NCBI GenBank assembly: GCA_946407715.1
Contig: CAMJPH010000004.1
Span: forward strand, 1 to 64,000
Source: an uncultured Bacteroidales bacterium
Lineage (GTDB): Bacteria > Bacteroidota > Bacteroidia > Bacteroidales > WCHB1-69
DNA length: 64,000 bases
Direction: 5' to 3'
The notes beneath the pieces are model-generated. The model did no database searches. It saw nothing but the letters and a program-made list of their open reading frames with translations, and was not told the DNA's origin. Within the stretch, counting starts at the first letter, position 1, and each line of letters starts with the position of its first letter. This document shows positions 1 to 64,000 of the stretch, piece by piece. The position numbers and the translations under genes were made by a program.

Positions 1-2
1 AG

Positions 3-230
3 CAGTTGGCGGTGGATACGCTTTTCATCGATGAAGGTTTTGGCACGCTCAGCGGTGAACCGTTGCAGAACGCCATCAACACGTTGCGTTCGCTCCACAC
101 CAAGTCAGGCCGCCACGTGGGAATCATCAGTCACGTGGAGGAACTTCAGGAGAGAATTCCGGTGCAGATTCAGGTGGTTCAAGAAGGGAACAATTCCAGC
201 AGCAAGATAAATGTAGTCTTGTTAAACTAG
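3..230 (+). CDS. sbcC: SbcC nuclease subunit, C-terminal end (partial)
   Basis: This is the C-terminal end of the ATPase subunit of the SbcCD (Rad50/Mre11-like) nuclease, which processes hairpins and double-strand ends. The window starts inside the gene. Visible are the Walker B and D-loop region (LFIDEGFGTLSGEPL) and the H-loop in IISHVEEL, followed by IPVQIQV, an order typical of SbcC. RecN and SMC proteins have a different D-loop sequence. The reading frame is open from base 3, and the stop lies at 228-230. The N-terminal ATPase half, the coiled coil and any sbcD partner lie upstream of the window. Confidence 0.93.
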   Translation, partial: QLAVDTLFIDEGFGTLSGEPLQNAINTLRSLHTKSGRHVGIISHVEELQERIPVQIQVVQEGNNSSSKINVVLLN

Positions 231-281
231 TTTTTTAACACTTTTTTTCACCCCATCCTCACTCTGTATGCCTATTTTTCT

Positions 282-289
282 TACTTTTG
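282..289 (+). promoter_or_regulatory. Bacteroidetes -7 box for glmM
   Basis: TACTTTTG matches the TAnnTTTG box used by the Bacteroidetes primary sigma factor. It lies 35 bp before the glmM start, just after the AT-rich end of sbcC. Confidence 0.7.
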
Positions 290-323
290 CGGCTTGTTTT
301 GAATATTAAAAAAACAAAGATAT

Positions 324-1718
324 ATGACACTTATTAAGTCCATTTCCGGAATCCGCGGAACCATCGGAGGAACTGTCGGCGAGAACCTTACACCCGTCGA
401 TGTCGTGAAATTTACAACGGCTTTCGCCACTTTCCTGCTTGAAAAGAGAGCGGAAACTAACCCTATGCGCATGGTGGTCGGGCGCGACGCCCGTATCTCC
501 GGCGATATTGTGAACCGCTTGGTCTGCAGTACGTTGCAGAGCATGGGCATTGACGTGATCGACCTCGGCCTCTCCACGACCCCGACGACGGAGATGGCGG
601 TCATCCAGCAAAAAGCCGACGGCGGCATCATCATCACCGCCAGCCATAACCCGATGCAGTGGAACGCCCTGAAGCTTCTCAACAGCACCGGCGAGTTCGT
701 CTCCGGCGAGGAGGCCAAACGCATCGTGGAACTTACAGAATCGGATGAATTAAACTATGTAACGATAGAAAAATTAGGAAGTTATACTCTATACGAAAAT
801 GCCATCAAGGACCATGTGGATGCCATTCTGAATCTGCCGTTGGTGGACAAGAACGCTATCACGAAGGCCAACTTCAAGGTGATTCTGGATACGGTGAATT
901 CTACAGGGGCATTGGCGCTTCCTGTTCTTCTCAAAGCCTTGGGCGTCAACGATGTGACGGTGCTCAACAGCGAGATGAACGGCGTTTTCGCCCATAATCC
1001 AGAGCCGATTCCCGAGAACTTGGCGGGTATCTGCAACGCTATGGAGCGCTCCAATTACGATGTCGGCTTCGTGGTCGATCCCGATGTCGATAGATTGGCT
1101 ATCGTTAAGGAGGACGGTACACTGTTTGTCGAGGAGAACACGTTGGTGGCCGTGGCCGACTACGTGCTGCAACACACACCCGGCAACACCGTCTCCAACC
1201 TCTCGTCTTCCCGTGCGTTGAAGGATGTAAGTGACAAGTATGGCGTTACTTACACACCTTCCGCTGTCGGTGAGGTCAATGTGGTGGAGATGATGAAGAA
1301 AACTAACGCCGTCATCGGTGGCGAAGGCAACGGAGGCGTCATCTATCCTGAGCTGCACTATGGTCGCGACGCGCTCGTGGGCATCGCCCTCTTCCTGACC
1401 TACATGGCCAAGAGCGGCAAGAGTTGCAGCCAGATCCGCGCCCTCTATCCCGACTACTGCATCGTGAAGAAGAAAACCGAACTCGACAGTTCCGTTGACT
1501 TGAAGGCAATTTTGGCCAAGATAGCGGAGAAATATGCTAATTACCAAGTTAATACGGTCGATGGTGTGCGTGTCGATTTCGACGACAGCTGGGTACACGT
1601 GCGCAGCTCCAATACTGAACCCATCATGCGCATCTACGCCGAAGCCCTCACCCCGCAGGTCGCCGAGAACATCGCCAACAAGCTGATGACCGACATCAAG
1701 GAGATGCTTGCGAGTTAG
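324..1718 (+). CDS. glmM: Phosphoglucosamine mutase
   Basis: The protein belongs to the alpha-D-phosphohexomutase superfamily and is expected to interconvert glucosamine-6-phosphate and glucosamine-1-phosphate in the cytoplasm, feeding UDP-GlcNAc, peptidoglycan and LPS synthesis. It has 464 residues, normal for GlmM. The N-terminus SISGIRGTIGG is typical. The phosphoserine loop TASHNP puts the catalytic serine at about residue 107, and the metal-binding DPDVDR and sugar-binding GEGNGG loops follow in order, with the phosphate-binding RSSNTEP near the C-terminus. A general phosphomannomutase/phosphoglucomutase role cannot be excluded by eye, but Bacteroidetes orthologues with this N-terminus are annotated as GlmM. 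Confidence 0.9.
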   Translation: MTLIKSISGIRGTIGGTVGENLTPVDVVKFTTAFATFLLEKRAETNPMRMVVGRDARISGDIVNRLVCSTLQSMGIDVIDLGLSTTPTTEMAVIQQKADGGIIITASHNPMQWNALKLLNSTGEFVSGEEAKRIVELTESDELNYVTIEKLGSYTLYENAIKDHVDAILNLPLVDKNAITKANFKVILDTVNSTGALALPVLLKALGVNDVTVLNSEMNGVFAHNPEPIPENLAGICNAMERSNYDVGFVVDPDVDRLAIVKEDGTLFVEENTLVAVADYVLQHTPGNTVSNLSSSRALKDVSDKYGVTYTPSAVGEVNVVEMMKKTNAVIGGEGNGGVIYPELHYGRDALVGIALFLTYMAKSGKSCSQIRALYPDYCIVKKKTELDSSVDLKAILAKIAEKYANYQVNTVDGVRVDFDDSWVHVRSSNTEPIMRIYAEALTPQVAENIANKLMTDIKEMLAS

Positions 1719-1745
1719 CAGTTAGTAGTTAGTAGTTAGCAGTTG
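1717..1745. repeat. Degenerate short tandem repeat after glmM
   Basis: Repeats of a 7-10 bp unit (agcagttagtagttagtagt) begin at the glmM stop codon. It is one of many such gene-tail arrays in this window. Confidence 0.75.
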
Positions 1746-1822
1746 TACCGAAAAGTCAGACATATTAAAACATAATTCCTTAAACAGTCCCGAAGGGACA
1801 AAACGCACGAAGTGCAAGTAAC

Positions 1823-1853
1823 CCCACAACGAAAGCGCAGCGCAGTGTGGGGA
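1823..1853. repeat. Dispersed palindrome CCCCACA...TGTGGGG
   Basis: CCCCACA (1823-1829) pairs with TGTGGGG (1847-1853) around a GC-rich loop. The 12-mer CGCAGTGTGGGG at 1842-1853 recurs as its complement CCCCACACTGCG at 25599-25610 and 27895-27906. It resembles a REP/BIME-type dispersed intergenic hairpin. The intergene 1719-1871 holds no gene. Confidence 0.65.
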
Positions 1854-1871
1854 CGATGATGAGATGATAAG

Positions 1872-3311
1872 ATGATGAAACGAACACATATCCAGACAAT
1901 CACCATGTTGCTGGCTCTGGTCTTAGGGACGGCGGGCGTGGTGTGCGCACAAAGCGAGACGGTTCAGTACGGGAAGGAGAATCTGGAGCGGGATTACTGC
2001 ACGGGCTATAATATCACAGTCTATTGTAAAGCACCCGATAATACGGTGGTCTATCTCTATGAGCAGGATATCGTTAGGATGCAAGTGGTGGATAGTGCGT
2101 TCCTGAAAAAGGGGAAAGCTGTTTTTTCTAAAAATGTTCCATCGAAAGACAGAAACGATGTCTCTAAGTTGATTCCCAAAGGGGTCTATCAAATGTATTC
2201 TGACGGATGGGAATTTGCCTTTACATTTTTGATTGATCAAGAGACGGATTTCGAAATCAGGATCCAAAAAACCACGGAAGCGGAAGCCAATGGGATTAAG
2301 CTACCCTATCATTGGCAAAAGCGGGAATTTGTCAATTCTGAGGAAAACCAGTTGTGGATGAACATCTTGCTTGTTCAGGAGATGGCTGAGTTCCCGTTTG
2401 ATGCCATCGGTTCTGCGGCGGAGCTTGCCTCTACAATGCCACAATCGTTTGTGGGGAAACATTTCCTTTTGGAAGAGCGGGTGTATATGGCAGGGGAGTC
2501 TGACGATGAAACCATCCTCTTTGGATTGGAGAAAGTGGATTCGTCCACATTTCACCACATCTTGTCGCAGGTGGATTTCACCGATGGAAGATTGTTTCAT
2601 TCCCAATCGCTGTTTTCCATGTTCGTGTTGCAATACCTCCTCTCCGAAAACCGCAAGTCCGTCGATGAGATCATCACCGAAGTGGACACCATCCTTACGC
2701 GTGCGGCGCACGGCGGCCGTTACCAGTGTGGGTTGTACGCGCAGTGGTTGTACGGCATCTTCGACAAGACCGGTGACCCGTACTACGAACCGGTGATGCT
2801 GCACATCTACGACACCTACGACCGCGGCTGGATTCCCGAGGACCAGGAGCGGCGCATCAAACGGCAGACGGACCGCATCCGCAAACTCGCTCCCGGCGCG
2901 CAAATCCCCGAACTCACCGCCTACGACATCAACGGCAAACAGCACTCCACCAACGAGATACAGACGAAATACACGATTCTCTGGTTCTGGGACCCCGACT
3001 GCGACCACTGTCAGGAACAGACGCCGATTCTGCACGACCTTTACCAGGAAAAGGCGGACGAACTGAATTTCGAGGTCTTTGCCGTGGAGGTCAACGACGA
3101 CTACGACCGCTGGACGGCCTTCTCCGAGAAACACGGTCTTAGCGACTGGATCAACCTCAGCACCTCCATGGGCGAAACCAGCGAGGATTTCATAGAGTAT
3201 TTCGACATCGTCACCACGCCGGTGATTTTGTTGATAGATAATGAAAAAAATCATGCAATAATCGCACGGCAAATTACGTTAGATGAGATTATGCGGTTGA
3301 TGGAACGATGA
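1872..3311 (+). CDS. Secreted thioredoxin-fold protein (DUF5106-type)
   Basis: This is a 479-residue exported protein with an N-terminal signal peptide (hydrophobic core at about residues 8-24, ending near VVCAQ). The first part looks like the beta-sandwich DUF4369-type domain, the middle is helical like DUF5106, and the last ~140 residues form a TlpA/thioredoxin domain. The redox pair is C377-D-H-C380 in the context WFWDPDCDHC, and a cis-Pro loop (VTTPVIL) is visible near the C-terminus. A role in periplasmic thiol-disulfide exchange is inferred. It lies next to a similar gene at 3519, so the two are probably diverged duplicates. ATG 1875 is an equally possible start. Confidence 0.75.
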   Translation: MMKRTHIQTITMLLALVLGTAGVVCAQSETVQYGKENLERDYCTGYNITVYCKAPDNTVVYLYEQDIVRMQVVDSAFLKKGKAVFSKNVPSKDRNDVSKLIPKGVYQMYSDGWEFAFTFLIDQETDFEIRIQKTTEAEANGIKLPYHWQKREFVNSEENQLWMNILLVQEMAEFPFDAIGSAAELASTMPQSFVGKHFLLEERVYMAGESDDETILFGLEKVDSSTFHHILSQVDFTDGRLFHSQSLFSMFVLQYLLSENRKSVDEIITEVDTILTRAAHGGRYQCGLYAQWLYGIFDKTGDPYYEPVMLHIYDTYDRGWIPEDQERRIKRQTDRIRKLAPGAQIPELTAYDINGKQHSTNEIQTKYTILWFWDPDCDHCQEQTPILHDLYQEKADELNFEVFAVEVNDDYDRWTAFSEKHGLSDWINLSTSMGETSEDFIEYFDIVTTPVILLIDNEKNHAIIARQITLDEIMRLMER

Positions 3312-3440
3312 ATGCTGAATGATGAATGCTGAATGTAGAATGTAGAATGGGAAACGTAAAACCCCAATATAAAACATCATTCCAAAAGGGCTGAAAGCCC
3401 GACCTATGTCAGCATAGGGTGAACGGAGTGAGCCCTATGA
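3312..3440. repeat. Gene-tail repeats and two palindromes
   Basis: Repeats of a gaatgctgaatgatgaatg type follow the stop codon. Two hairpins come next: GGGCT (3388-3392) with AGCCC (3396-3400), and CATAGGG (3413-3419) with CCCTATG (3433-3439). Neither has a T-tract, so they are dispersed palindromes rather than terminators. The 207-bp intergene holds no convincing gene. Confidence 0.6.
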
Positions 3441-3518
3441 TCGGATGACGATGAACGGACGATGAATGGTTGATGAATGAACGAAGAATCACAATGAAAC
3501 GATAAAACGATATAAATA

Positions 3519-5051
3519 ATGAGAAAATACGTTATTTTTTTGATGTTCGGCTTTTTGATGTTGTTCGCGAATGTGGCGAACGCCCAGAACGATGTGCCGA
3601 AGAACCTGCAGAAGTCGAGAAACAATCCGGCCAATTACCGTGACAAGGACGGTCATGAGCTGGTTTTCAACGTCAAAGATTCCAAGGACACATTGGTTTA
3701 TTTGGTGATCCATTACAATGAGAAGCTGATTCTCAAGGATTCCGTGAAACCTGCGGCCAAGGGGAAATTCGTGTTCAAGGGAACCGACCGTTACGATGAT
3801 GGTTTGTATTCGCTGGTTTCGATGGATAAGAAGCTGTATCTGAACTTCATTCTCGACAACAACCAGCATTTCGAGTACAATTTGGACACCACGATGAATC
3901 CGGAGAATTTCTCGGTGAAGAACTCGCCGGAGAATGACGAAATGCTCCGTTTCCAGAAGAAAACCGCCCAGGCATCCCAGCTGGCCAACGAATGGGCAAA
4001 AAAACGCAAGGAGTTTGAAGAGGCAGGCAATACCGACAGCGTCAACTATTACAAGGAGAAGCTGACCGGAATCAACGATGAGATGACCGCTTTCATTGAA
4101 GAGTTGATTGCCAAGAATCCGGATTATCTGTTCTCCAAGATGCAGAAATCCTACCAGAACATTGATGTCCCGGAGTTTAAGAAAGAAGACGGCACGATCG
4201 ACTATCAGGCACAGGCATACTATTATCGTCTGCATTACTGGGACAATTTTGACTTGGGCGACCATCGTTTCATCTATATCCCCTCTTTTGAGCCCAAACT
4301 GAAGGATTATTTCCTGAAATTCCTTTACCATCAGGAGACAGATACCATAAACAAATACGTTGATATTTTCTTGAAAAAGACCGAAAAGGACACGTTCATG
4401 TACCATTATTGCTGTGACTGGCTCTCCTATCAGTTTGAGACAAGCAAGGTGATCGGCCATGATGCCGTGTTCTACCATATTGCCAAAACCAACCAGCTGG
4501 CGGGTAAGTGCTATTGGCTTGATGAAGATGTCGTTGCGAAGTATCAGAAACGTACCAAACGTCTGGAACCGATCTTGATTGGGAAAATCGCCCCCGAGCT
4601 TTTCATCCCGGACACCACGCTGACCGATGATATGACCCAATGGCATTCATCATACAGAATAAACAAACCTTACACGATTCTTTGGTTCTACGATCCCGAC
4701 TGTCCGACTTGTAAGAAGGAGTCCAAGAAGTTGCGGGAAGTGTATGATTCGTTGCAAGCCATCGGCAAACGTAATTTCGAGGTTTTTGCCATCGGCAACG
4801 ATTCCGACATTGACCGCTGGAAAAAGTATGTGAAAGAGAACAACTATCCTTGGATTCAAGTCGGGGGAAACAAAGGCAACATGGATTACCTCGAGTATTT
4901 CAACATCTACGAGATGGGCAATCCGGCCATGTTTATCCTTAACAGCCGCCACGAAATCATCCTCAACAAACGCATCGACATGTACAACATCCCGCAGTTC
5001 CTGGAAGAATACGAGAAGATGGAAGAGGCGAAACGGAAGAACAACAGATAA
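3519..5051 (+). CDS. Secreted thioredoxin-fold protein (DUF5106-type), second copy
   Basis: This 510-residue protein has a clear signal peptide ending near ANAQ (about residue 23). The domain order matches the neighbour at 1872: a beta-rich N-terminal domain (VFNVKDSKDTLVYL), a helical charged middle, and a C-terminal TlpA/thioredoxin domain with C395-P-T-C398 in WFYDPDCPTC. The MGNPAMFIL segment supplies the cis-proline loop. A periplasmic or outer-membrane-associated redox role is inferred from the fold only. The middle region contains many Lys/Glu runs and may be partly coiled coil. Substrate and partner are unknown. Confidence 0.75.
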   Translation: MRKYVIFLMFGFLMLFANVANAQNDVPKNLQKSRNNPANYRDKDGHELVFNVKDSKDTLVYLVIHYNEKLILKDSVKPAAKGKFVFKGTDRYDDGLYSLVSMDKKLYLNFILDNNQHFEYNLDTTMNPENFSVKNSPENDEMLRFQKKTAQASQLANEWAKKRKEFEEAGNTDSVNYYKEKLTGINDEMTAFIEELIAKNPDYLFSKMQKSYQNIDVPEFKKEDGTIDYQAQAYYYRLHYWDNFDLGDHRFIYIPSFEPKLKDYFLKFLYHQETDTINKYVDIFLKKTEKDTFMYHYCCDWLSYQFETSKVIGHDAVFYHIAKTNQLAGKCYWLDEDVVAKYQKRTKRLEPILIGKIAPELFIPDTTLTDDMTQWHSSYRINKPYTILWFYDPDCPTCKKESKKLREVYDSLQAIGKRNFEVFAIGNDSDIDRWKKYVKENNYPWIQVGGNKGNMDYLEYFNIYEMGNPAMFILNSRHEIILNKRIDMYNIPQFLEEYEKMEEAKRKNNR

Positions 5052-5093
5052 TTGACAATTGATAATTGATAATTGATAATTGATAATTGATAA
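5049..5093. repeat. Tandem array of ~9-bp unit (aattgata)
   Basis: Five near-identical copies of an aattgata(t) unit run straight on from the stop codon of the 510-aa gene. No hairpin or coding potential is visible. Confidence 0.8.
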
Positions 5094-5183
5094 AGAAGGA
5101 GTAGGTACTTGTTGAATTTCTGATCATTAATCACTATTCGCTAATACTAGATTACAATAAACAATAAACAAATAAACGACAAA

Positions 5184-6446
5184 ATGAAAGACATTTTCGA
5201 AAGAATAAAAGAGTCATCCGGTGGTCCGATTGGACAATACCGCGAGAAGATTGACGGTTATTTCGCATTCCCGAAGCTGGAAGGCGAACTGGGCCCCCAC
5301 ATGCGTTTCAACGGCAAGGAGGTGCTCTGCTGGAGTCTTAACAACTACCTCGGTTTGGCCAACCATCCTGAGGTTCGTAAAGCTGATGCGGAAGGTGCTG
5401 CCCGCTGGGGTATGGCCTATCCGATGGGCAGCCGTATGATGACCGGTCAGACCGCCCTCCACGAACAATTGGAGCGGGAATTGGCTGATTTCGAGCATAA
5501 GGAAGCTGCTTTCGAGTTCAACTTCGGCTATCAGGGCATCATGTCCACCATTGACTCGCTGGTCTGCAGACGCGACGTCATCGTTTATGACGCGGAGGCA
5601 CACGCCTGTTTGCGCGACGGTATCCGTTTGCACCTTGGCAAGAGCTTCAAATTCCGCCACAACGACATCGTGGATTGCGAGCGTATTCTCGGCAACGCCT
5701 GCAAGATCGCCGATGAGCAGGGCGGCGGCGTACTGCTGATCACCGAAGGCGTGTTCGGCATGACCGGCGCACTCGGCATCCTCGACCAGATTGCGGCTCT
5801 CAAGAAAAAGTATCCGTTCCGCATCCTCATCGACGACGCCCACGGTTTCGGAGCCATGGGCCCTCACGGAAGAGGTACTTCCGAGCATTTCGGCGTGATG
5901 GACGACATTGATGTCTATATCGGTGCGTATGCGAAGTCTATGGCCACCATTGGCGGCTTCGTGGCGACGGAGAAGAGCATTATCAATGTCTTGCGTTACA
6001 ACATGCGTTCCCAGATGTACGCCAAATCACTCCCGATGCCCATCGTGGTCGGCTGTCTGAAACGTCTTGAGATCATCCGCAGCGAGGAAGGCGACCGTCT
6101 GAGAGCCCAACTGTGGAAAATCACCCGCGCCTTGCAGAAAGGTTTCCGCGACCTCGGCTACGAGATCGGACCGGCAGAGGCTTGTGTCACCCCAGTGCAT
6201 TTGTATTGCGGTGTCGATCAGGCCGCCAACATCGCCGTCGATTTGCGCGAGAACTACAACATCTTCTGCTCCATCGTCACCTATCCCGTCATTCCTCCTG
6301 GAATGCTCATCTTCCGCATCATCCCCACTGCTGCCCACAGCATGGAGGACGTGGAGCGCACCCTCGCCGCCTTCCGCGACATCAAGGAACGCCTGGCCCG
6401 TGGCGAATACGACAAACCGATGCCGGATATGGCACTGATAAAATAG
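5184..6446 (+). CDS. PLP-dependent alpha-oxoamine synthase family enzyme
   Basis: This fold-type I PLP enzyme of the alpha-oxoamine synthase family (serine palmitoyltransferase, KBL, AONS, ALAS) condenses an amino acid with an acyl-CoA, releasing CO2. It has 420 residues. Visible are SLNNYLGLANHPEV near the N-terminus, the GSRMMTG substrate loop, the cofactor-binding DDAHGFGAMG, and the Schiff-base lysine K251 in GAYAKSMATIGG. Bacteroidetes use such an enzyme (Spt) to start sphingolipid synthesis, but they also carry other paralogues, and the N-terminal ~40 residues differ from the Spt sequences I remember. No biotin or threonine-degradation gene is adjacent, so the exact substrate is open. 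Confidence 0.82.
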   Translation: MKDIFERIKESSGGPIGQYREKIDGYFAFPKLEGELGPHMRFNGKEVLCWSLNNYLGLANHPEVRKADAEGAARWGMAYPMGSRMMTGQTALHEQLERELADFEHKEAAFEFNFGYQGIMSTIDSLVCRRDVIVYDAEAHACLRDGIRLHLGKSFKFRHNDIVDCERILGNACKIADEQGGGVLLITEGVFGMTGALGILDQIAALKKKYPFRILIDDAHGFGAMGPHGRGTSEHFGVMDDIDVYIGAYAKSMATIGGFVATEKSIINVLRYNMRSQMYAKSLPMPIVVGCLKRLEIIRSEEGDRLRAQLWKITRALQKGFRDLGYEIGPAEACVTPVHLYCGVDQAANIAVDLRENYNIFCSIVTYPVIPPGMLIFRIIPTAAHSMEDVERTLAAFRDIKERLARGEYDKPMPDMALIK

Positions 6447-6520
6447 GCAAAAGGCAAAAGGCAAAAGGCAAAAGGTACGAGGAAATATTACTGTTGCCTA
6501 TTGCCTGTTGCCTATTGCCT
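6446..6520. repeat. Gene-tail repeats (aggcaaa and attgcctgttgcct units)
   Basis: Four to five copies of caaaagg(caaaagg) are followed by their rough inverse, ttgcctattgcctgttgcct. The two halves could pair into an imperfect hairpin. Confidence 0.7.
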
Positions 6521-6575
6521 TGTTTCTTATGGCGGATCAAAGTCATTTGTCTAAGTTTAAGTTAATAGTCAAAGT

Positions 6576-7802
6576 ATGAGCAAATACCATCTGAAATGTA
6601 CCCAATGTGGCGAAGTCATTCCCGACTTTGCCACTTGGTTTTCGCAGAACCAGCAGTGTAAGTGCGGCTGCAAGCGTGCCGATGTCGTCTATTCGGCTGA
6701 TTATCACAAGATCACGGAGCTGACGAAGCCGGAGCATAAACCCGCCAATTTTTATCACTATTTCGACTTTTTGCCCGTGATGGACGAGAAGAACATCGTC
6801 TCTTTGGGCGAGGGTGCCATTCCGATTGAGGAGTGGGATTTCTTGGAGAAATACGCTCACGAGAAATATGGCGTTGACTGCAAGGTGATGGTCTATCGCA
6901 ACGACCTGAACGGCGGCAGCAACACCTTCAAGGACATCGCTGCCTCGTTGGCCGCTTCCCTGTTCAAGGAGAACGGAGTGAAGGAATTCTGCGTGGCTTC
7001 CACTGGCAACACTGCCACGGCGTACGCCCGTTATTTGGCCGAGGCCGGCATCAAGTTCACGGTCTTCATGCCGCATGACGCTTGTCCCGATTCCGTTGCG
7101 GCCATCCGCTCTTACGGCCAGAATGTGGTCGTGTGCGACGGCAACTACGGCGATGCCAAGAAGGAGGCCAACGACTTCCATGAGAAGAACCACGTGTTGA
7201 TTTCCACGGGCAACATTGATCCCATTCGCGTGGAGGCCAAGAAGACGATGGTGTTCGAATACCTGCGTCAGTTGGGCAAGATGCCCGATGTGTATGTGCA
7301 AGCGGTTGCGGGCGGCACGGGCCCCATCGCCCTCGACAAGGGCATCCGTGACCTGCAGACCACATTTCCAGACACCAAGATGCCCCGTATGCTCCTGATC
7401 CAGCAGGATACTTGCGACCCGATGGTGCAGGGGTGGGAGAGTGCCGTTAAGGCCGGATTCCCGGAAGGTTACGAGAAGGACTATCCCGTCATCCCGAATC
7501 CGCAGACCATGGTTTCCATCCTTTCCGCCGGCAATCCGGGCATGTATCCCATTGTCGCGCCCATCGTGCGCAAGAGCGGCGGCACGTTCCTGCGTGTGAA
7601 GGAGAGCGAGCTGGCGAAATACGGCAAAATCGTCAAGGACGAGCGCGGCATCTACTTCGGCCCCGCTTCCGTTGTCTGTCTGGCCGGCTTCTACAAAGCC
7701 CTGGAGGAAGGTCAGATCCGTAATGGCGAGACCGTACTCCTCAACACCGGCGAAGGCGCGGCTCGAGCCAGCTTCTTCAAGAAGATGGTGGACGAGGCGT
7801 AA
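6576..7802 (+). CDS. thrC: Threonine synthase
   Basis: A PLP fold-type II enzyme of 408 residues, expected to convert O-phosphohomoserine to threonine in the cytoplasm. A zinc-ribbon-like N-terminus (CTQCG ... CKCGC) precedes the catalytic domain, as in one branch of threonine synthases. The cofactor lysine is K119 in NGGSNTFKD, and the serine/glycine loop (STGNTATA) and GGTGP motif follow. No thrA or thrB lies nearby in this window. Cysteate synthase and related paralogues share this fold, so the product name rests on overall similarity rather than on a unique motif. Confidence 0.85.
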   Translation: MSKYHLKCTQCGEVIPDFATWFSQNQQCKCGCKRADVVYSADYHKITELTKPEHKPANFYHYFDFLPVMDEKNIVSLGEGAIPIEEWDFLEKYAHEKYGVDCKVMVYRNDLNGGSNTFKDIAASLAASLFKENGVKEFCVASTGNTATAYARYLAEAGIKFTVFMPHDACPDSVAAIRSYGQNVVVCDGNYGDAKKEANDFHEKNHVLISTGNIDPIRVEAKKTMVFEYLRQLGKMPDVYVQAVAGGTGPIALDKGIRDLQTTFPDTKMPRMLLIQQDTCDPMVQGWESAVKAGFPEGYEKDYPVIPNPQTMVSILSAGNPGMYPIVAPIVRKSGGTFLRVKESELAKYGKIVKDERGIYFGPASVVCLAGFYKALEEGQIRNGETVLLNTGEGAARASFFKKMVDEA

Positions 7803-7852
7803 AGGGTAGGGGCGAATGATTATTCGCTCTTACAATATTATATTCAAAAAAG

Positions 7853-7879
7853 AGCGCTTCGTTTGAAGCGCTTTTTTTG
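7853..7879. terminator. Terminator between thrC and the rpn gene
   Basis: AGCGCTTC (7853-7860), loop GTTT and GAAGCGCT (7865-7872) are followed by seven T. An A-run precedes it, so it can work in both directions between the convergent genes. The same 20-mer recurs, reverse-complemented, at 20528-20547. Confidence 0.9.
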
Positions 7880-7948
7880 CAGGGCGAAGCCGCGTTATGG
7901 AGTCAACTGCGTCTTCTGCGTGCGCTGGCGCGGTTTTGGCTTCGCTAG

Positions 7949-8947
7949 TCAGTGTGCGGCAAGGGCACAAACCTCCTCCTCCGTCAGTCCGGTGATTTCC
8001 GCCACGAGGTTTGGTGCAAGATCCTTGGCGAGCATGTTGAGGGCGAGCTGGCGTTTCTCGTCATTACGTCCTTCCTTGCGTCCTTCTTCCATGCCTTTCT
8101 CGATACCCTGGTCGTAACCCTGGTCGAAGCCATGCGACACACCGCAGTTGTAGCCACTGTCGTAGCCGGACTTTTCTCCCAGTTCGCGGGCGTATTGGAC
8201 GGCTTCCTGCACATCCTCGTACTCCAGTACGCTCTTTTTGTACGCTTCCTTTTCCATTTTGGTCAGTTTTTGGTGCATGCTGTCTTCGAACAAACTGCGG
8301 AAGACTTCGTCCTCCAGCGACAAATCCTGCAATTCCATCTGCCCGATGTTGGCCAGCGAATAACCCCATTTCTCCTGTCTGTCAGCGAATTGTATGTCTT
8401 TCAGCTGTCCGGGTTTCAGCGTGGCAAATTTACTTAAATCTAAATATCCCAATATTATTTTTTCAGAAAAAATTTTCCCATCCACTCTCCTCAGCTGCAC
8501 GGTGTGGAAAAAGCCCTCAAGGTCAGCGAATTCGGGCAGGGTCTTTTCTGTGATGCAGAGTGCGATGACGGTGGGGATGTCGTATTCGTCACCGCGATTC
8601 AGCCCCTTGCTGACGAGTCGGCAAGTGTAGAAGATGCTTCTTGCGGCGAACATGAGCGTTTGGGCGCGTTGCATCTCGATGAGGGCTCTGGTGTCGTTGT
8701 CAATGGTGGCGAGGATGTCAAGGACGACCCTCTTTTCGCGCTCGATGTCGCCGAGCAGCTCGGTAGGGTCGAGCACCACGCGGGAGGCCCCCTTTAACGG
8801 TTCGGGGAAGAATGTCTTAAGAAGGTCAAGCAGCCGTACTTGCGACCTCAACCCTTCCATGAAGAGCCGCTTGAACCCGAAGTCGGTTTTTGGGTTGATG
8901 TAGACAGGGGCTTTGCTTTCGGGTTGTTTGTTTTCTTGTTTTTTCAT
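7949..8947 (-). CDS. Rpn-family PD-(D/E)XK nuclease / putative transposase
   Basis: The 332-residue protein belongs to the Rpn/PDDEXK_2 family (recombination-promoting nuclease, often annotated as a putative transposase). The signature YINPKTDFGFKRLF lies near the N-terminus, then a helical middle with IEMQRAQ. The C-terminus carries a Gly-rich heptad-like segment (SGYDSGYNCGVSHGFDQGY) before a charged helix, as often seen in this family. I chose ATG 8947 (MKKQENK), because the upstream extension crosses the promoter. The family is expanded in Bacteroidales, where members undergo internal re-initiation and may act in phage defence. It marks the left edge of the accessory island. Confidence 0.85.
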   Translation of the reverse strand: MKKQENKQPESKAPVYINPKTDFGFKRLFMEGLRSQVRLLDLLKTFFPEPLKGASRVVLDPTELLGDIEREKRVVLDILATIDNDTRALIEMQRAQTLMFAARSIFYTCRLVSKGLNRGDEYDIPTVIALCITEKTLPEFADLEGFFHTVQLRRVDGKIFSEKIILGYLDLSKFATLKPGQLKDIQFADRQEKWGYSLANIGQMELQDLSLEDEVFRSLFEDSMHQKLTKMEKEAYKKSVLEYEDVQEAVQYARELGEKSGYDSGYNCGVSHGFDQGYDQGIEKGMEEGRKEGRNDEKRQLALNMLAKDLAPNLVAEITGLTEEEVCALAAH

Positions 8948-9017
8948 TTTTTTACATTGTTTTCGTTTATACAAATAGGTTGAGCTTTCTCTTGTCTTGT
9001 CTTCAAGAATGATGGTG

Positions 9018-9025
9018 CAAAGATA
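9018..9025 (-). promoter_or_regulatory. -7 box for the rpn gene
   Basis: On the minus strand this reads TATCTTTG, with TTG-rich sequence about 20 bp upstream (TTGACAAACAACGG). It is about 70 nt before the chosen start. Confidence 0.65.
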
Positions 9026-9682
9026 CAACAAAAACCGTTGTTTGTCAAGGGTTTTGCGAGATTTTTCTTGCTTTTGAGAATCAGAGATTTATAATTTTTA
9101 TTTACAATTTATTTTGTTGATTGTTAAGATTTAAGACAGGGATTTCGCTGATTTTTGGCCCTTGCGATAAGGAGGTTCCGTTTGGCCGAGGCCTGATTCC
9201 ACGTATTGAAGCTCCGAAGCCATCTTCCGTTAAAAACAAGTGATTTTTTCAATTAAGAATGCTGGGGGGAAACGGGATTGGTGTCGGTTAACTTGATAAA
9301 GTCCGGTCCCCCGTTTTGTACATTATTCATTGTACATTGTACATTGATCAGTTTCCGGCAGGGGAGGGTGGCCAAACGGAATGGTGCATTTGCTGTTCGT
9401 TTCCGCTTGCGCTTGCGGGTGGCACGGTTGATCGGTTGTCCTTGCTCTTGCGGGTCGTGCGGGTTGCGAAGCGCACTGCTCTGGCGGGCGACCCATGCAC
9501 CATTCCGTTTTGCCGGAAGAGGGAGGCGTTGGATCGCGAGGGTGTCGTTGTCGTCAAGGCACGCGGTGGCTTGTCAGGACAGGATGGCAAAACGAAATCC
9601 CGTACCCGCAAGGGCGCATTTCAATCGCTACAAAGGATGATGTAATTATGAAGAAAGTAAAGAGATGGATTTTATACATGGG
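9026..9682. other. Non-coding stretch, partly GC-rich, with inverted repeats
   Basis: No convincing gene lies here: the open frames have poor composition and no ribosome-binding context. The stretch 9360-9620 is clearly more GC-rich than both flanks. TTCCGTTTGGCC (9176-9187) is the inverse of GGCCAAACGGAA (9370-9381). TGCACCATTCCGTTT (9496-9510) is the inverse of AAACGGAATGGTGCA (9374-9388). A GCAAAACG stretch near 9588 resembles the same motif. It may be a decayed mobile element or a structured RNA. Confidence 0.5.
9370..9515. repeat. 15-bp inverted repeat enclosing ~107 bp
   Basis: AAACGGAATGGTGCA at 9374-9388 pairs exactly with TGCACCATTCCGTTT at 9496-9510. The left arm also extends to GGCC and the right arm to GCCGG with a mismatch. 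Enclosed DNA is GC-rich and not coding. Confidence 0.7.
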
Positions 9683-9716
9683 CGAAAATAGAGTTCGTAA
9701 AACGAGTGTACTTTTG
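9683..9716 (+). promoter_or_regulatory. Palindromic operator plus -7 box (copy 1 of 4)
   Basis: CGAA-AATAGAG-TTCG (9683-9697) lies 26 nt (C to T) upstream of the -7 box TACTTTTG (9709-9716). Sequence after the box is CGGCGTCAAA. Three further copies with the same geometry occur at 10350, 11960 and 14646. It serves the zinc-ribbon gene at 9755. Confidence 0.75.
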
Positions 9717-9754
9717 CGGCGTCAAACGGAATTACAAACCAGAAATTTAGCGTC

Positions 9755-10318
9755 ATGAGTAAGACCTACAGAAGTGCTCCGGAAGATTATAAAATTAAAG
9801 AAAAAACAACAGCCATCAAGCCAAAACATACAAGGTATTGTTACGACTGTCGCAGAAACAAACTTCTGTTTTCGACAAAGGAAAAGGCTGAACGCTACAT
9901 ATCATTTAATTCGGCAGCGATAAAAGAAGAAAGCGGCTATGCACCAGTGCGTGCCTATTATTGTGTGGCTTGTGGAGGATGGCATGTGACCCACCTGTCT
10001 GAATTCCAATCACAATCAAAGTATGAAGAGTTCTGTGACAGCTTGGTGAAAAGAAAAAAGAACAAAGTGTCAAAACCTGTTGCGGTTCAACCTGTCGCTT
10101 CTGATTCTCTAGAATCCCTTCGTGAATCTTGCCAAAAGGCAATGAAGAAGATTTCGAAATACTATGCAAAAGGACTGAATATCCAATGCGAGAAGGAAAT
10201 ACTACGTATCACAGAAATGTTACAAAACAGCACCATCTTGTCGGACAACTTTAAGGAGTCCTACTATGGTATGCTTGAGATTATTGGCTCTCAAATTCTC
10301 TTAAATACTGTTGCATAA
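9755..10318 (+). CDS. Zinc-ribbon protein of unknown function
   Basis: A 187-residue basic protein. The N-terminal half carries two cysteine pairs, CYDC (about residues 29-32) and CVACGGWH (about 69-76), with HVTH following, so a treble-clef or zinc-ribbon fold is likely. The C-terminal half is a helical Ser/Lys/Glu-rich segment. Small proteins with a CxxCGGWHxT motif occur in Bacteroidetes mobile regions, with no function known to me. It has its own promoter with the shared operator and so probably belongs to the same regulon as the retron. ATG 9755 overlaps the stop of an unlikely 36-codon frame. Confidence 0.7.
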   Translation: MSKTYRSAPEDYKIKEKTTAIKPKHTRYCYDCRRNKLLFSTKEKAERYISFNSAAIKEESGYAPVRAYYCVACGGWHVTHLSEFQSQSKYEEFCDSLVKRKKNKVSKPVAVQPVASDSLESLRESCQKAMKKISKYYAKGLNIQCEKEILRITEMLQNSTILSDNFKESYYGMLEIIGSQILLNTVA

Positions 10319-10349
10319 TGCGAGGTTGTTTATTCAAACCGAAAAATCC

Positions 10350-10383
10350 CGAAAATAGGTTTCGCATAATTTTGATATTTTTG
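10350..10383 (+). promoter_or_regulatory. Palindromic operator plus -7 box (copy 2 of 4)
   Basis: CGAA-AATAGGT-TTCG (10350-10364) lies 26 nt upstream of TATTTTTG (10376-10383), followed by CAGCATCAAA. It drives the 145-aa gene and probably the WYL regulator behind it. Confidence 0.78.
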
Positions 10384-10426
10384 CAGCATCAAATCAAATG
10401 TATAATCATACAATAAAAGAATAAAT

Positions 10427-10864
10427 ATGGAATTAACAACAAGAGAAAAAAGAGTGATTGTTAAACGGTTGATTAGCAAGAACAAAGTCGAATTTGATAG
10501 TTTGTTAAGCGAGTTGGTTTGTTCTAATTATAGTTCAACAAAGGGCGACAGTTTTGATTTTCAATTAAATTCAATTGAACTACGCGAATTAACATCTAAA
10601 GAATGGACGATCTTTTTGAGTATGCCAGTTCGGATTTTGCAATGGATAGTGGAAAGTTTCACATCAACTATCAACAAAAAGTACTGCCAATCATTAACCG
10701 AACAGGAAGCCCTTGATGAAATGTGGAGAACGCTAAAGAATGAAAACAAGGTGGACGTACTAATGTTCATATTTGGTTTTACCGAGGATGAATTAAAAGA
10801 GTACTTTGCTGGGCAAATCTCTATGATCTACCAAAAGTACAATTTCCAATCGATGGAATCGTAA
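10427..10864 (+). CDS. Hypothetical small protein upstream of the WYL regulator
   Basis: A 145-residue, mainly helical protein without cysteine motifs, signal peptide or membrane segment. I do not recognise the family. It starts 43 bp after a -7 box that carries the island's palindromic operator. It ends 66 bp before the WYL regulator gene, and no promoter is visible between them, so the two are probably co-transcribed. Codon use is AT-rich, like the rest of the island. A role as a co-regulator or as a component of the defence system is possible, but nothing in the sequence proves it. Confidence 0.62.
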   Translation: MELTTREKRVIVKRLISKNKVEFDSLLSELVCSNYSSTKGDSFDFQLNSIELRELTSKEWTIFLSMPVRILQWIVESFTSTINKKYCQSLTEQEALDEMWRTLKNENKVDVLMFIFGFTEDELKEYFAGQISMIYQKYNFQSMES

Positions 10865-10930
10865 TCAGCCGAACGAATATCAACAATATTCAAGGTCTAA
10901 AAAACAAACACGAACTATAATATTAAATCT

Positions 10931-11977
10931 ATGCCTGCAAACAAGAATGCTGTAACAAGGTACAAAGTGTTAGACGAATTGCTGTCCGACAAGTACCATT
11001 ACTATAACATACACGAACTGACTGAAAAGATCAATGACAGATTGGACGAATACGGATACAAGCCTGTTTCATCGCGAATGATTGAGAAAGACATCGAGTA
11101 CTTGTCTGAACGTCCGTTCTGTGCGAACATTCAAAGGTTCAGGCACGAGGGCAAACGTTGTATTAAATACGAAGACCCATCGTTTTCCATCTTTACAAAG
11201 GAGCTTTCAGAGGATGAAAAGATTCTTTTGCACGAGGTGCTTAGCACTATAGGCCAATTTGACGGGCTTGACAATTTCTACTGGCTTGACGGATTGAAGC
11301 AGCGGTTGAAAGACAGCGAGTCCAACCAGAAAAAGATAATCTTTTTCGCCAACAATCCGGACCTTGAGAACTCAAATCTATTGGGTCGGCTTTTTTCCTC
11401 TATCTCGAACAAGGTCGCACTCAAAATGATCTACAAGCCATTTGAACTTGAGAAAGAAACCTTTTTGTTCTATCCGTATGCCTTGAAACAATATAATGGA
11501 CGTTGGTTTGTCTTCGGTAGGAAAGACGAAACGGATATGATATATAATCTCGCCATCGATAGAATCCGAAAAATCGAACCGAAGCCGAATGCGGCCTACA
11601 TCGATTCGGATTTCAATCTGGAAGACCACATTTTTGATGTGGTTGGTGTCTCGATCCCCTTCGATGCTGAAATCGACGACATATTACTCTGGGTCTCGGA
11701 CAAGTCTTACAACTATGTCAGGACTAAACCATTGCATCCGACCCAAAAGGAAGTAAAGGGGACTGCCGATTTAAAACTGCGCGATAACTATCCCCAACTT
11801 AACGGAGGCCGTTTCATTAGATTGAGATGCATTGTCAACTATGAACTTAAACAAACCATAGCGTCTATGCTCGGAGAAATGATTGTGCTTGAACCTGTCA
11901 TTCTTCGTGATGAAATGGAACGATGCATTATCGCACAAAGTGAAAAATATAAAGCTATACGAAAAAAGGATGCGTAA
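10931..11977 (+). CDS. WYL-domain transcriptional regulator
   Basis: This 348-residue protein has an N-terminal winged-helix region (residues ~5-65, with RMIEKDIEYL as the recognition-helix region). A WYL domain follows (about 155-225, with ALKMIYKPFE and the NGRWFVFGRKDE / NLAIDRIRKI strands), then a C-terminal WCX-like extension. Proteins of this design (PafBC, DriD, and BrxR/CapW in defence islands) sense a nucleic-acid or nucleotide ligand; BrxR/CapW repress defence genes through palindromic operators. Four CGAA-N7-TTCG palindromes in nearby promoters, one before its own operon and one overlapping its last codons, make it the obvious candidate regulator of the retron island. Direct binding is inferred. 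Confidence 0.85.
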   Translation: MPANKNAVTRYKVLDELLSDKYHYYNIHELTEKINDRLDEYGYKPVSSRMIEKDIEYLSERPFCANIQRFRHEGKRCIKYEDPSFSIFTKELSEDEKILLHEVLSTIGQFDGLDNFYWLDGLKQRLKDSESNQKKIIFFANNPDLENSNLLGRLFSSISNKVALKMIYKPFELEKETFLFYPYALKQYNGRWFVFGRKDETDMIYNLAIDRIRKIEPKPNAAYIDSDFNLEDHIFDVVGVSIPFDAEIDDILLWVSDKSYNYVRTKPLHPTQKEVKGTADLKLRDNYPQLNGGRFIRLRCIVNYELKQTIASMLGEMIVLEPVILRDEMERCIIAQSEKYKAIRKKDA

Positions 11978-11993
11978 ATAAATCTTATTTTTG
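11960..11993 (+). promoter_or_regulatory. Palindromic operator plus -7 box of the retron (copy 3 of 4)
   Basis: CGAA-AAAAGGA-TGCG (11960-11974, one mismatch in the right arm) lies 26 nt upstream of TATTTTTG (11986-11993), followed by CGGCATCAAA. The operator overlaps the last five sense codons of the WYL gene, which may explain the mismatch. The predicted start of transcription falls at about 11999-12001, just before retron repeat a1. Confidence 0.75.
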
Positions 11994-11999
11994 CGGCAT

Positions 12000-12198
12000 C
12001 AAAACAAACGTTCTTTGAGAGTCCTTCTGAAATGGCATTTTGAAAACTGTCTGGCGTCTTGCCAGATTTCCAGGTCAAACTGGAAAAGCAATGTTAGTGC
12101 GTTATTGTTTTAAGGTGTTTGGATGTGTTTGGATGTTATTATAGTGATATATGGCATATACAAAGAAAACGAATTTCAGAAGACTCTCACGAACGTTT
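12000..12198 (+). ncRNA. Retron ncRNA (msr-msd) with a1/a2 repeats
   Basis: Repeat a1 (12006-12033) and a2 (12173-12198) are inverted complements over almost their full length: AACGTT, GAGAGT/ACTCTC and CTTCTGAAAT/ATTTCAGAAG, with small bulges. Such a pair bounding an RNA just upstream of a retron RT is the retron hallmark. After a1 comes GG at 12034-12035, the likely priming guanosine. Two msr stem-loops follow: CTGGC-GTCTT-GCCAG (12051-12065) and TTTCCAG-GTCAAA-CTGGAAA (12067-12086). The remaining ~86 nt would be the msd template. It contains a perfect tandem GTGTTTGGAT repeat (12115-12134) and only an imperfect long stem that I could pair. The exact reverse-transcribed length is not resolved. 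Confidence 0.87.
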
Positions 12199-12210
12199 TA
12201 GTATGTACAG

Positions 12211-13614
12211 ATGAATAGAGAAACTATTGCTGAAAAAGCGGAGAAAATGACGGAGAAGCAGGACCTGCTTCATTTGCTAAATGAAGTGAAGGTTGACATG
12301 CTTGGAGACAAGGCTCATCCCTTCAGTCTTCGACAGCTCTGCTATTACTGTAACCCAAGAGTTAACAGGAAAAGATACACTGATTTCGAGATCCCCAAAA
12401 AATCCGGAGGCAAGAGACGCATTTCCGCTCCAGTCAACGGCCTGAAATCTATACTTTCATGCCTGAATATCATTTTCCAAGCCATGTACGAACCCTCAGA
12501 AAATGCGATGGGGTTTGCTGTGGGGAAATCTGTCGTTGACAATGCCAAGATACATGTCGGCAAGAATTATGTGTTCAATACGGATTTGAAGGATTTCTTC
12601 CCAAGCATTCACCAAGCTCGTGTTTGGAAACGATTGCAATTGCCGCCCTTCAATTTCAATCAAAATATAGCTAACGTCATGGCTGGCCTTTGTTGTATGA
12701 AGGTAAGCAGTCCCGAAGGTGACAAGTATGTTCTTCCGCAAGGGGCACCCACTTCTCCCATAATCACAAATATGATATGCGACAAACTGGACAGGAGACT
12801 GAACGGGCTTGCGAACCGCTTTGGCCTGACATATACAAGATACGCAGACGACATTACTTTCAGTAGCATGCATAATGTTTATCAGGAGGATGGGGAGTTT
12901 ATCAAGGAACTTCGTAGAATCATAGAAGACCAGAATTTCACTATCAATGACTCCAAGACAAGGCTTCAGAGAAAGGGTTCACGACAAGAAGTGACAGGAC
13001 TGACCGTGTGTGCCGCTCCTAATGTGACAAAACAATATGTCCACAACATACGTTCTTTGCTTGCTATCTGGGAACACCATGGATATGACATTGCATACAG
13101 GCGTTTTCTTCCTCGATATATCGGAGAGAAAGGGCATGTAAAAAAAGGATCGCCGAATTTGGACAGTGTTTTGGCTGGCAAGCTTCTGTATTTGAAGATG
13201 GTCAAGGGCGCGGACAATCCGTTATATGCAAAATTGCAATGTCGTTTCGACAATTTGATTGGAACAATGAATGGCGAAATGACTTCTGACACAGAATTAC
13301 GCTTCCTATATACAATGGGGGCCAAAGAATTCGACTTCACACATTCCAAAGGAAAATTGGAGAAAATTCAGGATGGTTTCTGCTATATAGAGAATGCTGC
13401 CAGAATACCTTTCAAGATCAGCAAGCAATTGTCACAAGATGATTTAAATAATGACAATATCCAGATTTCGTATTGCGATAACGGGAAATCAAGGTTTTAC
13501 TTGGTCCACAAACCGTTCCTGCAAAAACAGCCCAAGGACGACTCTCGCAACGATGAACTGAATAAGAAACTTACTGCTTTATGCGATTCTGGTTTTGATT
13601 TAAACATTTTATAA
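12211..13614 (+). CDS. Retron reverse transcriptase
   Basis: A 467-residue reverse transcriptase that would use the upstream ncRNA as primer and template to make msDNA. Retron-specific marks are NAKIH (111-115, the NAxxH motif) in front of DLKDFFPS (125-132), LPQGAPTSP (175-183), the catalytic YADD (211-214) and VTGLTV (261-266). ATG 12211 lies 12 nt after repeat a2. The protein is about 130 residues longer than minimal retron RTs; the extension beyond ~340 shows no domain I know. The stop is 1 bp before the next start, so the RT and the HEPN-like protein are translationally linked. Group II intron and DGR RTs are excluded by NAxxH and the absence of maturase or variable repeats. Confidence 0.93.
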   Translation: MNRETIAEKAEKMTEKQDLLHLLNEVKVDMLGDKAHPFSLRQLCYYCNPRVNRKRYTDFEIPKKSGGKRRISAPVNGLKSILSCLNIIFQAMYEPSENAMGFAVGKSVVDNAKIHVGKNYVFNTDLKDFFPSIHQARVWKRLQLPPFNFNQNIANVMAGLCCMKVSSPEGDKYVLPQGAPTSPIITNMICDKLDRRLNGLANRFGLTYTRYADDITFSSMHNVYQEDGEFIKELRRIIEDQNFTINDSKTRLQRKGSRQEVTGLTVCAAPNVTKQYVHNIRSLLAIWEHHGYDIAYRRFLPRYIGEKGHVKKGSPNLDSVLAGKLLYLKMVKGADNPLYAKLQCRFDNLIGTMNGEMTSDTELRFLYTMGAKEFDFTHSKGKLEKIQDGFCYIENAARIPFKISKQLSQDDLNNDNIQISYCDNGKSRFYLVHKPFLQKQPKDDSRNDELNKKLTALCDSGFDLNIL

Positions 13615-13615
13615 G

Positions 13616-14512
13616 ATGGCTCAAGACAAAGAAAAATTAAAAAAATTGTTGGATTTCATCAAAGCATTGGCTGAAGAAGAAGGTAATGAATGGTTTGTTG
13701 ATGAATTGAAAATGAATTTTCCTTCTGTTCAGACAACGCAGGGCAATCTGGCTAACAGTATGGAGATTGAAAATCTGAACATGAGAATTTCAAGTATAGA
13801 GAAATATCTCGGCCTTGACTTCAGTACTGATACAACAGATTCCATAATTGACTATTCGAGAATAGGAGGTAAAGAGAACAGGAACAGGCTTGAAAGCGAC
13901 AATCGTGAAATGTTGCGTTGGCGATACGGAACCCGGTCACATATACAAGATTTTTATGAGTATTGCCGGTGTGCTCATCAACAAGCCGAGTTCCTATTGA
14001 ATTACTTTTATGAGAACGTCGAACAAGACTTGCAATCTTCCATACAACACATAAAGTGGTTCTTGCCAGACTATTTTACTATACGAGATACGATAAGTGA
14101 TGTCTCCGAAATACCTTACGCAAATAAACTATCGGCTTTTTACAAAGAACACCAAAACGAGCTTGGCTTTTATAACAGATCTATACTGGAGAAGACTAAT
14201 ACCACAAGAAACGAACTGTTACACAGGAGTCCTTCAAATAAAGATCTGCAAGAATGGAAGAAGTTCTTCAATACTATGAAAAATAGTGGCTTCCCGGTGT
14301 CAGAAATCTCATTTGATTTTAAGGTGTCTGAAATAAAAAAAGATGAGCAACTGTATAGGAACTTTATAATAAAATACGGTTATACGAACAAAGAATACCA
14401 GAATTATTTGTGGCATCTTTTCGTGGAAAGGAAACCGTATGGAGAAGTGTTACAGGCAGTCAAGACCCTCGCTGGGATCATACAGTCAAATGTAGTCCCT
14501 TCCGACAGGTGA
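13616..14512 (+). CDS. Retron-linked protein with HEPN-like RNase motif
   Basis: The 298-residue protein starts 1 bp after the RT stop. Residues 1-70 are charged and helical. A central alpha-helical part (about 95-215) ends in the motif R198-N-E-L-L-H203, which fits the R(N/D)x3-4H active site of HEPN ribonucleases. The helix before it (QQAEFLLNYFYENVEQ) is also HEPN-like. No membrane segment is visible. In retrons the gene beside the RT usually encodes the toxic effector held by the RT-msDNA complex, so a phage-triggered RNase is a fair inference. The assignment rests on one short motif and on context, and I do not match it to a numbered retron type. Confidence 0.7.
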   Translation: MAQDKEKLKKLLDFIKALAEEEGNEWFVDELKMNFPSVQTTQGNLANSMEIENLNMRISSIEKYLGLDFSTDTTDSIIDYSRIGGKENRNRLESDNREMLRWRYGTRSHIQDFYEYCRCAHQQAEFLLNYFYENVEQDLQSSIQHIKWFLPDYFTIRDTISDVSEIPYANKLSAFYKEHQNELGFYNRSILEKTNTTRNELLHRSPSNKDLQEWKKFFNTMKNSGFPVSEISFDFKVSEIKKDEQLYRNFIIKYGYTNKEYQNYLWHLFVERKPYGEVLQAVKTLAGIIQSNVVPSDR

Positions 14513-14645
14513 GAACAAGATCAATATGTCTTGTTCAAGCATTTTTTTAACGAACATCTGTTCATATACCGATAAGGTTTTTCAATGGACTAATGGAATG
14601 AGGTCAGAATGCCAAAACATAAATTATGAACAATCCAAACCAATA

Positions 14646-14679
14646 CGAATATAGGGTTCGCGAAGTAGTTGTATTTTTG
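14646..14679 (+). promoter_or_regulatory. Palindromic operator plus -7 box (copy 4 of 4)
   Basis: CGAA-TATAGGG-TTCG (14646-14660) lies 26 nt upstream of TATTTTTG (14672-14679), followed by CGGCATAAAA. It serves the 562-aa gene at 14701, linking that gene to the retron regulon. Confidence 0.78.
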
Positions 14680-14700
14680 CGGCATAAAAAATGAGCATCC

Positions 14701-16389
14701 ATGGATGAAAAAAGAGTTATAAACAGAGATTATATTGGAGTAGTTGTTGAAGAGTGTGGACTGCTCCAATACAAAGAAATTGACATTAACTACCCTCGGG
14801 AACTTGTGGCGGAAATGACAGCTATGGAAAAGGACGAACAATCAACTATAATTGATGCACAGAGACTTTTTTGGAAATATTACCCGAAGGATAGCACTGG
14901 AGATAAAGGATTAAACTACCTATTCCCTAACAGTTATGAATCAACTTATAATGTGTGGTCACATGCTCCGAAGTTTTTCAATCAACAAGATTTCCCAATC
15001 GATAAAGTTGATGTTGGTGGCCTTATGTCAACATGTCACATTGAAGAATATCTACTATACCCCTGTGGTTTTAATACCGAGAAAGAATATGTGCAATTTC
15101 TTGAACACAGAGAGCAGTTTTTTTTCTGTGAAAATCAGATATTAACCCTTAAAGAGTTCCAAGAGCAATATGATGGAGATCCTGAAAGGTATGCTAAAGA
15201 AATAATAGAACTTGAAAAATTGGAGAATAGCGATTTCAAGTATACTATTGAAATGGAGGATCTTCGGGAAAAATTCAAGGATGAAGTTCGTAAAAGAACA
15301 GAACGAGACCTTAAACAATTGGAAAATGAAATACGATCATATTTTATCAAGGGCTGCGTTCGTTATGTCCATGCGATTTGCTATGATAGGTTAAGGGAGA
15401 ATCTCCCTAAGTCCGCTTTCATGTTTTCTACTGATAATTTGGGTTGGACTACATATAAACATCAATTATCCCAAATAGAACGCTTTGAAATCCACACGAA
15501 CTATGGTTATGGGTCAAGATCGTATGCCTATTGTAATCTTTTCTACAAAGATATACCGATACTCCCATATACAGATGTGATTAAATACTCTTCTGTCGCA
15601 TGGTTGCAAATTGTGAACTATACTCGTAGTTTTGTTCCTCAGAGAGAGGTCTGTTGGGAAAAGACGTTTGATTTTGTGATTGCGGTGTCCAATTTGATAA
15701 AAAAGAATCCCCAAAAATTTATTGACGAGTTCATTGTGGATGAGATTAGTCAGCTGTTAAAACAACTGAAAGAGATTTTAAGGAACTCCCCTAAAGAGCT
15801 AAAAGAACACTTTGAAAGATATAAAATAGAAGACAGAAGAACAACATTTGTTTGGAGTACAGGATTGGATCAAGAATCCTACAAAATTTTCCCGGAAGAA
15901 CTTGCCGATGCTGAAAAAGTCGAAAAAATTACCGGTTGTTTGTTCTTTCTTGATAATATGCGTAAATTGAATGAGTTCATTCCTGTGATACGTGTATTCA
16001 TAAACGATTTGATCGCATTGAACAATCAAATAACCCCGATGATTGACTCCTATCTGTCTAAATTGTCGGAGGAAATACAACAGAATATGGCAGAAATAGA
16101 AGATCTGGCAGAAGCTATAAAGGAGGTTAAATCGCGTATGAAAAAATGCAAAGAGGAGAATGCTCCAGATTTGATCAAGGCACTCAATCTCAAAGAGGAT
16201 CTCCTAAATGATTACTTGGAAAATCATCCTCTTATAACAGATGCTTATCAGGAATATACCATTATGAGAGAAAAGTTAAGGGAACTTGATTGCCAAAAAG
16301 AAGAGAAATCCACGCATTTGCGGTTGCGAAAGAACTTTTCAAAGAGATTTGAGGAATGTAAAGAGAGGATTAATAGACTTATGAAATAG
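14701..16389 (+). CDS. Unknown large protein, paralogue A
   Basis: A 562-residue soluble protein that I do not recognise. It shares blocks with the next gene: an N-terminal INRDYIGVV ... YPRELVA ... WKYYPK region, a central beta-rich region, KITGCLFFL at about residue 410, and a C-terminal coiled coil with KSRMK and RFEECKERI. Compared with its neighbour it has an extra charged helical insert at roughly residues 150-215. No catalytic signature, signal peptide or membrane helix is visible. Its promoter has the same palindromic operator as the retron, so it is probably induced or repressed together with it. A structural or sensor role in defence is only a guess. Confidence 0.75.
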   Translation: MDEKRVINRDYIGVVVEECGLLQYKEIDINYPRELVAEMTAMEKDEQSTIIDAQRLFWKYYPKDSTGDKGLNYLFPNSYESTYNVWSHAPKFFNQQDFPIDKVDVGGLMSTCHIEEYLLYPCGFNTEKEYVQFLEHREQFFFCENQILTLKEFQEQYDGDPERYAKEIIELEKLENSDFKYTIEMEDLREKFKDEVRKRTERDLKQLENEIRSYFIKGCVRYVHAICYDRLRENLPKSAFMFSTDNLGWTTYKHQLSQIERFEIHTNYGYGSRSYAYCNLFYKDIPILPYTDVIKYSSVAWLQIVNYTRSFVPQREVCWEKTFDFVIAVSNLIKKNPQKFIDEFIVDEISQLLKQLKEILRNSPKELKEHFERYKIEDRRTTFVWSTGLDQESYKIFPEELADAEKVEKITGCLFFLDNMRKLNEFIPVIRVFINDLIALNNQITPMIDSYLSKLSEEIQQNMAEIEDLAEAIKEVKSRMKKCKEENAPDLIKALNLKEDLLNDYLENHPLITDAYQEYTIMREKLRELDCQKEEKSTHLRLRKNFSKRFEECKERINRLMK

Positions 16390-16445
16390 TGGGATTGTAA
16401 AATAGAGTGCTGGAAAAATATAGTAACAGATTGAAACAAATAAAC

Positions 16446-17942
16446 ATGGATAATAAGCGAATAATTAACAGAGATTTTATCGGGGTGATAAAGGATGAGG
16501 GAGGTCGGTTTAAATATGACGAGGTTGAAATCCATTATCCACGAGAACTTGTGGCAGCGATTGAGGCGATGAGTAAGGATGATGATTGTACGATAATGGA
16601 TGTCCAGGGCATTTTTTTAAAGTATTACCCCAAGCAGACAATCAACGAACGTTTTTATCATTACATTTACCCATATTCGTATAGATGTTATTGTAAAAGT
16701 GTTGCTGATGCCCCCGAATTCTGTTCTTTTGATAGTTATAAACGAAGCCTCGTCAATCAGGGAGGATATTTGCTGAGAAACAATGAAACGCTTCTGGGAT
16801 TTGAATCCCAAGAAGCATATCAAAAGACTACTGCATGGCTTTGCGATGAGATGAATATTGAACCGGCGGAATGTTCTAATCTATTACGAAGAAATTTTTC
16901 CCGTAATATTATTAGGTATATATATGCGCGTAATTATCATGAAACCTTGGAATCCATCAAATCTTCGGTATTGATTTACTCCGATGAGAAGTCAGGGTGG
17001 AGGACGGTCTCTGTTGATTTCGGTGGCGGACTTTCGGTGACTATTTCAACTAATTTTTCTTTTCCGTGTAACTGGTATATTGATGTCAGAGTCTATCTAA
17101 ATAATATTGTGATATTACCTTATTTGGATTCAGTCATATACCCGAGCACTCAATGGCAGATTTTTCATAACGCAACACGCTCTTTTGAAAAAGAAGATCG
17201 AGACACATGCTGGCAAAGTATGTTTTTATTTCTGGTGGATGTCGCAAATATGTGGATAGAAAGTCCGCAACGTTTTGTTTCTAAGTATATTGTGGAAGAA
17301 ATTAAGGGAGCTGTTTCTGGTCTAGATTATATATTACAATCTTCCGATGAACAGTTGCTGGAACAATTCAAGAATTTCCCAGAAGGGAAAAAGCGGACTT
17401 CGTATGTTGGAGAAATGCTTGATTCCACTTTAATTGAGACAGAACCAGAACTGACTATGATGTTTGAAAAATCGGATAAAATTACAGGACTACTATGCTT
17501 TTTGCACTTATTTCGCCAGTTGAGTGAGTTTGACTCATCTGTCTGCCAATTCATTGACAAATTGACGGCTCTGAATGAACAGATGTCCCCTTTGATAGAG
17601 TCAAAACTTTTAGAATTGCATAAACAGATTCAATTAAACAAAATAGAATTGGATGAACTAAATAAGGCTATACGAGACGGAAAATCCAGGATAAAAGTAT
17701 ATAAGAAAGAGTATTTTCGAGAATTCGAAGAATTCTTGAATTTAACAGGAGTTGATCGAAAAAATTATCTAAGAGATGAACCACAATTTGCCGAAGTGTA
17801 TCAGAAATATAAATCTCAAAAAGAACAAATAAAAGAACTTAAGCAAGATTTGGATAATAAATCGGCTCATTTGTGTTTGCAGAAAAACTTCATGAAAAAA
17901 TTTGAGGAATGTCAGAAAAGAATTGTGACGTACTTGACATAA
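16446..17942 (+). CDS. Unknown large protein, paralogue B
   Basis: A 498-residue diverged tandem copy of the preceding gene. The shared blocks are INRDFIGVI, YPRELVA, LKYYPK, KITGLLCFL, KSRIK and KFEECQKRI. The C-terminal ~130 residues are a Lys/Glu-rich coiled coil. I chose ATG 16446 (MDNKRIINRD), because it aligns exactly with the N-terminus of paralogue A; the longer frame begins at a non-ATG codon. The gap of 56 bp has no -7 box, so the pair is probably one operon. The function is unknown. Two divergent copies side by side suggest a hetero-oligomer or diversification under phage pressure. Confidence 0.75.
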   Translation: MDNKRIINRDFIGVIKDEGGRFKYDEVEIHYPRELVAAIEAMSKDDDCTIMDVQGIFLKYYPKQTINERFYHYIYPYSYRCYCKSVADAPEFCSFDSYKRSLVNQGGYLLRNNETLLGFESQEAYQKTTAWLCDEMNIEPAECSNLLRRNFSRNIIRYIYARNYHETLESIKSSVLIYSDEKSGWRTVSVDFGGGLSVTISTNFSFPCNWYIDVRVYLNNIVILPYLDSVIYPSTQWQIFHNATRSFEKEDRDTCWQSMFLFLVDVANMWIESPQRFVSKYIVEEIKGAVSGLDYILQSSDEQLLEQFKNFPEGKKRTSYVGEMLDSTLIETEPELTMMFEKSDKITGLLCFLHLFRQLSEFDSSVCQFIDKLTALNEQMSPLIESKLLELHKQIQLNKIELDELNKAIRDGKSRIKVYKKEYFREFEEFLNLTGVDRKNYLRDEPQFAEVYQKYKSQKEQIKELKQDLDNKSAHLCLQKNFMKKFEECQKRIVTYLT

Positions 17943-17996
17943 GTGGAATAATAATAGTACGTTGAAATGATTAACAATCCAAAACTATGATTTATT

Positions 17997-18326
17997 ATGT
18001 CCTCTTTAATATTAAAAAAAACACTTCGAATGATTGAAAACTGTAAGAAAGAATCATATTGTTCTGTTGGTCAGGTAATTCTCTGTGATTTTGTGGCTGC
18101 GTTTTGGAAACAAATTAAACCACAGCCATCTTTGAAAAAGTATAGAAAAATCGATCGGTATGGTGACATCCGTGTCGTGAACAGAGGAAAAGGCATGTGG
18201 GCTATCATAGACGATGCAGGAAACGAAATAGTGCCTTTCGGCAAATACAGCTGGATTGATGGCTTCGCTCATGAATTGGCTCGAATTGTTGGACGATTTG
18301 TTAAGCTGGTGACCTTAAGATTTTAG
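17997..18326 (+). pseudogene. WG-repeat protein fragment
   Basis: This 109-codon frame contains one recognisable WG repeat (GMWAIIDDAGNEIVPF ... WIDGFAHELARI), a module that normally occurs in long tandem arrays. After this single repeat the sequence runs into GRFVKLVTLRF and stops. The following DNA does not restore more repeats in any frame I checked by eye. It therefore looks like the truncated remnant of a WG-repeat protein, though a short functional protein is possible. It starts 54 bp after paralogue B. Confidence 0.5.
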
Positions 18327-18386
18327 AAACATCATATATGTTTAGATTTTATAACTGGTTGTTATTGTAACTGTTTTGTAATTGTT

Positions 18387-18926
18387 ATGGGAGGACTTGC
18401 AAAATCATTTGAAAAAGAAAGGAAACAATATTATGCTATTTTTGACGCTCTACAAAAACACGGTTGTTTTGTTGAGAAGTTCAGAGCGTATGTTTTGGAA
18501 CATAAACAATCTAAAAGGGTCACAGGAGGTGCTGGAGGTGTTCAATGTGTATTTTCTGGTTTGGTTATAGATATTTATTGCCGAGGGAATTGGGGGCAGG
18601 ATTCGATAGAATGTGACATCATTGTCGGACGAAACCTTTCGAAAGAGCAAGATGAATATCTTAAAGGTGTTGTTAACATGCTAAACTATAAGTTCACGCA
18701 AGTTGCATTTTACTATAGGATATGCAACGATCCTAACGACGAGTGGGAGAGGATTGACATGGATGCATTCGAGGATGGCACCCGGTACATGCACTTGATT
18801 ATTAATTATGATTCCGGTTATATTACAGAGCATAATGTGATGGAAGAATTGCGTCGCGCCAGTAAGATTTTTATGGACATCACAGCCGATTTCTTCAAGT
18901 TGCTTTACGCTTCGATTCAGAAATGA
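18387..18926 (+). CDS. Hypothetical protein in island
   Basis: A 179-residue soluble protein of unknown family. The middle has a Gly-rich turn (TGGAGGVQC) followed by alternating beta strands, and the C-terminus is helical (EELRRASKIFMDITADFFKLL). No cysteine cluster, signal peptide or nuclease motif is visible. It starts 60 bp after the WG-repeat fragment, and the intergene is very AT-rich. Codon use matches the island. An immunity-type or accessory role is possible, but nothing in the sequence supports one directly. Confidence 0.6.
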   Translation: MGGLAKSFEKERKQYYAIFDALQKHGCFVEKFRAYVLEHKQSKRVTGGAGGVQCVFSGLVIDIYCRGNWGQDSIECDIIVGRNLSKEQDEYLKGVVNMLNYKFTQVAFYYRICNDPNDEWERIDMDAFEDGTRYMHLIINYDSGYITEHNVMEELRRASKIFMDITADFFKLLYASIQK

Positions 18927-18973
18927 AGACTTTCCCCTTTACACAAATTCGATTTAAGAAATAACCATAACCT

Positions 18974-19603
18974 ATGAGAAAAGAATACCGATACTTGATG
19001 GCCGGCGTAATCTTTGTTGCCCTGACGGCCGCCATGAATGAGGCGATAGGATATCTGCCCGTTGTTCTTCTAGTCGTTCTGATTGTCTTCTGCTTTGGAA
19101 CCGCTTATCTCCTTGACGTCTTTGTCTTCAGCATCCGCACAGTCGCGGACCTGGAGAAAAAGGTGATGATCAAGATGAACGAGGAAGGATTCCTGTGCAA
19201 GAAGAACGAGGGCGTTTTGGAATACACCATGAATGGCAGAGTATATGAGTCATACTTTTGGCGTGTCGATAAGAATTTTTTTAGGACCTTGATTGTTGAT
19301 CGCGCCAAGATTGATGAGCATTGGGACAAAATCAGTGAGGAGGGGAAGTCTGTGCTGGCCAACTATGTCAATAATGAATGTTACCACACCACATTTATTG
19401 CGAAGGAAAACGGATGCATTTGCACGCATATCACATACGTTCGGACCTCTTCCGATTTTCTGAGCGAGGCGCAAAACGCTTACGAGGTGATAGGAAGAAC
19501 TTTTAATACAGCTCTTGAAATCCTGCCGCAGATCAAGGGGCGGTATCCTCTTGATGAGTCTGCGGGTGGCATCGGGTTTGTAAACAGAGAGAAGAAAATG
19601 TAG
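18974..19603 (+). CDS. Hypothetical membrane-anchored protein
   Basis: A 209-residue protein with a hydrophobic N-terminal hairpin (about residues 8-25 and 28-52). A soluble domain of some 150 residues follows, with YESYFWRV and a mixed alpha/beta pattern, probably cytoplasmic. The two hydrophobic stretches are almost continuous, so there may be one or two membrane passes. Family not recognised. It starts 47 bp after the 179-aa gene and may share its transcript. Two-helix anchors are frequent in defence effectors, but there is no specific evidence here. Confidence 0.62.
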   Translation: MRKEYRYLMAGVIFVALTAAMNEAIGYLPVVLLVVLIVFCFGTAYLLDVFVFSIRTVADLEKKVMIKMNEEGFLCKKNEGVLEYTMNGRVYESYFWRVDKNFFRTLIVDRAKIDEHWDKISEEGKSVLANYVNNECYHTTFIAKENGCICTHITYVRTSSDFLSEAQNAYEVIGRTFNTALEILPQIKGRYPLDESAGGIGFVNREKKM

Positions 19604-19710
19604 TCTGGGCAAAATCAAAATTATAGTAACAAATCAATTCTATTAACCAAAATTTTACGCTAATGCTCTCCGGATGTCCGACTACTAATATTTTCCCAAA
19701 AAACAAGATC

Positions 19711-20523
19711 ATGAGAAATATTCCAATTCTTTTATTCGCATTTCTAATGCTCATCCAATCAGGTTGCACTCGGAAACATAAAATAAATACGTCAAGCGAC
19801 GATTTCACACGACAGGAATGCTGCTATGTGTTTGATGAAAACAGGATTTCGTCAATCGAAGCGTTGTGCGATGTGACGGAGCTGGCGCTCTATGACACCA
19901 CAATGTCGTCACGAGAGCTGAACTTGAGAATGTCCCTTTTGGCAGACACTTTACAGTTTGCCATCCGCCATTGCCAGGACTTCGAATTCAACCTGTGGAT
20001 GCGAGGATTTGTGCGCCGCATCACGCCGACCATCTTGTTTGACCGAAGAGTGGAAGAGGACCTAGTTGACAAATATCTCTTTCTTCCATACTTGTGGAAT
20101 ATAAATCGCTCAGATTCCGCGACAATTGTTTATACTAGTATATTCAGAGCTTCCAACGAAATGTACGATCGATTCACAAATGTTTTGCTGTTCTCCAAAG
20201 GAGATGAACAAAGATGCTTGTTCACGATCACTAATTTTTCGGACACTGTGATAAAGGATGTCTGCATTGCTTTCGTAGACACGGCTGGAAATCATAAGAC
20301 ATTAGACCAACATGATGCTCTATTTACGGATTATCAAGATACTGAACCCAGTGTCTTAAGAATGTTATTCCCCTTAGACACTTTTTTGTCGTTGCTCAAC
20401 AATGCGACTTCCATAGATGTCCAGTATCAAGCCAAAAAGTCAGAAATCGTGATGCGGCATTACCTGCCGGAATCGGAAAAGTTGTTTGTGGAGAATGTTT
20501 TTGCGAAAAAGCACATGCCATAA
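19711..20523 (+). CDS. Putative lipoprotein of unknown function
   Basis: A 270-residue protein with a lipoprotein signal peptide: a hydrophobic core ending in IQSGC, with the lipidated Cys at residue 19. I chose ATG 19711, because the upstream extension adds a hydrophilic segment before the signal. The mature part is alpha/beta and without a known motif. It is the last gene of the island and is followed at once by the repeated palindromic terminator. Its GC content is higher than that of the retron genes, so it may be part of the ancestral chromosome rather than of the insert. Confidence 0.68.
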   Translation: MRNIPILLFAFLMLIQSGCTRKHKINTSSDDFTRQECCYVFDENRISSIEALCDVTELALYDTTMSSRELNLRMSLLADTLQFAIRHCQDFEFNLWMRGFVRRITPTILFDRRVEEDLVDKYLFLPYLWNINRSDSATIVYTSIFRASNEMYDRFTNVLLFSKGDEQRCLFTITNFSDTVIKDVCIAFVDTAGNHKTLDQHDALFTDYQDTEPSVLRMLFPLDTFLSLLNNATSIDVQYQAKKSEIVMRHYLPESEKLFVENVFAKKHMP

Positions 20524-20527
20524 AAAA

Positions 20528-20552
20528 AGCGCTTCAAACGAAGCGCTTTTTC
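20528..20552. terminator. Terminator, inverted copy of the 7853 hairpin
   Basis: AGCGCTTC (20528-20535), loop AAAC and GAAGCGCT (20540-20547) are followed by TTTTC; an A-run lies on the left. It ends the lipoprotein gene and, on the minus strand, the PpiD-like gene. The 20-mer is the exact reverse complement of 7853-7872. Confidence 0.88.
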
Positions 20553-20586
20553 TTTATCTAACGTCTTACGTCTCAAGTCTTACGTC

Positions 20587-22746
20587 TTATTTCTGATAGA
20601 ATCTCACGCGGTTGTCCAGCACTTTGGATTGGCTGATCAGGTAGTTGAGAAGCGTGTTCTCGTTGCGCTCACGGCCGACCAACTCGTTCTGGAGGTAGTT
20701 CTTCTCCATCATGAGGTTTTGTGAAGCTTGTCCGTCGCGCAGCTCTTTCACGTTCACCACATACACCATGTTGTTGCCGCAGACTGCCGCTGATTTGTTG
20801 ACGGGCAGGCTGAAGATTTGGCCGATGGCCTTGCTGTCCACGCCACGGTTCATGTAGTAATCGCCGGCGAAGCTTAACATCACGCTGTCGTTGGCGGCAA
20901 CGGAGTATTTCTGAGCCACGGCGTCGAAACCGGAAGCAAGATCTTTGTTCAGCTGGTCAGCAACCATGTTCAGCTTGTTCTTGCGCTCCAGAATCGTTTT
21001 GATGTCGTCTTTTGCGTCTTTGTATTTCTGCACGCCTTTTTCACGGGCCTGAGCCACACATGCCACGGCGAAATACATTCTGTCGATGTTGAAAACGTCT
21101 GAAATATTGTCTTTCTTCACGTCATCGCTGAATGCCCAGCTCACGATGTCGCGGCAGTTGGGCAGTTGACCGACATTCGCCATCATGGAGGTCACTTTTT
21201 CGCCGTTGACCACTTGGATACCCTTCTTGGCGGCATTGGCGATGAATTCTTCGTTGTTGCTCACGCCTGCGGCGAATTCGTTGGCCTGGGAACGCAAAGC
21301 GTTGAAGGTGGCCTCAGAAGCGTTCACGTCATAGTCGTAAAGCACAAACTGACGTTTTTCGATGGGTTGGGTGCGGTCAAGGACTTGGAAGACGATATAA
21401 CCGTTGGGAGCTTTGTAAAGGTAGATACCGCCGTTGGGCGTTTCCAACAAGCTGTTGTAGAGGGTGGACATGGTACCTCTTTCTGCAAGCCAGAAAGTGG
21501 TGTCGCCTTGTTCGCGGCCGTACAAGTAGTTGGGCTGCAGGGCGAAAATGTTAGCTTGGTTGGATTTGATCACTTCAACAAGGCTGTCAGCGATTCTGTG
21601 GGCTTCCTTCTTGGAATAGGGGGCTTCCTTGTATTGAGCGGTCTTGAACGGCAGCTCGATAGTGGCCACGAGCAATGAGTCGGGACGGTTGGCGGCGCCG
21701 AACACCTTTCCGAAGTACCATTTCACATTTTCATAAAGGAAAGGTTCAATGAAGCTTCCCACTGAGGATTTGAAGATCAGGCTGTCCAGCTCGGGCAGGG
21801 TGATGTCGGATTCTTTGAAATAGGTGCTGTCAACCACGCCGTTGCCTTTGGAGAGATTGAATTCAGCGATGGATTGCTGGGTGAAGTTGGTGAAATCCTT
21901 GCGGACGCTGTCTTCGATAGCCTTGAGGTCAGCAGGGGTGGGGTTGATGGGGAACACGGCCACGTTGATGTCGCGGTTGTCGGCCTGAAGGTCGAACATG
22001 TCTTTCTTGTGGGTGTTGTAGAAATCCTTCATCTCTTTTTCGGAAACTTCCGGTTTCATGTTCTGGAAGGCGGTGAGTTCCGGGTTGACGGTCATCAGGG
22101 AAACCATAGCCATGTTGTTGTCCTTGGCCAGCTGTTTCGCCAGAGGGTCAGAGAAATAGAGGGTGTTCTGGGCCAGAGCGAAGTAGTTCTGCTGTTTTTC
22201 AGCGCTCACGGCAAAACGGACCAAAGCCTGATAGGCGTTGTAGATGTCCTTGCCTTGGTCTTGGTTGGCCAGGGTTTCGATGTTGGAGATGATGCCCATG
22301 GCGTTCTCGGGACCGTAGAGCTGTGCCAGCGCGTTGGCAAACTGAGCGATGAACTGGTTGGGTTGCTGGGTGCTGAGGGAAGCCACCATGTTCTCCTTGA
22401 AATCTTCAATCATTTGCGGAGTGAAGGTCAAGCCCAACTTTGCTAACTGTTTGTCCAGAACTGCATCCTGAAGCATCTGCTGCCAGGTCATTTCGTGGAT
22501 TTGGTAGGTTTCGTTGTCTTCAAAGGAAGTCTTGTTCTGCAGCAGTTTCATGAGGGCAGTGTTCTCCTCATATTGCTTGCTGTACTGTTGATCCATCTTC
22601 TTACCATCGACCTTGGCCATCACATACTTGTTCGAGAATGTGCGGTGAACGTTAGAAAGGTCGCCCAAGATAAACGCTAATAAGGCCAAACCGATGATTA
22701 CCAATAAAAGCACGCCGTGCTTACGAATTGCGCCAATTGCTGCCAT
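20587..22746 (-). CDS. PpiD/SurA-like periplasmic folding factor
   Basis: A 719-residue protein with an N-terminal membrane anchor (about residues 11-30), then a SurA-N-like chaperone region (VDGKKMDQQYSKQYEENTALMK) and a long periplasmic body. The layout matches the Bacteroidetes peptidyl-prolyl isomerase family usually named PpiD, which helps outer-membrane and secreted proteins fold. A parvulin-type rotamase module is expected in the middle (around NYLYGREQGDTTFW), but its catalytic residues are not clear by eye, so enzymatic activity is uncertain. It has its own promoter. It ends about 40 bp from the island terminator, with short gtcttacgtctc repeats between. Confidence 0.82.
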   Translation of the reverse strand: MAAIGAIRKHGVLLLVIIGLALLAFILGDLSNVHRTFSNKYVMAKVDGKKMDQQYSKQYEENTALMKLLQNKTSFEDNETYQIHEMTWQQMLQDAVLDKQLAKLGLTFTPQMIEDFKENMVASLSTQQPNQFIAQFANALAQLYGPENAMGIISNIETLANQDQGKDIYNAYQALVRFAVSAEKQQNYFALAQNTLYFSDPLAKQLAKDNNMAMVSLMTVNPELTAFQNMKPEVSEKEMKDFYNTHKKDMFDLQADNRDINVAVFPINPTPADLKAIEDSVRKDFTNFTQQSIAEFNLSKGNGVVDSTYFKESDITLPELDSLIFKSSVGSFIEPFLYENVKWYFGKVFGAANRPDSLLVATIELPFKTAQYKEAPYSKKEAHRIADSLVEVIKSNQANIFALQPNYLYGREQGDTTFWLAERGTMSTLYNSLLETPNGGIYLYKAPNGYIVFQVLDRTQPIEKRQFVLYDYDVNASEATFNALRSQANEFAAGVSNNEEFIANAAKKGIQVVNGEKVTSMMANVGQLPNCRDIVSWAFSDDVKKDNISDVFNIDRMYFAVACVAQAREKGVQKYKDAKDDIKTILERKNKLNMVADQLNKDLASGFDAVAQKYSVAANDSVMLSFAGDYYMNRGVDSKAIGQIFSLPVNKSAAVCGNNMVYVVNVKELRDGQASQNLMMEKNYLQNELVGRERNENTLLNYLISQSKVLDNRVRFYQK

Positions 22747-22792
22747 AGATTATTATTTTTAGTTATACATTATATTTCAAAAAATTAGCCCG

Positions 22793-22800
22793 CAAAGGTA
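22793..22800 (-). promoter_or_regulatory. -7 box for the PpiD-like gene
   Basis: TACCTTTG on the minus strand, 46 nt before the start codon. Confidence 0.6.
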
Positions 22801-22875
22801 GCATTTTTTTGCATTGCTTCGTCTATGTCGCTGTTTTTTATTATTAGATTGTAAAATTTTGATATATAGCAATTT

Positions 22876-22917
22876 GAAAAACAAACACCCACTTTTTGAA
22901 GTTTTATCCAAAGTGGG
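22876..22917 (-). terminator. Terminator of the epimerase gene
   Basis: On the minus strand CCCACTTT (22917-22910) pairs with AAAGTGGG (22895-22888), followed by GTGTTTGTTTTTC. The rest of the intergene 22747-23067 is the PpiD promoter and the gene-tail repeats. Confidence 0.65.
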
Positions 22918-22964
22918 CGTTGTGGAAAAATGGTCGATTTTGAGGTGCTGTTTCCGCAAAACGA

Positions 22965-23066
22965 TGTGAGACTTAAGACTTGAGACTTAAGACTTTTTGG
23001 GTTTATAGTAGCTAAAAGCTAATGGCTAATAGCCAATAGCTAACAGCCAACAGCCAACAGCCAACA
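22965..23066. repeat. Gene-tail repeat arrays
   Basis: gacttaagacttgagacttaagac repeats (22970-22993) are followed by about seven copies of an agctaa/agccaac unit up to the epimerase stop codon. They are degenerate and not palindromic. Confidence 0.75.
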
Positions 23067-23067
23067 G

Positions 23068-24489
23068 CTACCCCCGGTACACCTGCGCGAAGAATGGGTT
23101 GTGCTTCGCTTGTTCCGCATAGTTCCATTCCGGCGGGAGGCATTCGGGACACCAATGGCCGCCTTCGAGGATGAGCTTCGGGGAGGCGTCAAATGTGTGT
23201 CCGTCGTGGCATTGCCAGGTCAGCTTCTTGGCCGGGTCACCGTCGTATTCGGTGGAAACCAGCTTGCCGCCACGGAACTCCGCTGCCTTCTGCAAATCGC
23301 TGACAGTCAGTTCGGAAAGTGGCTTGCTTTCATCATAGCCGTGGTCGATGTGCACCGCGTGCTCGCGCCCGGGAAGATCCGAAAGATCCCAGTCCTTCCA
23401 GTCGGGGATGGCACGGTATTTCTCCATGCTGCCGTAATAGGCGCGGATGCGTTTTTCGTCGTTATGCTTGATCCAGTACTGCGTGCCGTAGGTTTTCTTG
23501 TTGGCCAACGTGCGCAGCGCCATCTTGATGACGAACGGCGGCGCGATTTTGGCGAGTTTGAAGAACCCGGGAAGTCCGTCGCTCAGCTGACGGAAATAGT
23601 CGTCCACGGGCATGTTGGCGCGGAAGTGGAGGTAGTTTTCCAATACGTCGGCGTCCAGATAGTATTGGCCGTGGAAATTCTTGAGTACGAACCAGTTGGA
23701 GTTGAAAATCTTTTCGGGTTTCGGACAGTAGGTGGCCTTGAGGATGCGACATTCGAAGTCGTAGTTGGTCATGCGGTATTCGGGGCCGCTGCTGATGTTG
23801 TAGAAGCGGTTCCAGAACTCCGCCGGCACCTCGTCGCGGCAGACGCGTTCGAGCAGGCGCCCGGAGTCCTCCACGGTGGCCCATTCCAGCACGCCCTTGA
23901 TGGGCACATGGAACATAATGGGGTCGAAGTTCTTGAGGATGCCGGGGTAGAGGATGCCCGACTGCCGCAGGCTGACCCAGTGTTTGATGCCGGAGTCGGC
24001 GAAGACGCGCTCGGCGATGATCTTGCTGATGCCGTAGCAGTCGAACTCGCTGGAGCAGACGGGGTCGCCGGTACGGCCCCAGTGCAGCGGTGCGTTACGG
24101 TCGGAGGTCTGCGCCACCGATCCGATATAGACGGCCTTGATGTCGTCGGCGTTGGGTTGCGCGAGGATGGCTTTGACCACGTTCTGCGCCGCCGTCACGT
24201 TGACTTTCAGGGTCTTTTCGGGGAAATAGTCCGCCGATGGGGAGACCATGCCGCCCACGTGCAGCACGATGTCCGTGCCGGTGACGCCGCGCAGCACGTC
24301 ATCGTAATTCATCAGGTCGCCCCACACGATGCGGATTTTGTCCGCAACGGGGGCCAGCTTCTTCTCGTTTTTGGGACTTTTGCGCGCCAGAATGGTCACG
24401 TCATATTGTTCGGGATAGCGGAGCAGCTCTTTAAGCCCTTCCCATCCCATGGTGCCGGTCGCGCCGGTCAGGAACACGTTTTTCTTCAT
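23068..24489 (-). CDS. NAD-dependent epimerase/dehydratase with zinc-ribbon tail
   Basis: A 473-residue extended short-chain dehydrogenase. The Rossmann signature TGATGTMG is at residues 8-15, the catalytic pair is Y152 and K156 in CYGISK, and a serine lies in GSVAQ (about 124). The last ~60 residues are an unusual addition with C-x3-H (QCHDGH) and C-x2-C (WCPEC), a likely zinc-ribbon. The start at ATG 24489 puts the Rossmann motif at the N-terminus; the longer frame is only promoter DNA. Substrate unknown; nucleotide-sugar or sterol/lipid-like substrates are both seen in such families. It is divergent from the TonB-C gene. Confidence 0.78.
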   Translation of the reverse strand: MKKNVFLTGATGTMGWEGLKELLRYPEQYDVTILARKSPKNEKKLAPVADKIRIVWGDLMNYDDVLRGVTGTDIVLHVGGMVSPSADYFPEKTLKVNVTAAQNVVKAILAQPNADDIKAVYIGSVAQTSDRNAPLHWGRTGDPVCSSEFDCYGISKIIAERVFADSGIKHWVSLRQSGILYPGILKNFDPIMFHVPIKGVLEWATVEDSGRLLERVCRDEVPAEFWNRFYNISSGPEYRMTNYDFECRILKATYCPKPEKIFNSNWFVLKNFHGQYYLDADVLENYLHFRANMPVDDYFRQLSDGLPGFFKLAKIAPPFVIKMALRTLANKKTYGTQYWIKHNDEKRIRAYYGSMEKYRAIPDWKDWDLSDLPGREHAVHIDHGYDESKPLSELTVSDLQKAAEFRGGKLVSTEYDGDPAKKLTWQCHDGHTFDASPKLILEGGHWCPECLPPEWNYAEQAKHNPFFAQVYRG

Positions 24490-24599
24490 CTTTCGGTCGG
24501 AATTTTGAGGCCGCGAAGATACGATTTTTTTGGTTAGGAGGCGATGCTTCCCAGCGTCGCAAACAAGCGTCGCAAAAAAACTTCCAATGAAAAAAATTG

Positions 24600-24607
24600 T
24601 ATCTTTG
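24600..24607 (+). promoter_or_regulatory. -7 box directly before the TonB-C gene
   Basis: TATCTTTG ends only 4 nt before ATG 24612, so the predicted transcript starts at or next to the start codon (leaderless). A TATCTTCG-like box for the divergent epimerase gene lies on the opposite strand near 24515-24522. Confidence 0.6.
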
Positions 24608-24611
24608 CACC

Positions 24612-25556
24612 ATGATGATTCGCAATCGAAACACTGTGTCGCCGTTGGTCTTGACTGCTGTTTTCTGTGCAATGGTTGTTGCTTTGTGCGCGCAAAACCA
24701 CTCGAAGCTACCCTCCGCTGTGTTCGTCCATAAACACTGCAACACCTGCCAAACTTACGACACCCTTTGTCAGTTCCGGTATGGAGACATTGTCTTGACG
24801 GAGGATTCCATTACTTTCAACAGTATGGATTGTATTCATGCGTATGATGACCAGGATACAAAATACAGTTTCTTACATGATTCTTATTTGATTTTTTCTT
24901 TCCCGAATGGAAAGAAATATATCATGGAACTGATTGATTATTTTTCCAGTTTTGTGCCCCAATATGCGCCAATAATCTACAGACGCGACTGCGGCAATAC
25001 ATTGCCTATTCGTGCGAAGTTCGGGAATGATTGGCGCAAGTCGCTGTGGAAATTCATCAAGAAGTGGAACTCATATAACCATCGTGAAGAAGTCGTCCTT
25101 AATATTATCGAGTGCGGAACGAATTATTCTCGCATGATCCAAATTCAAGGAGAGGACACGGTTTTCGAGGCGTCACACTACGACACAGATACTGATTTGC
25201 AGTTTGATCCTGATTATGATCGCGTCGAAATTGTTGACGGTGATACGATCTTCCATATTCCGGAGTTTTTCCCGAAATTTCCCGGCGGCGCGGATTCCTT
25301 GAGTGCCTATCTGCAGCGGGAGAAACGGTGGCATGACAATCCTTTCTTGGATGTTGCCGGGACTGTGCTGGTGGAGTTTGTCGTGGAGAGAGACGGAAGC
25401 GTCTCGCAACCGAGGGTCAAGGTTTCCCTCAATCCGGAGTTTCACGACAAAGAGGCCCTTCGCGTGATTCAGTCCATGCCCAAATGGGAACCGGCGACAG
25501 TGAACGGGACGCCGGTGCGATGTTATTACCAGATACCGGTGACGTGGAGGTTCTAG
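24612..25556 (+). CDS. Exported protein with TonB C-terminal domain
   Basis: A 314-residue protein with an N-terminal signal or anchor (LVLTAVFCAMVVALCAQ) and a C-terminal TonB_C domain. The domain shows FPKFPGGADSLSAYL, then VLVEFVVERDGSV and the closing YYQIPVTWRF. The middle (about 30-215) is not recognised and contains two Cys pairs (HKHCNTCQTYDTLC). TonB_C modules of this type occur in many Bacteroidetes exported proteins besides true TonB; no proline-rich spacer is visible here, so classical energy transduction is doubtful. Starts at 24612 and 24615 are both possible; with the first, the transcript would be nearly leaderless. Confidence 0.78.
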   Translation: MMIRNRNTVSPLVLTAVFCAMVVALCAQNHSKLPSAVFVHKHCNTCQTYDTLCQFRYGDIVLTEDSITFNSMDCIHAYDDQDTKYSFLHDSYLIFSFPNGKKYIMELIDYFSSFVPQYAPIIYRRDCGNTLPIRAKFGNDWRKSLWKFIKKWNSYNHREEVVLNIIECGTNYSRMIQIQGEDTVFEASHYDTDTDLQFDPDYDRVEIVDGDTIFHIPEFFPKFPGGADSLSAYLQREKRWHDNPFLDVAGTVLVEFVVERDGSVSQPRVKVSLNPEFHDKEALRVIQSMPKWEPATVNGTPVRCYYQIPVTWRF

Positions 25557-25558
25557 TT

Positions 25559-25610
25559 GCGTGTCTCCGACACGCATGCCTTGCGGGGTGCCGCTGCGCC
25601 CCACACTGCG
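25559..25610. repeat. Hairpin and dispersed CCCCACACTGCG motif
   Basis: GCGTGTC (25559-25565), loop TCC and GACACGC (25569-25575) form a perfect hairpin without a T-tract. The dispersed 12-mer follows at 25599-25610. Both lie between convergent genes. Confidence 0.6.
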
Positions 25611-25619
25611 GCTGACAAC

Positions 25620-26549
25620 TTATGCTTTCCAAACTGGCAACTCCTCCCATTCATCAGGAAAACCCATCTCTTTGGTTGTTAGAAGTTTGTGCTGATCCTT
25701 TAGCAATTCTTCCAATTTCATTTTGAACGAATTTCCGGGACTGATAATGTCCACGATATACTTGATTGCAGAGAGCAGGGCAAAAATCTTGTTTTGCTTT
25801 ATCGTTTTTGCACTAGCTCGTGTAAGAAAGGGATATGATGTGTTGTAGGGCAATTTCAGGTGTACAACAAAGCGTCTGTTCCAAACCCGGCTGTGATGAG
25901 CGCAGCAGTTGCGTAAATTGGAGAAGGCGTGGAGCCAATTCGCAAAAACATCTTCGTCACCAATGCCAAAAGACCTTGCAATTTGTCTCTTTAAGGGAGT
26001 CTTGTCAAGTGTCTTGTACAGTCTGCTCAATGTTCCGAAAGAAACAACTTCCAAGGACATCCATGACGGTGGCATGGCTGGAGTGTCGTATTTGGTTTTG
26101 TAGTGCTTAATGAAATCCTCATTGCTGCGGTTCACATCGTCTGACACATCACTCATAAGGTGCGAAAAGGTGTTAGGGCTTGAATTCACAAACCATTTTC
26201 CATCCAAATACCAAAACGGATCGTGACTTTGAACGGAATAGATCAAAGACAACTGTGTGCGAACGGCTATTTCAATCTTCTCCAATTCATTGAAAACCAA
26301 ATTTCTCAAGCGACGGTCAAAAATGTATAAATCAACAATGTCGCCGAAATCGATGTTGTTTCGGAGAAATTTGTGGTCAGCAGACGGATCTATGTTGTTC
26401 TGAAAAGGGTAAGTGAATGCTCGCAGGCGATAGTAGCTGATATTCCGTAAATAGCATTTGGCTTGTTCTCGGTTGGTGATATTTAACCCTCTTTGTTCAA
26501 GCCGGTCAATCTGTTCGTCAATGGTCAGCGGTCTTTTGGTGTATTTCAT
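25620..26549 (-). CDS. Abi_2 family abortive-infection protein
   Basis: The 309-residue protein matches the Abi_2 (AbiD/AbiF-like) family. The N-terminus TIDEQIDRLEQRGL and YLRNISYYRLRAF is typical, as is the central IYIFDRRLRNLV-type helix (here LYIFDRRLRNLV). The C-terminal half carries R213-N-C-C-A-H218, the RNxxxH motif of HEPN ribonucleases, followed by NRRF. Family members stop phage by abortive infection; toxin-like RNase activity is inferred. It is a single-gene system here, with its own promoter and unrelated metabolic genes on both sides. Base composition is more AT-rich than nadA next to it, which fits acquisition. Confidence 0.88.
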   Translation of the reverse strand: MKYTKRPLTIDEQIDRLEQRGLNITNREQAKCYLRNISYYRLRAFTYPFQNNIDPSADHKFLRNNIDFGDIVDLYIFDRRLRNLVFNELEKIEIAVRTQLSLIYSVQSHDPFWYLDGKWFVNSSPNTFSHLMSDVSDDVNRSNEDFIKHYKTKYDTPAMPPSWMSLEVVSFGTLSRLYKTLDKTPLKRQIARSFGIGDEDVFANWLHAFSNLRNCCAHHSRVWNRRFVVHLKLPYNTSYPFLTRASAKTIKQNKIFALLSAIKYIVDIISPGNSFKMKLEELLKDQHKLLTTKEMGFPDEWEELPVWKA

Positions 26550-26628
26550 AATTCAAGGTTCTCTATAAGACTCGAAGACCCCCCTGGTGCGCTGAACTGA
26601 CGGGAAGCGTGGGAGGTCATATCGGCGG

Positions 26629-26636
26629 CAAAAATA
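26629..26636 (-). promoter_or_regulatory. -7 box for the Abi_2 gene
   Basis: TATTTTTG on the minus strand, 80 nt before the start. It lacks the CGAA-N7-TTCG operator of the retron island. Confidence 0.65.
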
Positions 26637-26947
26637 CATTTTTTTCAAATTGCCAGCAGGAATACGTGAATTTTTTTATCAGTGTATTCTCAAAACCTCA
26701 AACTACAGCTTTCGCCTTGCGTGTGGGTATTAAAGTCTTGTCTCTTCTGGACAGTTTTAAGGGAGGTATTTTACATTACTACCCCGGCCTTCGGCCACCC
26801 GTCAGGATTCGCCTTTTCTCCTCTTCGCTCGGCATAGCAAAAGCAAAGCTTTTCCTCTGCTCTCGCTCATTCGTCGAATCTAAAATAGAAGGGTAATTGT
26901 CGACCGTAATATTTTCGTTAGCCGCTGTAACTGCTAATCACTAACTG
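26637..26947. other. Non-coding stretch between abi and nadA
   Basis: No convincing gene lies here. The left third is AT-rich, the middle has GC-rich inverted fragments (CCCGGCCTTCGGCCAC), and the right end (26920-26957) is a gene-tail repeat of ctgctaatcactaactgctaac type that runs into the nadA 3' end. An open frame over 26609-26896 has no start context and poor composition. Confidence 0.55.
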
Positions 26948-27868
26948 CTAACTCATCTCTAGCATCCGTTGTATCGGCACCAACGCCTTTTTCCTCAGCT
27001 CCTCGTCCATGATGAGCTCGGGTTGCTCTTCGAGGAGGGCGGCGTAGATGTTCAGCAGGTTGTTCTTCTTCATGTTCACGCAGTCGTGATTGACCGCGCC
27101 GTTGTAGAGCGTGTAGAGCTTTTTGTCGGGGTTGCGCTTCTGCATCTCGTAGATGATGCCGCTCTCGGTGACCACGATGAACTCCTTGGCGTCGCTTTCG
27201 CCGATGAAGTTGAGCATGGCTGCGGTGGAACCGATGAAATCGACCTTCTCCAAGAGTTCGCGGCGGCACTCGGGGTGCGCCACCACGATGGCGTTGGGAT
27301 GCTCTGCCTTGGCCTTCTCCAAATCCTCCACTTCGTAGTGGTCGTGCACGCAGCAGGCACCGTCCCACAGGAGCATCTCGCGACCCGTCATACGGTTGAT
27401 GTAGTCGCCGAGGTTGCCGTCGGGCACGAAGATGATTTTCTCGTCCTTGGGCAGCTGGTTAACGAGCTTTAAGGCGTTGCCGGAGGTGACGATCAGGTCG
27501 CACTGGGCTTTCACCGCGGCCGTGCAGTTGACGTACGCTAACACCTTGTGGTCGGGGTGTTTCGCTTTGAATTCGGCGAGTTTCTCGGCCTTGCAGCTGT
27601 TCGCCAGCGAGCAGCCTGCGCTCATGTCTGGCACGAGCACCTTGCGTGTGGGGTTGAGGATCTTGGCGGTCTCGGCCATGAAGTGCACGCCGGCGAAGAG
27701 GATGATGTCGGCCTGCGTTTCGGCGGCCTTGCGGGCCAGTCCCAGACTGTCGCCCACGAAGTCGGCCACTTCCTGCACTTCGGGCAGGGTGTAGTAATGC
27801 GCCAGGATGATGGCGTTTTTCTCGCGTTTCAGGCGAGCGATTTCGGTTTTGAGTTCGTCGTTGTTCAT
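26948..27868 (-). CDS. nadA: Quinolinate synthase
   Basis: A 306-residue [4Fe-4S] enzyme that condenses iminoaspartate with dihydroxyacetone phosphate to quinolinate in NAD synthesis. The three cluster cysteines are visible: C86 in SAGCSLA, C172 in DGACCVHD and C263 in NHDCVNM. AHYYTLPEVQ and the TSGNA and GSTAAML segments are typical. A second Cys (C173) follows the middle ligand. No nadB or nadC lies in this window, so the pathway genes are not clustered. The start MNNDELK is the only ATG with a suitable position. Confidence 0.93.
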   Translation of the reverse strand: MNNDELKTEIARLKREKNAIILAHYYTLPEVQEVADFVGDSLGLARKAAETQADIILFAGVHFMAETAKILNPTRKVLVPDMSAGCSLANSCKAEKLAEFKAKHPDHKVLAYVNCTAAVKAQCDLIVTSGNALKLVNQLPKDEKIIFVPDGNLGDYINRMTGREMLLWDGACCVHDHYEVEDLEKAKAEHPNAIVVAHPECRRELLEKVDFIGSTAAMLNFIGESDAKEFIVVTESGIIYEMQKRNPDKKLYTLYNGAVNHDCVNMKKNNLLNIYAALLEEQPELIMDEELRKKALVPIQRMLEMS

Positions 27869-27894
27869 TCGGTTTGCGTTTTTCGGTTTACTGG

Positions 27895-27969
27895 CCCCAC
27901 ACTGCGCTTCGCTTGTGTGGGGTTATTAGCGCTTCGCGCGTCTTGCCCCTCCGGGGCTGCTCAAGGAAG
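27895..27969. repeat. Dispersed palindrome and 28-bp repeat
   Basis: CCCCACA (27895-27901) pairs with TGTGGGG (27916-27922). After it, 27942-27969 (cttgcccctccggggctgct plus caaggaag) recurs with one mismatch at 42136-42163. Confidence 0.75.
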
Positions 27970-28019
27970 AGGTTTGATCCCCCCCTGCCCTTCGGGCATC
28001 CCCCTAAAGGGGGGAATGG

Positions 28020-28104
28020 TCCTTCGCCCCATTCATTATTCAACATTCATCATTCAGAATTCATCATTCAGAATTATTCTACATTTTACATTCTTCATTC
28101 TACA
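28020..28104. repeat. Gene-tail repeat array after rseP
   Basis: Many degenerate copies of cattcatcattcagaatt-like units run up to the rseP stop codon. No gene is visible in 27869-28104. Confidence 0.75.
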
Positions 28105-29493
28105 TTATTTGAAGATGAACCGTCGGAAGTCCAGCCCCAACGCATAGACCATCAAGGCGATGAGCAGGACGAAGCCGATGGTGTTGGCGACGCTGAGGAA
28201 TTTGTCGGAGGGCTTCTTGCCGGTGATCATCTCCACGAGGATGAAGAGGATGTAGCCGCCGTCGAGACCCGGAATCGGGATGATGTTCATGAAGGCGAGG
28301 ATGATGCCGAGCAGGGCGGTCATGCTCCAGAAACGGTACCAGTCCCACACTTTCGGGAAGATGCTGCCAATGGTCAGGAAGCTGCCCAACTGCGTGGCGC
28401 CCTCCTTCGTGAACACGATCTTGAATTGCTTGACGTAGTTTCCCAACGTGCTGAATCCCTGAGAGATGCCGGTCGGGATGGACTGCCAAAAACTATAATC
28501 GACATGCACCACGTCGAAGAAGTCAGCGGGCTGGCGATAAGCCACCCCCATGTTGCCGACAGAGTCGAGGGTGAGCATCGTGTGACAGAGACTGTCGCCA
28601 CGCATGTAGTCGATTTGCAACTCGTTGTTCTTGTTCTCGTTGAAGACGTTTTTGAAATCGAAGAAGCAGAACATCGTGGAGTCGTTGATGCCGACGAGCG
28701 AGTCGCCCTTCATCAATCCGGCCTTTTCCGCCGGTGTGCCTGCTAACACGCTGTCGATGACGAACGGGATACGGTAATTGCAGAAGAGGGAAGAGCTGCC
28801 AGCACCCACCACCTTGCGGGGCAGGTCTTTCGGGATGTTGATGACCACTTCCTCTCCGTCGCGCTCCACGGTGACGGTTTTCACGTTGTCGAGAAGCACG
28901 GTGTTGGCGAAGTCGCCGAGGGTTTTCGGATGCGTGGTGTCAACCATGAGCACTTTGTCGCCGTTTTGGAAGCCGGCGTCCTGCATCTCTTGAGAGAATT
29001 CCAGACCGTATTTGGCGTTTTCGAGCGGGATGTAATCGTTGCCCCACGTGAAGCACATCAATATATATATAATGATGGCGGTGAGAAAATTGACCAAAAC
29101 GCCGCCGATGATGATGAAAAAGCGTTGCCAGGCGGGTTTCGCGCGGAACTCCCACGGGTGCACTTCGCTGCTCAAGTCGCTGGCTTTGGTGGTCTCATCG
29201 ACCATGCCGTTGATGGAGCAGTAGCCGCCGAGGGGCAGCCAGCCGAGTCCCCATTCGGTGGATTCGGGATGGTTGGCCCACTCTTCGGGTGCCTTGCCGG
29301 AGAAGAAGCTGAAATGCATCTTTCCGTCGAAACGCTTCATTCGGATCAGGGAAAGTCCTGGATTGAAGAAGACGTAGAACTGGTCCACGCGGGTCTTGAA
29401 TATTTTCGCAAAAGTGAAATGCCCGAGTTCGTGAGTGATGACTAAGAATGTCAAGCTGGCCAGAAGGCCAAGTATTTGCATTGATATACCCAT
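28105..29493 (-). CDS. rseP: RIP zinc metalloprotease RseP
   Basis: An inner-membrane site-2 protease of the RseP/YaeL family, cutting transmembrane anti-sigma factors or signal-peptide remnants. The zinc site HELGH is at H21-E22-H25 inside the first membrane helix. PDZ-type domains lie in the periplasmic middle (about 215-300), and the second active-site motif GLDGGYILF is near the C-terminus with two more helices. Length is 462 residues, close to family size. I used ATG 29493 (MGISMQ), because the upstream codon in frame is TTG; ATG 29481 is also possible. It is followed by pyrF upstream on the same strand with repeats between. Confidence 0.92.
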   Translation of the reverse strand: MGISMQILGLLASLTFLVITHELGHFTFAKIFKTRVDQFYVFFNPGLSLIRMKRFDGKMHFSFFSGKAPEEWANHPESTEWGLGWLPLGGYCSINGMVDETTKASDLSSEVHPWEFRAKPAWQRFFIIIGGVLVNFLTAIIIYILMCFTWGNDYIPLENAKYGLEFSQEMQDAGFQNGDKVLMVDTTHPKTLGDFANTVLLDNVKTVTVERDGEEVVINIPKDLPRKVVGAGSSSLFCNYRIPFVIDSVLAGTPAEKAGLMKGDSLVGINDSTMFCFFDFKNVFNENKNNELQIDYMRGDSLCHTMLTLDSVGNMGVAYRQPADFFDVVHVDYSFWQSIPTGISQGFSTLGNYVKQFKIVFTKEGATQLGSFLTIGSIFPKVWDWYRFWSMTALLGIILAFMNIIPIPGLDGGYILFILVEMITGKKPSDKFLSVANTIGFVLLIALMVYALGLDFRRFIFK

Positions 29494-29499
29494 TATCAA

Positions 29500-29600
29500 T
29501 TAAGAATTAAGAATGTAGAATTAAGAATTATGAATGACAATTAACCCTGACATTATTTTTGTTCCTTGAATTGTCAGCTTCAATAACCAATAACCTATAA
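29500..29600. repeat. Gene-tail repeats after pyrF
   Basis: aattaagaatgtagaattaag units and a taaccaataacctataacc array fill the gap between pyrF and rseP. The second array has relatives at 50320-50362 and 54618-54645. Confidence 0.75.
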
Positions 29601-29601
29601 C

Positions 29602-30465
29602 CTATAACCATTTTAAAATATCGTCTCTCATGCGGATGGTTTCGGCGCGGGAGCAGTCGGCGAAGTTTGCCGCTCCGTTGTCCTGCTTGCGGTAGGCGAG
29701 GAGGATGCCCCGGGAGGAGTTGACCACGCCGCCGTTACCGTTGCGGAGGTACTTGGCGATGTCTTCGGCCTTGCCGCCTTGGGCACCGTAGCCGGGGATG
29801 AGGAAGAAGGTGGTGTCGAGCATCTTGCGGATTTCCGCCGCCTCGTCGGGATGGGTGCAGCCCATCACGCCGCCGATGGCGGAGTAACCGCATTCCCCGA
29901 TGAAGTCCTTGCCCAACTGTTGCAGCTTCTCGCCCACGACATGATAGACACGCTTGCCGTTCTCCGTGGGCAGGTACTCGATGTCCTTTGCGCCCTCGTT
30001 GGAGGTGCGGATGAGCACGAACACGCCCTTGCCGTTATCCTTGATATAGGGAAGATACGGTGACAAGCTGTCGAGGCCCATATACGGGCTCAACGTGATG
30101 AAGTCGGCCTCGAACTCACCGGTGAAGTGCGCCTTGGCGTACATCTCGGCGGTTTTGGCGATGTCGCCGCGCTTGATGTCGGCGATGATGACGGCCTTCT
30201 TCTCGCGCAGGTAGGCGAGGGTGCGGCAGTAGGCGCGCAGGCCGGCCATGCCATAAGCTTCGTAGTAGGCGATCTGCACCTTGTAGCACGCGCTCACGTC
30301 CAACGTGCTGTCAATGATGGCCTTGTTGAAGGCGAACAGTCCGTCCTCAATGTTAGGAAATTGCTGTGCGAGTTGTTCGGGCAGGTAACTGACGTCAGTG
30401 TCCAACCCAACACAAACGTGACCTTTCTCAGCCACGCTGGCAAATAGTTTGTCGATATTTGACAT
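29602..30465 (-). CDS. pyrF: Orotidine 5'-phosphate decarboxylase (type 2)
   Basis: The 287-residue protein catalyses the last step of UMP synthesis. The catalytic charged network is visible as D96-x-K98-x-x-D101 in ADIKRGDI, with GLDTD at residues 20-24 and the phosphate-binding GYGAQGG loop near residue 225. The length and the GYGAQGG loop fit the type 2 group, which is found in Bacteroidetes and mycobacteria. No other pyr gene lies in this window. No clear -7 box was found directly upstream. Confidence 0.93.
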   Translation of the reverse strand: MSNIDKLFASVAEKGHVCVGLDTDVSYLPEQLAQQFPNIEDGLFAFNKAIIDSTLDVSACYKVQIAYYEAYGMAGLRAYCRTLAYLREKKAVIIADIKRGDIAKTAEMYAKAHFTGEFEADFITLSPYMGLDSLSPYLPYIKDNGKGVFVLIRTSNEGAKDIEYLPTENGKRVYHVVGEKLQQLGKDFIGECGYSAIGGVMGCTHPDEAAEIRKMLDTTFFLIPGYGAQGGKAEDIAKYLRNGNGGVVNSSRGILLAYRKQDNGAANFADCSRAETIRMRDDILKWL

Positions 30466-30489
30466 ATTAATCGTTAATCTGTTTTATAT

Positions 30490-30563
30490 TTTAGACAGAG
30501 GACTTTGGACTGAGGACTTTAGATTTGTATTATCCTTTACATCTCAAGTCTCAAGTCTTAAGT
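30490..30563. repeat. Gene-tail repeats after the response regulator
   Basis: gaggactttggactgaggactt and catctcaagtctcaagtctt units occupy the gap to pyrF. Confidence 0.7.
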
Positions 30564-30564
30564 C

Positions 30565-31341
30565 CTAATTCTCCAGCACTCTCATCATGAAACCCGTGCC
30601 ATGGATGTTGCAGATTTCCACTGCCGGCTGGAAGCCGTCTTTGTATTTCACTTTGCGTTGTCCGTCTTTCTTGGGCAGAACCTTGTCTTCGTAGTCGATG
30701 AGGATATAGCCGCGGAGCTTGGTCATGAATACATCCATGCTGCGGCTTGTCGTGTTGTCATCTTCGCCCCACACTTCGCGGAGGATGATTTCGCGCGGCA
30801 CGAGTTTGTTCTTGTGGTCGAGCAACAGTTTCAGCAGCTCGCACTCTTTCCGGGTCAGCGTGCGCGTGATTTTCGGATGAATGAGCTGCATCTCCGTGTA
30901 ATTCAGCGAGAAGTTGCCGAACTTGATCACTTCGTCCTCGTTGACATACTCATGAGGGGTGTTGTTCTTGCAGCGGCGCATGATGGCCTGCATCCGCAAA
31001 CCTAGCTCCTCGATGCTGAAGGGCTTGGTGATGTAATCGTCACATCCCAACATGAAACCCTTGATACGGTCTTCTTTCGAATTGAAAGAGGAGAGAATGA
31101 TGATGGGGACATTCTTGTCCAGCTTGCGCATGTTCTGAAGCAGTTTGTATCCATCATAGTTTTTCAAGGCAACATCAATGACACACATATCGTACACCCC
31201 TTTGTTGAAAGAACTGTCCGCTTTGGCCCCGTCTTTGAAATCCACCACATGGTAGCCCGACATCTCCAAATAGTCCTTAATCACATGACGCAGGTTGTCG
31301 CTGCTATCCACCAACATTACTTTTTCTTTTCTTAACTTCAT
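30565..31341 (-). CDS. OmpR-family response regulator (orphan)
   Basis: A 258-residue DNA-binding response regulator. The receiver domain has acidic residue D12, the phosphoacceptor D56 in CVIDVAL and K106 in ITKPFS. The C-terminal winged-helix domain (about 140-240) shows LTRKECELLKLLL and a recognition helix around SRSMDVFMTKLRGYI. It resembles the RprY type of Bacteroides, but without a neighbouring histidine kinase I give no name. Acidic residue 11 of the usual pair is V, so Mg binding may rely on D12 alone. It has a long leader of about 150 nt. Confidence 0.87.
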   Translation of the reverse strand: MKLRKEKVMLVDSSDNLRHVIKDYLEMSGYHVVDFKDGAKADSSFNKGVYDMCVIDVALKNYDGYKLLQNMRKLDKNVPIIILSSFNSKEDRIKGFMLGCDDYITKPFSIEELGLRMQAIMRRCKNNTPHEYVNEDEVIKFGNFSLNYTEMQLIHPKITRTLTRKECELLKLLLDHKNKLVPREIILREVWGEDDNTTSRSMDVFMTKLRGYILIDYEDKVLPKKDGQRKVKYKDGFQPAVEICNIHGTGFMMRVLEN

Positions 31342-31494
31342 AATTATCTATTTTTTCGTCTGATGCTGTGATCAGAAATCTGTTTTTACTTTTCGTTTGG
31401 TCTTTTGAACCAATTTCTTTTTATAAATTTTACGATTGTAAAGAGCGTGGACGTCCAATTCCTTCCACTTTTACACCATATTCGAATGATGCTG

Positions 31495-31502
31495 CAAAAA
31501 TA
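31495..31502 (-). promoter_or_regulatory. -7 box for the response regulator
   Basis: TATTTTTG on the minus strand; the leader would be about 150 nt. It is divergent from the box at 31584. Confidence 0.62.
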
Positions 31503-31583
31503 TAAAAAAAAATGCAACTTTCATTACTTTTGAAAAAAAAACAGTAAAGATTTTTTAATGCGATTGTCACACATTTTTTTTTG

Positions 31584-31591
31584 TACCTTTG
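31584..31591 (+). promoter_or_regulatory. -7 box for the NagB/PIG-L gene
   Basis: TACCTTTG after a T-rich tract, 36 nt before the start codon. Confidence 0.65.
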
Positions 31592-31626
31592 CTTCTGTCA
31601 TAAAAATTATTATAACTATCTGAAAT

Positions 31627-33936
31627 ATGATTAATTACACTTCTGTAGAAAGAATGTTTTTAAAGAAAGAGGGAAACCGCTTTCCAACGAAGGTCCCATA
31701 TCTTACCGTTGACAATTTCCCGACATTGGGTTTGGTTACCGCCTTGCGCTTCTTGGAATGGGCGCATGATAACCCGTCAGGGGTCGTCAGTTTGCCGACA
31801 GGGAAGACTCCGGAGCATTTCATATCATGGGTGAAAAAAATCCTTAACGAGTGGGAAACTCCCGGTGGGCGTGAGTTCAGGGAAAAGCAAGGACTTCATG
31901 TGGACCGCAGGCCTGACTTGTCGGGTCTCCATTTTGTACAGATTGATGAGTTCTATCCCATCAGCCCCACGCAACACAATAGTTTTTACAATTATGTACA
32001 AAAGTATTATATAGAGGGTTTCGGGCTGGACAGAACCAAGGGACTGTTCATCAATTGTGACGAAATCCCTTTGTCTGAAGGGTTGCCTTTTGAGGAGGTG
32101 TTCCCCGACCACCGAGTGGATTTGTCGTTGCGCTATCGGGAGGCAAAATCCGCAGCGGAACGATTGCAGCAGGCGTCCATTTTCATGATTGACGAGTGGT
32201 GCAGCTCTTACGAGCGTAAAATCAGGGATTTGGGAGGGATCGGCTTTTTCCTTGGCGGAATCGGTCCGGACGGGCATATTGCCTTCAACGTCCGTGGCAG
32301 TGATTTCTTCTCCACCACACGCTTGACGGCCACCAATTTCGAGACGGCGGCAGCGGCGGCGGGAGACTTGGGCGGCATCGAGGTGTCGCGGCACCGACCT
32401 GTCATCACGATAGGACTGAAAACGATAACGTATAATCCTGATGCCGTGGCGATTATATTTGCCGCGGGGGAGGCAAAAGCGGAAGTCGTGAGACTTGCAT
32501 TGGAGGAAAACCCTGCGAATCTTTATCCCGCCTCTGTCTTGGCGAAGTTGCCCAATGCCCGTTTTTATCTCACCTCGGGCGCCGCTTCTTTACTGAAAGA
32601 TTCTGTATATCAGTATTATGAAAGCAACGATTGGAACCAGGAGAAAACCGATCGGGCCATTCTCGACCTTTGCAAGAGCGCTGACAAGTTTAGCGATAAG
32701 CTGACGATGGAGGAAATCCGACAAGACCCGTTTTGCAGCCGGATTCCGGATCTGGGACCGCATACGGTTGAACAGTGCATCGCCTCCATCCAATCGAAAA
32801 TCGCAAAGGGTATGGAACCCGTACGAAACAAGGTGATCTATAATACAGCCCCTCATCATGACGACATTCTTCTAGGAATGATGCCCTATCTGAACCATAT
32901 TGCCAGTGACCCGTCCAACGACCTCCACTTCTCCATCATGACCTCCGGCTTCAACGCGGTGACCAACCATTTCTTGGTTCACCATCTCGCAAATACTCTG
33001 AACCTATTGAGAAACAAGCAGATACAGATGGTTTTTTATGATAATTTCTTCTCGGAAGGATACAAGATAAAGCGAGTGAAGGATGTTTATCATTCCTTGA
33101 TTAAGATTGCTTCGCAGCAGTATCCGGAGTTCCTGCGCGGTTTTTCCCACAGGCTCGTGCGCGACATTGTGGAGATTTGGAAGGTGGATTCTGTTCAGGC
33201 GTTGGACGACAAGCTGGTGGAGATCATCGAGTTCATCAAACGTTGTTATGACGGGCAGAAGATGCCGGCTGACATTCAGAAACTTAAAGGCATGATCCGC
33301 GAGTTCGAGGAGGAGTTGGTGTGGGCCCATTTCGGGATGATGGAGGAAAGGGTGCACCACCTTCGGCTGGGCTTTTACAAAGGGGACATTTTCACGGAAA
33401 ACCCGAACAGGGAACGCGATGTGATGCCCATCTTGAACGAGCTTCGCGCCATTAAACCGGACATCGTCACCTTGGCTTTCGATCCGGAGGGCAGTGGTCC
33501 CGACACGCACTACAAAGTGTTGCAGGCCATTGCTGACGCCATCCGGCTCTGGCGCAAGGAGCATGACGTCTCGAATCTGAAGATCTGGGGGTACCGGAAC
33601 GTATGGTACAAATACCATCCCTCAGAGGTCACCCACATTATTCCAGTTTCTTTAAATGACATCAGTGTTTTCAATGCCGCTTTTTCCAATTGTTATCTCA
33701 GTCAGGTTGACGCGTCGTTCCCGAGTTACAAGCTGGACGGCAAGTTCAGCACGCTGGCATCGGGGATCTGGGTGGAGCAGCTGAAACGGGTGCAGTTGCT
33801 GCTGGGAAAACCGTTTTTCTTCCAAAACGAGAATCCTGTTCTCCGTGCGGCACATGGCCTCATGTTTTTGAAAGAGATGGATGTGGACACCTTCTTGTCG
33901 CATGCCCGGGAGCTGGAGAAATCCATGCAGGGTTAG
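31627..33936 (+). CDS. NagB-like deaminase fused to PIG-L-type deacetylase domain
   Basis: A 769-residue two-domain protein. Residues ~30-330 form a glucosamine-6-phosphate deaminase/isomerase domain with SLPTGKTPEHF, QIDEFYPI and GGIGPDGHIAFN. From ~395 on there is a LmbE/PIG-L-like domain (TAPHHDDILLG, later VHHLRLGFY). Such fusions are common in Bacteroidetes and are thought to handle amino sugars, the second domain as an N-deacetylase. The glutamate that follows HIAFN in E. coli NagB (E148) is replaced by V in FNVRGSDF, so classical deaminase chemistry may be altered. It stands alone with its own promoter. Confidence 0.83.
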   Translation: MINYTSVERMFLKKEGNRFPTKVPYLTVDNFPTLGLVTALRFLEWAHDNPSGVVSLPTGKTPEHFISWVKKILNEWETPGGREFREKQGLHVDRRPDLSGLHFVQIDEFYPISPTQHNSFYNYVQKYYIEGFGLDRTKGLFINCDEIPLSEGLPFEEVFPDHRVDLSLRYREAKSAAERLQQASIFMIDEWCSSYERKIRDLGGIGFFLGGIGPDGHIAFNVRGSDFFSTTRLTATNFETAAAAAGDLGGIEVSRHRPVITIGLKTITYNPDAVAIIFAAGEAKAEVVRLALEENPANLYPASVLAKLPNARFYLTSGAASLLKDSVYQYYESNDWNQEKTDRAILDLCKSADKFSDKLTMEEIRQDPFCSRIPDLGPHTVEQCIASIQSKIAKGMEPVRNKVIYNTAPHHDDILLGMMPYLNHIASDPSNDLHFSIMTSGFNAVTNHFLVHHLANTLNLLRNKQIQMVFYDNFFSEGYKIKRVKDVYHSLIKIASQQYPEFLRGFSHRLVRDIVEIWKVDSVQALDDKLVEIIEFIKRCYDGQKMPADIQKLKGMIREFEEELVWAHFGMMEERVHHLRLGFYKGDIFTENPNRERDVMPILNELRAIKPDIVTLAFDPEGSGPDTHYKVLQAIADAIRLWRKEHDVSNLKIWGYRNVWYKYHPSEVTHIIPVSLNDISVFNAAFSNCYLSQVDASFPSYKLDGKFSTLASGIWVEQLKRVQLLLGKPFFFQNENPVLRAAHGLMFLKEMDVDTFLSHARELEKSMQG

Positions 33937-33940
33937 GTTT

Positions 33941-33998
33941 TGTGACATTGTCAGCTACAAAAAACAGAATTATTTTTTTTTTAGTGCCACATGTCACA
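33941..33998. promoter_or_regulatory. Possible operator: split TGTGACAT / ATGTCACA repeat
   Basis: TGTGACAT (33941-33948) and ATGTCACA (33991-33998) are exact inverses separated by 42 bp, with the right arm just upstream of the gdhA -7 box. A Crp/Fnr-like regulator or a looped operator is possible; it could also be chance. Confidence 0.35.
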
Positions 33999-34007
33999 TA
34001 AATTTTA

Positions 34008-34015
34008 TACTTTTG
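34008..34015 (+). promoter_or_regulatory. -7 box for gdhA
   Basis: TACTTTTG, followed by CACCC, 50 nt before the start codon. Confidence 0.7.
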
Positions 34016-34064
34016 CACCCGAATTTCCAAATTAAAAAAACACCAAATTAAATTAAAAAACAGT

Positions 34065-35408
34065 ATGGATCTTCAAAAATTAATCAAACAAACTGAAGAA
34101 AAGAATCCGGGCCAACCTTTGTACAACCAGGCCGTTAGAGAAGTCCTCGAAACCATTTGCGATTTCGTGAACGAACACCCCAAATACGATCAATACAAGA
34201 TCGTTGAGCGTTTGCTCGAACCCGAAAGAATCGTCAAATTCAAAGTCACTTGGGTTGACGACAAGGGCGAAATCCAGGTCAACAGAGGCTACCGTGTTCA
34301 ACACAACATGGCTATCGGTCCCTACAAAGGCGGTTTGCGTTTCCACCCGACCGTGACGGAAGACACCATGAAGTTCCTTGCTTTCGAGCAGACCTTCAAA
34401 AACTCCCTGACCACTCTGCCTATGGGCGGCGGTAAGGGCGGTTCCGATTTCGATCCTAAGGGCAAATCCGAGGGTGAGGTGATGCGTTTCTGCCAGTCCT
34501 TCATGACTGAGCTGCAGAAATACATCGGACCTGACACCGACGTTCCCGCTGGCGACATCGGCGTTGGTGGCCGTGAGATCGGCTTCATGTATGGCCAATA
34601 CAAGAGACTCCGTGGCGAACACGTCGGCGTGCTCACCGGCAAGGGTCTTGAGTGGGGCGGCTCTCTGATCCGTCCTGAGGCTACCGGTTACGGTGCTGTC
34701 TATTTCCTGGAAGGCATGTTGGACGCTAAGAAAGACACCCTGAAGGGCAAACGCTGCATCATCTCCGGTTTCGGTAATGTGGCTTGGGGTACCGCTCTCA
34801 AACTCGCTGAGCTGGGCGCTAACCTGGTCGCTATCTCCGGTCCTGATGGCTACATCATCGATGAGGAAGGCATCAGCACTCCTGAGAAGATCGAATACAT
34901 GAACGAGCTGAACGCTACCCGTAACAACGTGGTTGCTCCGTTCGCAGAGAAATTCGCTTCCGCGAAGTTCTTCCCGGGTAAGAAAGTTTGGGAAGTTCCT
35001 TGTGAAATCGCCATGACCTGCGCTATCCAGAACGAGCTCAACGGTGACGACGCCAAGAAGCTGATCGCCAACAACGTGAAATACGTTGTCGAGGTCTCCA
35101 ACATGGGTTGCACGGCTGACGCTGTTGCTGAACTGCAAAAGGCTGGTATCTCCTTCGCTCCTGGTAAAGCTGCCAACGCCGGTGGTGTGGCTACCTCTGG
35201 TCTCGAAATGACCCAGAACGCCGCTCACCTGGGCTGGACCGCTGCTGAAGTCGATGCAAAACTGCACGGCATCATGAACAGCATTCACCAGAACTGCGTG
35301 AAATACGGTACCGAGGCCAACGGCTACATCAACTATGTGAAGGGCGCTAACATCGCCGGCTTCATCAAAGTTGCTGACGCCATGATTGCTCAAGGCATCG
35401 CTTACTAA
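34065..35408 (+). CDS. gdhA: Glutamate dehydrogenase (hexameric, ~450-aa type)
   Basis: The 447-residue enzyme interconverts glutamate and 2-oxoglutarate plus ammonia and is usually the main ammonium-assimilation route in gut Bacteroidales. Substrate motifs GPYKGGLRFHP and LPMGGGKGGSDFDPKG (catalytic lysine region around K124) are followed by PAGDIGVGGREIG and the nucleotide-binding GFGNVAWG. The length and the GKGGSDFDPKGKS stretch fit the NADP-type bacterial family. Codon use is strongly biased to a small set (ggt, gct, ctg), unlike its neighbours, which is consistent with very high expression. It has its own promoter and terminator. Confidence 0.95.
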   Translation: MDLQKLIKQTEEKNPGQPLYNQAVREVLETICDFVNEHPKYDQYKIVERLLEPERIVKFKVTWVDDKGEIQVNRGYRVQHNMAIGPYKGGLRFHPTVTEDTMKFLAFEQTFKNSLTTLPMGGGKGGSDFDPKGKSEGEVMRFCQSFMTELQKYIGPDTDVPAGDIGVGGREIGFMYGQYKRLRGEHVGVLTGKGLEWGGSLIRPEATGYGAVYFLEGMLDAKKDTLKGKRCIISGFGNVAWGTALKLAELGANLVAISGPDGYIIDEEGISTPEKIEYMNELNATRNNVVAPFAEKFASAKFFPGKKVWEVPCEIAMTCAIQNELNGDDAKKLIANNVKYVVEVSNMGCTADAVAELQKAGISFAPGKAANAGGVATSGLEMTQNAAHLGWTAAEVDAKLHGIMNSIHQNCVKYGTEANGYINYVKGANIAGFIKVADAMIAQGIAY

Positions 35409-35434
35409 TCGCAAGTTTGTTTGCAAGAGAAAAA

Positions 35435-35461
35435 GGCACTCCGTCAGGGGTGCCTTTTTTG
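35435..35461 (+). terminator. Terminator of gdhA
   Basis: GGCACTCC (35435-35442), loop GTCA and GGGGTGCC (35447-35454) with one T-G pair, followed by six T. Confidence 0.9.
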
Positions 35462-35485
35462 TATAGAAGATTACAGTTTTTTTTG

Positions 35486-35493
35486 TACTTTTG
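35486..35493 (+). promoter_or_regulatory. -7 box for yidC
   Basis: TACTTTTG after a T8 tract, 21 nt before the start codon; a very short leader. Confidence 0.65.
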
Positions 35494-35514
35494 CCGCCAA
35501 TTTAAATTTGGAAA

Positions 35515-37455
35515 ATGGATAAGAATACAGTTATCGGTCTGCTGCTGATTTTCGCCCTGTTTCTGGGCTTCAGCTTCTACCAGACCTCTCAAATGAAGAA
35601 GCAGAAAGCCGCGCAGGAAGCGCAGATGTTGGAAGAAATCGAGAAAGAATCCGCGGAATCCGCCCAAACACTATCCTTGGACAACCAGTCGGATTCAACC
35701 GTCACTCCTGCCTCTGCCGAAACGGCGGCGCTCTCCCCGGCTCAGAAATTCTCCAATGCTCAAGTGGATGAGAATGGTGATTATATGGTGGAGACTGCCA
35801 AAGCATACTACTTTTTCAGCAAAAAAGGCGGCTATCTCAAACAAATCGAGCTGAAGGATGTTTACCGCTATACTCCTAAGGATTCCGCCAAACAACCTCT
35901 TGTAATCTATGACGGCGGCTCCAACAGTATGTCCATCAAATTGATGCTTCGCGACCAGACGGAAGTCTCCACCGGAGATTGTTATTTTGTCGCAAACGTG
36001 GACGAACTGGTGGTGGATGAGAAGCATAACAAGCTTTCGTTGCGGCTTTATCCTAACGCCAATGCTGACAGTTCCCAATGCCAGGTCCTTAACCAGAAAG
36101 CCTACATTGAATATCTATATACGTTCTCCAATGACGACTACAAGTTTGATTATGAGGTGAATATCGTAAATATGGAGCCGTATCTCTATCCGAACCGCCA
36201 TGCATTTACCATGCAGTGGAATGCTCAGCCCAAGTGTGTCGAGAAAAACTTCGACTATGAGAAAAACATCACTTCCATATATTATATGGACAACAGCGAT
36301 GGGGTAGGGAACCTGGATGAGCGCAAACCTGACAAGAAGGATTTCACTTCACCGCTGAAATGGGTCTCTTTCAAGCAGCAGTTTTTCACGACCTGCTTGG
36401 TTTCCAAGGATGTGCCGTTCTCTTCGGGCTCGCTGTCCGTACAGATTCCTGATGACAAGCGCGATAACATCTTGAAAGACTGCACCGCTGAACTTGACTT
36501 TGAGGTGGCGGACTTGAACAAGGGGCATTTCGGCATGTATATGTTTGTCGGGCCGAACCAGTATCGACTGCTCAAAGGTTATGATGTTAAACTGGAGCGC
36601 CAGGTGCCACTCGGCTGGGGCTTCTTCCTGCTGCATTGGGTGAACCGTTTCATCATCATCCCGATTTTCAACTGGCTGGAAGCATACGGCTTGAGTTATG
36701 GTCTTATCATTCTGATACTCACCATCTTCATCAAGATTGTGGTGTTGCCGGTGAGCTACAAGACTTACATGTCTTCGGCCAAGATGCGTGCCTTGAAACC
36801 TGAAATCGAGGCCCTCAACGCGAAGTATCCGAAAGAGGAGGACATGATGAAGAAACAGCAGGCCACGATGCAGCTGTACCGCAGTGCAGGGGTGAAACCC
36901 GCCGGCGGCTGTGTGCCGATGTTGCTCCAGATGCCGATCCTCATCGCCATGTACCGATTCTTCCCCGCGGCATACGAGCTGAGGCAGAAATCCTTCCTTT
37001 GGGCCGAGGACCTTTCCACCTATGACTCCATCTGGGATTTCGGCCGCAACATTCCGCTCTATGGCGATCACGTCAGCCTTTTCACCTTGTTGATGACTGC
37101 CGCCACGATAGTCTATACATGGCTGAACAACAAGCTGATGGCTCCCACGCAAGGCAACAAGGACCAGCAGCGAATGATGAACATCATGATGTACATGATG
37201 CCGATCATGTTCCTGTTTATGTTCAACAATTTCGCTTCCGGCCTCACGTACTATTATCTGCTCTTCAACCTCGTCACCTTCCTGCAGATGTTCATCTTCC
37301 GCATTGCGGTTGACGAGGACAAGCTTCGCGCAAAAATGCAGGAGAACATGAAGAAACCCGTCAAGAAGTCAAAATGGCAGCTCAAGATGGAAGAACTCCA
37401 AAAACAGCAGGCGCAAATGCTTAAACAACAGCAACAATCACAAAAAAGAAAATAA
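35515..37455 (+). CDS. yidC: Membrane protein insertase YidC
   Basis: A 646-residue inner-membrane insertase/chaperone (Oxa1/YidC family) working with or without SecYEG. There is an N-terminal membrane helix (about 5-22), a periplasmic beta-sandwich domain (about 70-350), and the conserved five-helix insertase domain from about residue 375. That domain shows GLIILILTIFIKIVVLPV and GGCVPMLLQMPILIAMYRF. The C-terminal tail is Lys/Gln rich, as expected for ribosome contact. In most genomes yidC sits near rnpA/rpmH, but here it is between gdhA and the par locus. Confidence 0.95.
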   Translation: MDKNTVIGLLLIFALFLGFSFYQTSQMKKQKAAQEAQMLEEIEKESAESAQTLSLDNQSDSTVTPASAETAALSPAQKFSNAQVDENGDYMVETAKAYYFFSKKGGYLKQIELKDVYRYTPKDSAKQPLVIYDGGSNSMSIKLMLRDQTEVSTGDCYFVANVDELVVDEKHNKLSLRLYPNANADSSQCQVLNQKAYIEYLYTFSNDDYKFDYEVNIVNMEPYLYPNRHAFTMQWNAQPKCVEKNFDYEKNITSIYYMDNSDGVGNLDERKPDKKDFTSPLKWVSFKQQFFTTCLVSKDVPFSSGSLSVQIPDDKRDNILKDCTAELDFEVADLNKGHFGMYMFVGPNQYRLLKGYDVKLERQVPLGWGFFLLHWVNRFIIIPIFNWLEAYGLSYGLIILILTIFIKIVVLPVSYKTYMSSAKMRALKPEIEALNAKYPKEEDMMKKQQATMQLYRSAGVKPAGGCVPMLLQMPILIAMYRFFPAAYELRQKSFLWAEDLSTYDSIWDFGRNIPLYGDHVSLFTLLMTAATIVYTWLNNKLMAPTQGNKDQQRMMNIMMYMMPIMFLFMFNNFASGLTYYYLLFNLVTFLQMFIFRIAVDEDKLRAKMQENMKKPVKKSKWQLKMEELQKQQAQMLKQQQQSQKRK

Positions 37456-37474
37456 TTTTCAAAAAAAATGTGCC

Positions 37475-37501
37475 TTTGTGAACAAAATTTCACTACTTTT
37501 G
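37475..37501 (+). promoter_or_regulatory. Promoter of the DUF3276-par operon
   Basis: TTTG (37475-37478) and TACTTTTG (37494-37501) match the two Bacteroidetes promoter boxes, with somewhat short spacing. They lie 36 nt before the DUF3276 start. Confidence 0.6.
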
Positions 37502-37536
37502 CAGGCTCATTTGAATAAATTAAAGTTTTAGACATT

Positions 37537-37884
37537 ATGGAAAATCAAGACAAGAACGAAGTCCTTTCCCGTGCGATTAAAGCTGGAAAAAGAACCTATT
37601 TTTTTGATGTCAAGAAAAGTCGCAATGAAGAACTCTATTTGACTATCACGGAAAGCAAACGCAAATTCAACGCCGACAACGGCAACTTCTATTACGAGAA
37701 ACACAAGATTTTCCTCTATAAGGAAGATTTCGAGAAATTCAAAAACGCATTGTCCGGTGTCATTGACTTTATTGAGAATGGCACAGTCCCTGAAGATAAT
37801 TTCTTTGAAAACGACAACCTTGAGAAGTCGGAGGAAGACATGGATTTAGGGATCACGTTTGATGATATAGACCTTTCATTATAA
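37537..37884 (+). CDS. DUF3276 / PUR-family nucleic-acid-binding protein
   Basis: A 115-residue protein of the bacterial PUR-alpha-like DUF3276 family, expected to bind single-stranded DNA or RNA. The core (residues ~18-78) has AGKRTYFFDVKKSRN, LYLTITESKR and KHKIFLYKEDFEKF; the tail is acidic. The stop codon overlaps the parA start (TAATG), so translation of the two is coupled, which ties this protein to chromosome partitioning or its regulation. Confidence 0.85.
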   Translation: MENQDKNEVLSRAIKAGKRTYFFDVKKSRNEELYLTITESKRKFNADNGNFYYEKHKIFLYKEDFEKFKNALSGVIDFIENGTVPEDNFFENDNLEKSEEDMDLGITFDDIDLSL

Positions 37885-38657
37885 TGGGGAAAATTGTAGC
37901 CATTGTGAACCAAAAGGGTGGTGTCGGCAAGACTACCACCGCCGTGAACCTGGCTGCGTCGCTGGCGTTGCTGGATTTCCGGGTATTGTTGATTGATGCT
38001 GACCCGCAAGGCAATGCTTCAAGTGGGGTGGGGGTCTATCCGGATGACAGCACCATCAGCATTTACGACTGTATCGTGAACGGCAAGATGGCTTCCGAGG
38101 CGGTGGTGGAGACCAAGACCCCGAACCTCTTTCTGATGCCGGCCACCATTCATCTTGTCGGTGCCGAAATCGAGATGATCTCTTTCGACCGTCGCGAATA
38201 CCGGATGAAGGATGCCCTTTCCGACATAAAAAACGACTATGATTTCATTTTCATCGACTGCGCGCCGTCGCTCGGCCTGGTTACCCTTAATGCCCTTGTG
38301 GCCGCCGATTCGGTCATAATTCCGGTCCAGTGCGAGTATTTCGCGCTGGAAGGCCTTGGCAAACTGTTGAACACCGTCCGCATCGTGCAGTCGAACATGA
38401 ACCCGAACCTTTCCATTGAGGGAATCCTGATGACAATGTACACGAACCGCTTCAAATCCGCCAATGCGGTCTATGAGGATGTTCGTTTCCATTGCCGTGA
38501 TATTGTGTTCGACACGGTCATTAACCGTACGGTGCGGTTAAGCGAAGCCCCCAGTTACGGGGTGCCGATCGCTGTCTACGACATCAAGTCTGTGGGACAT
38601 GTCAACTATATGAACCTCGCCAAGGAGTTCCTGCTCAAGAACGGATATACTGTGTAA
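37884..38657 (+). CDS. parA: Chromosome partitioning ATPase ParA
   Basis: The 257-residue deviant Walker ATPase moves ParB-parS complexes apart. The deviant P-loop is KGGVGKTTT, with K11 and K16 as signature and catalytic lysines. IDADPQGNASSG and FIFIDCAPSLG follow as switch I and Walker B. The start overlaps the stop of DUF3276 by one base, and parB follows 56 bp downstream behind a short repeat array. It is the chromosomal Soj type (no N-terminal HTH). No obvious parS site was seen nearby, but a systematic search was not possible. Confidence 0.95.
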   Translation: MGKIVAIVNQKGGVGKTTTAVNLAASLALLDFRVLLIDADPQGNASSGVGVYPDDSTISIYDCIVNGKMASEAVVETKTPNLFLMPATIHLVGAEIEMISFDRREYRMKDALSDIKNDYDFIFIDCAPSLGLVTLNALVAADSVIIPVQCEYFALEGLGKLLNTVRIVQSNMNPNLSIEGILMTMYTNRFKSANAVYEDVRFHCRDIVFDTVINRTVRLSEAPSYGVPIAVYDIKSVGHVNYMNLAKEFLLKNGYTV

Positions 38658-38692
38658 TTCATAATTCATAATGCATAATGCATAATTAAGTA
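38657..38692. repeat. Gene-tail repeat (aattcataatgcata)
   Basis: Four degenerate copies of an attcataatgcataa unit lie between parA and parB, inside an operon. Confidence 0.75.
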
Positions 38693-38713
38693 ATAGATCG
38701 GAATCAAAATATT

Positions 38714-39589
38714 ATGCCAAAGAACGACAGACCATTGGGACGTGGATTGGGTGCAATGCTCGGCGACATGGAAATCCCTGTTCACAGCGAGCACACACAA
38801 GTGGTGAGTGGCAACACCAATATCCGCATAGAATCGATAGAAGCCAACCCTTATCAGCCTCGTACACGGTTTGACGAGGAGTCGTTGGGTGAATTGGCCC
38901 AGTCCATCAAGACTTACGGACTGATTCAGCCGGTGACTGTACGCCCAATAGGGAACGGAAAATACCAGCTCATTTCCGGCGAGCGCCGTTTCCGTGCCGC
39001 CCAGTTGGCAGGACTCACGGAAATCCCCGCTTTTGTGCGCACGGTTGACGACGCCCTCTCTATCCAGATGGCCCTTGTCGAGAATATCCAGCGTTCGGAT
39101 CTGAATGCCATTGAAATAGCCATGAGTTATCAGATGCTCATGAACGAATGCCATTTCACCCAGGAGGAATTGGGCGAAAAAGTCGGTAAGACGAATGCCT
39201 CCATTTCCAACTATCTTCGTCTTCTCAAACTTTCCACGCCAGTGCAGGTCGCCGTCCGCGACAACCAGATTGCCATGGGACATGCCCGCGCCCTGGTGCC
39301 AGTGGAGGACGAGGCGACGCAGGCGAAACTGGTACAGCAGATTATTAAAGACCAACTTTCGGTTCGCCAGACTGAATCCTTGGTGAAAACGGTTTTGGAA
39401 GGCTCCCGCAACAAAAAATCGAAAGTGAAAATCACCCTCTCTGACGAGGTTCGCAACGCCCAAACGGCTTTGGGAAAGAAATTGAATACGAAAGTGAACA
39501 TAAAAAAAGACATCTCGGGGAAAGGTATTATTCAGATACCCTTCACCTCTGACGAGGAGTTGAAACATATATTGAGTGTTTTGCAATAA
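38714..39589 (+). CDS. parB: Chromosome partitioning protein ParB
   Basis: A 291-residue CTP-dependent DNA clamp that loads at parS and recruits ParA and SMC. The N-terminal RPLGRGLGAMLGD segment stimulates ParA. The ParB/Srx domain has ANPYQPRTRFDEESL and the GERRFRAAQLAG arginine-rich CTP box, followed by an HTH (about 150-185, EELGEKVGKTNASISNYLRL) and a C-terminal dimer domain (GKGIIQIPFTSDEEL). Order and spacing with parA are standard. Confidence 0.95.
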   Translation: MPKNDRPLGRGLGAMLGDMEIPVHSEHTQVVSGNTNIRIESIEANPYQPRTRFDEESLGELAQSIKTYGLIQPVTVRPIGNGKYQLISGERRFRAAQLAGLTEIPAFVRTVDDALSIQMALVENIQRSDLNAIEIAMSYQMLMNECHFTQEELGEKVGKTNASISNYLRLLKLSTPVQVAVRDNQIAMGHARALVPVEDEATQAKLVQQIIKDQLSVRQTESLVKTVLEGSRNKKSKVKITLSDEVRNAQTALGKKLNTKVNIKKDISGKGIIQIPFTSDEELKHILSVLQ

Positions 39590-39608
39590 AGTCTACTCAA
39601 TAACGTTA

Positions 39609-39616
39609 TACTTTTG
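39609..39616 (+). promoter_or_regulatory. -7 box for the DUF5683 gene
   Basis: TACTTTTG, 15 nt before ATG 39632. Confidence 0.6.
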
Positions 39617-39631
39617 TATAATTATTACTTT

Positions 39632-40210
39632 ATGAAATTGAAAAAACAGATTTTTGTAGGTGTGATATTGCTCTGCATGAGTCTGTTCGCTTATTCTCAA
39701 GACATTTCCTCCCCGAAAGTCTCCCGTGTGAAAACCCATGACTCTCTGAAAGTCGCCAAACATAGTCCGACGGCTGCGATGCTGTATTCCATCATCCCCG
39801 GTGGCGGCCAGATATATAACCGGAAATATTGGAAAGTCCCTGTTATTTACGGACTTTTCGAGGTCTCCGGTTACTTTTTGTACAAATACACCTCAGAAAT
39901 GCTGTTGTACAAGAGGGAATTCATCAATCGTCGTGACGGTCACACGGACTTGCTGATTCCTGGACTCGCCAACTCTGATGACGAGAACATCCTGTCGATG
40001 CACCAGAAGGCCTTGCGCAATATGGAAATAAGCCTTGCGGCAACCGCCCTGATCTATACGCTTAACTTCATTGATGCCATGGTGGACGCCCATCTCTATT
40101 ACTTTGATGTATCCGATGACCTGTCGCTCTATTGGAGCCCGATGTTGCTCCCGACCCCGGGCGGCACCTCGCCATCATACGGTATTTCAGTGGCTTTGAG
40201 CTTCAAATGA
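39632..40210 (+). CDS. DUF5683 domain membrane protein
   Basis: The protein has 192 residues from ATG 39632. It carries a signal peptide (about 1-24, ending AYSQ) and a DUF5683 core (HSPTAAMLYSIIPGGGQIYN, KYWKVPVIYG), with further hydrophobic stretches around IYGLFEVSGYFLYKYTSE and ATALIYTLNFIDAMVDAHL. DUF5683 genes lie behind parB in many Bacteroidetes, so the position is conserved. Function unknown; an envelope role is likely. I preferred ATG 39632, because the longer start lies inside the promoter region. Confidence 0.82.
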   Translation: MKLKKQIFVGVILLCMSLFAYSQDISSPKVSRVKTHDSLKVAKHSPTAAMLYSIIPGGGQIYNRKYWKVPVIYGLFEVSGYFLYKYTSEMLLYKREFINRRDGHTDLLIPGLANSDDENILSMHQKALRNMEISLAATALIYTLNFIDAMVDAHLYYFDVSDDLSLYWSPMLLPTPGGTSPSYGISVALSFK

Positions 40211-40247
40211 TTACATAGACTTAGACTTAAACTTTAAAACTATAATA

Positions 40248-41351
40248 ATGACAAAATTTAACTTCCTTTTAGCCGTAGTTGTCCTGCTTATGCTTCCGTT
40301 TGGACTTTCGGCACAGAACTGCCATATCACGGGACGTGTTGCCGTGCCGGAATTGCAAGGCAAGAATATTGCCATACTGAATATGAATACAGGCAAATCG
40401 CTGGCATCCACGAAGATAGTGAATAGCGCCTATGTGTTGGATATTGAGGTGTCGGAACCTTTTGTGGGCATGCTGAAAACAGATCCGCAGAACAGCAATT
40501 CACGCAGTTACTATTATCTGCGCATTGTCGGCGAACCGGGCAACATATATGCCGACTTGGTGACCGATTCGTTGTCAGGGACACAGCTGAATGACTGGCT
40601 TTATGCCTATTCCAATAAATGCAAACGTGAGATAGGAGTCATCAATGCCAATTATTCGAAGATGGAAAAGATGATTTCCATGCCAAACGAGGAGCGCGAG
40701 AAGTTGGAACAGGAGACCCTTGACCGAACAGCCAAACTTTTTGTCATGATGAAAGATATCTATTCCGTTAATAAGTCGAATCCCCTGGGCGCGCTCATCC
40801 TCGAGGATTACCTGGAATATGAGGTAGACGATTATGAGTCTGTAGTGAAGATGTTGGAAGGGGCTGCGCCTGTAGTGACAACATACCAACCTCTCAAGAC
40901 AAAATTGACATTGATGGAAAAAGTCAGCCACACCGCTGCAGGAAAACCCTATATTGACCTGAATTTGACGGATTATAAAACCAAAAAACCGACCAAGTTG
41001 AGCAAGGTGATTAACGGCAAGGTCGCACTCATCGACTTCTGGGCTTCCTGGTGCGGACCGTGTCGTCGTGAAATCCCCAATATCAAGAAGATTCACGAAC
41101 AATACGGTAGCAAAGAATTTGTGGTGATCAGTCTCAACGTGTGGGATAAACCCGAAGCTCAGGCAAAGGCCATCAAGGACTTGGGCATGACGTGGACGCA
41201 ATTGACGGATGCGACACGTAATGCTACAGACACATACGGCATCGAAGGTATCCCTCAAATCCTGCTCATCGGCAAGGATGGGATAATTATTGCCCGTGAT
41301 TTGCGTGGGGAAGAGATAGAAAAGGCTGTAAAGAAAGCGTTAGGTAAATAA
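40248..41351 (+). CDS. TlpA-like exported thioredoxin with DUF4369-type domain
   Basis: A 367-residue periplasmic thioredoxin-fold protein. The signal peptide ends near LSAQ (residue 22). A DUF4369-like beta domain (CHITGRVAVPELQGKNIAIL) and a helical middle come next, then a TlpA domain with C269-G-P-C272 in FWASWCGPCRRE and the cis-Pro loop GIPQILL. Proteins of this build reduce c-type cytochrome or other periplasmic thiols, or act under oxidative stress. It is a third thioredoxin-fold envelope protein in this window and the most classical, with an intact WCGPC. Confidence 0.87.
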   Translation: MTKFNFLLAVVVLLMLPFGLSAQNCHITGRVAVPELQGKNIAILNMNTGKSLASTKIVNSAYVLDIEVSEPFVGMLKTDPQNSNSRSYYYLRIVGEPGNIYADLVTDSLSGTQLNDWLYAYSNKCKREIGVINANYSKMEKMISMPNEEREKLEQETLDRTAKLFVMMKDIYSVNKSNPLGALILEDYLEYEVDDYESVVKMLEGAAPVVTTYQPLKTKLTLMEKVSHTAAGKPYIDLNLTDYKTKKPTKLSKVINGKVALIDFWASWCGPCRREIPNIKKIHEQYGSKEFVVISLNVWDKPEAQAKAIKDLGMTWTQLTDATRNATDTYGIEGIPQILLIGKDGIIIARDLRGEEIEKAVKKALGK

Positions 41352-41398
41352 AATATCGTAGTAGGGACGCGATTTATCGCGTCCGAAATCAAAAGAGA

Positions 41399-42118
41399 AT
41401 GAAAGTCGCCATATTAGGATACGGGAAAATGGGCCACATGGTGGAGAAGGTGCTGCTGGAGCGGCGGCATGAGATTGTGGCTGTCATTGACAACGAGGAG
41501 GATTGGTTGCGCCTCGACAACGAATTTCGCCGGGCGGAGGTCGCCATCGACTTTTCCGAGCCGGGGGTCGCGGTGCCGAATATGTTCCGCGCATTCGAAG
41601 CGCACGTTCCGGTAGTGGTTGGAACTACTGGTTGGCTTGACCGTTTGGAGGAAGTCCGCAAAAGATGCGCCGATGCGAACGGTAAGTTAGTCTTTGGTTC
41701 AAACTTCAGCATAGGTGTCAATATTTTCTTCAAAGTAAACCAGCTGTTGGCCAAGCTGATGAACACACAAGACCGTTATCAGGTGGCGATGGAGGAGACC
41801 CACCACATCCACAAGAAGGATGCGCCGAGCGGCACCGCCATCCACCTCGCGAAGGATATCATTCACGAAGTGGATGCGATCAAGGATTGGCGGCTGACTC
41901 CTTGTGACCATACGAACGTGGTGCCGGTAACGGCGATCCGTGAGGGCGAAGTCCCCGGCACGCATGTCGTGACGTGGGATTCCCCGGAAGACACCATCGA
42001 AATCCGTCATACCGCCCACGGCCGCGAAGGCTTTGCCCTCGGTGCCGTCCATGCCGCCGAATGGCTGGTGTTGCAACCTTCTGGCGTGTATCCGTTTGAG
42101 AAAACAATTGATATTTGA
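41399..42118 (+). CDS. dapB: 4-hydroxy-tetrahydrodipicolinate reductase
   Basis: A 239-residue enzyme of the lysine/diaminopimelate pathway (NAD(P)H-dependent reduction of HTPA). The Rossmann motif is GYGKMGHMV at the N-terminus, the GTTGW loop follows, and the catalytic region EETHHIHKKDAPSGTA holds the His pair and the Lys. The length fits the short Bacteroidetes form. The gene is followed by lepB, as in many relatives. Confidence 0.94.
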   Translation: MKVAILGYGKMGHMVEKVLLERRHEIVAVIDNEEDWLRLDNEFRRAEVAIDFSEPGVAVPNMFRAFEAHVPVVVGTTGWLDRLEEVRKRCADANGKLVFGSNFSIGVNIFFKVNQLLAKLMNTQDRYQVAMEETHHIHKKDAPSGTAIHLAKDIIHEVDAIKDWRLTPCDHTNVVPVTAIREGEVPGTHVVTWDSPEDTIEIRHTAHGREGFALGAVHAAEWLVLQPSGVYPFEKTIDI

Positions 42119-42135
42119 AACGATTCTACCGAGCT

Positions 42136-42163
42136 CTTGCCCCTTCGGGGCTGCTCAAGGAAG
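42136..42163. repeat. 28-bp dispersed repeat, second copy
   Basis: It matches 27942-27969 with one mismatch (cccttcgggg against cccctccgggg core). A GCCCC-TTC-GGGGC hairpin lies inside. A short gene-tail repeat (attcatcattcataattcat) follows up to the lepB start. Confidence 0.72.
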
Positions 42164-42195
42164 CTATTCATCATTCATAATTCATAATTAGAAAG

Positions 42196-43833
42196 ATGTT
42201 CATATCAAAAACCGCATTAATCATCATCATCATCATCTCCTTTCTCGGCTGGCAGGTCGGGATGTGGGGGATTTTCAAGAAAGCAGGGCTGAAGCCGTGG
42301 CTGTCGCTGATCCCGTTCTACAACATCTGGTTGTGGATCAAAGTGGTCATCGGGCGGAAATGGTGGTGGATGCTGCTGTTTCTGATCCCGTATTTGGGTA
42401 TTTTCATGTTTCTCTACATGATTTGGGAAACCATCCGTCAGTTCAACAAATACAGCTATGTGCCGTTGATTTTAGGCACGTTGCTCTTCCCGTTCTATTT
42501 GCCGTATCTGGGCTTTTCACCGAAAGAGCAGTATATCACGCCGGAGAATCTGGAACGTCCGAAGAAGACCTCTGCCCGTTCTTGGGGTGATGCGTTGATT
42601 TTCGCAGTGGCCGCCGCCTACATCATCCGTTCCTGCTGGTTCGAGCTCTACACTATTCCGACCTCCTCTATGGAAAGCTCGCTGATGGTCGGTGATTTCC
42701 TTTCCGTAAGTAAAATCGCTTATGGTGTCCGCGCACCGCAAACCCCGTTGGCGATCCCGTTTATCCATAACAAGTTGCCAAAGACCGAGGTGAAATCCTA
42801 TTCGGAAATCGTCAAGCTGCCCTATATGCGCTCCAAGGCGTTGAAACCGATAAAGCGCAACGATGTGGTGGTTTTCAACTATCCTGACGGTGACACGGTG
42901 GTGGTGGAACGGCAAGCAGAGAGCTATTACGCTATCGTGCGGGAGTTCGAGGCAATGCTCAATCCGAATGCGAGTGTGGCGGAGAAAAACAACGTGTTCC
43001 GTCGTTACGCACCCGAATTTATCCAGCAATTGCGCATGAAATACCCCGGAACGTACATGCCCGGGAAGGGTAGGGAAGCGGTATGGAACGAATACAAGGT
43101 GATTGCCCGTCCTGTCGATAAGCGCGAGAACTATGTGAAACGTTGCATCGGTACGCCCGGTGATAAACTACAAATTGTTGACAGACAAGTTTATATCAAC
43201 GGAGAGAAGGTTGTTAACCCTGATCGTATCCAATATGCTTGTCTGATTTCCCATCCGGCGGGTATGCAGTTGTCCAAAAAAGAACGCAAGAATCTGAATC
43301 TCAACGAGGAAGATATGCAACAAGTGGATATTAACCGTTATGTGGTGATGTTGAACGGCGAGCAGCAGAACAGCATTAAGAAGAAAGGTTTTGATGTCCA
43401 GATTTTGGAGGAAGAGGAGGGCGTTTACAGTCCCGACATTTTCCCGCACGACAGCAACTACAAGTGGAACAAAGATTTCTTCGGCCCGCTTACCATCCCG
43501 CAAAAAGGGGCTACCGTACAGATTACGCCCGAGAACATTGCCTTATATGAGAAAATCATCCACAACTATGAAGGTCATGATTTGCAGGTTAAAGACGGCA
43601 AAGTTCTCATTGACGGTCAAGTTGCCACCTCCTACACGTTCGCGATGGATTACTACTTCATGATGGGCGACAACCGCCACAACTCCGCCGACTCCCGATT
43701 CTGGGGCTTCGTGCCCGAGGACCACATCGTGGGCAAAGCCTCCGTCGTGTGGCTCTCGCTCGACAAGTTCAAGACTTGGAGCGACAAGGGGAAGATTCGT
43801 TGGAACCGGATGTTCAAGAAGATTAAAATGTGA
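42196..43833 (+). CDS. lepB: Signal peptidase I (large Bacteroidetes form)
   Basis: The 545-residue inner-membrane protease cleaves signal peptides. The N-terminal ~110 residues are an extra hydrophobic module with several helices (DUF5684-like; [15 protein letters not shown]). The catalytic serine is S158 in PTSSMESSL, and the general-base lysine K315 lies in [12 protein letters not shown]. Between them is an insert of about 130 residues, much longer than in E. coli LepB. The closing box [13 protein letters not shown] is intact near the C-terminus. It ends at a bidirectional terminator shared with the tRNA-Val gene. Confidence 0.93.
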
Positions 43834-43866
43834 TTAGTGACTAGTGATGAGTGATGAGAAAAAAAA

Positions 43867-43895
43867 CGAGACGCCAAAAGGCGTCTCGTTTTTTT
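43867..43895. terminator. Bidirectional terminator lepB / tRNA-Val
   Basis: CGAGACGCC (43867-43875), loop AAAA and GGCGTCTCG (43880-43888), with A6 on the left and T7 on the right. It serves lepB on the + strand and the tRNA on the minus strand. Confidence 0.93.
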
Positions 43896-43896
43896 G

Positions 43897-43971
43897 TGGG
43901 AACTACTAGATTCGAACTAGTGACCCTCTGCTTGTAAGGCAGATGCTCTAAACCAACTGAGCTAAGCTCCC
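43897..43971 (-). tRNA. tRNA-Val (TAC anticodon)
   Basis: On the minus strand the 75-nt gene folds into a full cloverleaf. The acceptor GGGAGCT pairs with AGTTCCC, the D arm carries AGCTCAGTTGG, the anticodon loop is CTTACAA between TCTGC and GCAGA, and the T loop has GTTCGAATC. The anticodon TAC reads valine codons. The 3' CCA is not encoded, which is common in this phylum. Confidence 0.95.
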
Positions 43972-43987
43972 TGTCAAAATGACGGTG

Positions 43988-43995
43988 CAAAAATA
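43988..43995 (-). promoter_or_regulatory. -7 box for tRNA-Val
   Basis: TATTTTTG on the minus strand; predicted start about 10 nt before the mature tRNA. Confidence 0.7.
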
Positions 43996-44058
43996 CACTT
44001 TTTTTCGATTTTTCGGTTTGGTTTTGATGAATTTTCTTCTTGGTTGAAAATGAACGGG

Positions 44059-44646
44059 TTAGAATATGACGCCAGCGGAAATGCCGATGTATTGCGGTCT
44101 TTGGCCCTCCTTGTTTCGGAAGAAATGTTGGAAAGAATAGCGGTAATCGACCCCTAATGTGATGAATCCGAATTTCATGTCAAAGCCGGCGGTAAGCAGT
44201 GTCCAGTTTTTTTCGATATTCTCCTTGCTGTATCCTAACGTGTTTTCCGTGACTTTCAGCAACGGTTGATAGGAGATTCCGACCTGCGGCATGAAGGAGA
44301 TTTTTTCGGTGATTTGCACATCGCCGACGACCTTGATAGGGATGACCAGATAACGGTTTTCCACCAAGTCATCCGGTGTGCTGCCATCGGGTAATGTGAC
44401 TCTGAACCTGTTTTTGAAATATTGGTACCCAAAACCGATTTCCCCGTAGACATATTTTCCAGCCCGGAAATAACCTCCGAAATGCACTGTTCTTGTGCCT
44501 GTGAGATAATCCACGTCGGTATAATTATGGGCAATCGGGAATTGAGTGCCGATTTTAAAACCGATCTGATACCATTTGTGTCGTTGTGCGCTGGCAACCG
44601 TTGTCGCCAGCAGCAATAAAGCCAATATGATTGTTCCTCTTTTCAT
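44059..44646 (-). CDS. Outer-membrane beta-barrel protein (PorT-like)
   Basis: A 195-residue exported protein with a signal peptide ending in ASAQ (about residue 21). A series of amphipathic beta strands follows (IGFKIGTQF, HFGGYFRAGKYVYGEIGFGY, LTAGFDMKFGFITLGVDYRYSF), ending in ISAGVIF with the terminal aromatic typical of BamA substrates. It fits the small outer-membrane barrel family that includes PorT-like proteins. Function unknown. It starts 7 bp after the end of pth, so it probably shares the transcript. Confidence 0.78.
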   Translation of the reverse strand: MKRGTIILALLLLATTVASAQRHKWYQIGFKIGTQFPIAHNYTDVDYLTGTRTVHFGGYFRAGKYVYGEIGFGYQYFKNRFRVTLPDGSTPDDLVENRYLVIPIKVVGDVQITEKISFMPQVGISYQPLLKVTENTLGYSKENIEKNWTLLTAGFDMKFGFITLGVDYRYSFQHFFRNKEGQRPQYIGISAGVIF

Positions 44647-44653
44647 CGTTCAT

Positions 44654-45289
44654 TCATTGTTCTTCGTCGTTCTTCGTCGCTTCCTCTTCTTCCAGCGCTT
44701 TCGCCCGCTCGGTCTCCTTCGTGTTGAACTGGTTCATGGTGAGTTGCATCCCGACTGTCACAAAGGATTTTACTGCGCTAACGGCGCGTTCAATGCAGGG
44801 CTCCACGAGTTTGAGTTCTTCGGAGGAAAAACGCCCCAGGACGTAGTTGACTTGATAGCCTTGGGCGTAGTTTTTGCCGATGCCGCAGCGCATACGCGGG
44901 ATGTCAGTACGCTCCAGGGTCTCTATGATGTCGCCGATACCGTTGTGGGTGCCGCCGCCGCCTTTGGGTTTCAGTTTGAAGATCCCCAACGGCAGGTCGA
45001 TGTCGTCGTAGATGACCAGACAGTGATCGACGGCAACGTTTTCTTCTGCAAGCCAATATTTTACCGCCTTGCCGCTGAGATTCATGTACGTGGTGGGCAT
45101 TATAATCACCAACTCGCGGCCCTTGAACGAGGCACGTGCGACGTACGCTAACCGGTCGCTCTTGAATTCCGCTTTGAAGGCTTTAGCCACAGCGTTGGCC
45201 ACCTCGAAACCGTAGTTGTGGCGTGTGCCGGCGTATTGTTGTTCGGCATTGCCCAATCCGACAATCAGGTATTTTTTCTCATTCTCCAT
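44654..45289 (-). CDS. pth: Peptidyl-tRNA hydrolase
   Basis: A 211-residue enzyme that recycles peptidyl-tRNA. The conserved NxxxxY...TRHN is present, with catalytic H24 (GTRHNYGFEV) and N14. The substrate loop MNLSGKAV, the DDIDLPLG segment and GGGGTHNGIGD follow. The length is slightly above the usual ~190 because of an acidic C-terminal tail. The start overlaps the rsmD stop by 11 bp, indicating a tight operon. Confidence 0.95.
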   Translation of the reverse strand: MENEKKYLIVGLGNAEQQYAGTRHNYGFEVANAVAKAFKAEFKSDRLAYVARASFKGRELVIIMPTTYMNLSGKAVKYWLAEENVAVDHCLVIYDDIDLPLGIFKLKPKGGGGTHNGIGDIIETLERTDIPRMRCGIGKNYAQGYQVNYVLGRFSSEELKLVEPCIERAVSAVKSFVTVGMQLTMNQFNTKETERAKALEEEEATKNDEEQ

Positions 45290-45851
45290 CCGATTCCTCG
45301 CTTTCCTCTTCAGACATGTTCACAAAAAACGAGAAGTGCAGTTTGCCGTATCGGCGGTGGTCGTAAAATTTGGGATGACCGGAAAAATCATGTTTCCCGG
45401 AATGTTCCATCACCAGCCAACCATCTGGGAGCAGCAATTCATGTTCAAACACGTTGTCGATGACTTTTTCGATGTTGGGAAGGTCGTATGGCGGGTCAGC
45501 GAAGATGATGTTGAACTTCTGTCGGCAGGCGGCGGTGTAGGCGAAAGCGTCCTGTCGGATGACCGTCACCTGATCATTATATTGCAGCTGGTCAATGGTC
45601 TTCTGTATGAATCTGGTGCACAACATGTTCTCGTCAACAGCCACCACGGACAAAGCGCCTCTTGAGGCGAATTCATAGGTGATGTTGCCGGTGCCGGAAA
45701 AAAGGTCCAGCACTCTGACGTTGTCCAGATAAAAGTAGTTGTTCAGGATGTTGAACAGGCTTTCCTTGCCCATGTCCATGGTCGGACGGACGGGCAGGTT
45801 GCTCGGTGCAACGATATGGCGGCCTCGGTTTTTCCCACTGATGATTCTCAT
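45279..45851 (-). CDS. rsmD: 16S rRNA (guanine966-N2)-methyltransferase
   Basis: A 190-residue SAM-dependent methyltransferase acting on G966 of 16S rRNA. The N-terminal IISGKNRGR, the SAM motif LDLFSGTGN and the catalytic FADPPYDLP (DPPY for N-methylation) are all visible. It lies between the DUF3822 gene and pth in an operon with short gaps or overlaps; the DUF3822-rsmD pair is conserved in Bacteroidetes. Confidence 0.95.
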   Translation of the reverse strand: MRIISGKNRGRHIVAPSNLPVRPTMDMGKESLFNILNNYFYLDNVRVLDLFSGTGNITYEFASRGALSVVAVDENMLCTRFIQKTIDQLQYNDQVTVIRQDAFAYTAACRQKFNIIFADPPYDLPNIEKVIDNVFEHELLLPDGWLVMEHSGKHDFSGHPKFYDHRRYGKLHFSFFVNMSEEESEESDGE

Positions 45852-45859
45852 CTTATTCC

Positions 45860-46531
45860 TTAAACAATGTTCGGATTCAGTTTGTGCGTTTTCAGAAGTG
45901 CGGACAGTTTTTTGTCCTCTTCGGCAAAAAAGTGGAGGTATAATGCGGGGTCCTGCAGGTGGAATTGAGTGACAATATTACATATGTAATACAACGTGTC
46001 GGCAGGTTCCACCAAAGGGAATCGGTTGGTCAGAAGAATTTCGCCTTTATGGACGGCCATGATGTCGGTGAAATCCGTATTTCTGCCCACAAATAGAGCG
46101 TCGTTGGCCTTTTGTTGGCACAGGAAACGATAAAAGAGGCTGGCTTCCGCCACTGTTTGCAAGCGGAAAGGCAGTCTGCTGAGGGTGTCTTTCTCGTTTT
46201 TAGTGAGGAAATAGACGGTGCGGTAGGAACCGTTTGTTTCAGAATAGGTCTCTCCGAGATGGGAGGTGTCAAACTGGAGGGTCAGGTATTCCGAGTCGCG
46301 GGCTGAATCATAAATCTCTTCAGGTATCAGCATAGGGATATGGCGCGCTGAGATCACCGTGATTTCGTCGGAAGAGTCGAAAAATCGGGGAGCTTCGTTG
46401 GTGATCAGGGTATTGTCGGAGTAAGAGAACGACACCGTCTCCATTTTTTTCCCGTTCATCTTAAAAAACGAAAATCCATCCGGCGCAATGCGAATGGATT
46501 TTTCGTAATATTGATCTGTAAAAGCTGTCAT
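45860..46531 (-). CDS. DUF3822 family protein
   Basis: A 223-residue protein with alternating strands and helices that matches DUF3822, usually encoded just upstream of rsmD in this phylum. The strands resemble an actin-fold ATPase remnant, but no nucleotide-binding motif is clear. I chose ATG 46531 (MTAFTDQYYEKS), because the longer frame starts at TTG and would run into the neighbour. It is 8 bp from the next gene upstream and 8 bp from rsmD. Function unknown. Confidence 0.78.
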   Translation of the reverse strand: MTAFTDQYYEKSIRIAPDGFSFFKMNGKKMETVSFSYSDNTLITNEAPRFFDSSDEITVISARHIPMLIPEEIYDSARDSEYLTLQFDTSHLGETYSETNGSYRTVYFLTKNEKDTLSRLPFRLQTVAEASLFYRFLCQQKANDALFVGRNTDFTDIMAVHKGEILLTNRFPLVEPADTLYYICNIVTQFHLQDPALYLHFFAEEDKKLSALLKTHKLNPNIV

Positions 46532-46539
46532 AAGCGGTA

Positions 46540-47220
46540 TTATTCCCAACTGCCGGCAGTGCTGGCTTCTGTTAAGGAGCCCATATAGATGGCTTCGTAC
46601 TGGGAGCGGTATTGGTTTTCGTCGGCGAGGTTGTTGTAGAAAATCTTGTTCCAGAGCTTGGTCAGCGGACCTGCATTGTCGGGGGTGATGGATTTGTCCA
46701 TGTTGTAGAGCAGGTCGTCAAGGCTCACGTCGATGCGGTAAACCGGGATGGTGTAAGTCTTGCTGGAAAGGGAGTCGGTCTGAATCTCGTATTTTTTCTC
46801 CTTGTTGGAGAAGGGGACGTACTGGAAGTTCTTGAAATTCTCTTTGGGGATCTTATGGTCGATGTCAAGAATCTTCTCCATGGCGGGGACCTCCACGATT
46901 TCCTTGTGGATCAGGCCCAATTTGAAGGCTTCGGCTTCGCTCATGGTGTCAGGGAAATTACCGACGTTTTTCTCAATCATCACAGTGCCGTTGTTGACGA
47001 AATCAACCAGCTTGTCAATGTCGTCGGCATACACCTTGTGCACATTCTTGTAAACGGCCTGGGCGCTGCGGATGGCCAGCAGGTTCTGCACGTTGGCCTC
47101 CTTGCGGAGCTGATAGACGGTTTTGAATTTTTCGGGGCGCATAATGCTGCGGGCGGCGAAAATGGCCAGAATCACCACGACAACCGCCAATAGAATAGAG
47201 ATTAATCTTCTAACTTTCAT
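46540..47220 (-). CDS. Membrane-anchored protein of unknown function
   Basis: A 226-residue protein with one N-terminal membrane helix (about residues 4-25) and a soluble, probably periplasmic domain that has no motif known to me. The first soluble helix (RKEANVQNLLAIRSAQAVYKNVHKVYA) resembles the N-terminal stalk of type IV pilin or pseudopilin-like proteins, but there is no prepilin cleavage signal. It begins the operon that runs to DUF3822, rsmD and pth, with its own promoter. Confidence 0.68.
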   Translation of the reverse strand: MKVRRLISILLAVVVVILAIFAARSIMRPEKFKTVYQLRKEANVQNLLAIRSAQAVYKNVHKVYADDIDKLVDFVNNGTVMIEKNVGNFPDTMSEAEAFKLGLIHKEIVEVPAMEKILDIDHKIPKENFKNFQYVPFSNKEKKYEIQTDSLSSKTYTIPVYRIDVSLDDLLYNMDKSITPDNAGPLTKLWNKIFYNNLADENQYRSQYEAIYMGSLTEASTAGSWE

Positions 47221-47268
47221 AATGTTATATAACTTTATTGTTTATTCTCCATAAAAAATTTCACCTTG

Positions 47269-47276
47269 CAAAAGTA
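47269..47276 (-). promoter_or_regulatory. -7 box for the 226-aa gene operon
   Basis: TACTTTTG on the minus strand, 49 nt before the start codon. Confidence 0.65.
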
Positions 47277-47334
47277 GTAAAAAAATGGGTTCGTTTTTAT
47301 TTTTCGAAAAATATTTTCAAAAACAAATTGTGAA

Positions 47335-47973
47335 TTAAAACAGGATACGGTGGATTCCGGAAGGGTATTGGGTGGTGAGAAGCTCTTTAAGATGTTGATA
47401 ATCAGAATTGTTCTCCACAAAATCGATGTTCTCGGTGTCCACCAGCAGAATGGGGATTTGCTGGTTTTCACGGAAATAGGTCAGATATTTTTCCTGGATG
47501 TCAGTGAGGTACTCAATGGTGATGTCTTTTTCGAAAGATCGGTTCCGTTTGGCGATCTGTTTCAGCAGCCGGTCGGGCTTGGTGTAGAGATAGAGGATGA
47601 GATCGGGTTTCGGGAGGAAGTCGGCGATGGTGTCGAACACTTTCTTGAAAAGGGAGAACTCGTCTTTGGAGAGGTTGTTTTTGGAGAAAAGCAGGCACTT
47701 GTCGATGAAATAGTCTCCGATGACGAAGTCGGTGAACAGGTCCCGGGCGGTGAGCAGGTTCTTGAGCTGCTGGTAGCGGTCCATGAGAAAAGTCATCTCC
47801 ACGGGGAAGGCATAGTGTTCCGGATCTTTGTAGAATTTTTCCAGGAAGGGGTTGTCAGCGAAACGCTCCAGGACGAGCTCGGCGTTCAGCTCGGAAGCGA
47901 GCATGGTCGCCAGCGTGGTCTTCCCTGCGCCGATACTGCCTTCAATCACCACGTAATTATAAGGTATCTTCAT
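47335..47973 (-). CDS. Deoxynucleoside kinase
   Basis: A 212-residue enzyme of the dNK/deoxyguanosine-deoxyadenosine kinase family, phosphorylating deoxynucleosides in salvage. The P-loop GSIGAGKTT is at residues 11-19, the DRYQQLKNL segment and the LID arginines in KRNRSFEKD are visible, and LVDTENIDFV closes the fold. Substrate preference cannot be told. Its start overlaps the folK stop by 17 bp, so the two are translationally coupled. The ATG lies in the folK frame end (ENEDTL). Confidence 0.9.
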   Translation of the reverse strand: MKIPYNYVVIEGSIGAGKTTLATMLASELNAELVLERFADNPFLEKFYKDPEHYAFPVEMTFLMDRYQQLKNLLTARDLFTDFVIGDYFIDKCLLFSKNNLSKDEFSLFKKVFDTIADFLPKPDLILYLYTKPDRLLKQIAKRNRSFEKDITIEYLTDIQEKYLTYFRENQQIPILLVDTENIDFVENNSDYQHLKELLTTQYPSGIHRILF

Positions 47974-48403
47974 TTTCCGTCAAGATTAGGTTCAATTCTT
48001 TCAGCGATGTAAGCACAAAGTCCCGTTCGGCAATGTGCGGGTGCGGCAGGGTCAGGCGTTCGTCATGGTAGTGCATCCGGTCATAGTCCAGGATGTCCAG
48101 GTCGATGGTGCGTGCATGATATACGGGCTTCCCGTCCTTGAGGTAGCTCTTCTGTGTCCGCCCCAGTCTTCGCTCGATGGACTGCAGGCCATCCAAAAGA
48201 TCTAACGGACAGAGCGAGGTTTCCATCACGATGACTTGGTTCAGAAACGGATCTGAATCGAACCCCCATGAAGGGGTCTCGATTACGGAAGACCGTTGCA
48301 AAATAGAACCCAACTCCCTTTCAATAAGGAACCTGGCGGACTGGAGATAGAACTCGCGGTCGCCTTGGTTGCTGCCCAATCCGATTACCGCACGGTGCTG
48401 CAT
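47957..48403 (-). CDS. folK: HPPK (2-amino-4-hydroxy-6-hydroxymethyldihydropteridine diphosphokinase)
   Basis: A 148-residue pyrophosphokinase of folate synthesis. IGLGSNQGDRE at the N-terminus, the PFLNQVIVMET strand and the signature RTIDLDILDYD (two Mg-binding Asp) are visible. I chose ATG 48403 (MQHRAVIG), because the upstream extension lacks family similarity and overlaps the small gene. It overlaps the dNK gene by 17 bp. Confidence 0.93.
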   Translation of the reverse strand: MQHRAVIGLGSNQGDREFYLQSARFLIERELGSILQRSSVIETPSWGFDSDPFLNQVIVMETSLCPLDLLDGLQSIERRLGRTQKSYLKDGKPVYHARTIDLDILDYDRMHYHDERLTLPHPHIAERDFVLTSLKELNLILTENEDTL

Positions 48404-48422
48404 CTGTCCGTACAATATAGGC

Positions 48423-48572
48423 CTAGTTGTTGATGAAAAGCAGCGGGTTGGCCGCCAGCCCGGCAATCACACTCAAGGATTGTGAATAATTGAGGATGTT
48501 GTTGATGATCCTTCTGGACGGCTTTTCTTTTTTGACTGTTTTTTTTATTTCAGGGGTAGAAAGTTTATTCAT
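48423..48572 (-). CDS. Small 49-aa protein upstream of folK
   Basis: A 49-residue protein starting MNKLSTPEIKK at ATG 48572. It is Lys-rich at the N-terminus, with an amphipathic INNILNYSQSLSV helix and a hydrophobic tail. A -7 box lies 53 nt upstream and the stop is 19 bp before folK, so it heads the folK-dNK operon. I have a memory of short Bacteroidetes proteins with an ILNYSxSL motif, but no function is known to me. The longer frame (from 48683) crosses the promoter and is not real. Confidence 0.6.
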   Translation of the reverse strand: MNKLSTPEIKKTVKKEKPSRRIINNILNYSQSLSVIAGLAANPLLFINN

Positions 48573-48624
48573 CGGCAGAAAATTTGTTTGTAATTTTTTC
48601 AATAAATGGTTAACGGGATGTCGC

Positions 48625-48632
48625 CAAAAATA
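48625..48632 (-). promoter_or_regulatory. -7 box for the 49-aa/folK/dNK operon
   Basis: TATTTTTG on the minus strand, divergent from the box at 48658. Confidence 0.62.
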
Positions 48633-48657
48633 TTGTGCAGGATATTTGAAAAAAACA

Positions 48658-48665
48658 TATTTTTG
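48658..48665 (+). promoter_or_regulatory. -7 box for the HerA-like gene
   Basis: TATTTTTG, with a TTGTG element about 20 bp upstream, 39 nt before the start codon. Confidence 0.65.
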
Positions 48666-48703
48666 CAGACAGAATATAATCACGCATTGTAAATAAAAAA
48701 GAT

Positions 48704-50281
48704 ATGTATAATCAGGAACATGGACTTTATGTGGCGCATTGCGATGACGGTGCGCTTTCTATTCAATCGAAAATGGCTAACCGCCATGGTTTGATCGCCG
48801 GAGCCACCGGAACGGGCAAGACCGTCAGTCTGCAAGTGCTGGCCGAAACCTTCAGTCAAATTGGCGTGCCGTGCTTCATGGCCGACATGAAAGGCGACCT
48901 CTCCGGCATCAGTCAAACAGGCAAGATGAGCGGATTTATTGAGAAACGGTTGCCGGAATTTGGACTCGAAAATCCTGAGTTTCAGGCTTGTCCGGTTCGT
49001 TTCTACGATGTGTTCGGCGAGCAGGGGCATCCGATCCGCGCCACTGTGTCGCAGATGGGTCCGCAGCTGCTTTCCCGTCTGCTGGGCCTGAACGAGACGC
49101 AGGACGGTGTGCTTAACATCGTCTTCCGCATCGCCGACGAACGCGGTCTGATGATTATCGACCTTAAGGACCTACGGGCGATGTTAGAGTATGTCTCAAA
49201 GCACGCCAAAGAATATACGATGAAGTACGGCAACGTCTCCACGGCCTCCATCGGCGCCATCCAGCGGGCGTTGCTACAGTTGGAAGCGCAAGGTGCGGAC
49301 AAGTTCCTCGGCGAGCCGAGCTTCGACATCTACGACCTCATCCAGACGGAGAATGGCAAGGGCGTGATGAGTGTCCTGGCTGCTGACAAGCTGATGATGC
49401 AGCCTAAACTCTACAGCACCTTCTTGCTGTGGCTGCTCTCCGAACTCTACTCCACGCTTCCTGAAGTCGGTGACCTCGACAAACCGAAGCTCGTCTTTTT
49501 CTTTGATGAGGCGCACACGCTCTTCGAGGACACCTCCAAAGCATTGATTGACAAGATAGAACAAGTGATCCGACTGATCCGAAGCAAGGGCGTCGGCATC
49601 TACTTCATCACCCAATATCCCACGGACATTCCTGACAACATTTTGGGTCAGTTGGGTAACCGCATCCAACATGCGTTACGCGCCTACACGCCTAAGGATC
49701 AAAAGGCGGTGCGTGCCGCTGCCGACACGTTCCGCACGAATCCGGCGTTCAAGACAGACGAAGCCATTATGAACTTGGAGACCGGTGAGGCGTTGGTCAG
49801 TTTCCTCGATGAAAAAGGTGCGCCGGGCATGGTGCAACGCGCGAAAATCCTCTTCCCGTTGTCACAAATCGGTGCCATCACCGAAGGCCAACGGATGGAC
49901 ATCATCAAGCAGAGCCGTGTTTATGGAAAATACGACACGCCCGTCGATAACGAGAGCGCTTTCGAAATTCTGATCAAGGAAGCGGAAGAGGCTCTTGCGG
50001 TTCAAGAGGCTGAAAAACAGGCTATAGAGGAGGCCAAGGAAGATAAGAAATCTTCCAAGAAGCAGGGAGTCATGGGCAAGGTGGTGAAGGCCATCATCAC
50101 CGCCGTGACCGGCACGTTGGCTACGGCCGCAGGCACCGCCATCAGCAACAAAGTCACCGGAAAGAAGTCCAAATCGAAGACCTCCACCAAGGAGAAGGTT
50201 ATCAAGAACACCACCTCCGCCGCCACAAGAACGATTACGCGGGAGATTTCACGGGACATTCTCGGGAACATCCTTAAATAG
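48704..50281 (+). CDS. HerA-like ATPase (DUF853/YjgR type)
   Basis: A 525-residue P-loop ATPase of the HerA/FtsK superfamily. Walker A is [10 protein letters not shown] (about residues 32-41), the ADMKGDLSG segment follows, Walker B is [13 protein letters not shown] (about 264-276), and an arginine-finger-like region includes [13 protein letters not shown]. The C-terminal ~80 residues are Lys/Thr/Ala-rich with a hydrophobic stretch ([18 protein letters not shown]) that may touch the membrane. The family (E. coli YjgR) has no settled function. No NurA or SIR2 partner lies beside it, so a defence role is not indicated. Confidence 0.88.
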
Positions 50282-50362
50282 TTAGCAGTTAAGCGCCGGA
50301 TCGGAATAACTATTAACTATTAACAGCTTCAATAACCAATAACCTATAACCAATAACCATTC
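50281..50362. repeat. Gene-tail repeats (ttaactattaac, aataaccaataacc)
   Basis: Two kinds of degenerate arrays fill the gap to ansA; the second matches the array at 29578-29610. Confidence 0.75.
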
Positions 50363-50367
50363 AAAAA

Positions 50368-51399
50368 ATGCAAAAAGTACTAGTCATATATACCGGCGGT
50401 ACCATCGGCATGATGATGGACCCGGAAGACAAGGCCCTGAAGCCTTTTGAATTCAAGAATATCCGGCAGCAACTGCCTATGTTGGACCTTCTGGAGTGTG
50501 ACATCACCTTCAAGAGCTTGCTGCCCCTCATCGACTCTTCGGACACCAACCCGGAGTTTTGGCTCCGGCTGGTGGACATGATAGAGACCGAATATCAGAA
50601 CTATGACGGTTTTGTGGTGCTGCACGGCACCGACACGATGGCCTACACCTCCTCGGCGCTTAGTTTCCTGTTAGAGAATCTTGACAAGCCCGTCATTATT
50701 ACTGGTTCACAGCTGCCTTTGGGTGTGCTGCGCACAGACGGCCGTCGCAACATCCTCAACGCCATTGGCTTTGCCGCTGACCAAAAAGACGGGAGGCCTA
50801 TGCTGAACGAGGTGTGTCTCTTTTTCCAGACTGCCCTTTTCCGCGGAAACCGTATCTACAAGGACGATGCCGCCAGTTTCAATGCTTTTCATTCGCCCAA
50901 TTATCCCCATCTGGCAAATGTGGGCACGGAGATATCCTACAACGAACATTGTCTTCTCCCCAGAAGCGTACCCGGCACCTTCATCGCCCACCACAAGATG
51001 GATAACAACGTGGGGCTCATCAAACTCTTCCCGGGCATTAACCTCGCTACTATGGAGGCCATGCTGAACACGGAAGGTTTGCACGCCGTTGTGCTGGAGA
51101 CCTTCGGTGTGGGCAATGCCCCGACTTCTCCCGACTTCCTCAAGATTCTCAAAGACGCCATCGACCGAGATATCATCCTCGTCAACATCTCCCAATGCAA
51201 GGGCGGTGGCGGCGTGGAGATGCAACGTTACGCCACGGGCAAGCACCTTGCCGACATTGGTGTCACTTCTGGAAGTGACATGACCACCGAAGCGGCCCTC
51301 ACCAAGCTGATGTACCTCTTCGGCGAGGGTTATCCTTTGAATACCATACGGAAATTATTGAAAATGTCCCTGCGCGGGGAATTAACCGAGAATTACTAA
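50368..51399 (+). CDS. ansA: Type I L-asparaginase
   Basis: A 343-residue amidohydrolase converting asparagine to aspartate and ammonia. The first threonine nucleophile lies in YTGGTIGM (about residue 12), and the second catalytic segment is LHGTDTMAYT with the TD pair. No signal peptide is seen, so it is the cytoplasmic type I. The stop overlaps the cutC start (TAATG), so the two are co-translated. Confidence 0.93.
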   Translation: MQKVLVIYTGGTIGMMMDPEDKALKPFEFKNIRQQLPMLDLLECDITFKSLLPLIDSSDTNPEFWLRLVDMIETEYQNYDGFVVLHGTDTMAYTSSALSFLLENLDKPVIITGSQLPLGVLRTDGRRNILNAIGFAADQKDGRPMLNEVCLFFQTALFRGNRIYKDDAASFNAFHSPNYPHLANVGTEISYNEHCLLPRSVPGTFIAHHKMDNNVGLIKLFPGINLATMEAMLNTEGLHAVVLETFGVGNAPTSPDFLKILKDAIDRDIILVNISQCKGGGGVEMQRYATGKHLADIGVTSGSDMTTEAALTKLMYLFGEGYPLNTIRKLLKMSLRGELTENY

Positions 51400-52082
51400 T
51401 GGAAATTGAGATTTGCTGCGGTTCAATCCAGTCGGCCGCGAATGCAAAGGCTGGCGGTGCGGTGCGTATAGAGCTGTGTCAGGGTCTTGTGGAGGGCGGT
51501 ACCACCCCCTCACCGGCCACCATTAACTATGCCGTGAAAGAACTGGGACTCAAAGTGTTCGTCCTGGTGCGTCCTCGTGGCGGTGATTTCTGCTACAACG
51601 AATTGGAAATCAAAACGATGGAGCAGGATGTGGAATTCTGCAAACAAGCCGGTGTGGCTGGCATTGTGGTCGGATTTCTGCATACTGACGGAAGCATTGA
51701 CACGGAGCTGACCCGTCGGTTCGTGAAGTTGGCTGCCCCGCTGCCTGTCACCTTCCATCGCGCCTTCGACCGTTGCACAGATCCGTTGCGCGCGTTGGAA
51801 GAAGTCATTGACTGTGGTTGTGCCCGCATCTTGACCTCAGGCTGTAAACCTACAGCCATGGAAGGCGCAGATGTCTTGCAACAGCTTGTGCAACAGGCGA
51901 ATGGACGCATCAAGATTCTTGCAGGAAGCGGTGTCACATCCGAAAATGCGGCGGAGTTGCGCCAGAAGACCGGTGCGCCGGAGATTCACGGTTCCTGTAA
52001 AATCACCCGCCCTGATGGTTCCTGGGAAACGGATGCGGAACAGGTGAAAAAGCTGTTGGAAGTGTTGGCAAATGTAGAATGA
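51399..52082 (+). CDS. cutC: CutC family protein
   Basis: A 227-residue TIM-barrel protein of the CutC family, historically linked to copper homeostasis, though this role is debated. The N-terminus EICCGSIQSAANAKAGGA, the glycine-rich RPRGGDFCYN and PVTFHRAFDR are typical. It overlaps ansA by one base and ends 44 bp before the convergent SGNH gene; no terminator hairpin is obvious there. Confidence 0.92.
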   Translation: MEIEICCGSIQSAANAKAGGAVRIELCQGLVEGGTTPSPATINYAVKELGLKVFVLVRPRGGDFCYNELEIKTMEQDVEFCKQAGVAGIVVGFLHTDGSIDTELTRRFVKLAAPLPVTFHRAFDRCTDPLRALEEVIDCGCARILTSGCKPTAMEGADVLQQLVQQANGRIKILAGSGVTSENAAELRQKTGAPEIHGSCKITRPDGSWETDAEQVKKLLEVLANVE

Positions 52083-52125
52083 AGAATAATGTAGAATGTG
52101 TGGGGGATTCTTTTGAGAATCAAAA

Positions 52126-53154
52126 TCAGTTGATTGATTGTGCCACATTCTTCGCGATGGCCAGCCGACCCGTCTGACGATAATGCTCTGTCGGGAAAAC
52201 ACGGTCAAAGAAGTCGGCGTCACGAACGACTCTGAGATTGTTCACCACGATGACTCCTTGCGACTCGTAACGTTTTGTGACATATTTCACATTTTGTTCC
52301 AGAAGATAGAGCAGTTCAGGTCCGCAAAGACTGTCAATCTGATCCACATTCTCTGCCAGAATATTGAATACGGGCTGCCATCCGCGTTTCTTGCATAATT
52401 TCACGATTTTGTCAAAATCCTTGATTCTTGGATTTTTGTCGTCTAAAGTACACGCGAAGTGTTTGACGTGGTGACAAGCCAGCGCTATGGAGTCGTCGGA
52501 AGGGCGTGTTCCGTTATAAAGAGTTTTGGAGCCGCCGAGGGCACGGTCCCATTCGTTGGCATTATGGTAAGGAAACGGGTGGGGGAGTGTGAATTCCTGT
52601 TTCTTGAAATGTTTCCGAATGATAGCGGAACGCTCTTTTTCTGTCCAGTTGGGATATGCCTTGAAAGCCAGCAACATCCGTTTATACAGCGCAGGGGCCT
52701 TTTTCATCATGATCCGCTCCTTGCGAAGTGCGGGTTCCAGATCCGAATAAATCCATTCAGAGGTGAAAGACCGCATGTTTACGGTCACGATGGCCGTTTT
52801 CACATCGTTGCCTTTGGGTATGTTGCGCAGTACGTCGTAGTAGACGCCTGCGTGACAAGCCCCTTTTGACAGTTTCCCGACATGATGTCCTGGCATCAGA
52901 TCCTCAATCATTTGGTTGATAAACCGTTTGTCGGTGTCATCCTCACTGTACGAGTGGTTGGAGGATTCTCCAAGGTATACGATGTCCATCCCTTTCTTTG
53001 CTCGTTGGGAAATCTCCATCAGCGTGGTGTTCTCATCCATATCTTTCTTATACAGTGTGAAAAAATAGATGATATCCAGCACTGCGAGGACCGCTATTAG
53101 CACCAGTAGCTTGGCCAAGAGTTTTTTGATTATATGTTTCGTTGTTTCAGCCAT
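52126..53154 (-). CDS. SGNH-like protein partnered with an MBOAT acyltransferase
   Basis: A 342-residue protein with one N-terminal membrane helix (about 10-32) and an extracytoplasmic domain. The layout resembles SGNH/AlgX/DltD-like acetyl-transfer partners: an early VYLGESSNHSYSEDD block with the candidate serine nucleophile, and a late FPTEHYRQTGR block with the candidate histidine. It abuts the MBOAT gene exactly (0 bp), so the two form one operon and probably one O-acetylation system for a surface polysaccharide or envelope polymer. The substrate is not indicated by neighbours. Confidence 0.75.
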   Translation of the reverse strand: MAETTKHIIKKLLAKLLVLIAVLAVLDIIYFFTLYKKDMDENTTLMEISQRAKKGMDIVYLGESSNHSYSEDDTDKRFINQMIEDLMPGHHVGKLSKGACHAGVYYDVLRNIPKGNDVKTAIVTVNMRSFTSEWIYSDLEPALRKERIMMKKAPALYKRMLLAFKAYPNWTEKERSAIIRKHFKKQEFTLPHPFPYHNANEWDRALGGSKTLYNGTRPSDDSIALACHHVKHFACTLDDKNPRIKDFDKIVKLCKKRGWQPVFNILAENVDQIDSLCGPELLYLLEQNVKYVTKRYESQGVIVVNNLRVVRDADFFDRVFPTEHYRQTGRLAIAKNVAQSIN

Positions 53155-54576
53155 TTAGAATTGGAAATAAATGAATGGGATTTGTTCCACGGAGGACAGG
53201 GCGATGATGGCGAACAGCAAGAAAGTGTAAATGCCCCAGCGAACAATGGTTTTCTGGTTCCCGCACCATACGTCGAAACGGCTCTTGCGGATGAGGATGT
53301 CGGCTATGATGAAGAGTGCCAGTGCAATCCAAGCGATCGGTGCGACTTGCAATTGATTGTCCATGGCACCATTGTGGAACAGTGCGGTAAAGAGGTCGTG
53401 CAGGTTCCCGAAGGATGTTGCCCGGAATACACTCCACAAAAGTGTAACGATTACAAAAGTTTTGGCAACATTGCAGATGTTGATGATCATCCGGCCGGTT
53501 TTGCCCTCAATTTTGTCGAAAAGATGGATGTTGCGGAGACCGCGTTCCAGAATCAGCAATACGCCGTATGCGAATCCCCATATCATAAAAGTCCAGTTCG
53601 CGCCGTGCCAGATACCGCATACTGTGAAGACTATCAGCGTGTTGAGAGCCCATCGCGGGATGGTGACGCGGTTGCCGCCGAGCGGGATGTAGAGGTAGTC
53701 GCGGAACCAAGTGGAAAGCGAAATGTGCCACCTGCGCCAGAATTCCTGTATGCTTCCGGACAGATACGGCGTTTTGAAGTTGTCCATCAGCGTGAATCCC
53801 ATCGTCAAGGCGCAGCCAAGCGCGATGGTCGAATAGCCGAAGAAGTCGCCATAAATCTGGAACGAGTAGAACAGCATTCCCAGTAAGATGTCGCCGCTGC
53901 TGTAATCGAATGGACTTTCGTAGATTTTGTCCACGTACGCTCCGAGATTATCGGCCACCACCATCTTGAGGAACAGTCCGAACAGGATGAGTCTCAGTCC
54001 GTTGGCGATGTTGTCGTATTGCAGTTCCTTATGTTCGTGCAGCTGCCGGAGCAGGTTTTGCGGCCGCTCAATGGGGCCGGTGACCAGTTGCGGGTAGAAC
54101 ATCACGTAGAGGGCATAATAACCGAAGTGCCGTTCCGCCTTCTGGTTGCCGCGATAGACTTCGATGACGTAGCTCAAACTCTGAAAAGTGTGGAAGGAGA
54201 GTCCAATGGGCAGGGCGATGTCCAGGACTTTCTGCGGGTGCGACCATCCGAAATGCTGCGCCAAAGCCACTAAATTCGCACTGCAGAAATTCAAGTATTT
54301 GAAGATGAACAACACCATGCAGGTGGAGACAATGCTGACCACCAAACAAGTCTTTTTGCGGGGAATATCCTCTTTCCATTTCTCAATCAGAATGCCTGCG
54401 GAAAAATCGATAAGTATGGTGATCAGTAAGATGAGGATGTATTTCGGAATGAACCACATGTAAAAGAAGCAACTGGCGGCCAACAACAGCAACCAGCGCC
54501 ATTTCTGCGGCATCAGATAGAAGAGCAGCGTGACGATTGGGAAGAAAATCAGAAATTCAATCGAGTTGAAGAGCAT
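53155..54576 (-). CDS. MBOAT family O-acyltransferase
   Basis: A 473-residue polytopic inner-membrane protein of the MBOAT/AlgI type that passes acetyl groups across the membrane. Many hydrophobic helices are visible. The conserved QEFWRRWHISLSTWFRDY (first active-site His) and GIWHGANWTF (second His) are intact, as is YIPLGGNR. I chose ATG 54576 (MLFNSIEFLIFF), because it gives the usual MBOAT N-terminus. The SGNH-like partner follows directly. Confidence 0.92.
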   Translation of the reverse strand: MLFNSIEFLIFFPIVTLLFYLMPQKWRWLLLLAASCFFYMWFIPKYILILLITILIDFSAGILIEKWKEDIPRKKTCLVVSIVSTCMVLFIFKYLNFCSANLVALAQHFGWSHPQKVLDIALPIGLSFHTFQSLSYVIEVYRGNQKAERHFGYYALYVMFYPQLVTGPIERPQNLLRQLHEHKELQYDNIANGLRLILFGLFLKMVVADNLGAYVDKIYESPFDYSSGDILLGMLFYSFQIYGDFFGYSTIALGCALTMGFTLMDNFKTPYLSGSIQEFWRRWHISLSTWFRDYLYIPLGGNRVTIPRWALNTLIVFTVCGIWHGANWTFMIWGFAYGVLLILERGLRNIHLFDKIEGKTGRMIINICNVAKTFVIVTLLWSVFRATSFGNLHDLFTALFHNGAMDNQLQVAPIAWIALALFIIADILIRKSRFDVWCGNQKTIVRWGIYTFLLFAIIALSSVEQIPFIYFQF

Positions 54577-54600
54577 TTCGTCGGGTTTGAATTCGGGCGG

Positions 54601-54608
54601 CAAAGATA
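54601..54608 (-). promoter_or_regulatory. -7 box for the MBOAT operon
   Basis: TATCTTTG on the minus strand, 24 nt before the chosen start; supports ATG 54576. Confidence 0.68.
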
Positions 54609-54617
54609 CAATTTTAA

Positions 54618-54645
54618 TGGTTAATGGTTATAGGTTATTAGTTAT
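54618..54645. repeat. Short repeat (ggttaatggttataggtta)
   Basis: Degenerate tandem units lie between divergent genes; related to the arrays at 29578 and 50320. Confidence 0.65.
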
Positions 54646-54690
54646 TGGAGACAAGTTTCAAGTTCAGGTTAGAGAGAACGGCAAAAAGTG

Positions 54691-54698
54691 TATCTTTG
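54691..54698 (+). promoter_or_regulatory. -7 box for the transglutaminase-like gene
   Basis: TATCTTTG, 31 nt before the start codon. Confidence 0.68.
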
Positions 54699-54728
54699 CA
54701 ATTATTTTTGTAATAAATACATTATAGT

Positions 54729-57371
54729 ATGAATCGTAAAATATTCTTTTTGCTAATTCTTAATTGTCTGGTTTTAACTTTTTTACCGATAAATAGTTTT
54801 GCGCAGAATGACTATTGGTCGGCAGTTCGGCAGGACTATTTGAACCGCTCGGACATCTCGCAGGAGGTGCGCGATCAGGTCGGAATGTATAATTTGAAGT
54901 CTGCGGAACAAAGTCGCAGCATTTACCGCTACCTCATGTTCTTGTACGCCTACATGCCGCAGAGCGACCTCGCCGACTACGATTTCAGCTTCTTCGAGCA
55001 GCAGGTGACCACGGCCATGGAGGCGCGGAACACCTTTTCGTGGGGCAAGACGATTCCTGACGACATTTTCCGTCATTTCGTGGTGGTCTATCGCGTGAAC
55101 AATGAAAATCTGGACACTGCGCGCTCATATATATTTCATGAGTTGAGGAACCGTATCAAGAACATGAGCATGTACGATGCGGCGTTGGAGGTGAACCATT
55201 GGTGCCACGAATATGTTGATTATCAGCCAGCTGATGCGAGAACATCGGCGCCGTTGGCCACACTGAAGACTTCGCACGGGCGTTGCGGAGAGGAGAGCAC
55301 CCTCACGGTGACGGCTCTCCGTGCCGTGGGCATCCCCGCCCGTCAGTGCTATACCCCACGCTGGGCGCACTGCGACGACAACCACGCTTGGGTGGAGGTC
55401 TGGGTCGATGGCAAATGGTATTTCCTCGGCGCCTGCGAGCCCGCACCCGCCCTCAACATGGGCTGGTTCGCCAATGTTTCCACGCGCACGATGATGGTGC
55501 ACACCAACGTCTTCGGCCGCTACGAAGGTCCCGAGGAGGTCAACAAGCGCACACCTTACTATTCCTGCATCAACCTGCTCTCCAATTACGCCGACACTGC
55601 CACGGCTTATGTTACCGTCTATGACAAACGCCATTTGCCCGCCAAAAACGCCTCCGTCTGCTTCAAACTCTACAATTATGCGGAATATTACACCCTTGCC
55701 GAGGTGAAAACTGATGAGAATGGTCGTGCAAAACTCAACACCGGTCTCGGTGACCTGCTGGTTTGGGCGAAACAGGGTGATGACTATGCTTACGCTCAGC
55801 TTGATTTGCGAAAACAGGACCATTTAGTGCTGATTCTGAGTGATAAAGGCCCGAACCCGTGGATGTCGCCTGCTGGCAATTTAGTTCAGCGATTCGATAT
55901 GGTCCCGCCGGTGGGCAAACCGTTGAATAACAATGTGAGCGCCACGGCACAATTGGCATGCGAGAAAAGGGTGGCCAAGGAGGACAAGATGCGCGAAGCA
56001 TACCGCAAGACTTTCCCCACTCCGGCGCAAACGGCGAAATATAGGAACGAATACTTCACCGCTGACGAGTTTTACGATGTGATCCATCGCAGCGAGGGCA
56101 ATCACGCCGAAATCATCAAATTTCTGCAAAACCACAACAAAAAGGTGGACGGGCTCTATCTGAAGGAGTTTGTCAATGCGCTGGCAGACAAAGATTTGCG
56201 CGACACGAAGGCGGAGACTTTAGAGAGCCAGCTCGTAAGTTACAATGCCGGCAAGTATCCGGTAGATGTTTTTATCAAAGGTGTCTTGCCCGCCCGCATC
56301 TCCAACGAGCTGATCCGAGACTGGCGTCACGACCTGCGCGAGGTGCTTGTTAACAGCCTCCCTGGTAATTCCAATCCATCTGTTAATCAGCTGGTTGACT
56401 GGACAAAACGTTACGTTACGGTAGATCCGCTCTGCAACTATTATAATTGCCCGATCAGCCCGATGGGGGTCTTCAAGACCCGCCGCGCCGATGCGCACTC
56501 CCGCGACATCTTCTTCGTGGCTGCCTGCCGCAGCTTAAACATCCCCTGTTATTTGGACAACGCTTCCAACATAATTTACGTATGGAAAAACAATGATTGG
56601 CAGGAGGTTACATTCGGGGAAGAGACGACCACCCCGAATGAGAAGTTGGCCACGCTGACTTTGCACAACCCGAAAGGTTACACCTACTACATCCATTACA
56701 CGTTGCAGCGTTTCGAGAACGGCGAGTACGTCTCTTACGATTTCGAAGGCGATCCGCGTGTAGAAGTTCGCGACATTGTCCTCAACCTTCCTCCAGGCAA
56801 ATATTGTCTCTCTTCTGGAAACCGTTACAGCGACGGAGAGGTGCTTTCCGAACTGCGTTTCTTCACCCTGAAGGAAAAAGATGAATATACCATCACGATT
56901 CCCGAATTGGTGCCGCGCAACAATACTTACGGCCATTTGGATATGAATATTAACAAACTGAATGGCAAATTATTATCGGATTTACTTAAAGAATCAGGTA
57001 AAGACAAGATGATTCTCTGTTTGGTGGCTCCAGGCACCGAACCGACCAACCACATGGCTAAGGAGATCGCTGCGAAGAAGGCCGATTATGAAGCTTGGGG
57101 AGGCAAGGTTCTGTTAGTGGCTAACAACGGCAATTGGAAAAAGGAGAAAAACCAGCCTGCCAATGTGGAGGTGGTATCTAAAAAGGTGAACGAGTTGAGT
57201 GATGGGGTTTTGGAAGCATTGAAGAATGCCGTGCATGATGGCTCTCTGTCGCACACCACTGGCGAGCGCCCTGTATGCCTTGTTATTGACAAAAACGGCA
57301 ACATCCTTTTCGTCTCTGAGGGTTACCATATCGGGCTCGGCGATTTGTTGTTGGAGGCAGTGAAGAATTAA
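54729..57371 (+). CDS. Exported transglutaminase-like domain protein
   Basis: An 880-residue exported protein with a signal peptide ending in SFAQ (about 26). A transglutaminase-like (papain-fold) domain lies at about 140-245, with the nucleophile C186 in HGRCGEES and H219 in DDNHAWVEVW; the third residue is probably in FLGACEP. A carboxypeptidase-regulatory or Ig-like beta domain follows (YVTVYDKRHLPAKNASV), then a second, possibly inactive transglutaminase-like region (about 590-650, RRADAHSRDIFFVAACRSLNIPC). The protein ends in a beta-rich tail with a thioredoxin-like look (LVAPGTEP). Peptide or cell-wall processing in the periplasm is inferred. Confidence 0.83.
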   Translation: MNRKIFFLLILNCLVLTFLPINSFAQNDYWSAVRQDYLNRSDISQEVRDQVGMYNLKSAEQSRSIYRYLMFLYAYMPQSDLADYDFSFFEQQVTTAMEARNTFSWGKTIPDDIFRHFVVVYRVNNENLDTARSYIFHELRNRIKNMSMYDAALEVNHWCHEYVDYQPADARTSAPLATLKTSHGRCGEESTLTVTALRAVGIPARQCYTPRWAHCDDNHAWVEVWVDGKWYFLGACEPAPALNMGWFANVSTRTMMVHTNVFGRYEGPEEVNKRTPYYSCINLLSNYADTATAYVTVYDKRHLPAKNASVCFKLYNYAEYYTLAEVKTDENGRAKLNTGLGDLLVWAKQGDDYAYAQLDLRKQDHLVLILSDKGPNPWMSPAGNLVQRFDMVPPVGKPLNNNVSATAQLACEKRVAKEDKMREAYRKTFPTPAQTAKYRNEYFTADEFYDVIHRSEGNHAEIIKFLQNHNKKVDGLYLKEFVNALADKDLRDTKAETLESQLVSYNAGKYPVDVFIKGVLPARISNELIRDWRHDLREVLVNSLPGNSNPSVNQLVDWTKRYVTVDPLCNYYNCPISPMGVFKTRRADAHSRDIFFVAACRSLNIPCYLDNASNIIYVWKNNDWQEVTFGEETTTPNEKLATLTLHNPKGYTYYIHYTLQRFENGEYVSYDFEGDPRVEVRDIVLNLPPGKYCLSSGNRYSDGEVLSELRFFTLKEKDEYTITIPELVPRNNTYGHLDMNINKLNGKLLSDLLKESGKDKMILCLVAPGTEPTNHMAKEIAAKKADYEAWGGKVLLVANNGNWKKEKNQPANVEVVSKKVNELSDGVLEALKNAVHDGSLSHTTGERPVCLVIDKNGNILFVSEGYHIGLGDLLLEAVKN

Positions 57372-57400
57372 GGTTGTTGAAATAGAATTGTTGTTTTTTG

Positions 57401-57408
57401 TATTTTTG
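57401..57408 (+). promoter_or_regulatory. -7 box for the FGE-like gene
   Basis: TATTTTTG, followed by CCGC. The leader would be about 70 nt. Confidence 0.65.
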
Positions 57409-57484
57409 CCGCTTAGTTTATTTTAAGTTTGATGCTTGTAAATGTGTCTAACAGTTGTAAAAGAATGATATTATTGTTTTAAGA

Positions 57485-58321
57485 ATGAAACTGACGTTAA
57501 TAAATCGGAATCACCTGGTGTTAGGACTTTTGGCCGTTTTGTTTGCGAATGCGGGTGCGTTGTCAGCCCAGTCGCCAGAAACGGGCAACCGTCAATTCTT
57601 TGTGAACCATATCCCCATAAAGATGGTTTTTGTGAAAGGCGGAGAGATGTCGTTGGGGTGCACTGTCGAACAAAGCGACAATTGTAAGGAAAATGAAAGG
57701 CCTGCCCATAAAGTGTCGCTATCGGATTTCTATATCGGGGAGACTGAGGTCACCCAGGCGCAGTGGATGGCTGTGATGGGGCGCGACAACAACCCGAGTT
57801 ACAGCAAAGGTAATACATTGCCTGTGGAGCGTGTGAGCTGGGCGGAGTGCCAACGTTTCGTGAACCGTCTGAACCGTTATTTGGCTGCTGAACTGCCGCA
57901 AGGCTACCGTTTCGCCTTGCCCAGCGAAGCCCAATGGGAATATGCGGCCCGCGGAGGTATGAAAAGTGCAGGTTATGTCTATTCAGGCGGGAACGATCTC
58001 AAATTATACGCGTGGTATTATGACAACAGTAATGAGAGAGTTCATGATGTGCGGGTGAAGTATGCCAACGAGTTGGGCATCTTCGACATGAGTGGGAACG
58101 TTTGGGAATGGTGTCAGGATTGGTTCAACGAGAATTATTATTCTGAGAACCAAGACTGGAATGATCCCCTGAATGATCAAGAAGCCACTTATTATGTGCA
58201 GCGCGGCGGCAGTTGGAACTACGGGGCGCCTTATAACCGATGCTCCTCTCGCGAGCGGGGCAGTTTGCACTCTCGCTATGAGGACTGCGGTTTCCGAGTC
58301 GCTCTGGTTAGGGTGGATTGA
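57485..58321 (+). CDS. FGE/SUMF1-like exported protein
   Basis: The 278-residue protein has a signal peptide (to about LSAQ, residue 28) and one formylglycine-generating-enzyme-like domain. Typical segments are KMVFVKGGEMSLGC, IGETEVTQAQWMAVMG, RFALPSEAQWEYAARGG, GNVWEWCQDWF and the C-terminal GFRVALV. Catalytic FGEs have two active-site Cys separated by four residues (C-x4-C); here NRCSSRERG keeps only the later region's single Cys, so sulfatase activation is unlikely. Family members without that pair serve as structural or gliding (GldK/J-like) proteins. No sulfatase lies beside it. Confidence 0.85.
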   Translation: MKLTLINRNHLVLGLLAVLFANAGALSAQSPETGNRQFFVNHIPIKMVFVKGGEMSLGCTVEQSDNCKENERPAHKVSLSDFYIGETEVTQAQWMAVMGRDNNPSYSKGNTLPVERVSWAECQRFVNRLNRYLAAELPQGYRFALPSEAQWEYAARGGMKSAGYVYSGGNDLKLYAWYYDNSNERVHDVRVKYANELGIFDMSGNVWEWCQDWFNENYYSENQDWNDPLNDQEATYYVQRGGSWNYGAPYNRCSSRERGSLHSRYEDCGFRVALVRVD

Positions 58322-58346
58322 TTAAGTGGCTGATATCAAGTAAAAA

Positions 58347-58387
58347 GAAAGCGGGAGGTGAACATTGTTCGCCTCCCGCTTTCCTTT
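58347..58387. terminator. Terminator between the FGE-like gene and the TonB receptor
   Basis: AAAGCGGGAGG pairs with CCTCCCGCTTT around 58348-58382, with an extended inner stem (TGAAC/GTTCG). It is followed by CCTTTTC on the + strand and preceded by an A-rich run, so it serves both convergent genes. Confidence 0.88.
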
Positions 58388-58401
58388 TCGGAATATATGC
58401 T

Positions 58402-61400
58402 TTAGAAAGCGTATTTCAAATGCACAAGTATCTGCCAAGTTGAGGACAGGTCGTTATAGATTGACCATGTAGAGGGTGTGTAAGTGTAGTACCCGTTGTC
58501 ATATTTCAGCACAATGTCGTTGTCAAGCACCTTGTAGGCGCCCCACTTGTTGCAGAAAAGGTTGGCGATGTTGTGGAAATCCACGCCGACGTCAAGGGTG
58601 TGTTTATGTCCCTTGGGGTAGAAATAGAATTCCTGAGCGATCTTGAAGTCAATGCGGTTCACCCAAGGGGCGATGCCACCATTCCGTTTCGAGTAGGAGC
58701 CTCTATGCTTGCTCAGATATTTGTCGCTGCTGATGAATTCCTTGAATGCCGCGCGGTTCTCCTCCGATACAAAAGGCATGGCTGCCAGCTCCTCGGAAGT
58801 GGGGATGTATATCAGTTGCGGGCTGGTCAGGCCGCTGACGTTCTCAATGAGGTATGAGCGACGGGACATATAGAAGCCGTCATAGATGCCCATGTTCAGT
58901 CCTTCGTAGAGGAGCCCGAGTTTGGTGGCCGTACGTTTCCCTTCTTTGATAGTGTAGCTGACAGAAGCTAACACACGGTGCGGGGCCACATAGCTGGAGT
59001 ATCCGATTTCCGGACTGTTGCAGTCGTTTACATTAGGCGTGTTGGCAAAAGAGGAAACCTGATCTGCGAAACCGTCGGACAGGGTGGTGGAGTGGCTGAA
59101 CGTGTAGGCGGCCATAAGATTCAGGCCGAAACGGAACTCTTTGGTCAACAATGCGGTAAGGGAGAAATATTGGCCATGGAGTTTTCTTTCGTTGTAGAGG
59201 AAATATCCGCTCATGTAAGAGCCTTCCCTGTTGGTGATGCCTTCGCTCACGTAGTGCGTGCGTGCGTCAGGTTCGCCGGGCAATTGTATGGTGCCGTTTT
59301 CGGTATATCCCAGCAGCTTTGTATATATTTCGTTGAAATTGAACGAGTAAACACCTTCAATAGAGGCCTTGATGTTTCCGGGAATCACAAAGTCCAAGGC
59401 AAGGGACGATTTCCAAGTGGTAGGCATCCGGAGTTTTTTGGAGAGTATGGTGGCGTTGGTTGGGGCAGGCAGTCCGGTGTGAGCGTAGTTGTGTCCTTCG
59501 TGGATGATTTGAATGATATCATCTAAATCGGAGTTGAAGTCAACCACGTCTTTACCTGTTTCCAGATTAGCTATGTATTGGTATTGCAGACAGTTGGAGT
59601 TCGTGGCAGCACTCACTAGCCAAACATTCGGGATACGGCCCGTAAAGAGGCCTGTGCCGCCTCTGAGGATGAGTTTGCGCTTGTGCGTGATGTCCCAGTT
59701 GAACCCGACACGCGGGGAGATGTGGTAGTCGATGTTTGGGATGTCGGCGGTGCTGAGGCCGGCAAAAGAACTATTGGAATGCAAGACCGCGAGCTGGTCG
59801 AATTCGGCATTGCGATTGTCAAAGGGGAATCGGATGAATGGCATCTCAAGACGTAGACCTGCCGTGAGTTTGAAGAACTTGTTGAATTCCATGTCATCCT
59901 GCGCATAGACAGAAACTTGGGAATGGTCGAAAGAGGCGAAGACTTGCTCGGTGGGGGTAGTGGTGTTGGCGTGGGTTACCATGAAAAGCGACGGGCCGGC
60001 CCCGGGCACATCGTTGACATCATCGAGGAACGATTGCCACGAGTCGTAAACATACCAGCCAGAGCCACCTTGCATGAAGCCGTTCACAATGCGGTTCCAT
60101 TCCACTTGCGCGCCTACCAGAACGTTGTGGATCCCCTTTTGGTAATTGAATTCGTCGGTGAGGGTGACGGTGTTGACGCGGCGCAAGTTGCCGTAGGTGA
60201 ACGGGTCTGGGCCGAAAGAGGTGAAAAAGGCCAGTTGTCTGCTGCCGTCTGCGGCAGTGTAGGGCTCCAAAATGTCCACAGTCGGGAAAAGGTCACCCAC
60301 GAATTTGCGCGGTTCGTTTTGGAACGACCAGGTGACGCGGGCCAAGTTGTTGGCGCGGCCGTTCAACACGTGACTGTTGATTTCCGCCGTCAGGCTGGTG
60401 AAATTCAACCCCTGATAATAGCGGGACGATTCAAAAGGCATTGCGTAGTTGCTGTTGCGGCCAGCATTATACCGATTCACGATGTATAAATCTCCATCAG
60501 AAACAAGGGAGAGGTTAGAACCTCCTAACGGGCTGAAAGAAGAGGATGGAGCATGGGATTCTGTGAAGTGGGTGTGGGAGAACCGTATCAGGAAGAGATT
60601 GTTGTCATCAATGCGCCAGTCAAGACGAGCGAAAGCCTTGAAGTCGGGTGTGCTCACCGTGTAGTCCTGATAGCGTCCCGGGTTATATCCGAATCGGGAA
60701 TCAAGGAAATCCAGAATCCCGTCCATCTGTGCCGAGGTGGGGCGGTTGAAGCCTGTGCTGCCCCCATAGGTCTGGCTTTCATCGGAACGTGCATGGACAT
60801 TGGAACCTGCCACATGGTCAACGGTATATTCTCCATTGAGGAAGAAGAACAGCTTGTCCTTCACGATAGGACCACCCAAGGTGAATCCCATGAAGTTGTT
60901 GAGCGTGGGGGATGTGTTGAGCAAATAGTCAGCCACACGCTTGCCATGCATATCGCTGCTGGTGAAATAGTCATACACGGATCCATGCCACTCGTTGGTG
61001 CCGTGTTTGGTGACCATATTGATGGCACCTCCCTGGAAACCGCTGTGGCGCACATTGAAAGGCGTGATGTTCACCCCGATCTGGTCGATGCTTTCAAGGG
61101 ATATCGGGGTGCCGCCGGCAGGAAGACTCGAACCGATGCCGAAAGCGTTGTTGAACGAGGCGCCATCCACCGTGATAAACGAACCGCGGTGGTTACTGCC
61201 GCCAATGGCCGCTCCCGTCTCGTTTGTCACGCTTTGCGGGATCATCTTCAGCACATCATACATGTTACGGCTCACGGAAGGGATCATCTCAATCTCACCG
61301 CTGTTGATGAGAATACTCGTGCCGGAACGGTTGATGTTCATCGAGGAACGCTCACCATCATTGTAAATGGTCACTTCATTGATACGCTGGGGAGAAGGAT

Positions 61401-61767
61401 TTAATATCGCATCCACCACTACCGTCTCACCGATAGGCGCCTCAACTCCTTGGACAACAAGGGATTTGTAGTTGAGACGCTCCACCCTGACGGTGTATGG
61501 GCCTCCGACCAAGATGTTGTTGATGACATAGTTGCCCTGTTTGTTCGTGAACACGTAGTAGTGCGTGCCGGTAGGTTCATGAACGATGGTCACCACAGCC
61601 TCCTGGATAGGGGTTTTGCCGTCGCTGACATTTCCTGAGATGGCGGATGTTGTATGCTGAGCCGTCAATGACAGGGGAGAAAGAAGCCAGCATAACGCCA
61701 TCAGCAAAATTGTCAAGATTCTTTTCAGGGGGCTGTTTTTTCTGAAAAAGTGTAAATATCCATCCAT
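58402..61767 (-). CDS. TonB-dependent receptor, Oar-like
   Basis: An 1121-residue outer-membrane protein. The signal peptide (residues ~14-36) is followed by a carboxypeptidase-regulatory domain (SAISGNVSDGKTPIQEAVVTI, about 42-125). A plug with SITVDGASFNN-like text (SFITVDGASFNNAFG) and SGFQGGAINMVTKHGTNEWHGS comes next, then a ~850-residue barrel ending in HLKYAF, with a C-terminal Phe. The layout is that of Oar/TonB receptors for large substrates, not SusC (no SusC plug motif, no susD neighbour). Substrate unknown. The leader is about 130 nt long. Confidence 0.92.
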   Translation of the reverse strand: MDGYLHFFRKNSPLKRILTILLMALCWLLSPLSLTAQHTTSAISGNVSDGKTPIQEAVVTIVHEPTGTHYYVFTNKQGNYVINNILVGGPYTVRVERLNYKSLVVQGVEAPIGETVVVDAILNPSPQRINEVTIYNDGERSSMNINRSGTSILINSGEIEMIPSVSRNMYDVLKMIPQSVTNETGAAIGGSNHRGSFITVDGASFNNAFGIGSSLPAGGTPISLESIDQIGVNITPFNVRHSGFQGGAINMVTKHGTNEWHGSVYDYFTSSDMHGKRVADYLLNTSPTLNNFMGFTLGGPIVKDKLFFFLNGEYTVDHVAGSNVHARSDESQTYGGSTGFNRPTSAQMDGILDFLDSRFGYNPGRYQDYTVSTPDFKAFARLDWRIDDNNLFLIRFSHTHFTESHAPSSSFSPLGGSNLSLVSDGDLYIVNRYNAGRNSNYAMPFESSRYYQGLNFTSLTAEINSHVLNGRANNLARVTWSFQNEPRKFVGDLFPTVDILEPYTAADGSRQLAFFTSFGPDPFTYGNLRRVNTVTLTDEFNYQKGIHNVLVGAQVEWNRIVNGFMQGGSGWYVYDSWQSFLDDVNDVPGAGPSLFMVTHANTTTPTEQVFASFDHSQVSVYAQDDMEFNKFFKLTAGLRLEMPFIRFPFDNRNAEFDQLAVLHSNSSFAGLSTADIPNIDYHISPRVGFNWDITHKRKLILRGGTGLFTGRIPNVWLVSAATNSNCLQYQYIANLETGKDVVDFNSDLDDIIQIIHEGHNYAHTGLPAPTNATILSKKLRMPTTWKSSLALDFVIPGNIKASIEGVYSFNFNEIYTKLLGYTENGTIQLPGEPDARTHYVSEGITNREGSYMSGYFLYNERKLHGQYFSLTALLTKEFRFGLNLMAAYTFSHSTTLSDGFADQVSSFANTPNVNDCNSPEIGYSSYVAPHRVLASVSYTIKEGKRTATKLGLLYEGLNMGIYDGFYMSRRSYLIENVSGLTSPQLIYIPTSEELAAMPFVSEENRAAFKEFISSDKYLSKHRGSYSKRNGGIAPWVNRIDFKIAQEFYFYPKGHKHTLDVGVDFHNIANLFCNKWGAYKVLDNDIVLKYDNGYYTYTPSTWSIYNDLSSTWQILVHLKYAF

Positions 61768-61902
61768 AATTATCGTAAGTATGAAATTATCAAAGCTTAA
61801 TGTAACAATTTGAAGTACAATAACATGCGGAATTTTTTATTTCACATGTCAGCACTGCCTTAAAAAGTGACAAAATTAAAAAATTATCTTTATGATTCAT
61901 CG

Positions 61903-61910
61903 CAAAAATA
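61903..61910 (-). promoter_or_regulatory. -7 box for the TonB receptor
   Basis: TATTTTTG on the minus strand; leader of about 130 nt. I saw no riboswitch-like element in it. Confidence 0.6.
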
Positions 61911-61967
61911 ATACGATTAGCCATTCTTTTTGCCGAAGTCATTATCCTATCATGTCATTTTTTTAAT

Positions 61968-61975
61968 TATTTTTG
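61968..61975 (+). promoter_or_regulatory. -7 box for the acyl-CoA synthetase gene
   Basis: TATTTTTG, followed by CGGGC, 50 nt before ATG 62025. Confidence 0.68.
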
Positions 61976-62024
61976 CGGGCTTTAAATCAAAGGATTACTG
62001 TGTTGAAAAATAAATACATTGTTT

Positions 62025-63689
62025 ATGGAGAATGAAAAAAAACAGGTTGAACCGACACGACATTTTTTCACTTATTATAACCGCACGATTCCGGAAAATT
62101 GGAACTCGCCGGCGTTGACTGATTACAACGGCACCACGAGTTACACTTATGGCGAGATGGCCGCGCAGATGTTCAAGCTTCAGATCCTGCTGGAGCAGGC
62201 TGGGGTAGGGCGTGGCGACAAGGTGGTCATTTGCAGTCGGAACTGTGCCAACTGGGCGGTGGCGTTGCTGGCCATTGCCACCAATCAAGGAGTCATTGTT
62301 TCCATTATGGACGCTTTTGCACCGGCTGACATCGAGGGATTGGTTAACCACTCGGATGCCAAGGCGATGTTTGTCAGCCAAAATGTTTGGAAAAATATTG
62401 ACATCCAGCATCTTGAGAATGTCAACCTCGTTGTTGACACGAATGATTTCCAGCTGCTTTATGCTCGTACGGAACAACAGGAGACCGCATACGCGCAGTT
62501 CCGCGACCTTTTCCGCGACCGTTATCCACGCGGGTTGAGCCGAGAGGACATCAAACTGCCTACCGACAACCTTGACGAACTGATGATCATCAACTACACG
62601 TCAGGGACCACGGGTGCGCCGCGCGGTGCGATGCTGACTTACCGGAACATATCCGCCAATGTGCAGTACAGCCAGGAGGAGATTCCCAACCATGCCGGTT
62701 GGACGGAGGTCTGCATGTTGCCGTTGGCCCACATGTTCGGCATGACTATCGAGTTCCTCTATCAAGTGGCGGGCGGCTGCCATGTTTATTTCCTCGGAAA
62801 GACTCCCTCGCCCGCGACGTTGCTGAAATGCTACTCCGAGACGAAACCTTACATGATTCTGACGGTGCCGTTGGTGATTGAGAAAATCTTCCATTCGAAG
62901 ATATTTCCTGCCTTGAGAAAGCCAGGTGTCAGGACATTGTGGAACACGCCGTTGCTATGTAAAATCGTAGAGAAGAAAATCTACAGCCAGCTGATGAATG
63001 CGTTTGGCGGCAACCTGATTTGGCTGATCACAGGCGGTGCCGCGCTGAACGCCAATGTGGAGAAAGTGCTGCGTCGTATCAAGTTCCCGCTGGTGGTGGG
63101 CTACGGCATGACCGAAGCCGGTCCGTTGGTGAGCTACGAACATTGGTACAAGCAGCCGATCGGATCTTGCGGCAAGGTGGTGACCCGAAACGAGGTGATT
63201 GTCAACTCGCCCGATCCGCAGCATGAAGTCGGCGAGATTCTCTTCCGTGGCGAGCATGTGATGCAAGGCTATTACAAGAATGAGGAAGCCACGAAATCCG
63301 CCATAGACAACGATGGTTGGCTGCACACAGGTGACCTCGGGCTTATGGATAGGCAGGGCAACCTTTACATTAAAGGCCGTTCCAAGGCGATGATTCTGAC
63401 CTCTAGCGGACAAAACATCTATCCGGAAGAATTGGAGTCGAAAATCAGCACGTTGCCCGGTGTGGGTGAGAATGTGGTGGTAGGCCGTAAGGGAAAGCTT
63501 GTGGCGCTTGTCTATCCTGATCCTGCTTTCGACTGGTCGAAAATCACCGTCGAAGAGCAGATGCAGAAAAATTTGGAAACCCTCAACACGATGGTGGCCA
63601 AATACGAGCGTGTTTCCGCCATTGAAACGGTGGAGCAGGAATTCGCGAAGACCCCCAAACGGTCGATACGCAGGTTTTTGTACAAATAA
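62025..63689 (+). CDS. Long-chain acyl-CoA synthetase-like AMP-binding enzyme
   Basis: A 554-residue adenylate-forming enzyme. The ATP-binding P-loop INYTSGTTGAPRGAM (about 188-202), the VGYGMTEAGPLV motif, the GWLHTGDLGLMD core with the hinge region and the C-terminal PKRSIRRFLYK lysine segment are all present. It is shorter than E. coli FadD by a few residues and resembles the Bacteroidetes FadD/AMP-dependent synthetase group. Fatty-acid activation for phospholipid or sphingolipid synthesis is the likely role. ATG 62025 replaces an upstream TTG in frame. A nitroreductase gene follows 21 bp later. Confidence 0.88.
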   Translation: MENEKKQVEPTRHFFTYYNRTIPENWNSPALTDYNGTTSYTYGEMAAQMFKLQILLEQAGVGRGDKVVICSRNCANWAVALLAIATNQGVIVSIMDAFAPADIEGLVNHSDAKAMFVSQNVWKNIDIQHLENVNLVVDTNDFQLLYARTEQQETAYAQFRDLFRDRYPRGLSREDIKLPTDNLDELMIINYTSGTTGAPRGAMLTYRNISANVQYSQEEIPNHAGWTEVCMLPLAHMFGMTIEFLYQVAGGCHVYFLGKTPSPATLLKCYSETKPYMILTVPLVIEKIFHSKIFPALRKPGVRTLWNTPLLCKIVEKKIYSQLMNAFGGNLIWLITGGAALNANVEKVLRRIKFPLVVGYGMTEAGPLVSYEHWYKQPIGSCGKVVTRNEVIVNSPDPQHEVGEILFRGEHVMQGYYKNEEATKSAIDNDGWLHTGDLGLMDRQGNLYIKGRSKAMILTSSGQNIYPEELESKISTLPGVGENVVVGRKGKLVALVYPDPAFDWSKITVEEQMQKNLETLNTMVAKYERVSAIETVEQEFAKTPKRSIRRFLYK

Positions 63690-63710
63690 AGAGGACGACA
63701 TCATACTGCT

Positions 63711-64000
63711 ATGACCTTACAAGAAGCCATCGTTGCCCGCCACAGCGTGCGGCAATACATTGAAAAGCCCATTGAGGCGGAGAAAATCCAACAATTGCAA
63801 ACCCTCATCGACGAGTGCAACCGCGAGGGCGGGCTGCATATACAGTTAGTGACAGAGGAACCCAACGCCTTTGCCGGCGGGATGGCCAAGTACGGCAAGT
63901 TCCGCGGCGTGCGCAACTACATCGCTATGATCTGCAAGAAGGGCGACGATGTGAAACTCGGCTACTACGGCGAGCAGGTGATCCTGTTAGCGCAAACGCT
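63711..64000 (+). CDS. Nitroreductase family protein, N-terminal part
   Basis: The first 96 codons of an FMN-dependent nitroreductase-family oxidoreductase; the gene runs off the window. The N-terminal signature RHSVRQYIEKPIE (flavin-binding RxSxR) and the GGMAKYGKFRGVRNYIAM strand are typical. The ATG is 21 bp after the acyl-CoA synthetase stop, with no -7 box between, so co-transcription is likely. Confidence 0.85.
   Translation, partial: MTLQEAIVARHSVRQYIEKPIEAEKIQQLQTLIDECNREGGLHIQLVTEEPNAFAGGMAKYGKFRGVRNYIAMICKKGDDVKLGYYGEQVILLAQT

Follow-up and report, generated by a model that had tools for sequence, protein, structure and literature searches.

Organization of the locus

The window, i.e. 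the whole 64,000-nt stretch of DNA that was analysed (contig CAMJPH010000004.1 of an uncultured Bacteroidales bacterium), carries what looks, from its sequence, like a complete chromosomal retron of gut-type Bacteroidota. All of its features lie on the + strand. A gene for a WYL-domain regulator-like protein (348 aa, 10931..11977; E 5.9e-8 for WYL in Pfam and 1.4e-17 in PADLOC) ends 28 bp before a1, the first arm of a terminal RNA repeat. The second arm, a2, is followed by a retron reverse transcriptase (RT) ORF (467 aa, 12211..13614) and by a gene for a HEPN-like effector (298 aa, 13616..14512), recognized by the invariant residues R198, N199 and H203 and by the HEPN folds that lead its list of structural matches. 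The ORF coordinates (starts at 12211 and 13616) agree with a preliminary description of this DNA, in which the RT began 12 nt past a2 and its partner 1 bp behind the RT stop codon. Of 19 HEPN loci, 14 carry a WYL homologue in the stretch retrieved; among the five that do not, one is truncated by its contig end. The WYL gene is possibly a regulator or a third component of the retron unit.

The region from about 9.35 to 17.6 kb is 99–100% identical, in 400-bp pieces, to genome G001, whereas 21 of the 24 alignable pieces of the flanks (6–24.8 kb) are less than 98% identical to it (range 82–99%). A unit consisting of two small ORFs, the WYL gene, the retron and a pair of paralogous genes was probably exchanged recently. 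In G002, a genome of the same genus, the threonine synthase gene is present, and none of the genes of the exchanged unit occurs in the 11 kb beyond it.

The retron RNA

The -7-like box expected ahead of a1 is present at 11986..11993 (TATTTTTG; TAnnTTTG) and is presumably of the Bacteroidota -7 type; in 15 of 23 loci, an exact TAnnTTTG precedes the repeat by 9–31 nt, a count that carries no chance control. In a fold of positions 12000–12204, a1 (12006..12033), which has equivalent arms in related loci, and a2 (12173..12198) form 25 base pairs (8+8+9) interrupted by small bulges, and the fold energy is -67.1 kcal/mol, against -41.5 kcal/mol on average for shuffled sequences (z = -6.63; none of 200 shuffles reached it). 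The pairing over about 25 nt that had been read from the letters is thus borne out, and chance pairing was rejected as an explanation of the repeat. Directly inside a1 lies the conserved element CATTTTGAA (12036..12044), with a G conserved in at least 90% of the sequences in A4 (n = 17); G12042, in the TTTTGAA after a1, is a candidate branch nucleotide. The two msr hairpins proposed between a1 and a2 were both found in the fold, at about 12049..12067 and 12068..12085, and each has a counterpart helix in the RNAs of the class B loci (defined below), with two-sided changes in 2 of 6 and 6 of 10 pairs, respectively. They are followed by a candidate msd (template) region with inferred limits at 12090..12172, assigned from the fold and a conserved AAAGAAAA element, and conserved sequence (ACAAAGAAAA, 12160..12169) adjoins a2. 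The elements conserved in the relatives are (C)ATTTTGAA inside a1 and AAAGAAAA ahead of a2.

An a1/a2-like repeat upstream of the RT gene beat all 20 shuffles in 20 of the 23 loci tested, a set leaving out L001, which is nearly identical to the window's locus, and L009, which lies at a contig end; the repeat sequences themselves differ. The repeats of L018 and L019 fell short of the best shuffle by 0.5 and 0.2 kcal/mol, the duplex signal at these two loci being weak, and in L026, where the RT start is misplaced, the repeat passes from M41 and not from M24. At L077, a locus whose partner is of the HisKin-conflict group (see below), the repeat was not better than shuffles (-22.3 vs -27.1). Across nine class B loci, two-sided changes occur in 17 of 42 pairs, a level reached by 0 of 500 shuffles and compared with 1–6 in slid versions of the structure; the structure was derived from the same sequences, and 21 of 500 shuffles reached one of five measures. 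A search of Rfam with the RNA gave no retron match at the gathering threshold, the sole weak match being a chance one to a human lncRNA family (E 0.91).

The reverse transcriptase and its HEPN-like partner

The RT motifs noted in the preliminary description, NAxxH (N111, H115), YADD (211–214) and VTG (261–263), are present, and an alignment of 48 sequences (the window's RT and 47 of 120 homologues among the matches listed) shows no variation in them. The RT falls with retron RTs in a tree built without L005 (broken RT frame) and L070 (found later); a group II intron or DGR origin was rejected, 14 retron entries ranking above these. Pfam detected RVT_1 only, and an extra C-terminal alpha/beta domain (residues ~360–467) contains few conserved columns. 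By its retron-clade RT motifs, its a1/a2 repeat around msr-msd and its adjacent effector gene, all of them testable features, the locus is a retron.

The partner protein contains RNELLH, an R-x4-H HEPN-type motif, at residues 198–203 (14207..14224), and R198, N199 and H203 do not vary across the 41 sequences aligned (the window's protein and 40 of 67 other homologues found). In the re-aligned structural list, the top matches of its predicted model are HEPN proteins, with middling Z. The HEPN-like motif pointed out earlier thus holds, and neither an RT outside the retron clade nor a partner lacking a HEPN fold, either of which would have refuted the earlier reading, was observed. Motif and helical fold indicate a HEPN-like protein, which is predicted to be a dimeric metal-independent RNase with R198 and H203 as catalytic residues. 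PADLOC has no model for this protein, and a PDB sequence search with the protein or its profile gave no match. The HEPN family was not found on plasmids, nor in viral contigs (42 pattern matches, 0 confirmed); for the phage collection, only the RT served as query.

Association of RT and partner across genomes

Scanning GTDB genomes for the partner family gave 19 loci, all in Bacteroidota, many from ruminant gut and including Flavobacterium and Mariniflexile. Co-occurrence was strict, an RT gene lying directly upstream of the partner in 19/19 loci (split into two frames in L005). When 393 genomes from the order of the nearest genome, probably Bacteroidales, were searched for the HEPN family, five loci were obtained. 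One is on L001's own contig; an RT is likewise present in the remaining four, although two of these align only at or close to the N-terminal module. A distant relative, L022, encodes a single 552-aa fusion protein in which a retron-like RT precedes a HEPN-like region containing RNDESHR, and has an upstream inverted repeat (-28.1 vs -23.1 for the best shuffle). The pairing of RT and HEPN protein is real.

Searching the same 393 genomes with the RT gave 33 matches in 32 genomes. Sorted by partner, the best 15 of these 33 loci comprise 6 with HEPN-like partners, of which one is fused and five lie in genomes that the HEPN-first search had already turned up, 6 with histidine-kinase-like HisKin-conflict partners (PF22561; 3 separate and 3 fused) and 3 others, namely an unassigned 468-aa protein, a 605-aa RT and a locus whose RT frame is broken.

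Matching of RT tails and effector N-terminal modules

The type of the RT C-terminal tail (residues 445–467, 13543..13611, ending in FDLNIL) tracks that of the N-terminal helical module of the effector (residues 1–36, 13616..13723), a module common to otherwise different partner bodies; the two are predicted docking halves. Classed by eye, tail type matches module type in 24 of 25 loci, L011 being ambiguous and fitting neither type well. Class A (8 loci) combines FDL(S/N)xL tails with M(A/G)QxK..LxKLLxFI..NxWF-like modules, class A' (5 loci) G(L/F/I)(D/N)xAM-like tail ends with similar K.SLxKLLxLI-like modules, and class B (11 loci) tails near DELNxxLDxLL with MDEK...KIxxLAxQNxEF-like modules. 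Similarity does not cleanly separate class A from A', the modules of L024 and L026 being nearest to class A (L023 and the window's) and their tails nearest to A'; the robust split is that of A plus A' versus B.

In similarity matrices of 24 loci (L005, with its broken RT frame, left out and HisKin loci outside the test), tail and module similarity are correlated (r = 0.82), and the partial Mantel correlation with body and RT-domain similarity removed is r = 0.76, reached in 0 of 5000 permutations (highest 0.34), which treat loci as exchangeable, without a tree model. L023 and L070 have a common body type (similarity 0.38), with tail and module both of class A in L023 and both of class B in L070; L021 carries a class B tail and module with an unrelated body. 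Since tail and module match also when the same HEPN body bears modules of different types, these data suggest that they form a swappable docking pair. The code is not strict, because the tails of HisKin-partnered RTs, xWExx(G/S)IxxA, resemble those of class A' while their partners begin differently. What is novel here is the matching of tail type and module type across effectors, as HEPN effectors are already known in retrons (type IX).

Relationship to known systems and alternative explanations

We considered whether this retron could be a diverged member of a known numbered type, either type IX, with its HEPN effector, or types XI, XII and I-C, whose PADLOC RT profiles score best (351, 323 and 289 bits). 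Among the numbered types other than IX, types XI (RT-protease), XII (RT-TIR) and I-C (RT-Toprim, Eco2/Ec67) are defined by an effector fused to the RT, whereas the HEPN protein here is separate. The XI and I-C matches stop at RT residues 353–360, so that between about a third and two fifths of the profile has no counterpart; the XI profile is matched at 22–329 of 506 only, with no fused protease domain by Pfam, and the XII match runs to RT residues 404–411, at profile position 386 of 475. The NCBIfam models for TIR-retron (282 bits, positions 14–317 of 464) and the Ec67 fusion (258 bits) remain below their cut-offs of 600 and 450, whereas a true I-C found in this analysis matches its own PADLOC profile over its full length (526 bits). 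When 247 Bacteroidota genomes were searched with the type XI profile, the three matches at E <= 1e-100 covered the RT part only, and the tree therefore holds no true XI/XII reference; the RT groups with none of the numbered types compared, I-C, XIII and I-A by tree and IX, XI and XII by profile only. WYL regulators usually have an N-terminal winged helix, and the WYL gene directly upstream of the RNA, in which Pfam detects WYL and a sub-threshold WCX only, could be a counterpart of the winged-helix protein of type IX; no winged-helix gene lies between the RNA, RT and HEPN genes. In the report on retron-Kva2 (type IX; PMC13405049), which likewise joins a retron to a HEPN effector and for which tRNA cleavage and growth arrest are reported, the operon order is HEPN, winged-helix, ncRNA, RT, as opposed to WYL, ncRNA, RT, HEPN here, and the HEPN protein is described as lacking the canonical R-phi-xxxH motif, whereas RNxxxH is invariant in the present family; the RT also belongs to another profile family, RT_IX ranking only 24th of 76 families here (168 bits). 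A diverged known type is accordingly unlikely, and by sequence the retron is outside types XI, XII and I-C, and outside IX by RT profile. Within PADLOC, NCBIfam and the open-access literature, whose search listings contained no RT-HEPN retron of the present kind beyond type IX, the earlier suggestion of a subtype that is new or little described finds support. It is still less likely that the HEPN protein is an RNA-binding or structural subunit, with the C-terminal domain of the RT, or else another gene, acting as the effector. HEPN folds need not be catalytic, and that domain is uncharacterised; however, R-N-x3-H is invariant in the 41 sequences, an R[ND]x2-3H motif is retained in differing effector bodies, and the RT domain has few conserved columns.

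A weightier alternative, although one we hold to be short of probable, is that tails and modules match through linkage only, with breakpoints just past the N-module and adjacent DNA co-travelling without protein contact. Tail and module lie within tens of bp of each other (22 pairs; gaps from -11 to +37 bp), and the HisKin RTs, with class A'-like tails (xWExxGIxxA) and differing partner starts, fit this explanation as well. Against it, the module is conserved as a unit on unrelated effector bodies, which is not expected from linkage alone; body swaps that retain the N-module suggest that the RT needs the module.

Two further defence systems invite comparison. AbiA joins an RT and a fused HEPN_AbiA_CTD in one protein, as does the L022 fusion, but according to its description (PMC8934634) the DNA that it makes is untemplated and bonded to the RT, whereas the present locus has an a1/a2 RNA and an RT of retron type. 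HepT/MntA and other HEPN toxins have the R-x4-H motif and fold similarity in common with the partner; in contrast to HepT/MntA, no MntA-like gene was found among the neighbours scanned, and the proposed silencer here would be the RT-msDNA complex.

Proposed mechanism and significance

By analogy with known systems, the retron is a probable anti-phage suicide system with the HEPN enzyme as the likely killer. In retron-Kva2, the RT-msDNA complex sequesters a HEPN dimer, which cuts tRNA once released (PMC13405049). For the present retron, the RNA would start near the -7 box and be folded by a1 and a2, and the RT would copy the msd part and remain bound to the msDNA. The HEPN protein would be silent inside this complex, docked at least partly by its N-terminal helical module touching the RT C-terminal tail. 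Phage interference with msDNA or RT may then free the HEPN RNase, which would cut cellular RNA, tRNA being the likeliest target by analogy with retron-Kva2, so that growth stops ahead of phage release (abortive infection). We consider this whole account, of a chromosomal retron whose docked HEPN RNase is silenced by RT-msDNA and stops growth when triggered by phage, to be likely.

More tentatively, and at somewhat less than an even chance, this may be an undescribed Bacteroidota retron type built as a plug-in platform of matched tail/module pairs, in which the killer (at least four HEPN-like bodies) is changed by joining bodies behind a matching module, the same RT clade also occurring with HisKin-conflict partners and related tails. 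The HEPN effector family and the HisKin-conflict partner group are additions to the libraries checked. The question addressed is how retron RTs hold and release many unrelated effectors; if the travelling tail/module pair is true, it would be directly testable, and effectors would be recognisable by their first ~36 residues.

Probable recent exchange of the retron region

Comparison of the window with genome G001 in 400-bp pieces revealed 99–100% identity over a block at about 9350–17600, whereas most flanking pieces were less than 98% identical. The block is probably a unit of recent horizontal exchange. Placed inside it are two adjoining paralogous genes (14701–16389, 562 aa; 16407–17942, 511 aa), the products of which share 33% identity; at a related retron locus, L017, a relative adjoins the WYL gene.

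Genes associated with related retrons

An 833–1010-aa protein, judged alike by eye, recurs beside the retrons of L003, L011, L013, L014, L016 and L018. The two such proteins scanned gave only sub-threshold beta-propeller hints (L018) and a sub-threshold EMP24 match (L016). TOTE-conflict domains adjoin the retrons of L004 and L006, and L022 (505–2163) encodes a natural fusion of a retron-like RT and a HEPN-like region. RTs of the window's kind are also accompanied by histidine-kinase-like HisKin-conflict partners (PF22561), either separate (L055, L069, L077 and L080) or fused to the RT (L073, L079 and L081). A small gene, receiver-like by eye, is often present at these HisKin-conflict loci; the one scanned, from L055, had no Pfam match.

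Other features of the window

On the minus strand, 3387–3439 matches the Acido-Lenti-1 RNA with 37.8 bits, barely over the gathering score of 37. Also on this strand, 25620–26549 encodes a 309-aa protein that appears to resemble the Abi_2/AbiD-F family and has an RNxxxH-like stretch; besides the retron, this may be a further defence gene.
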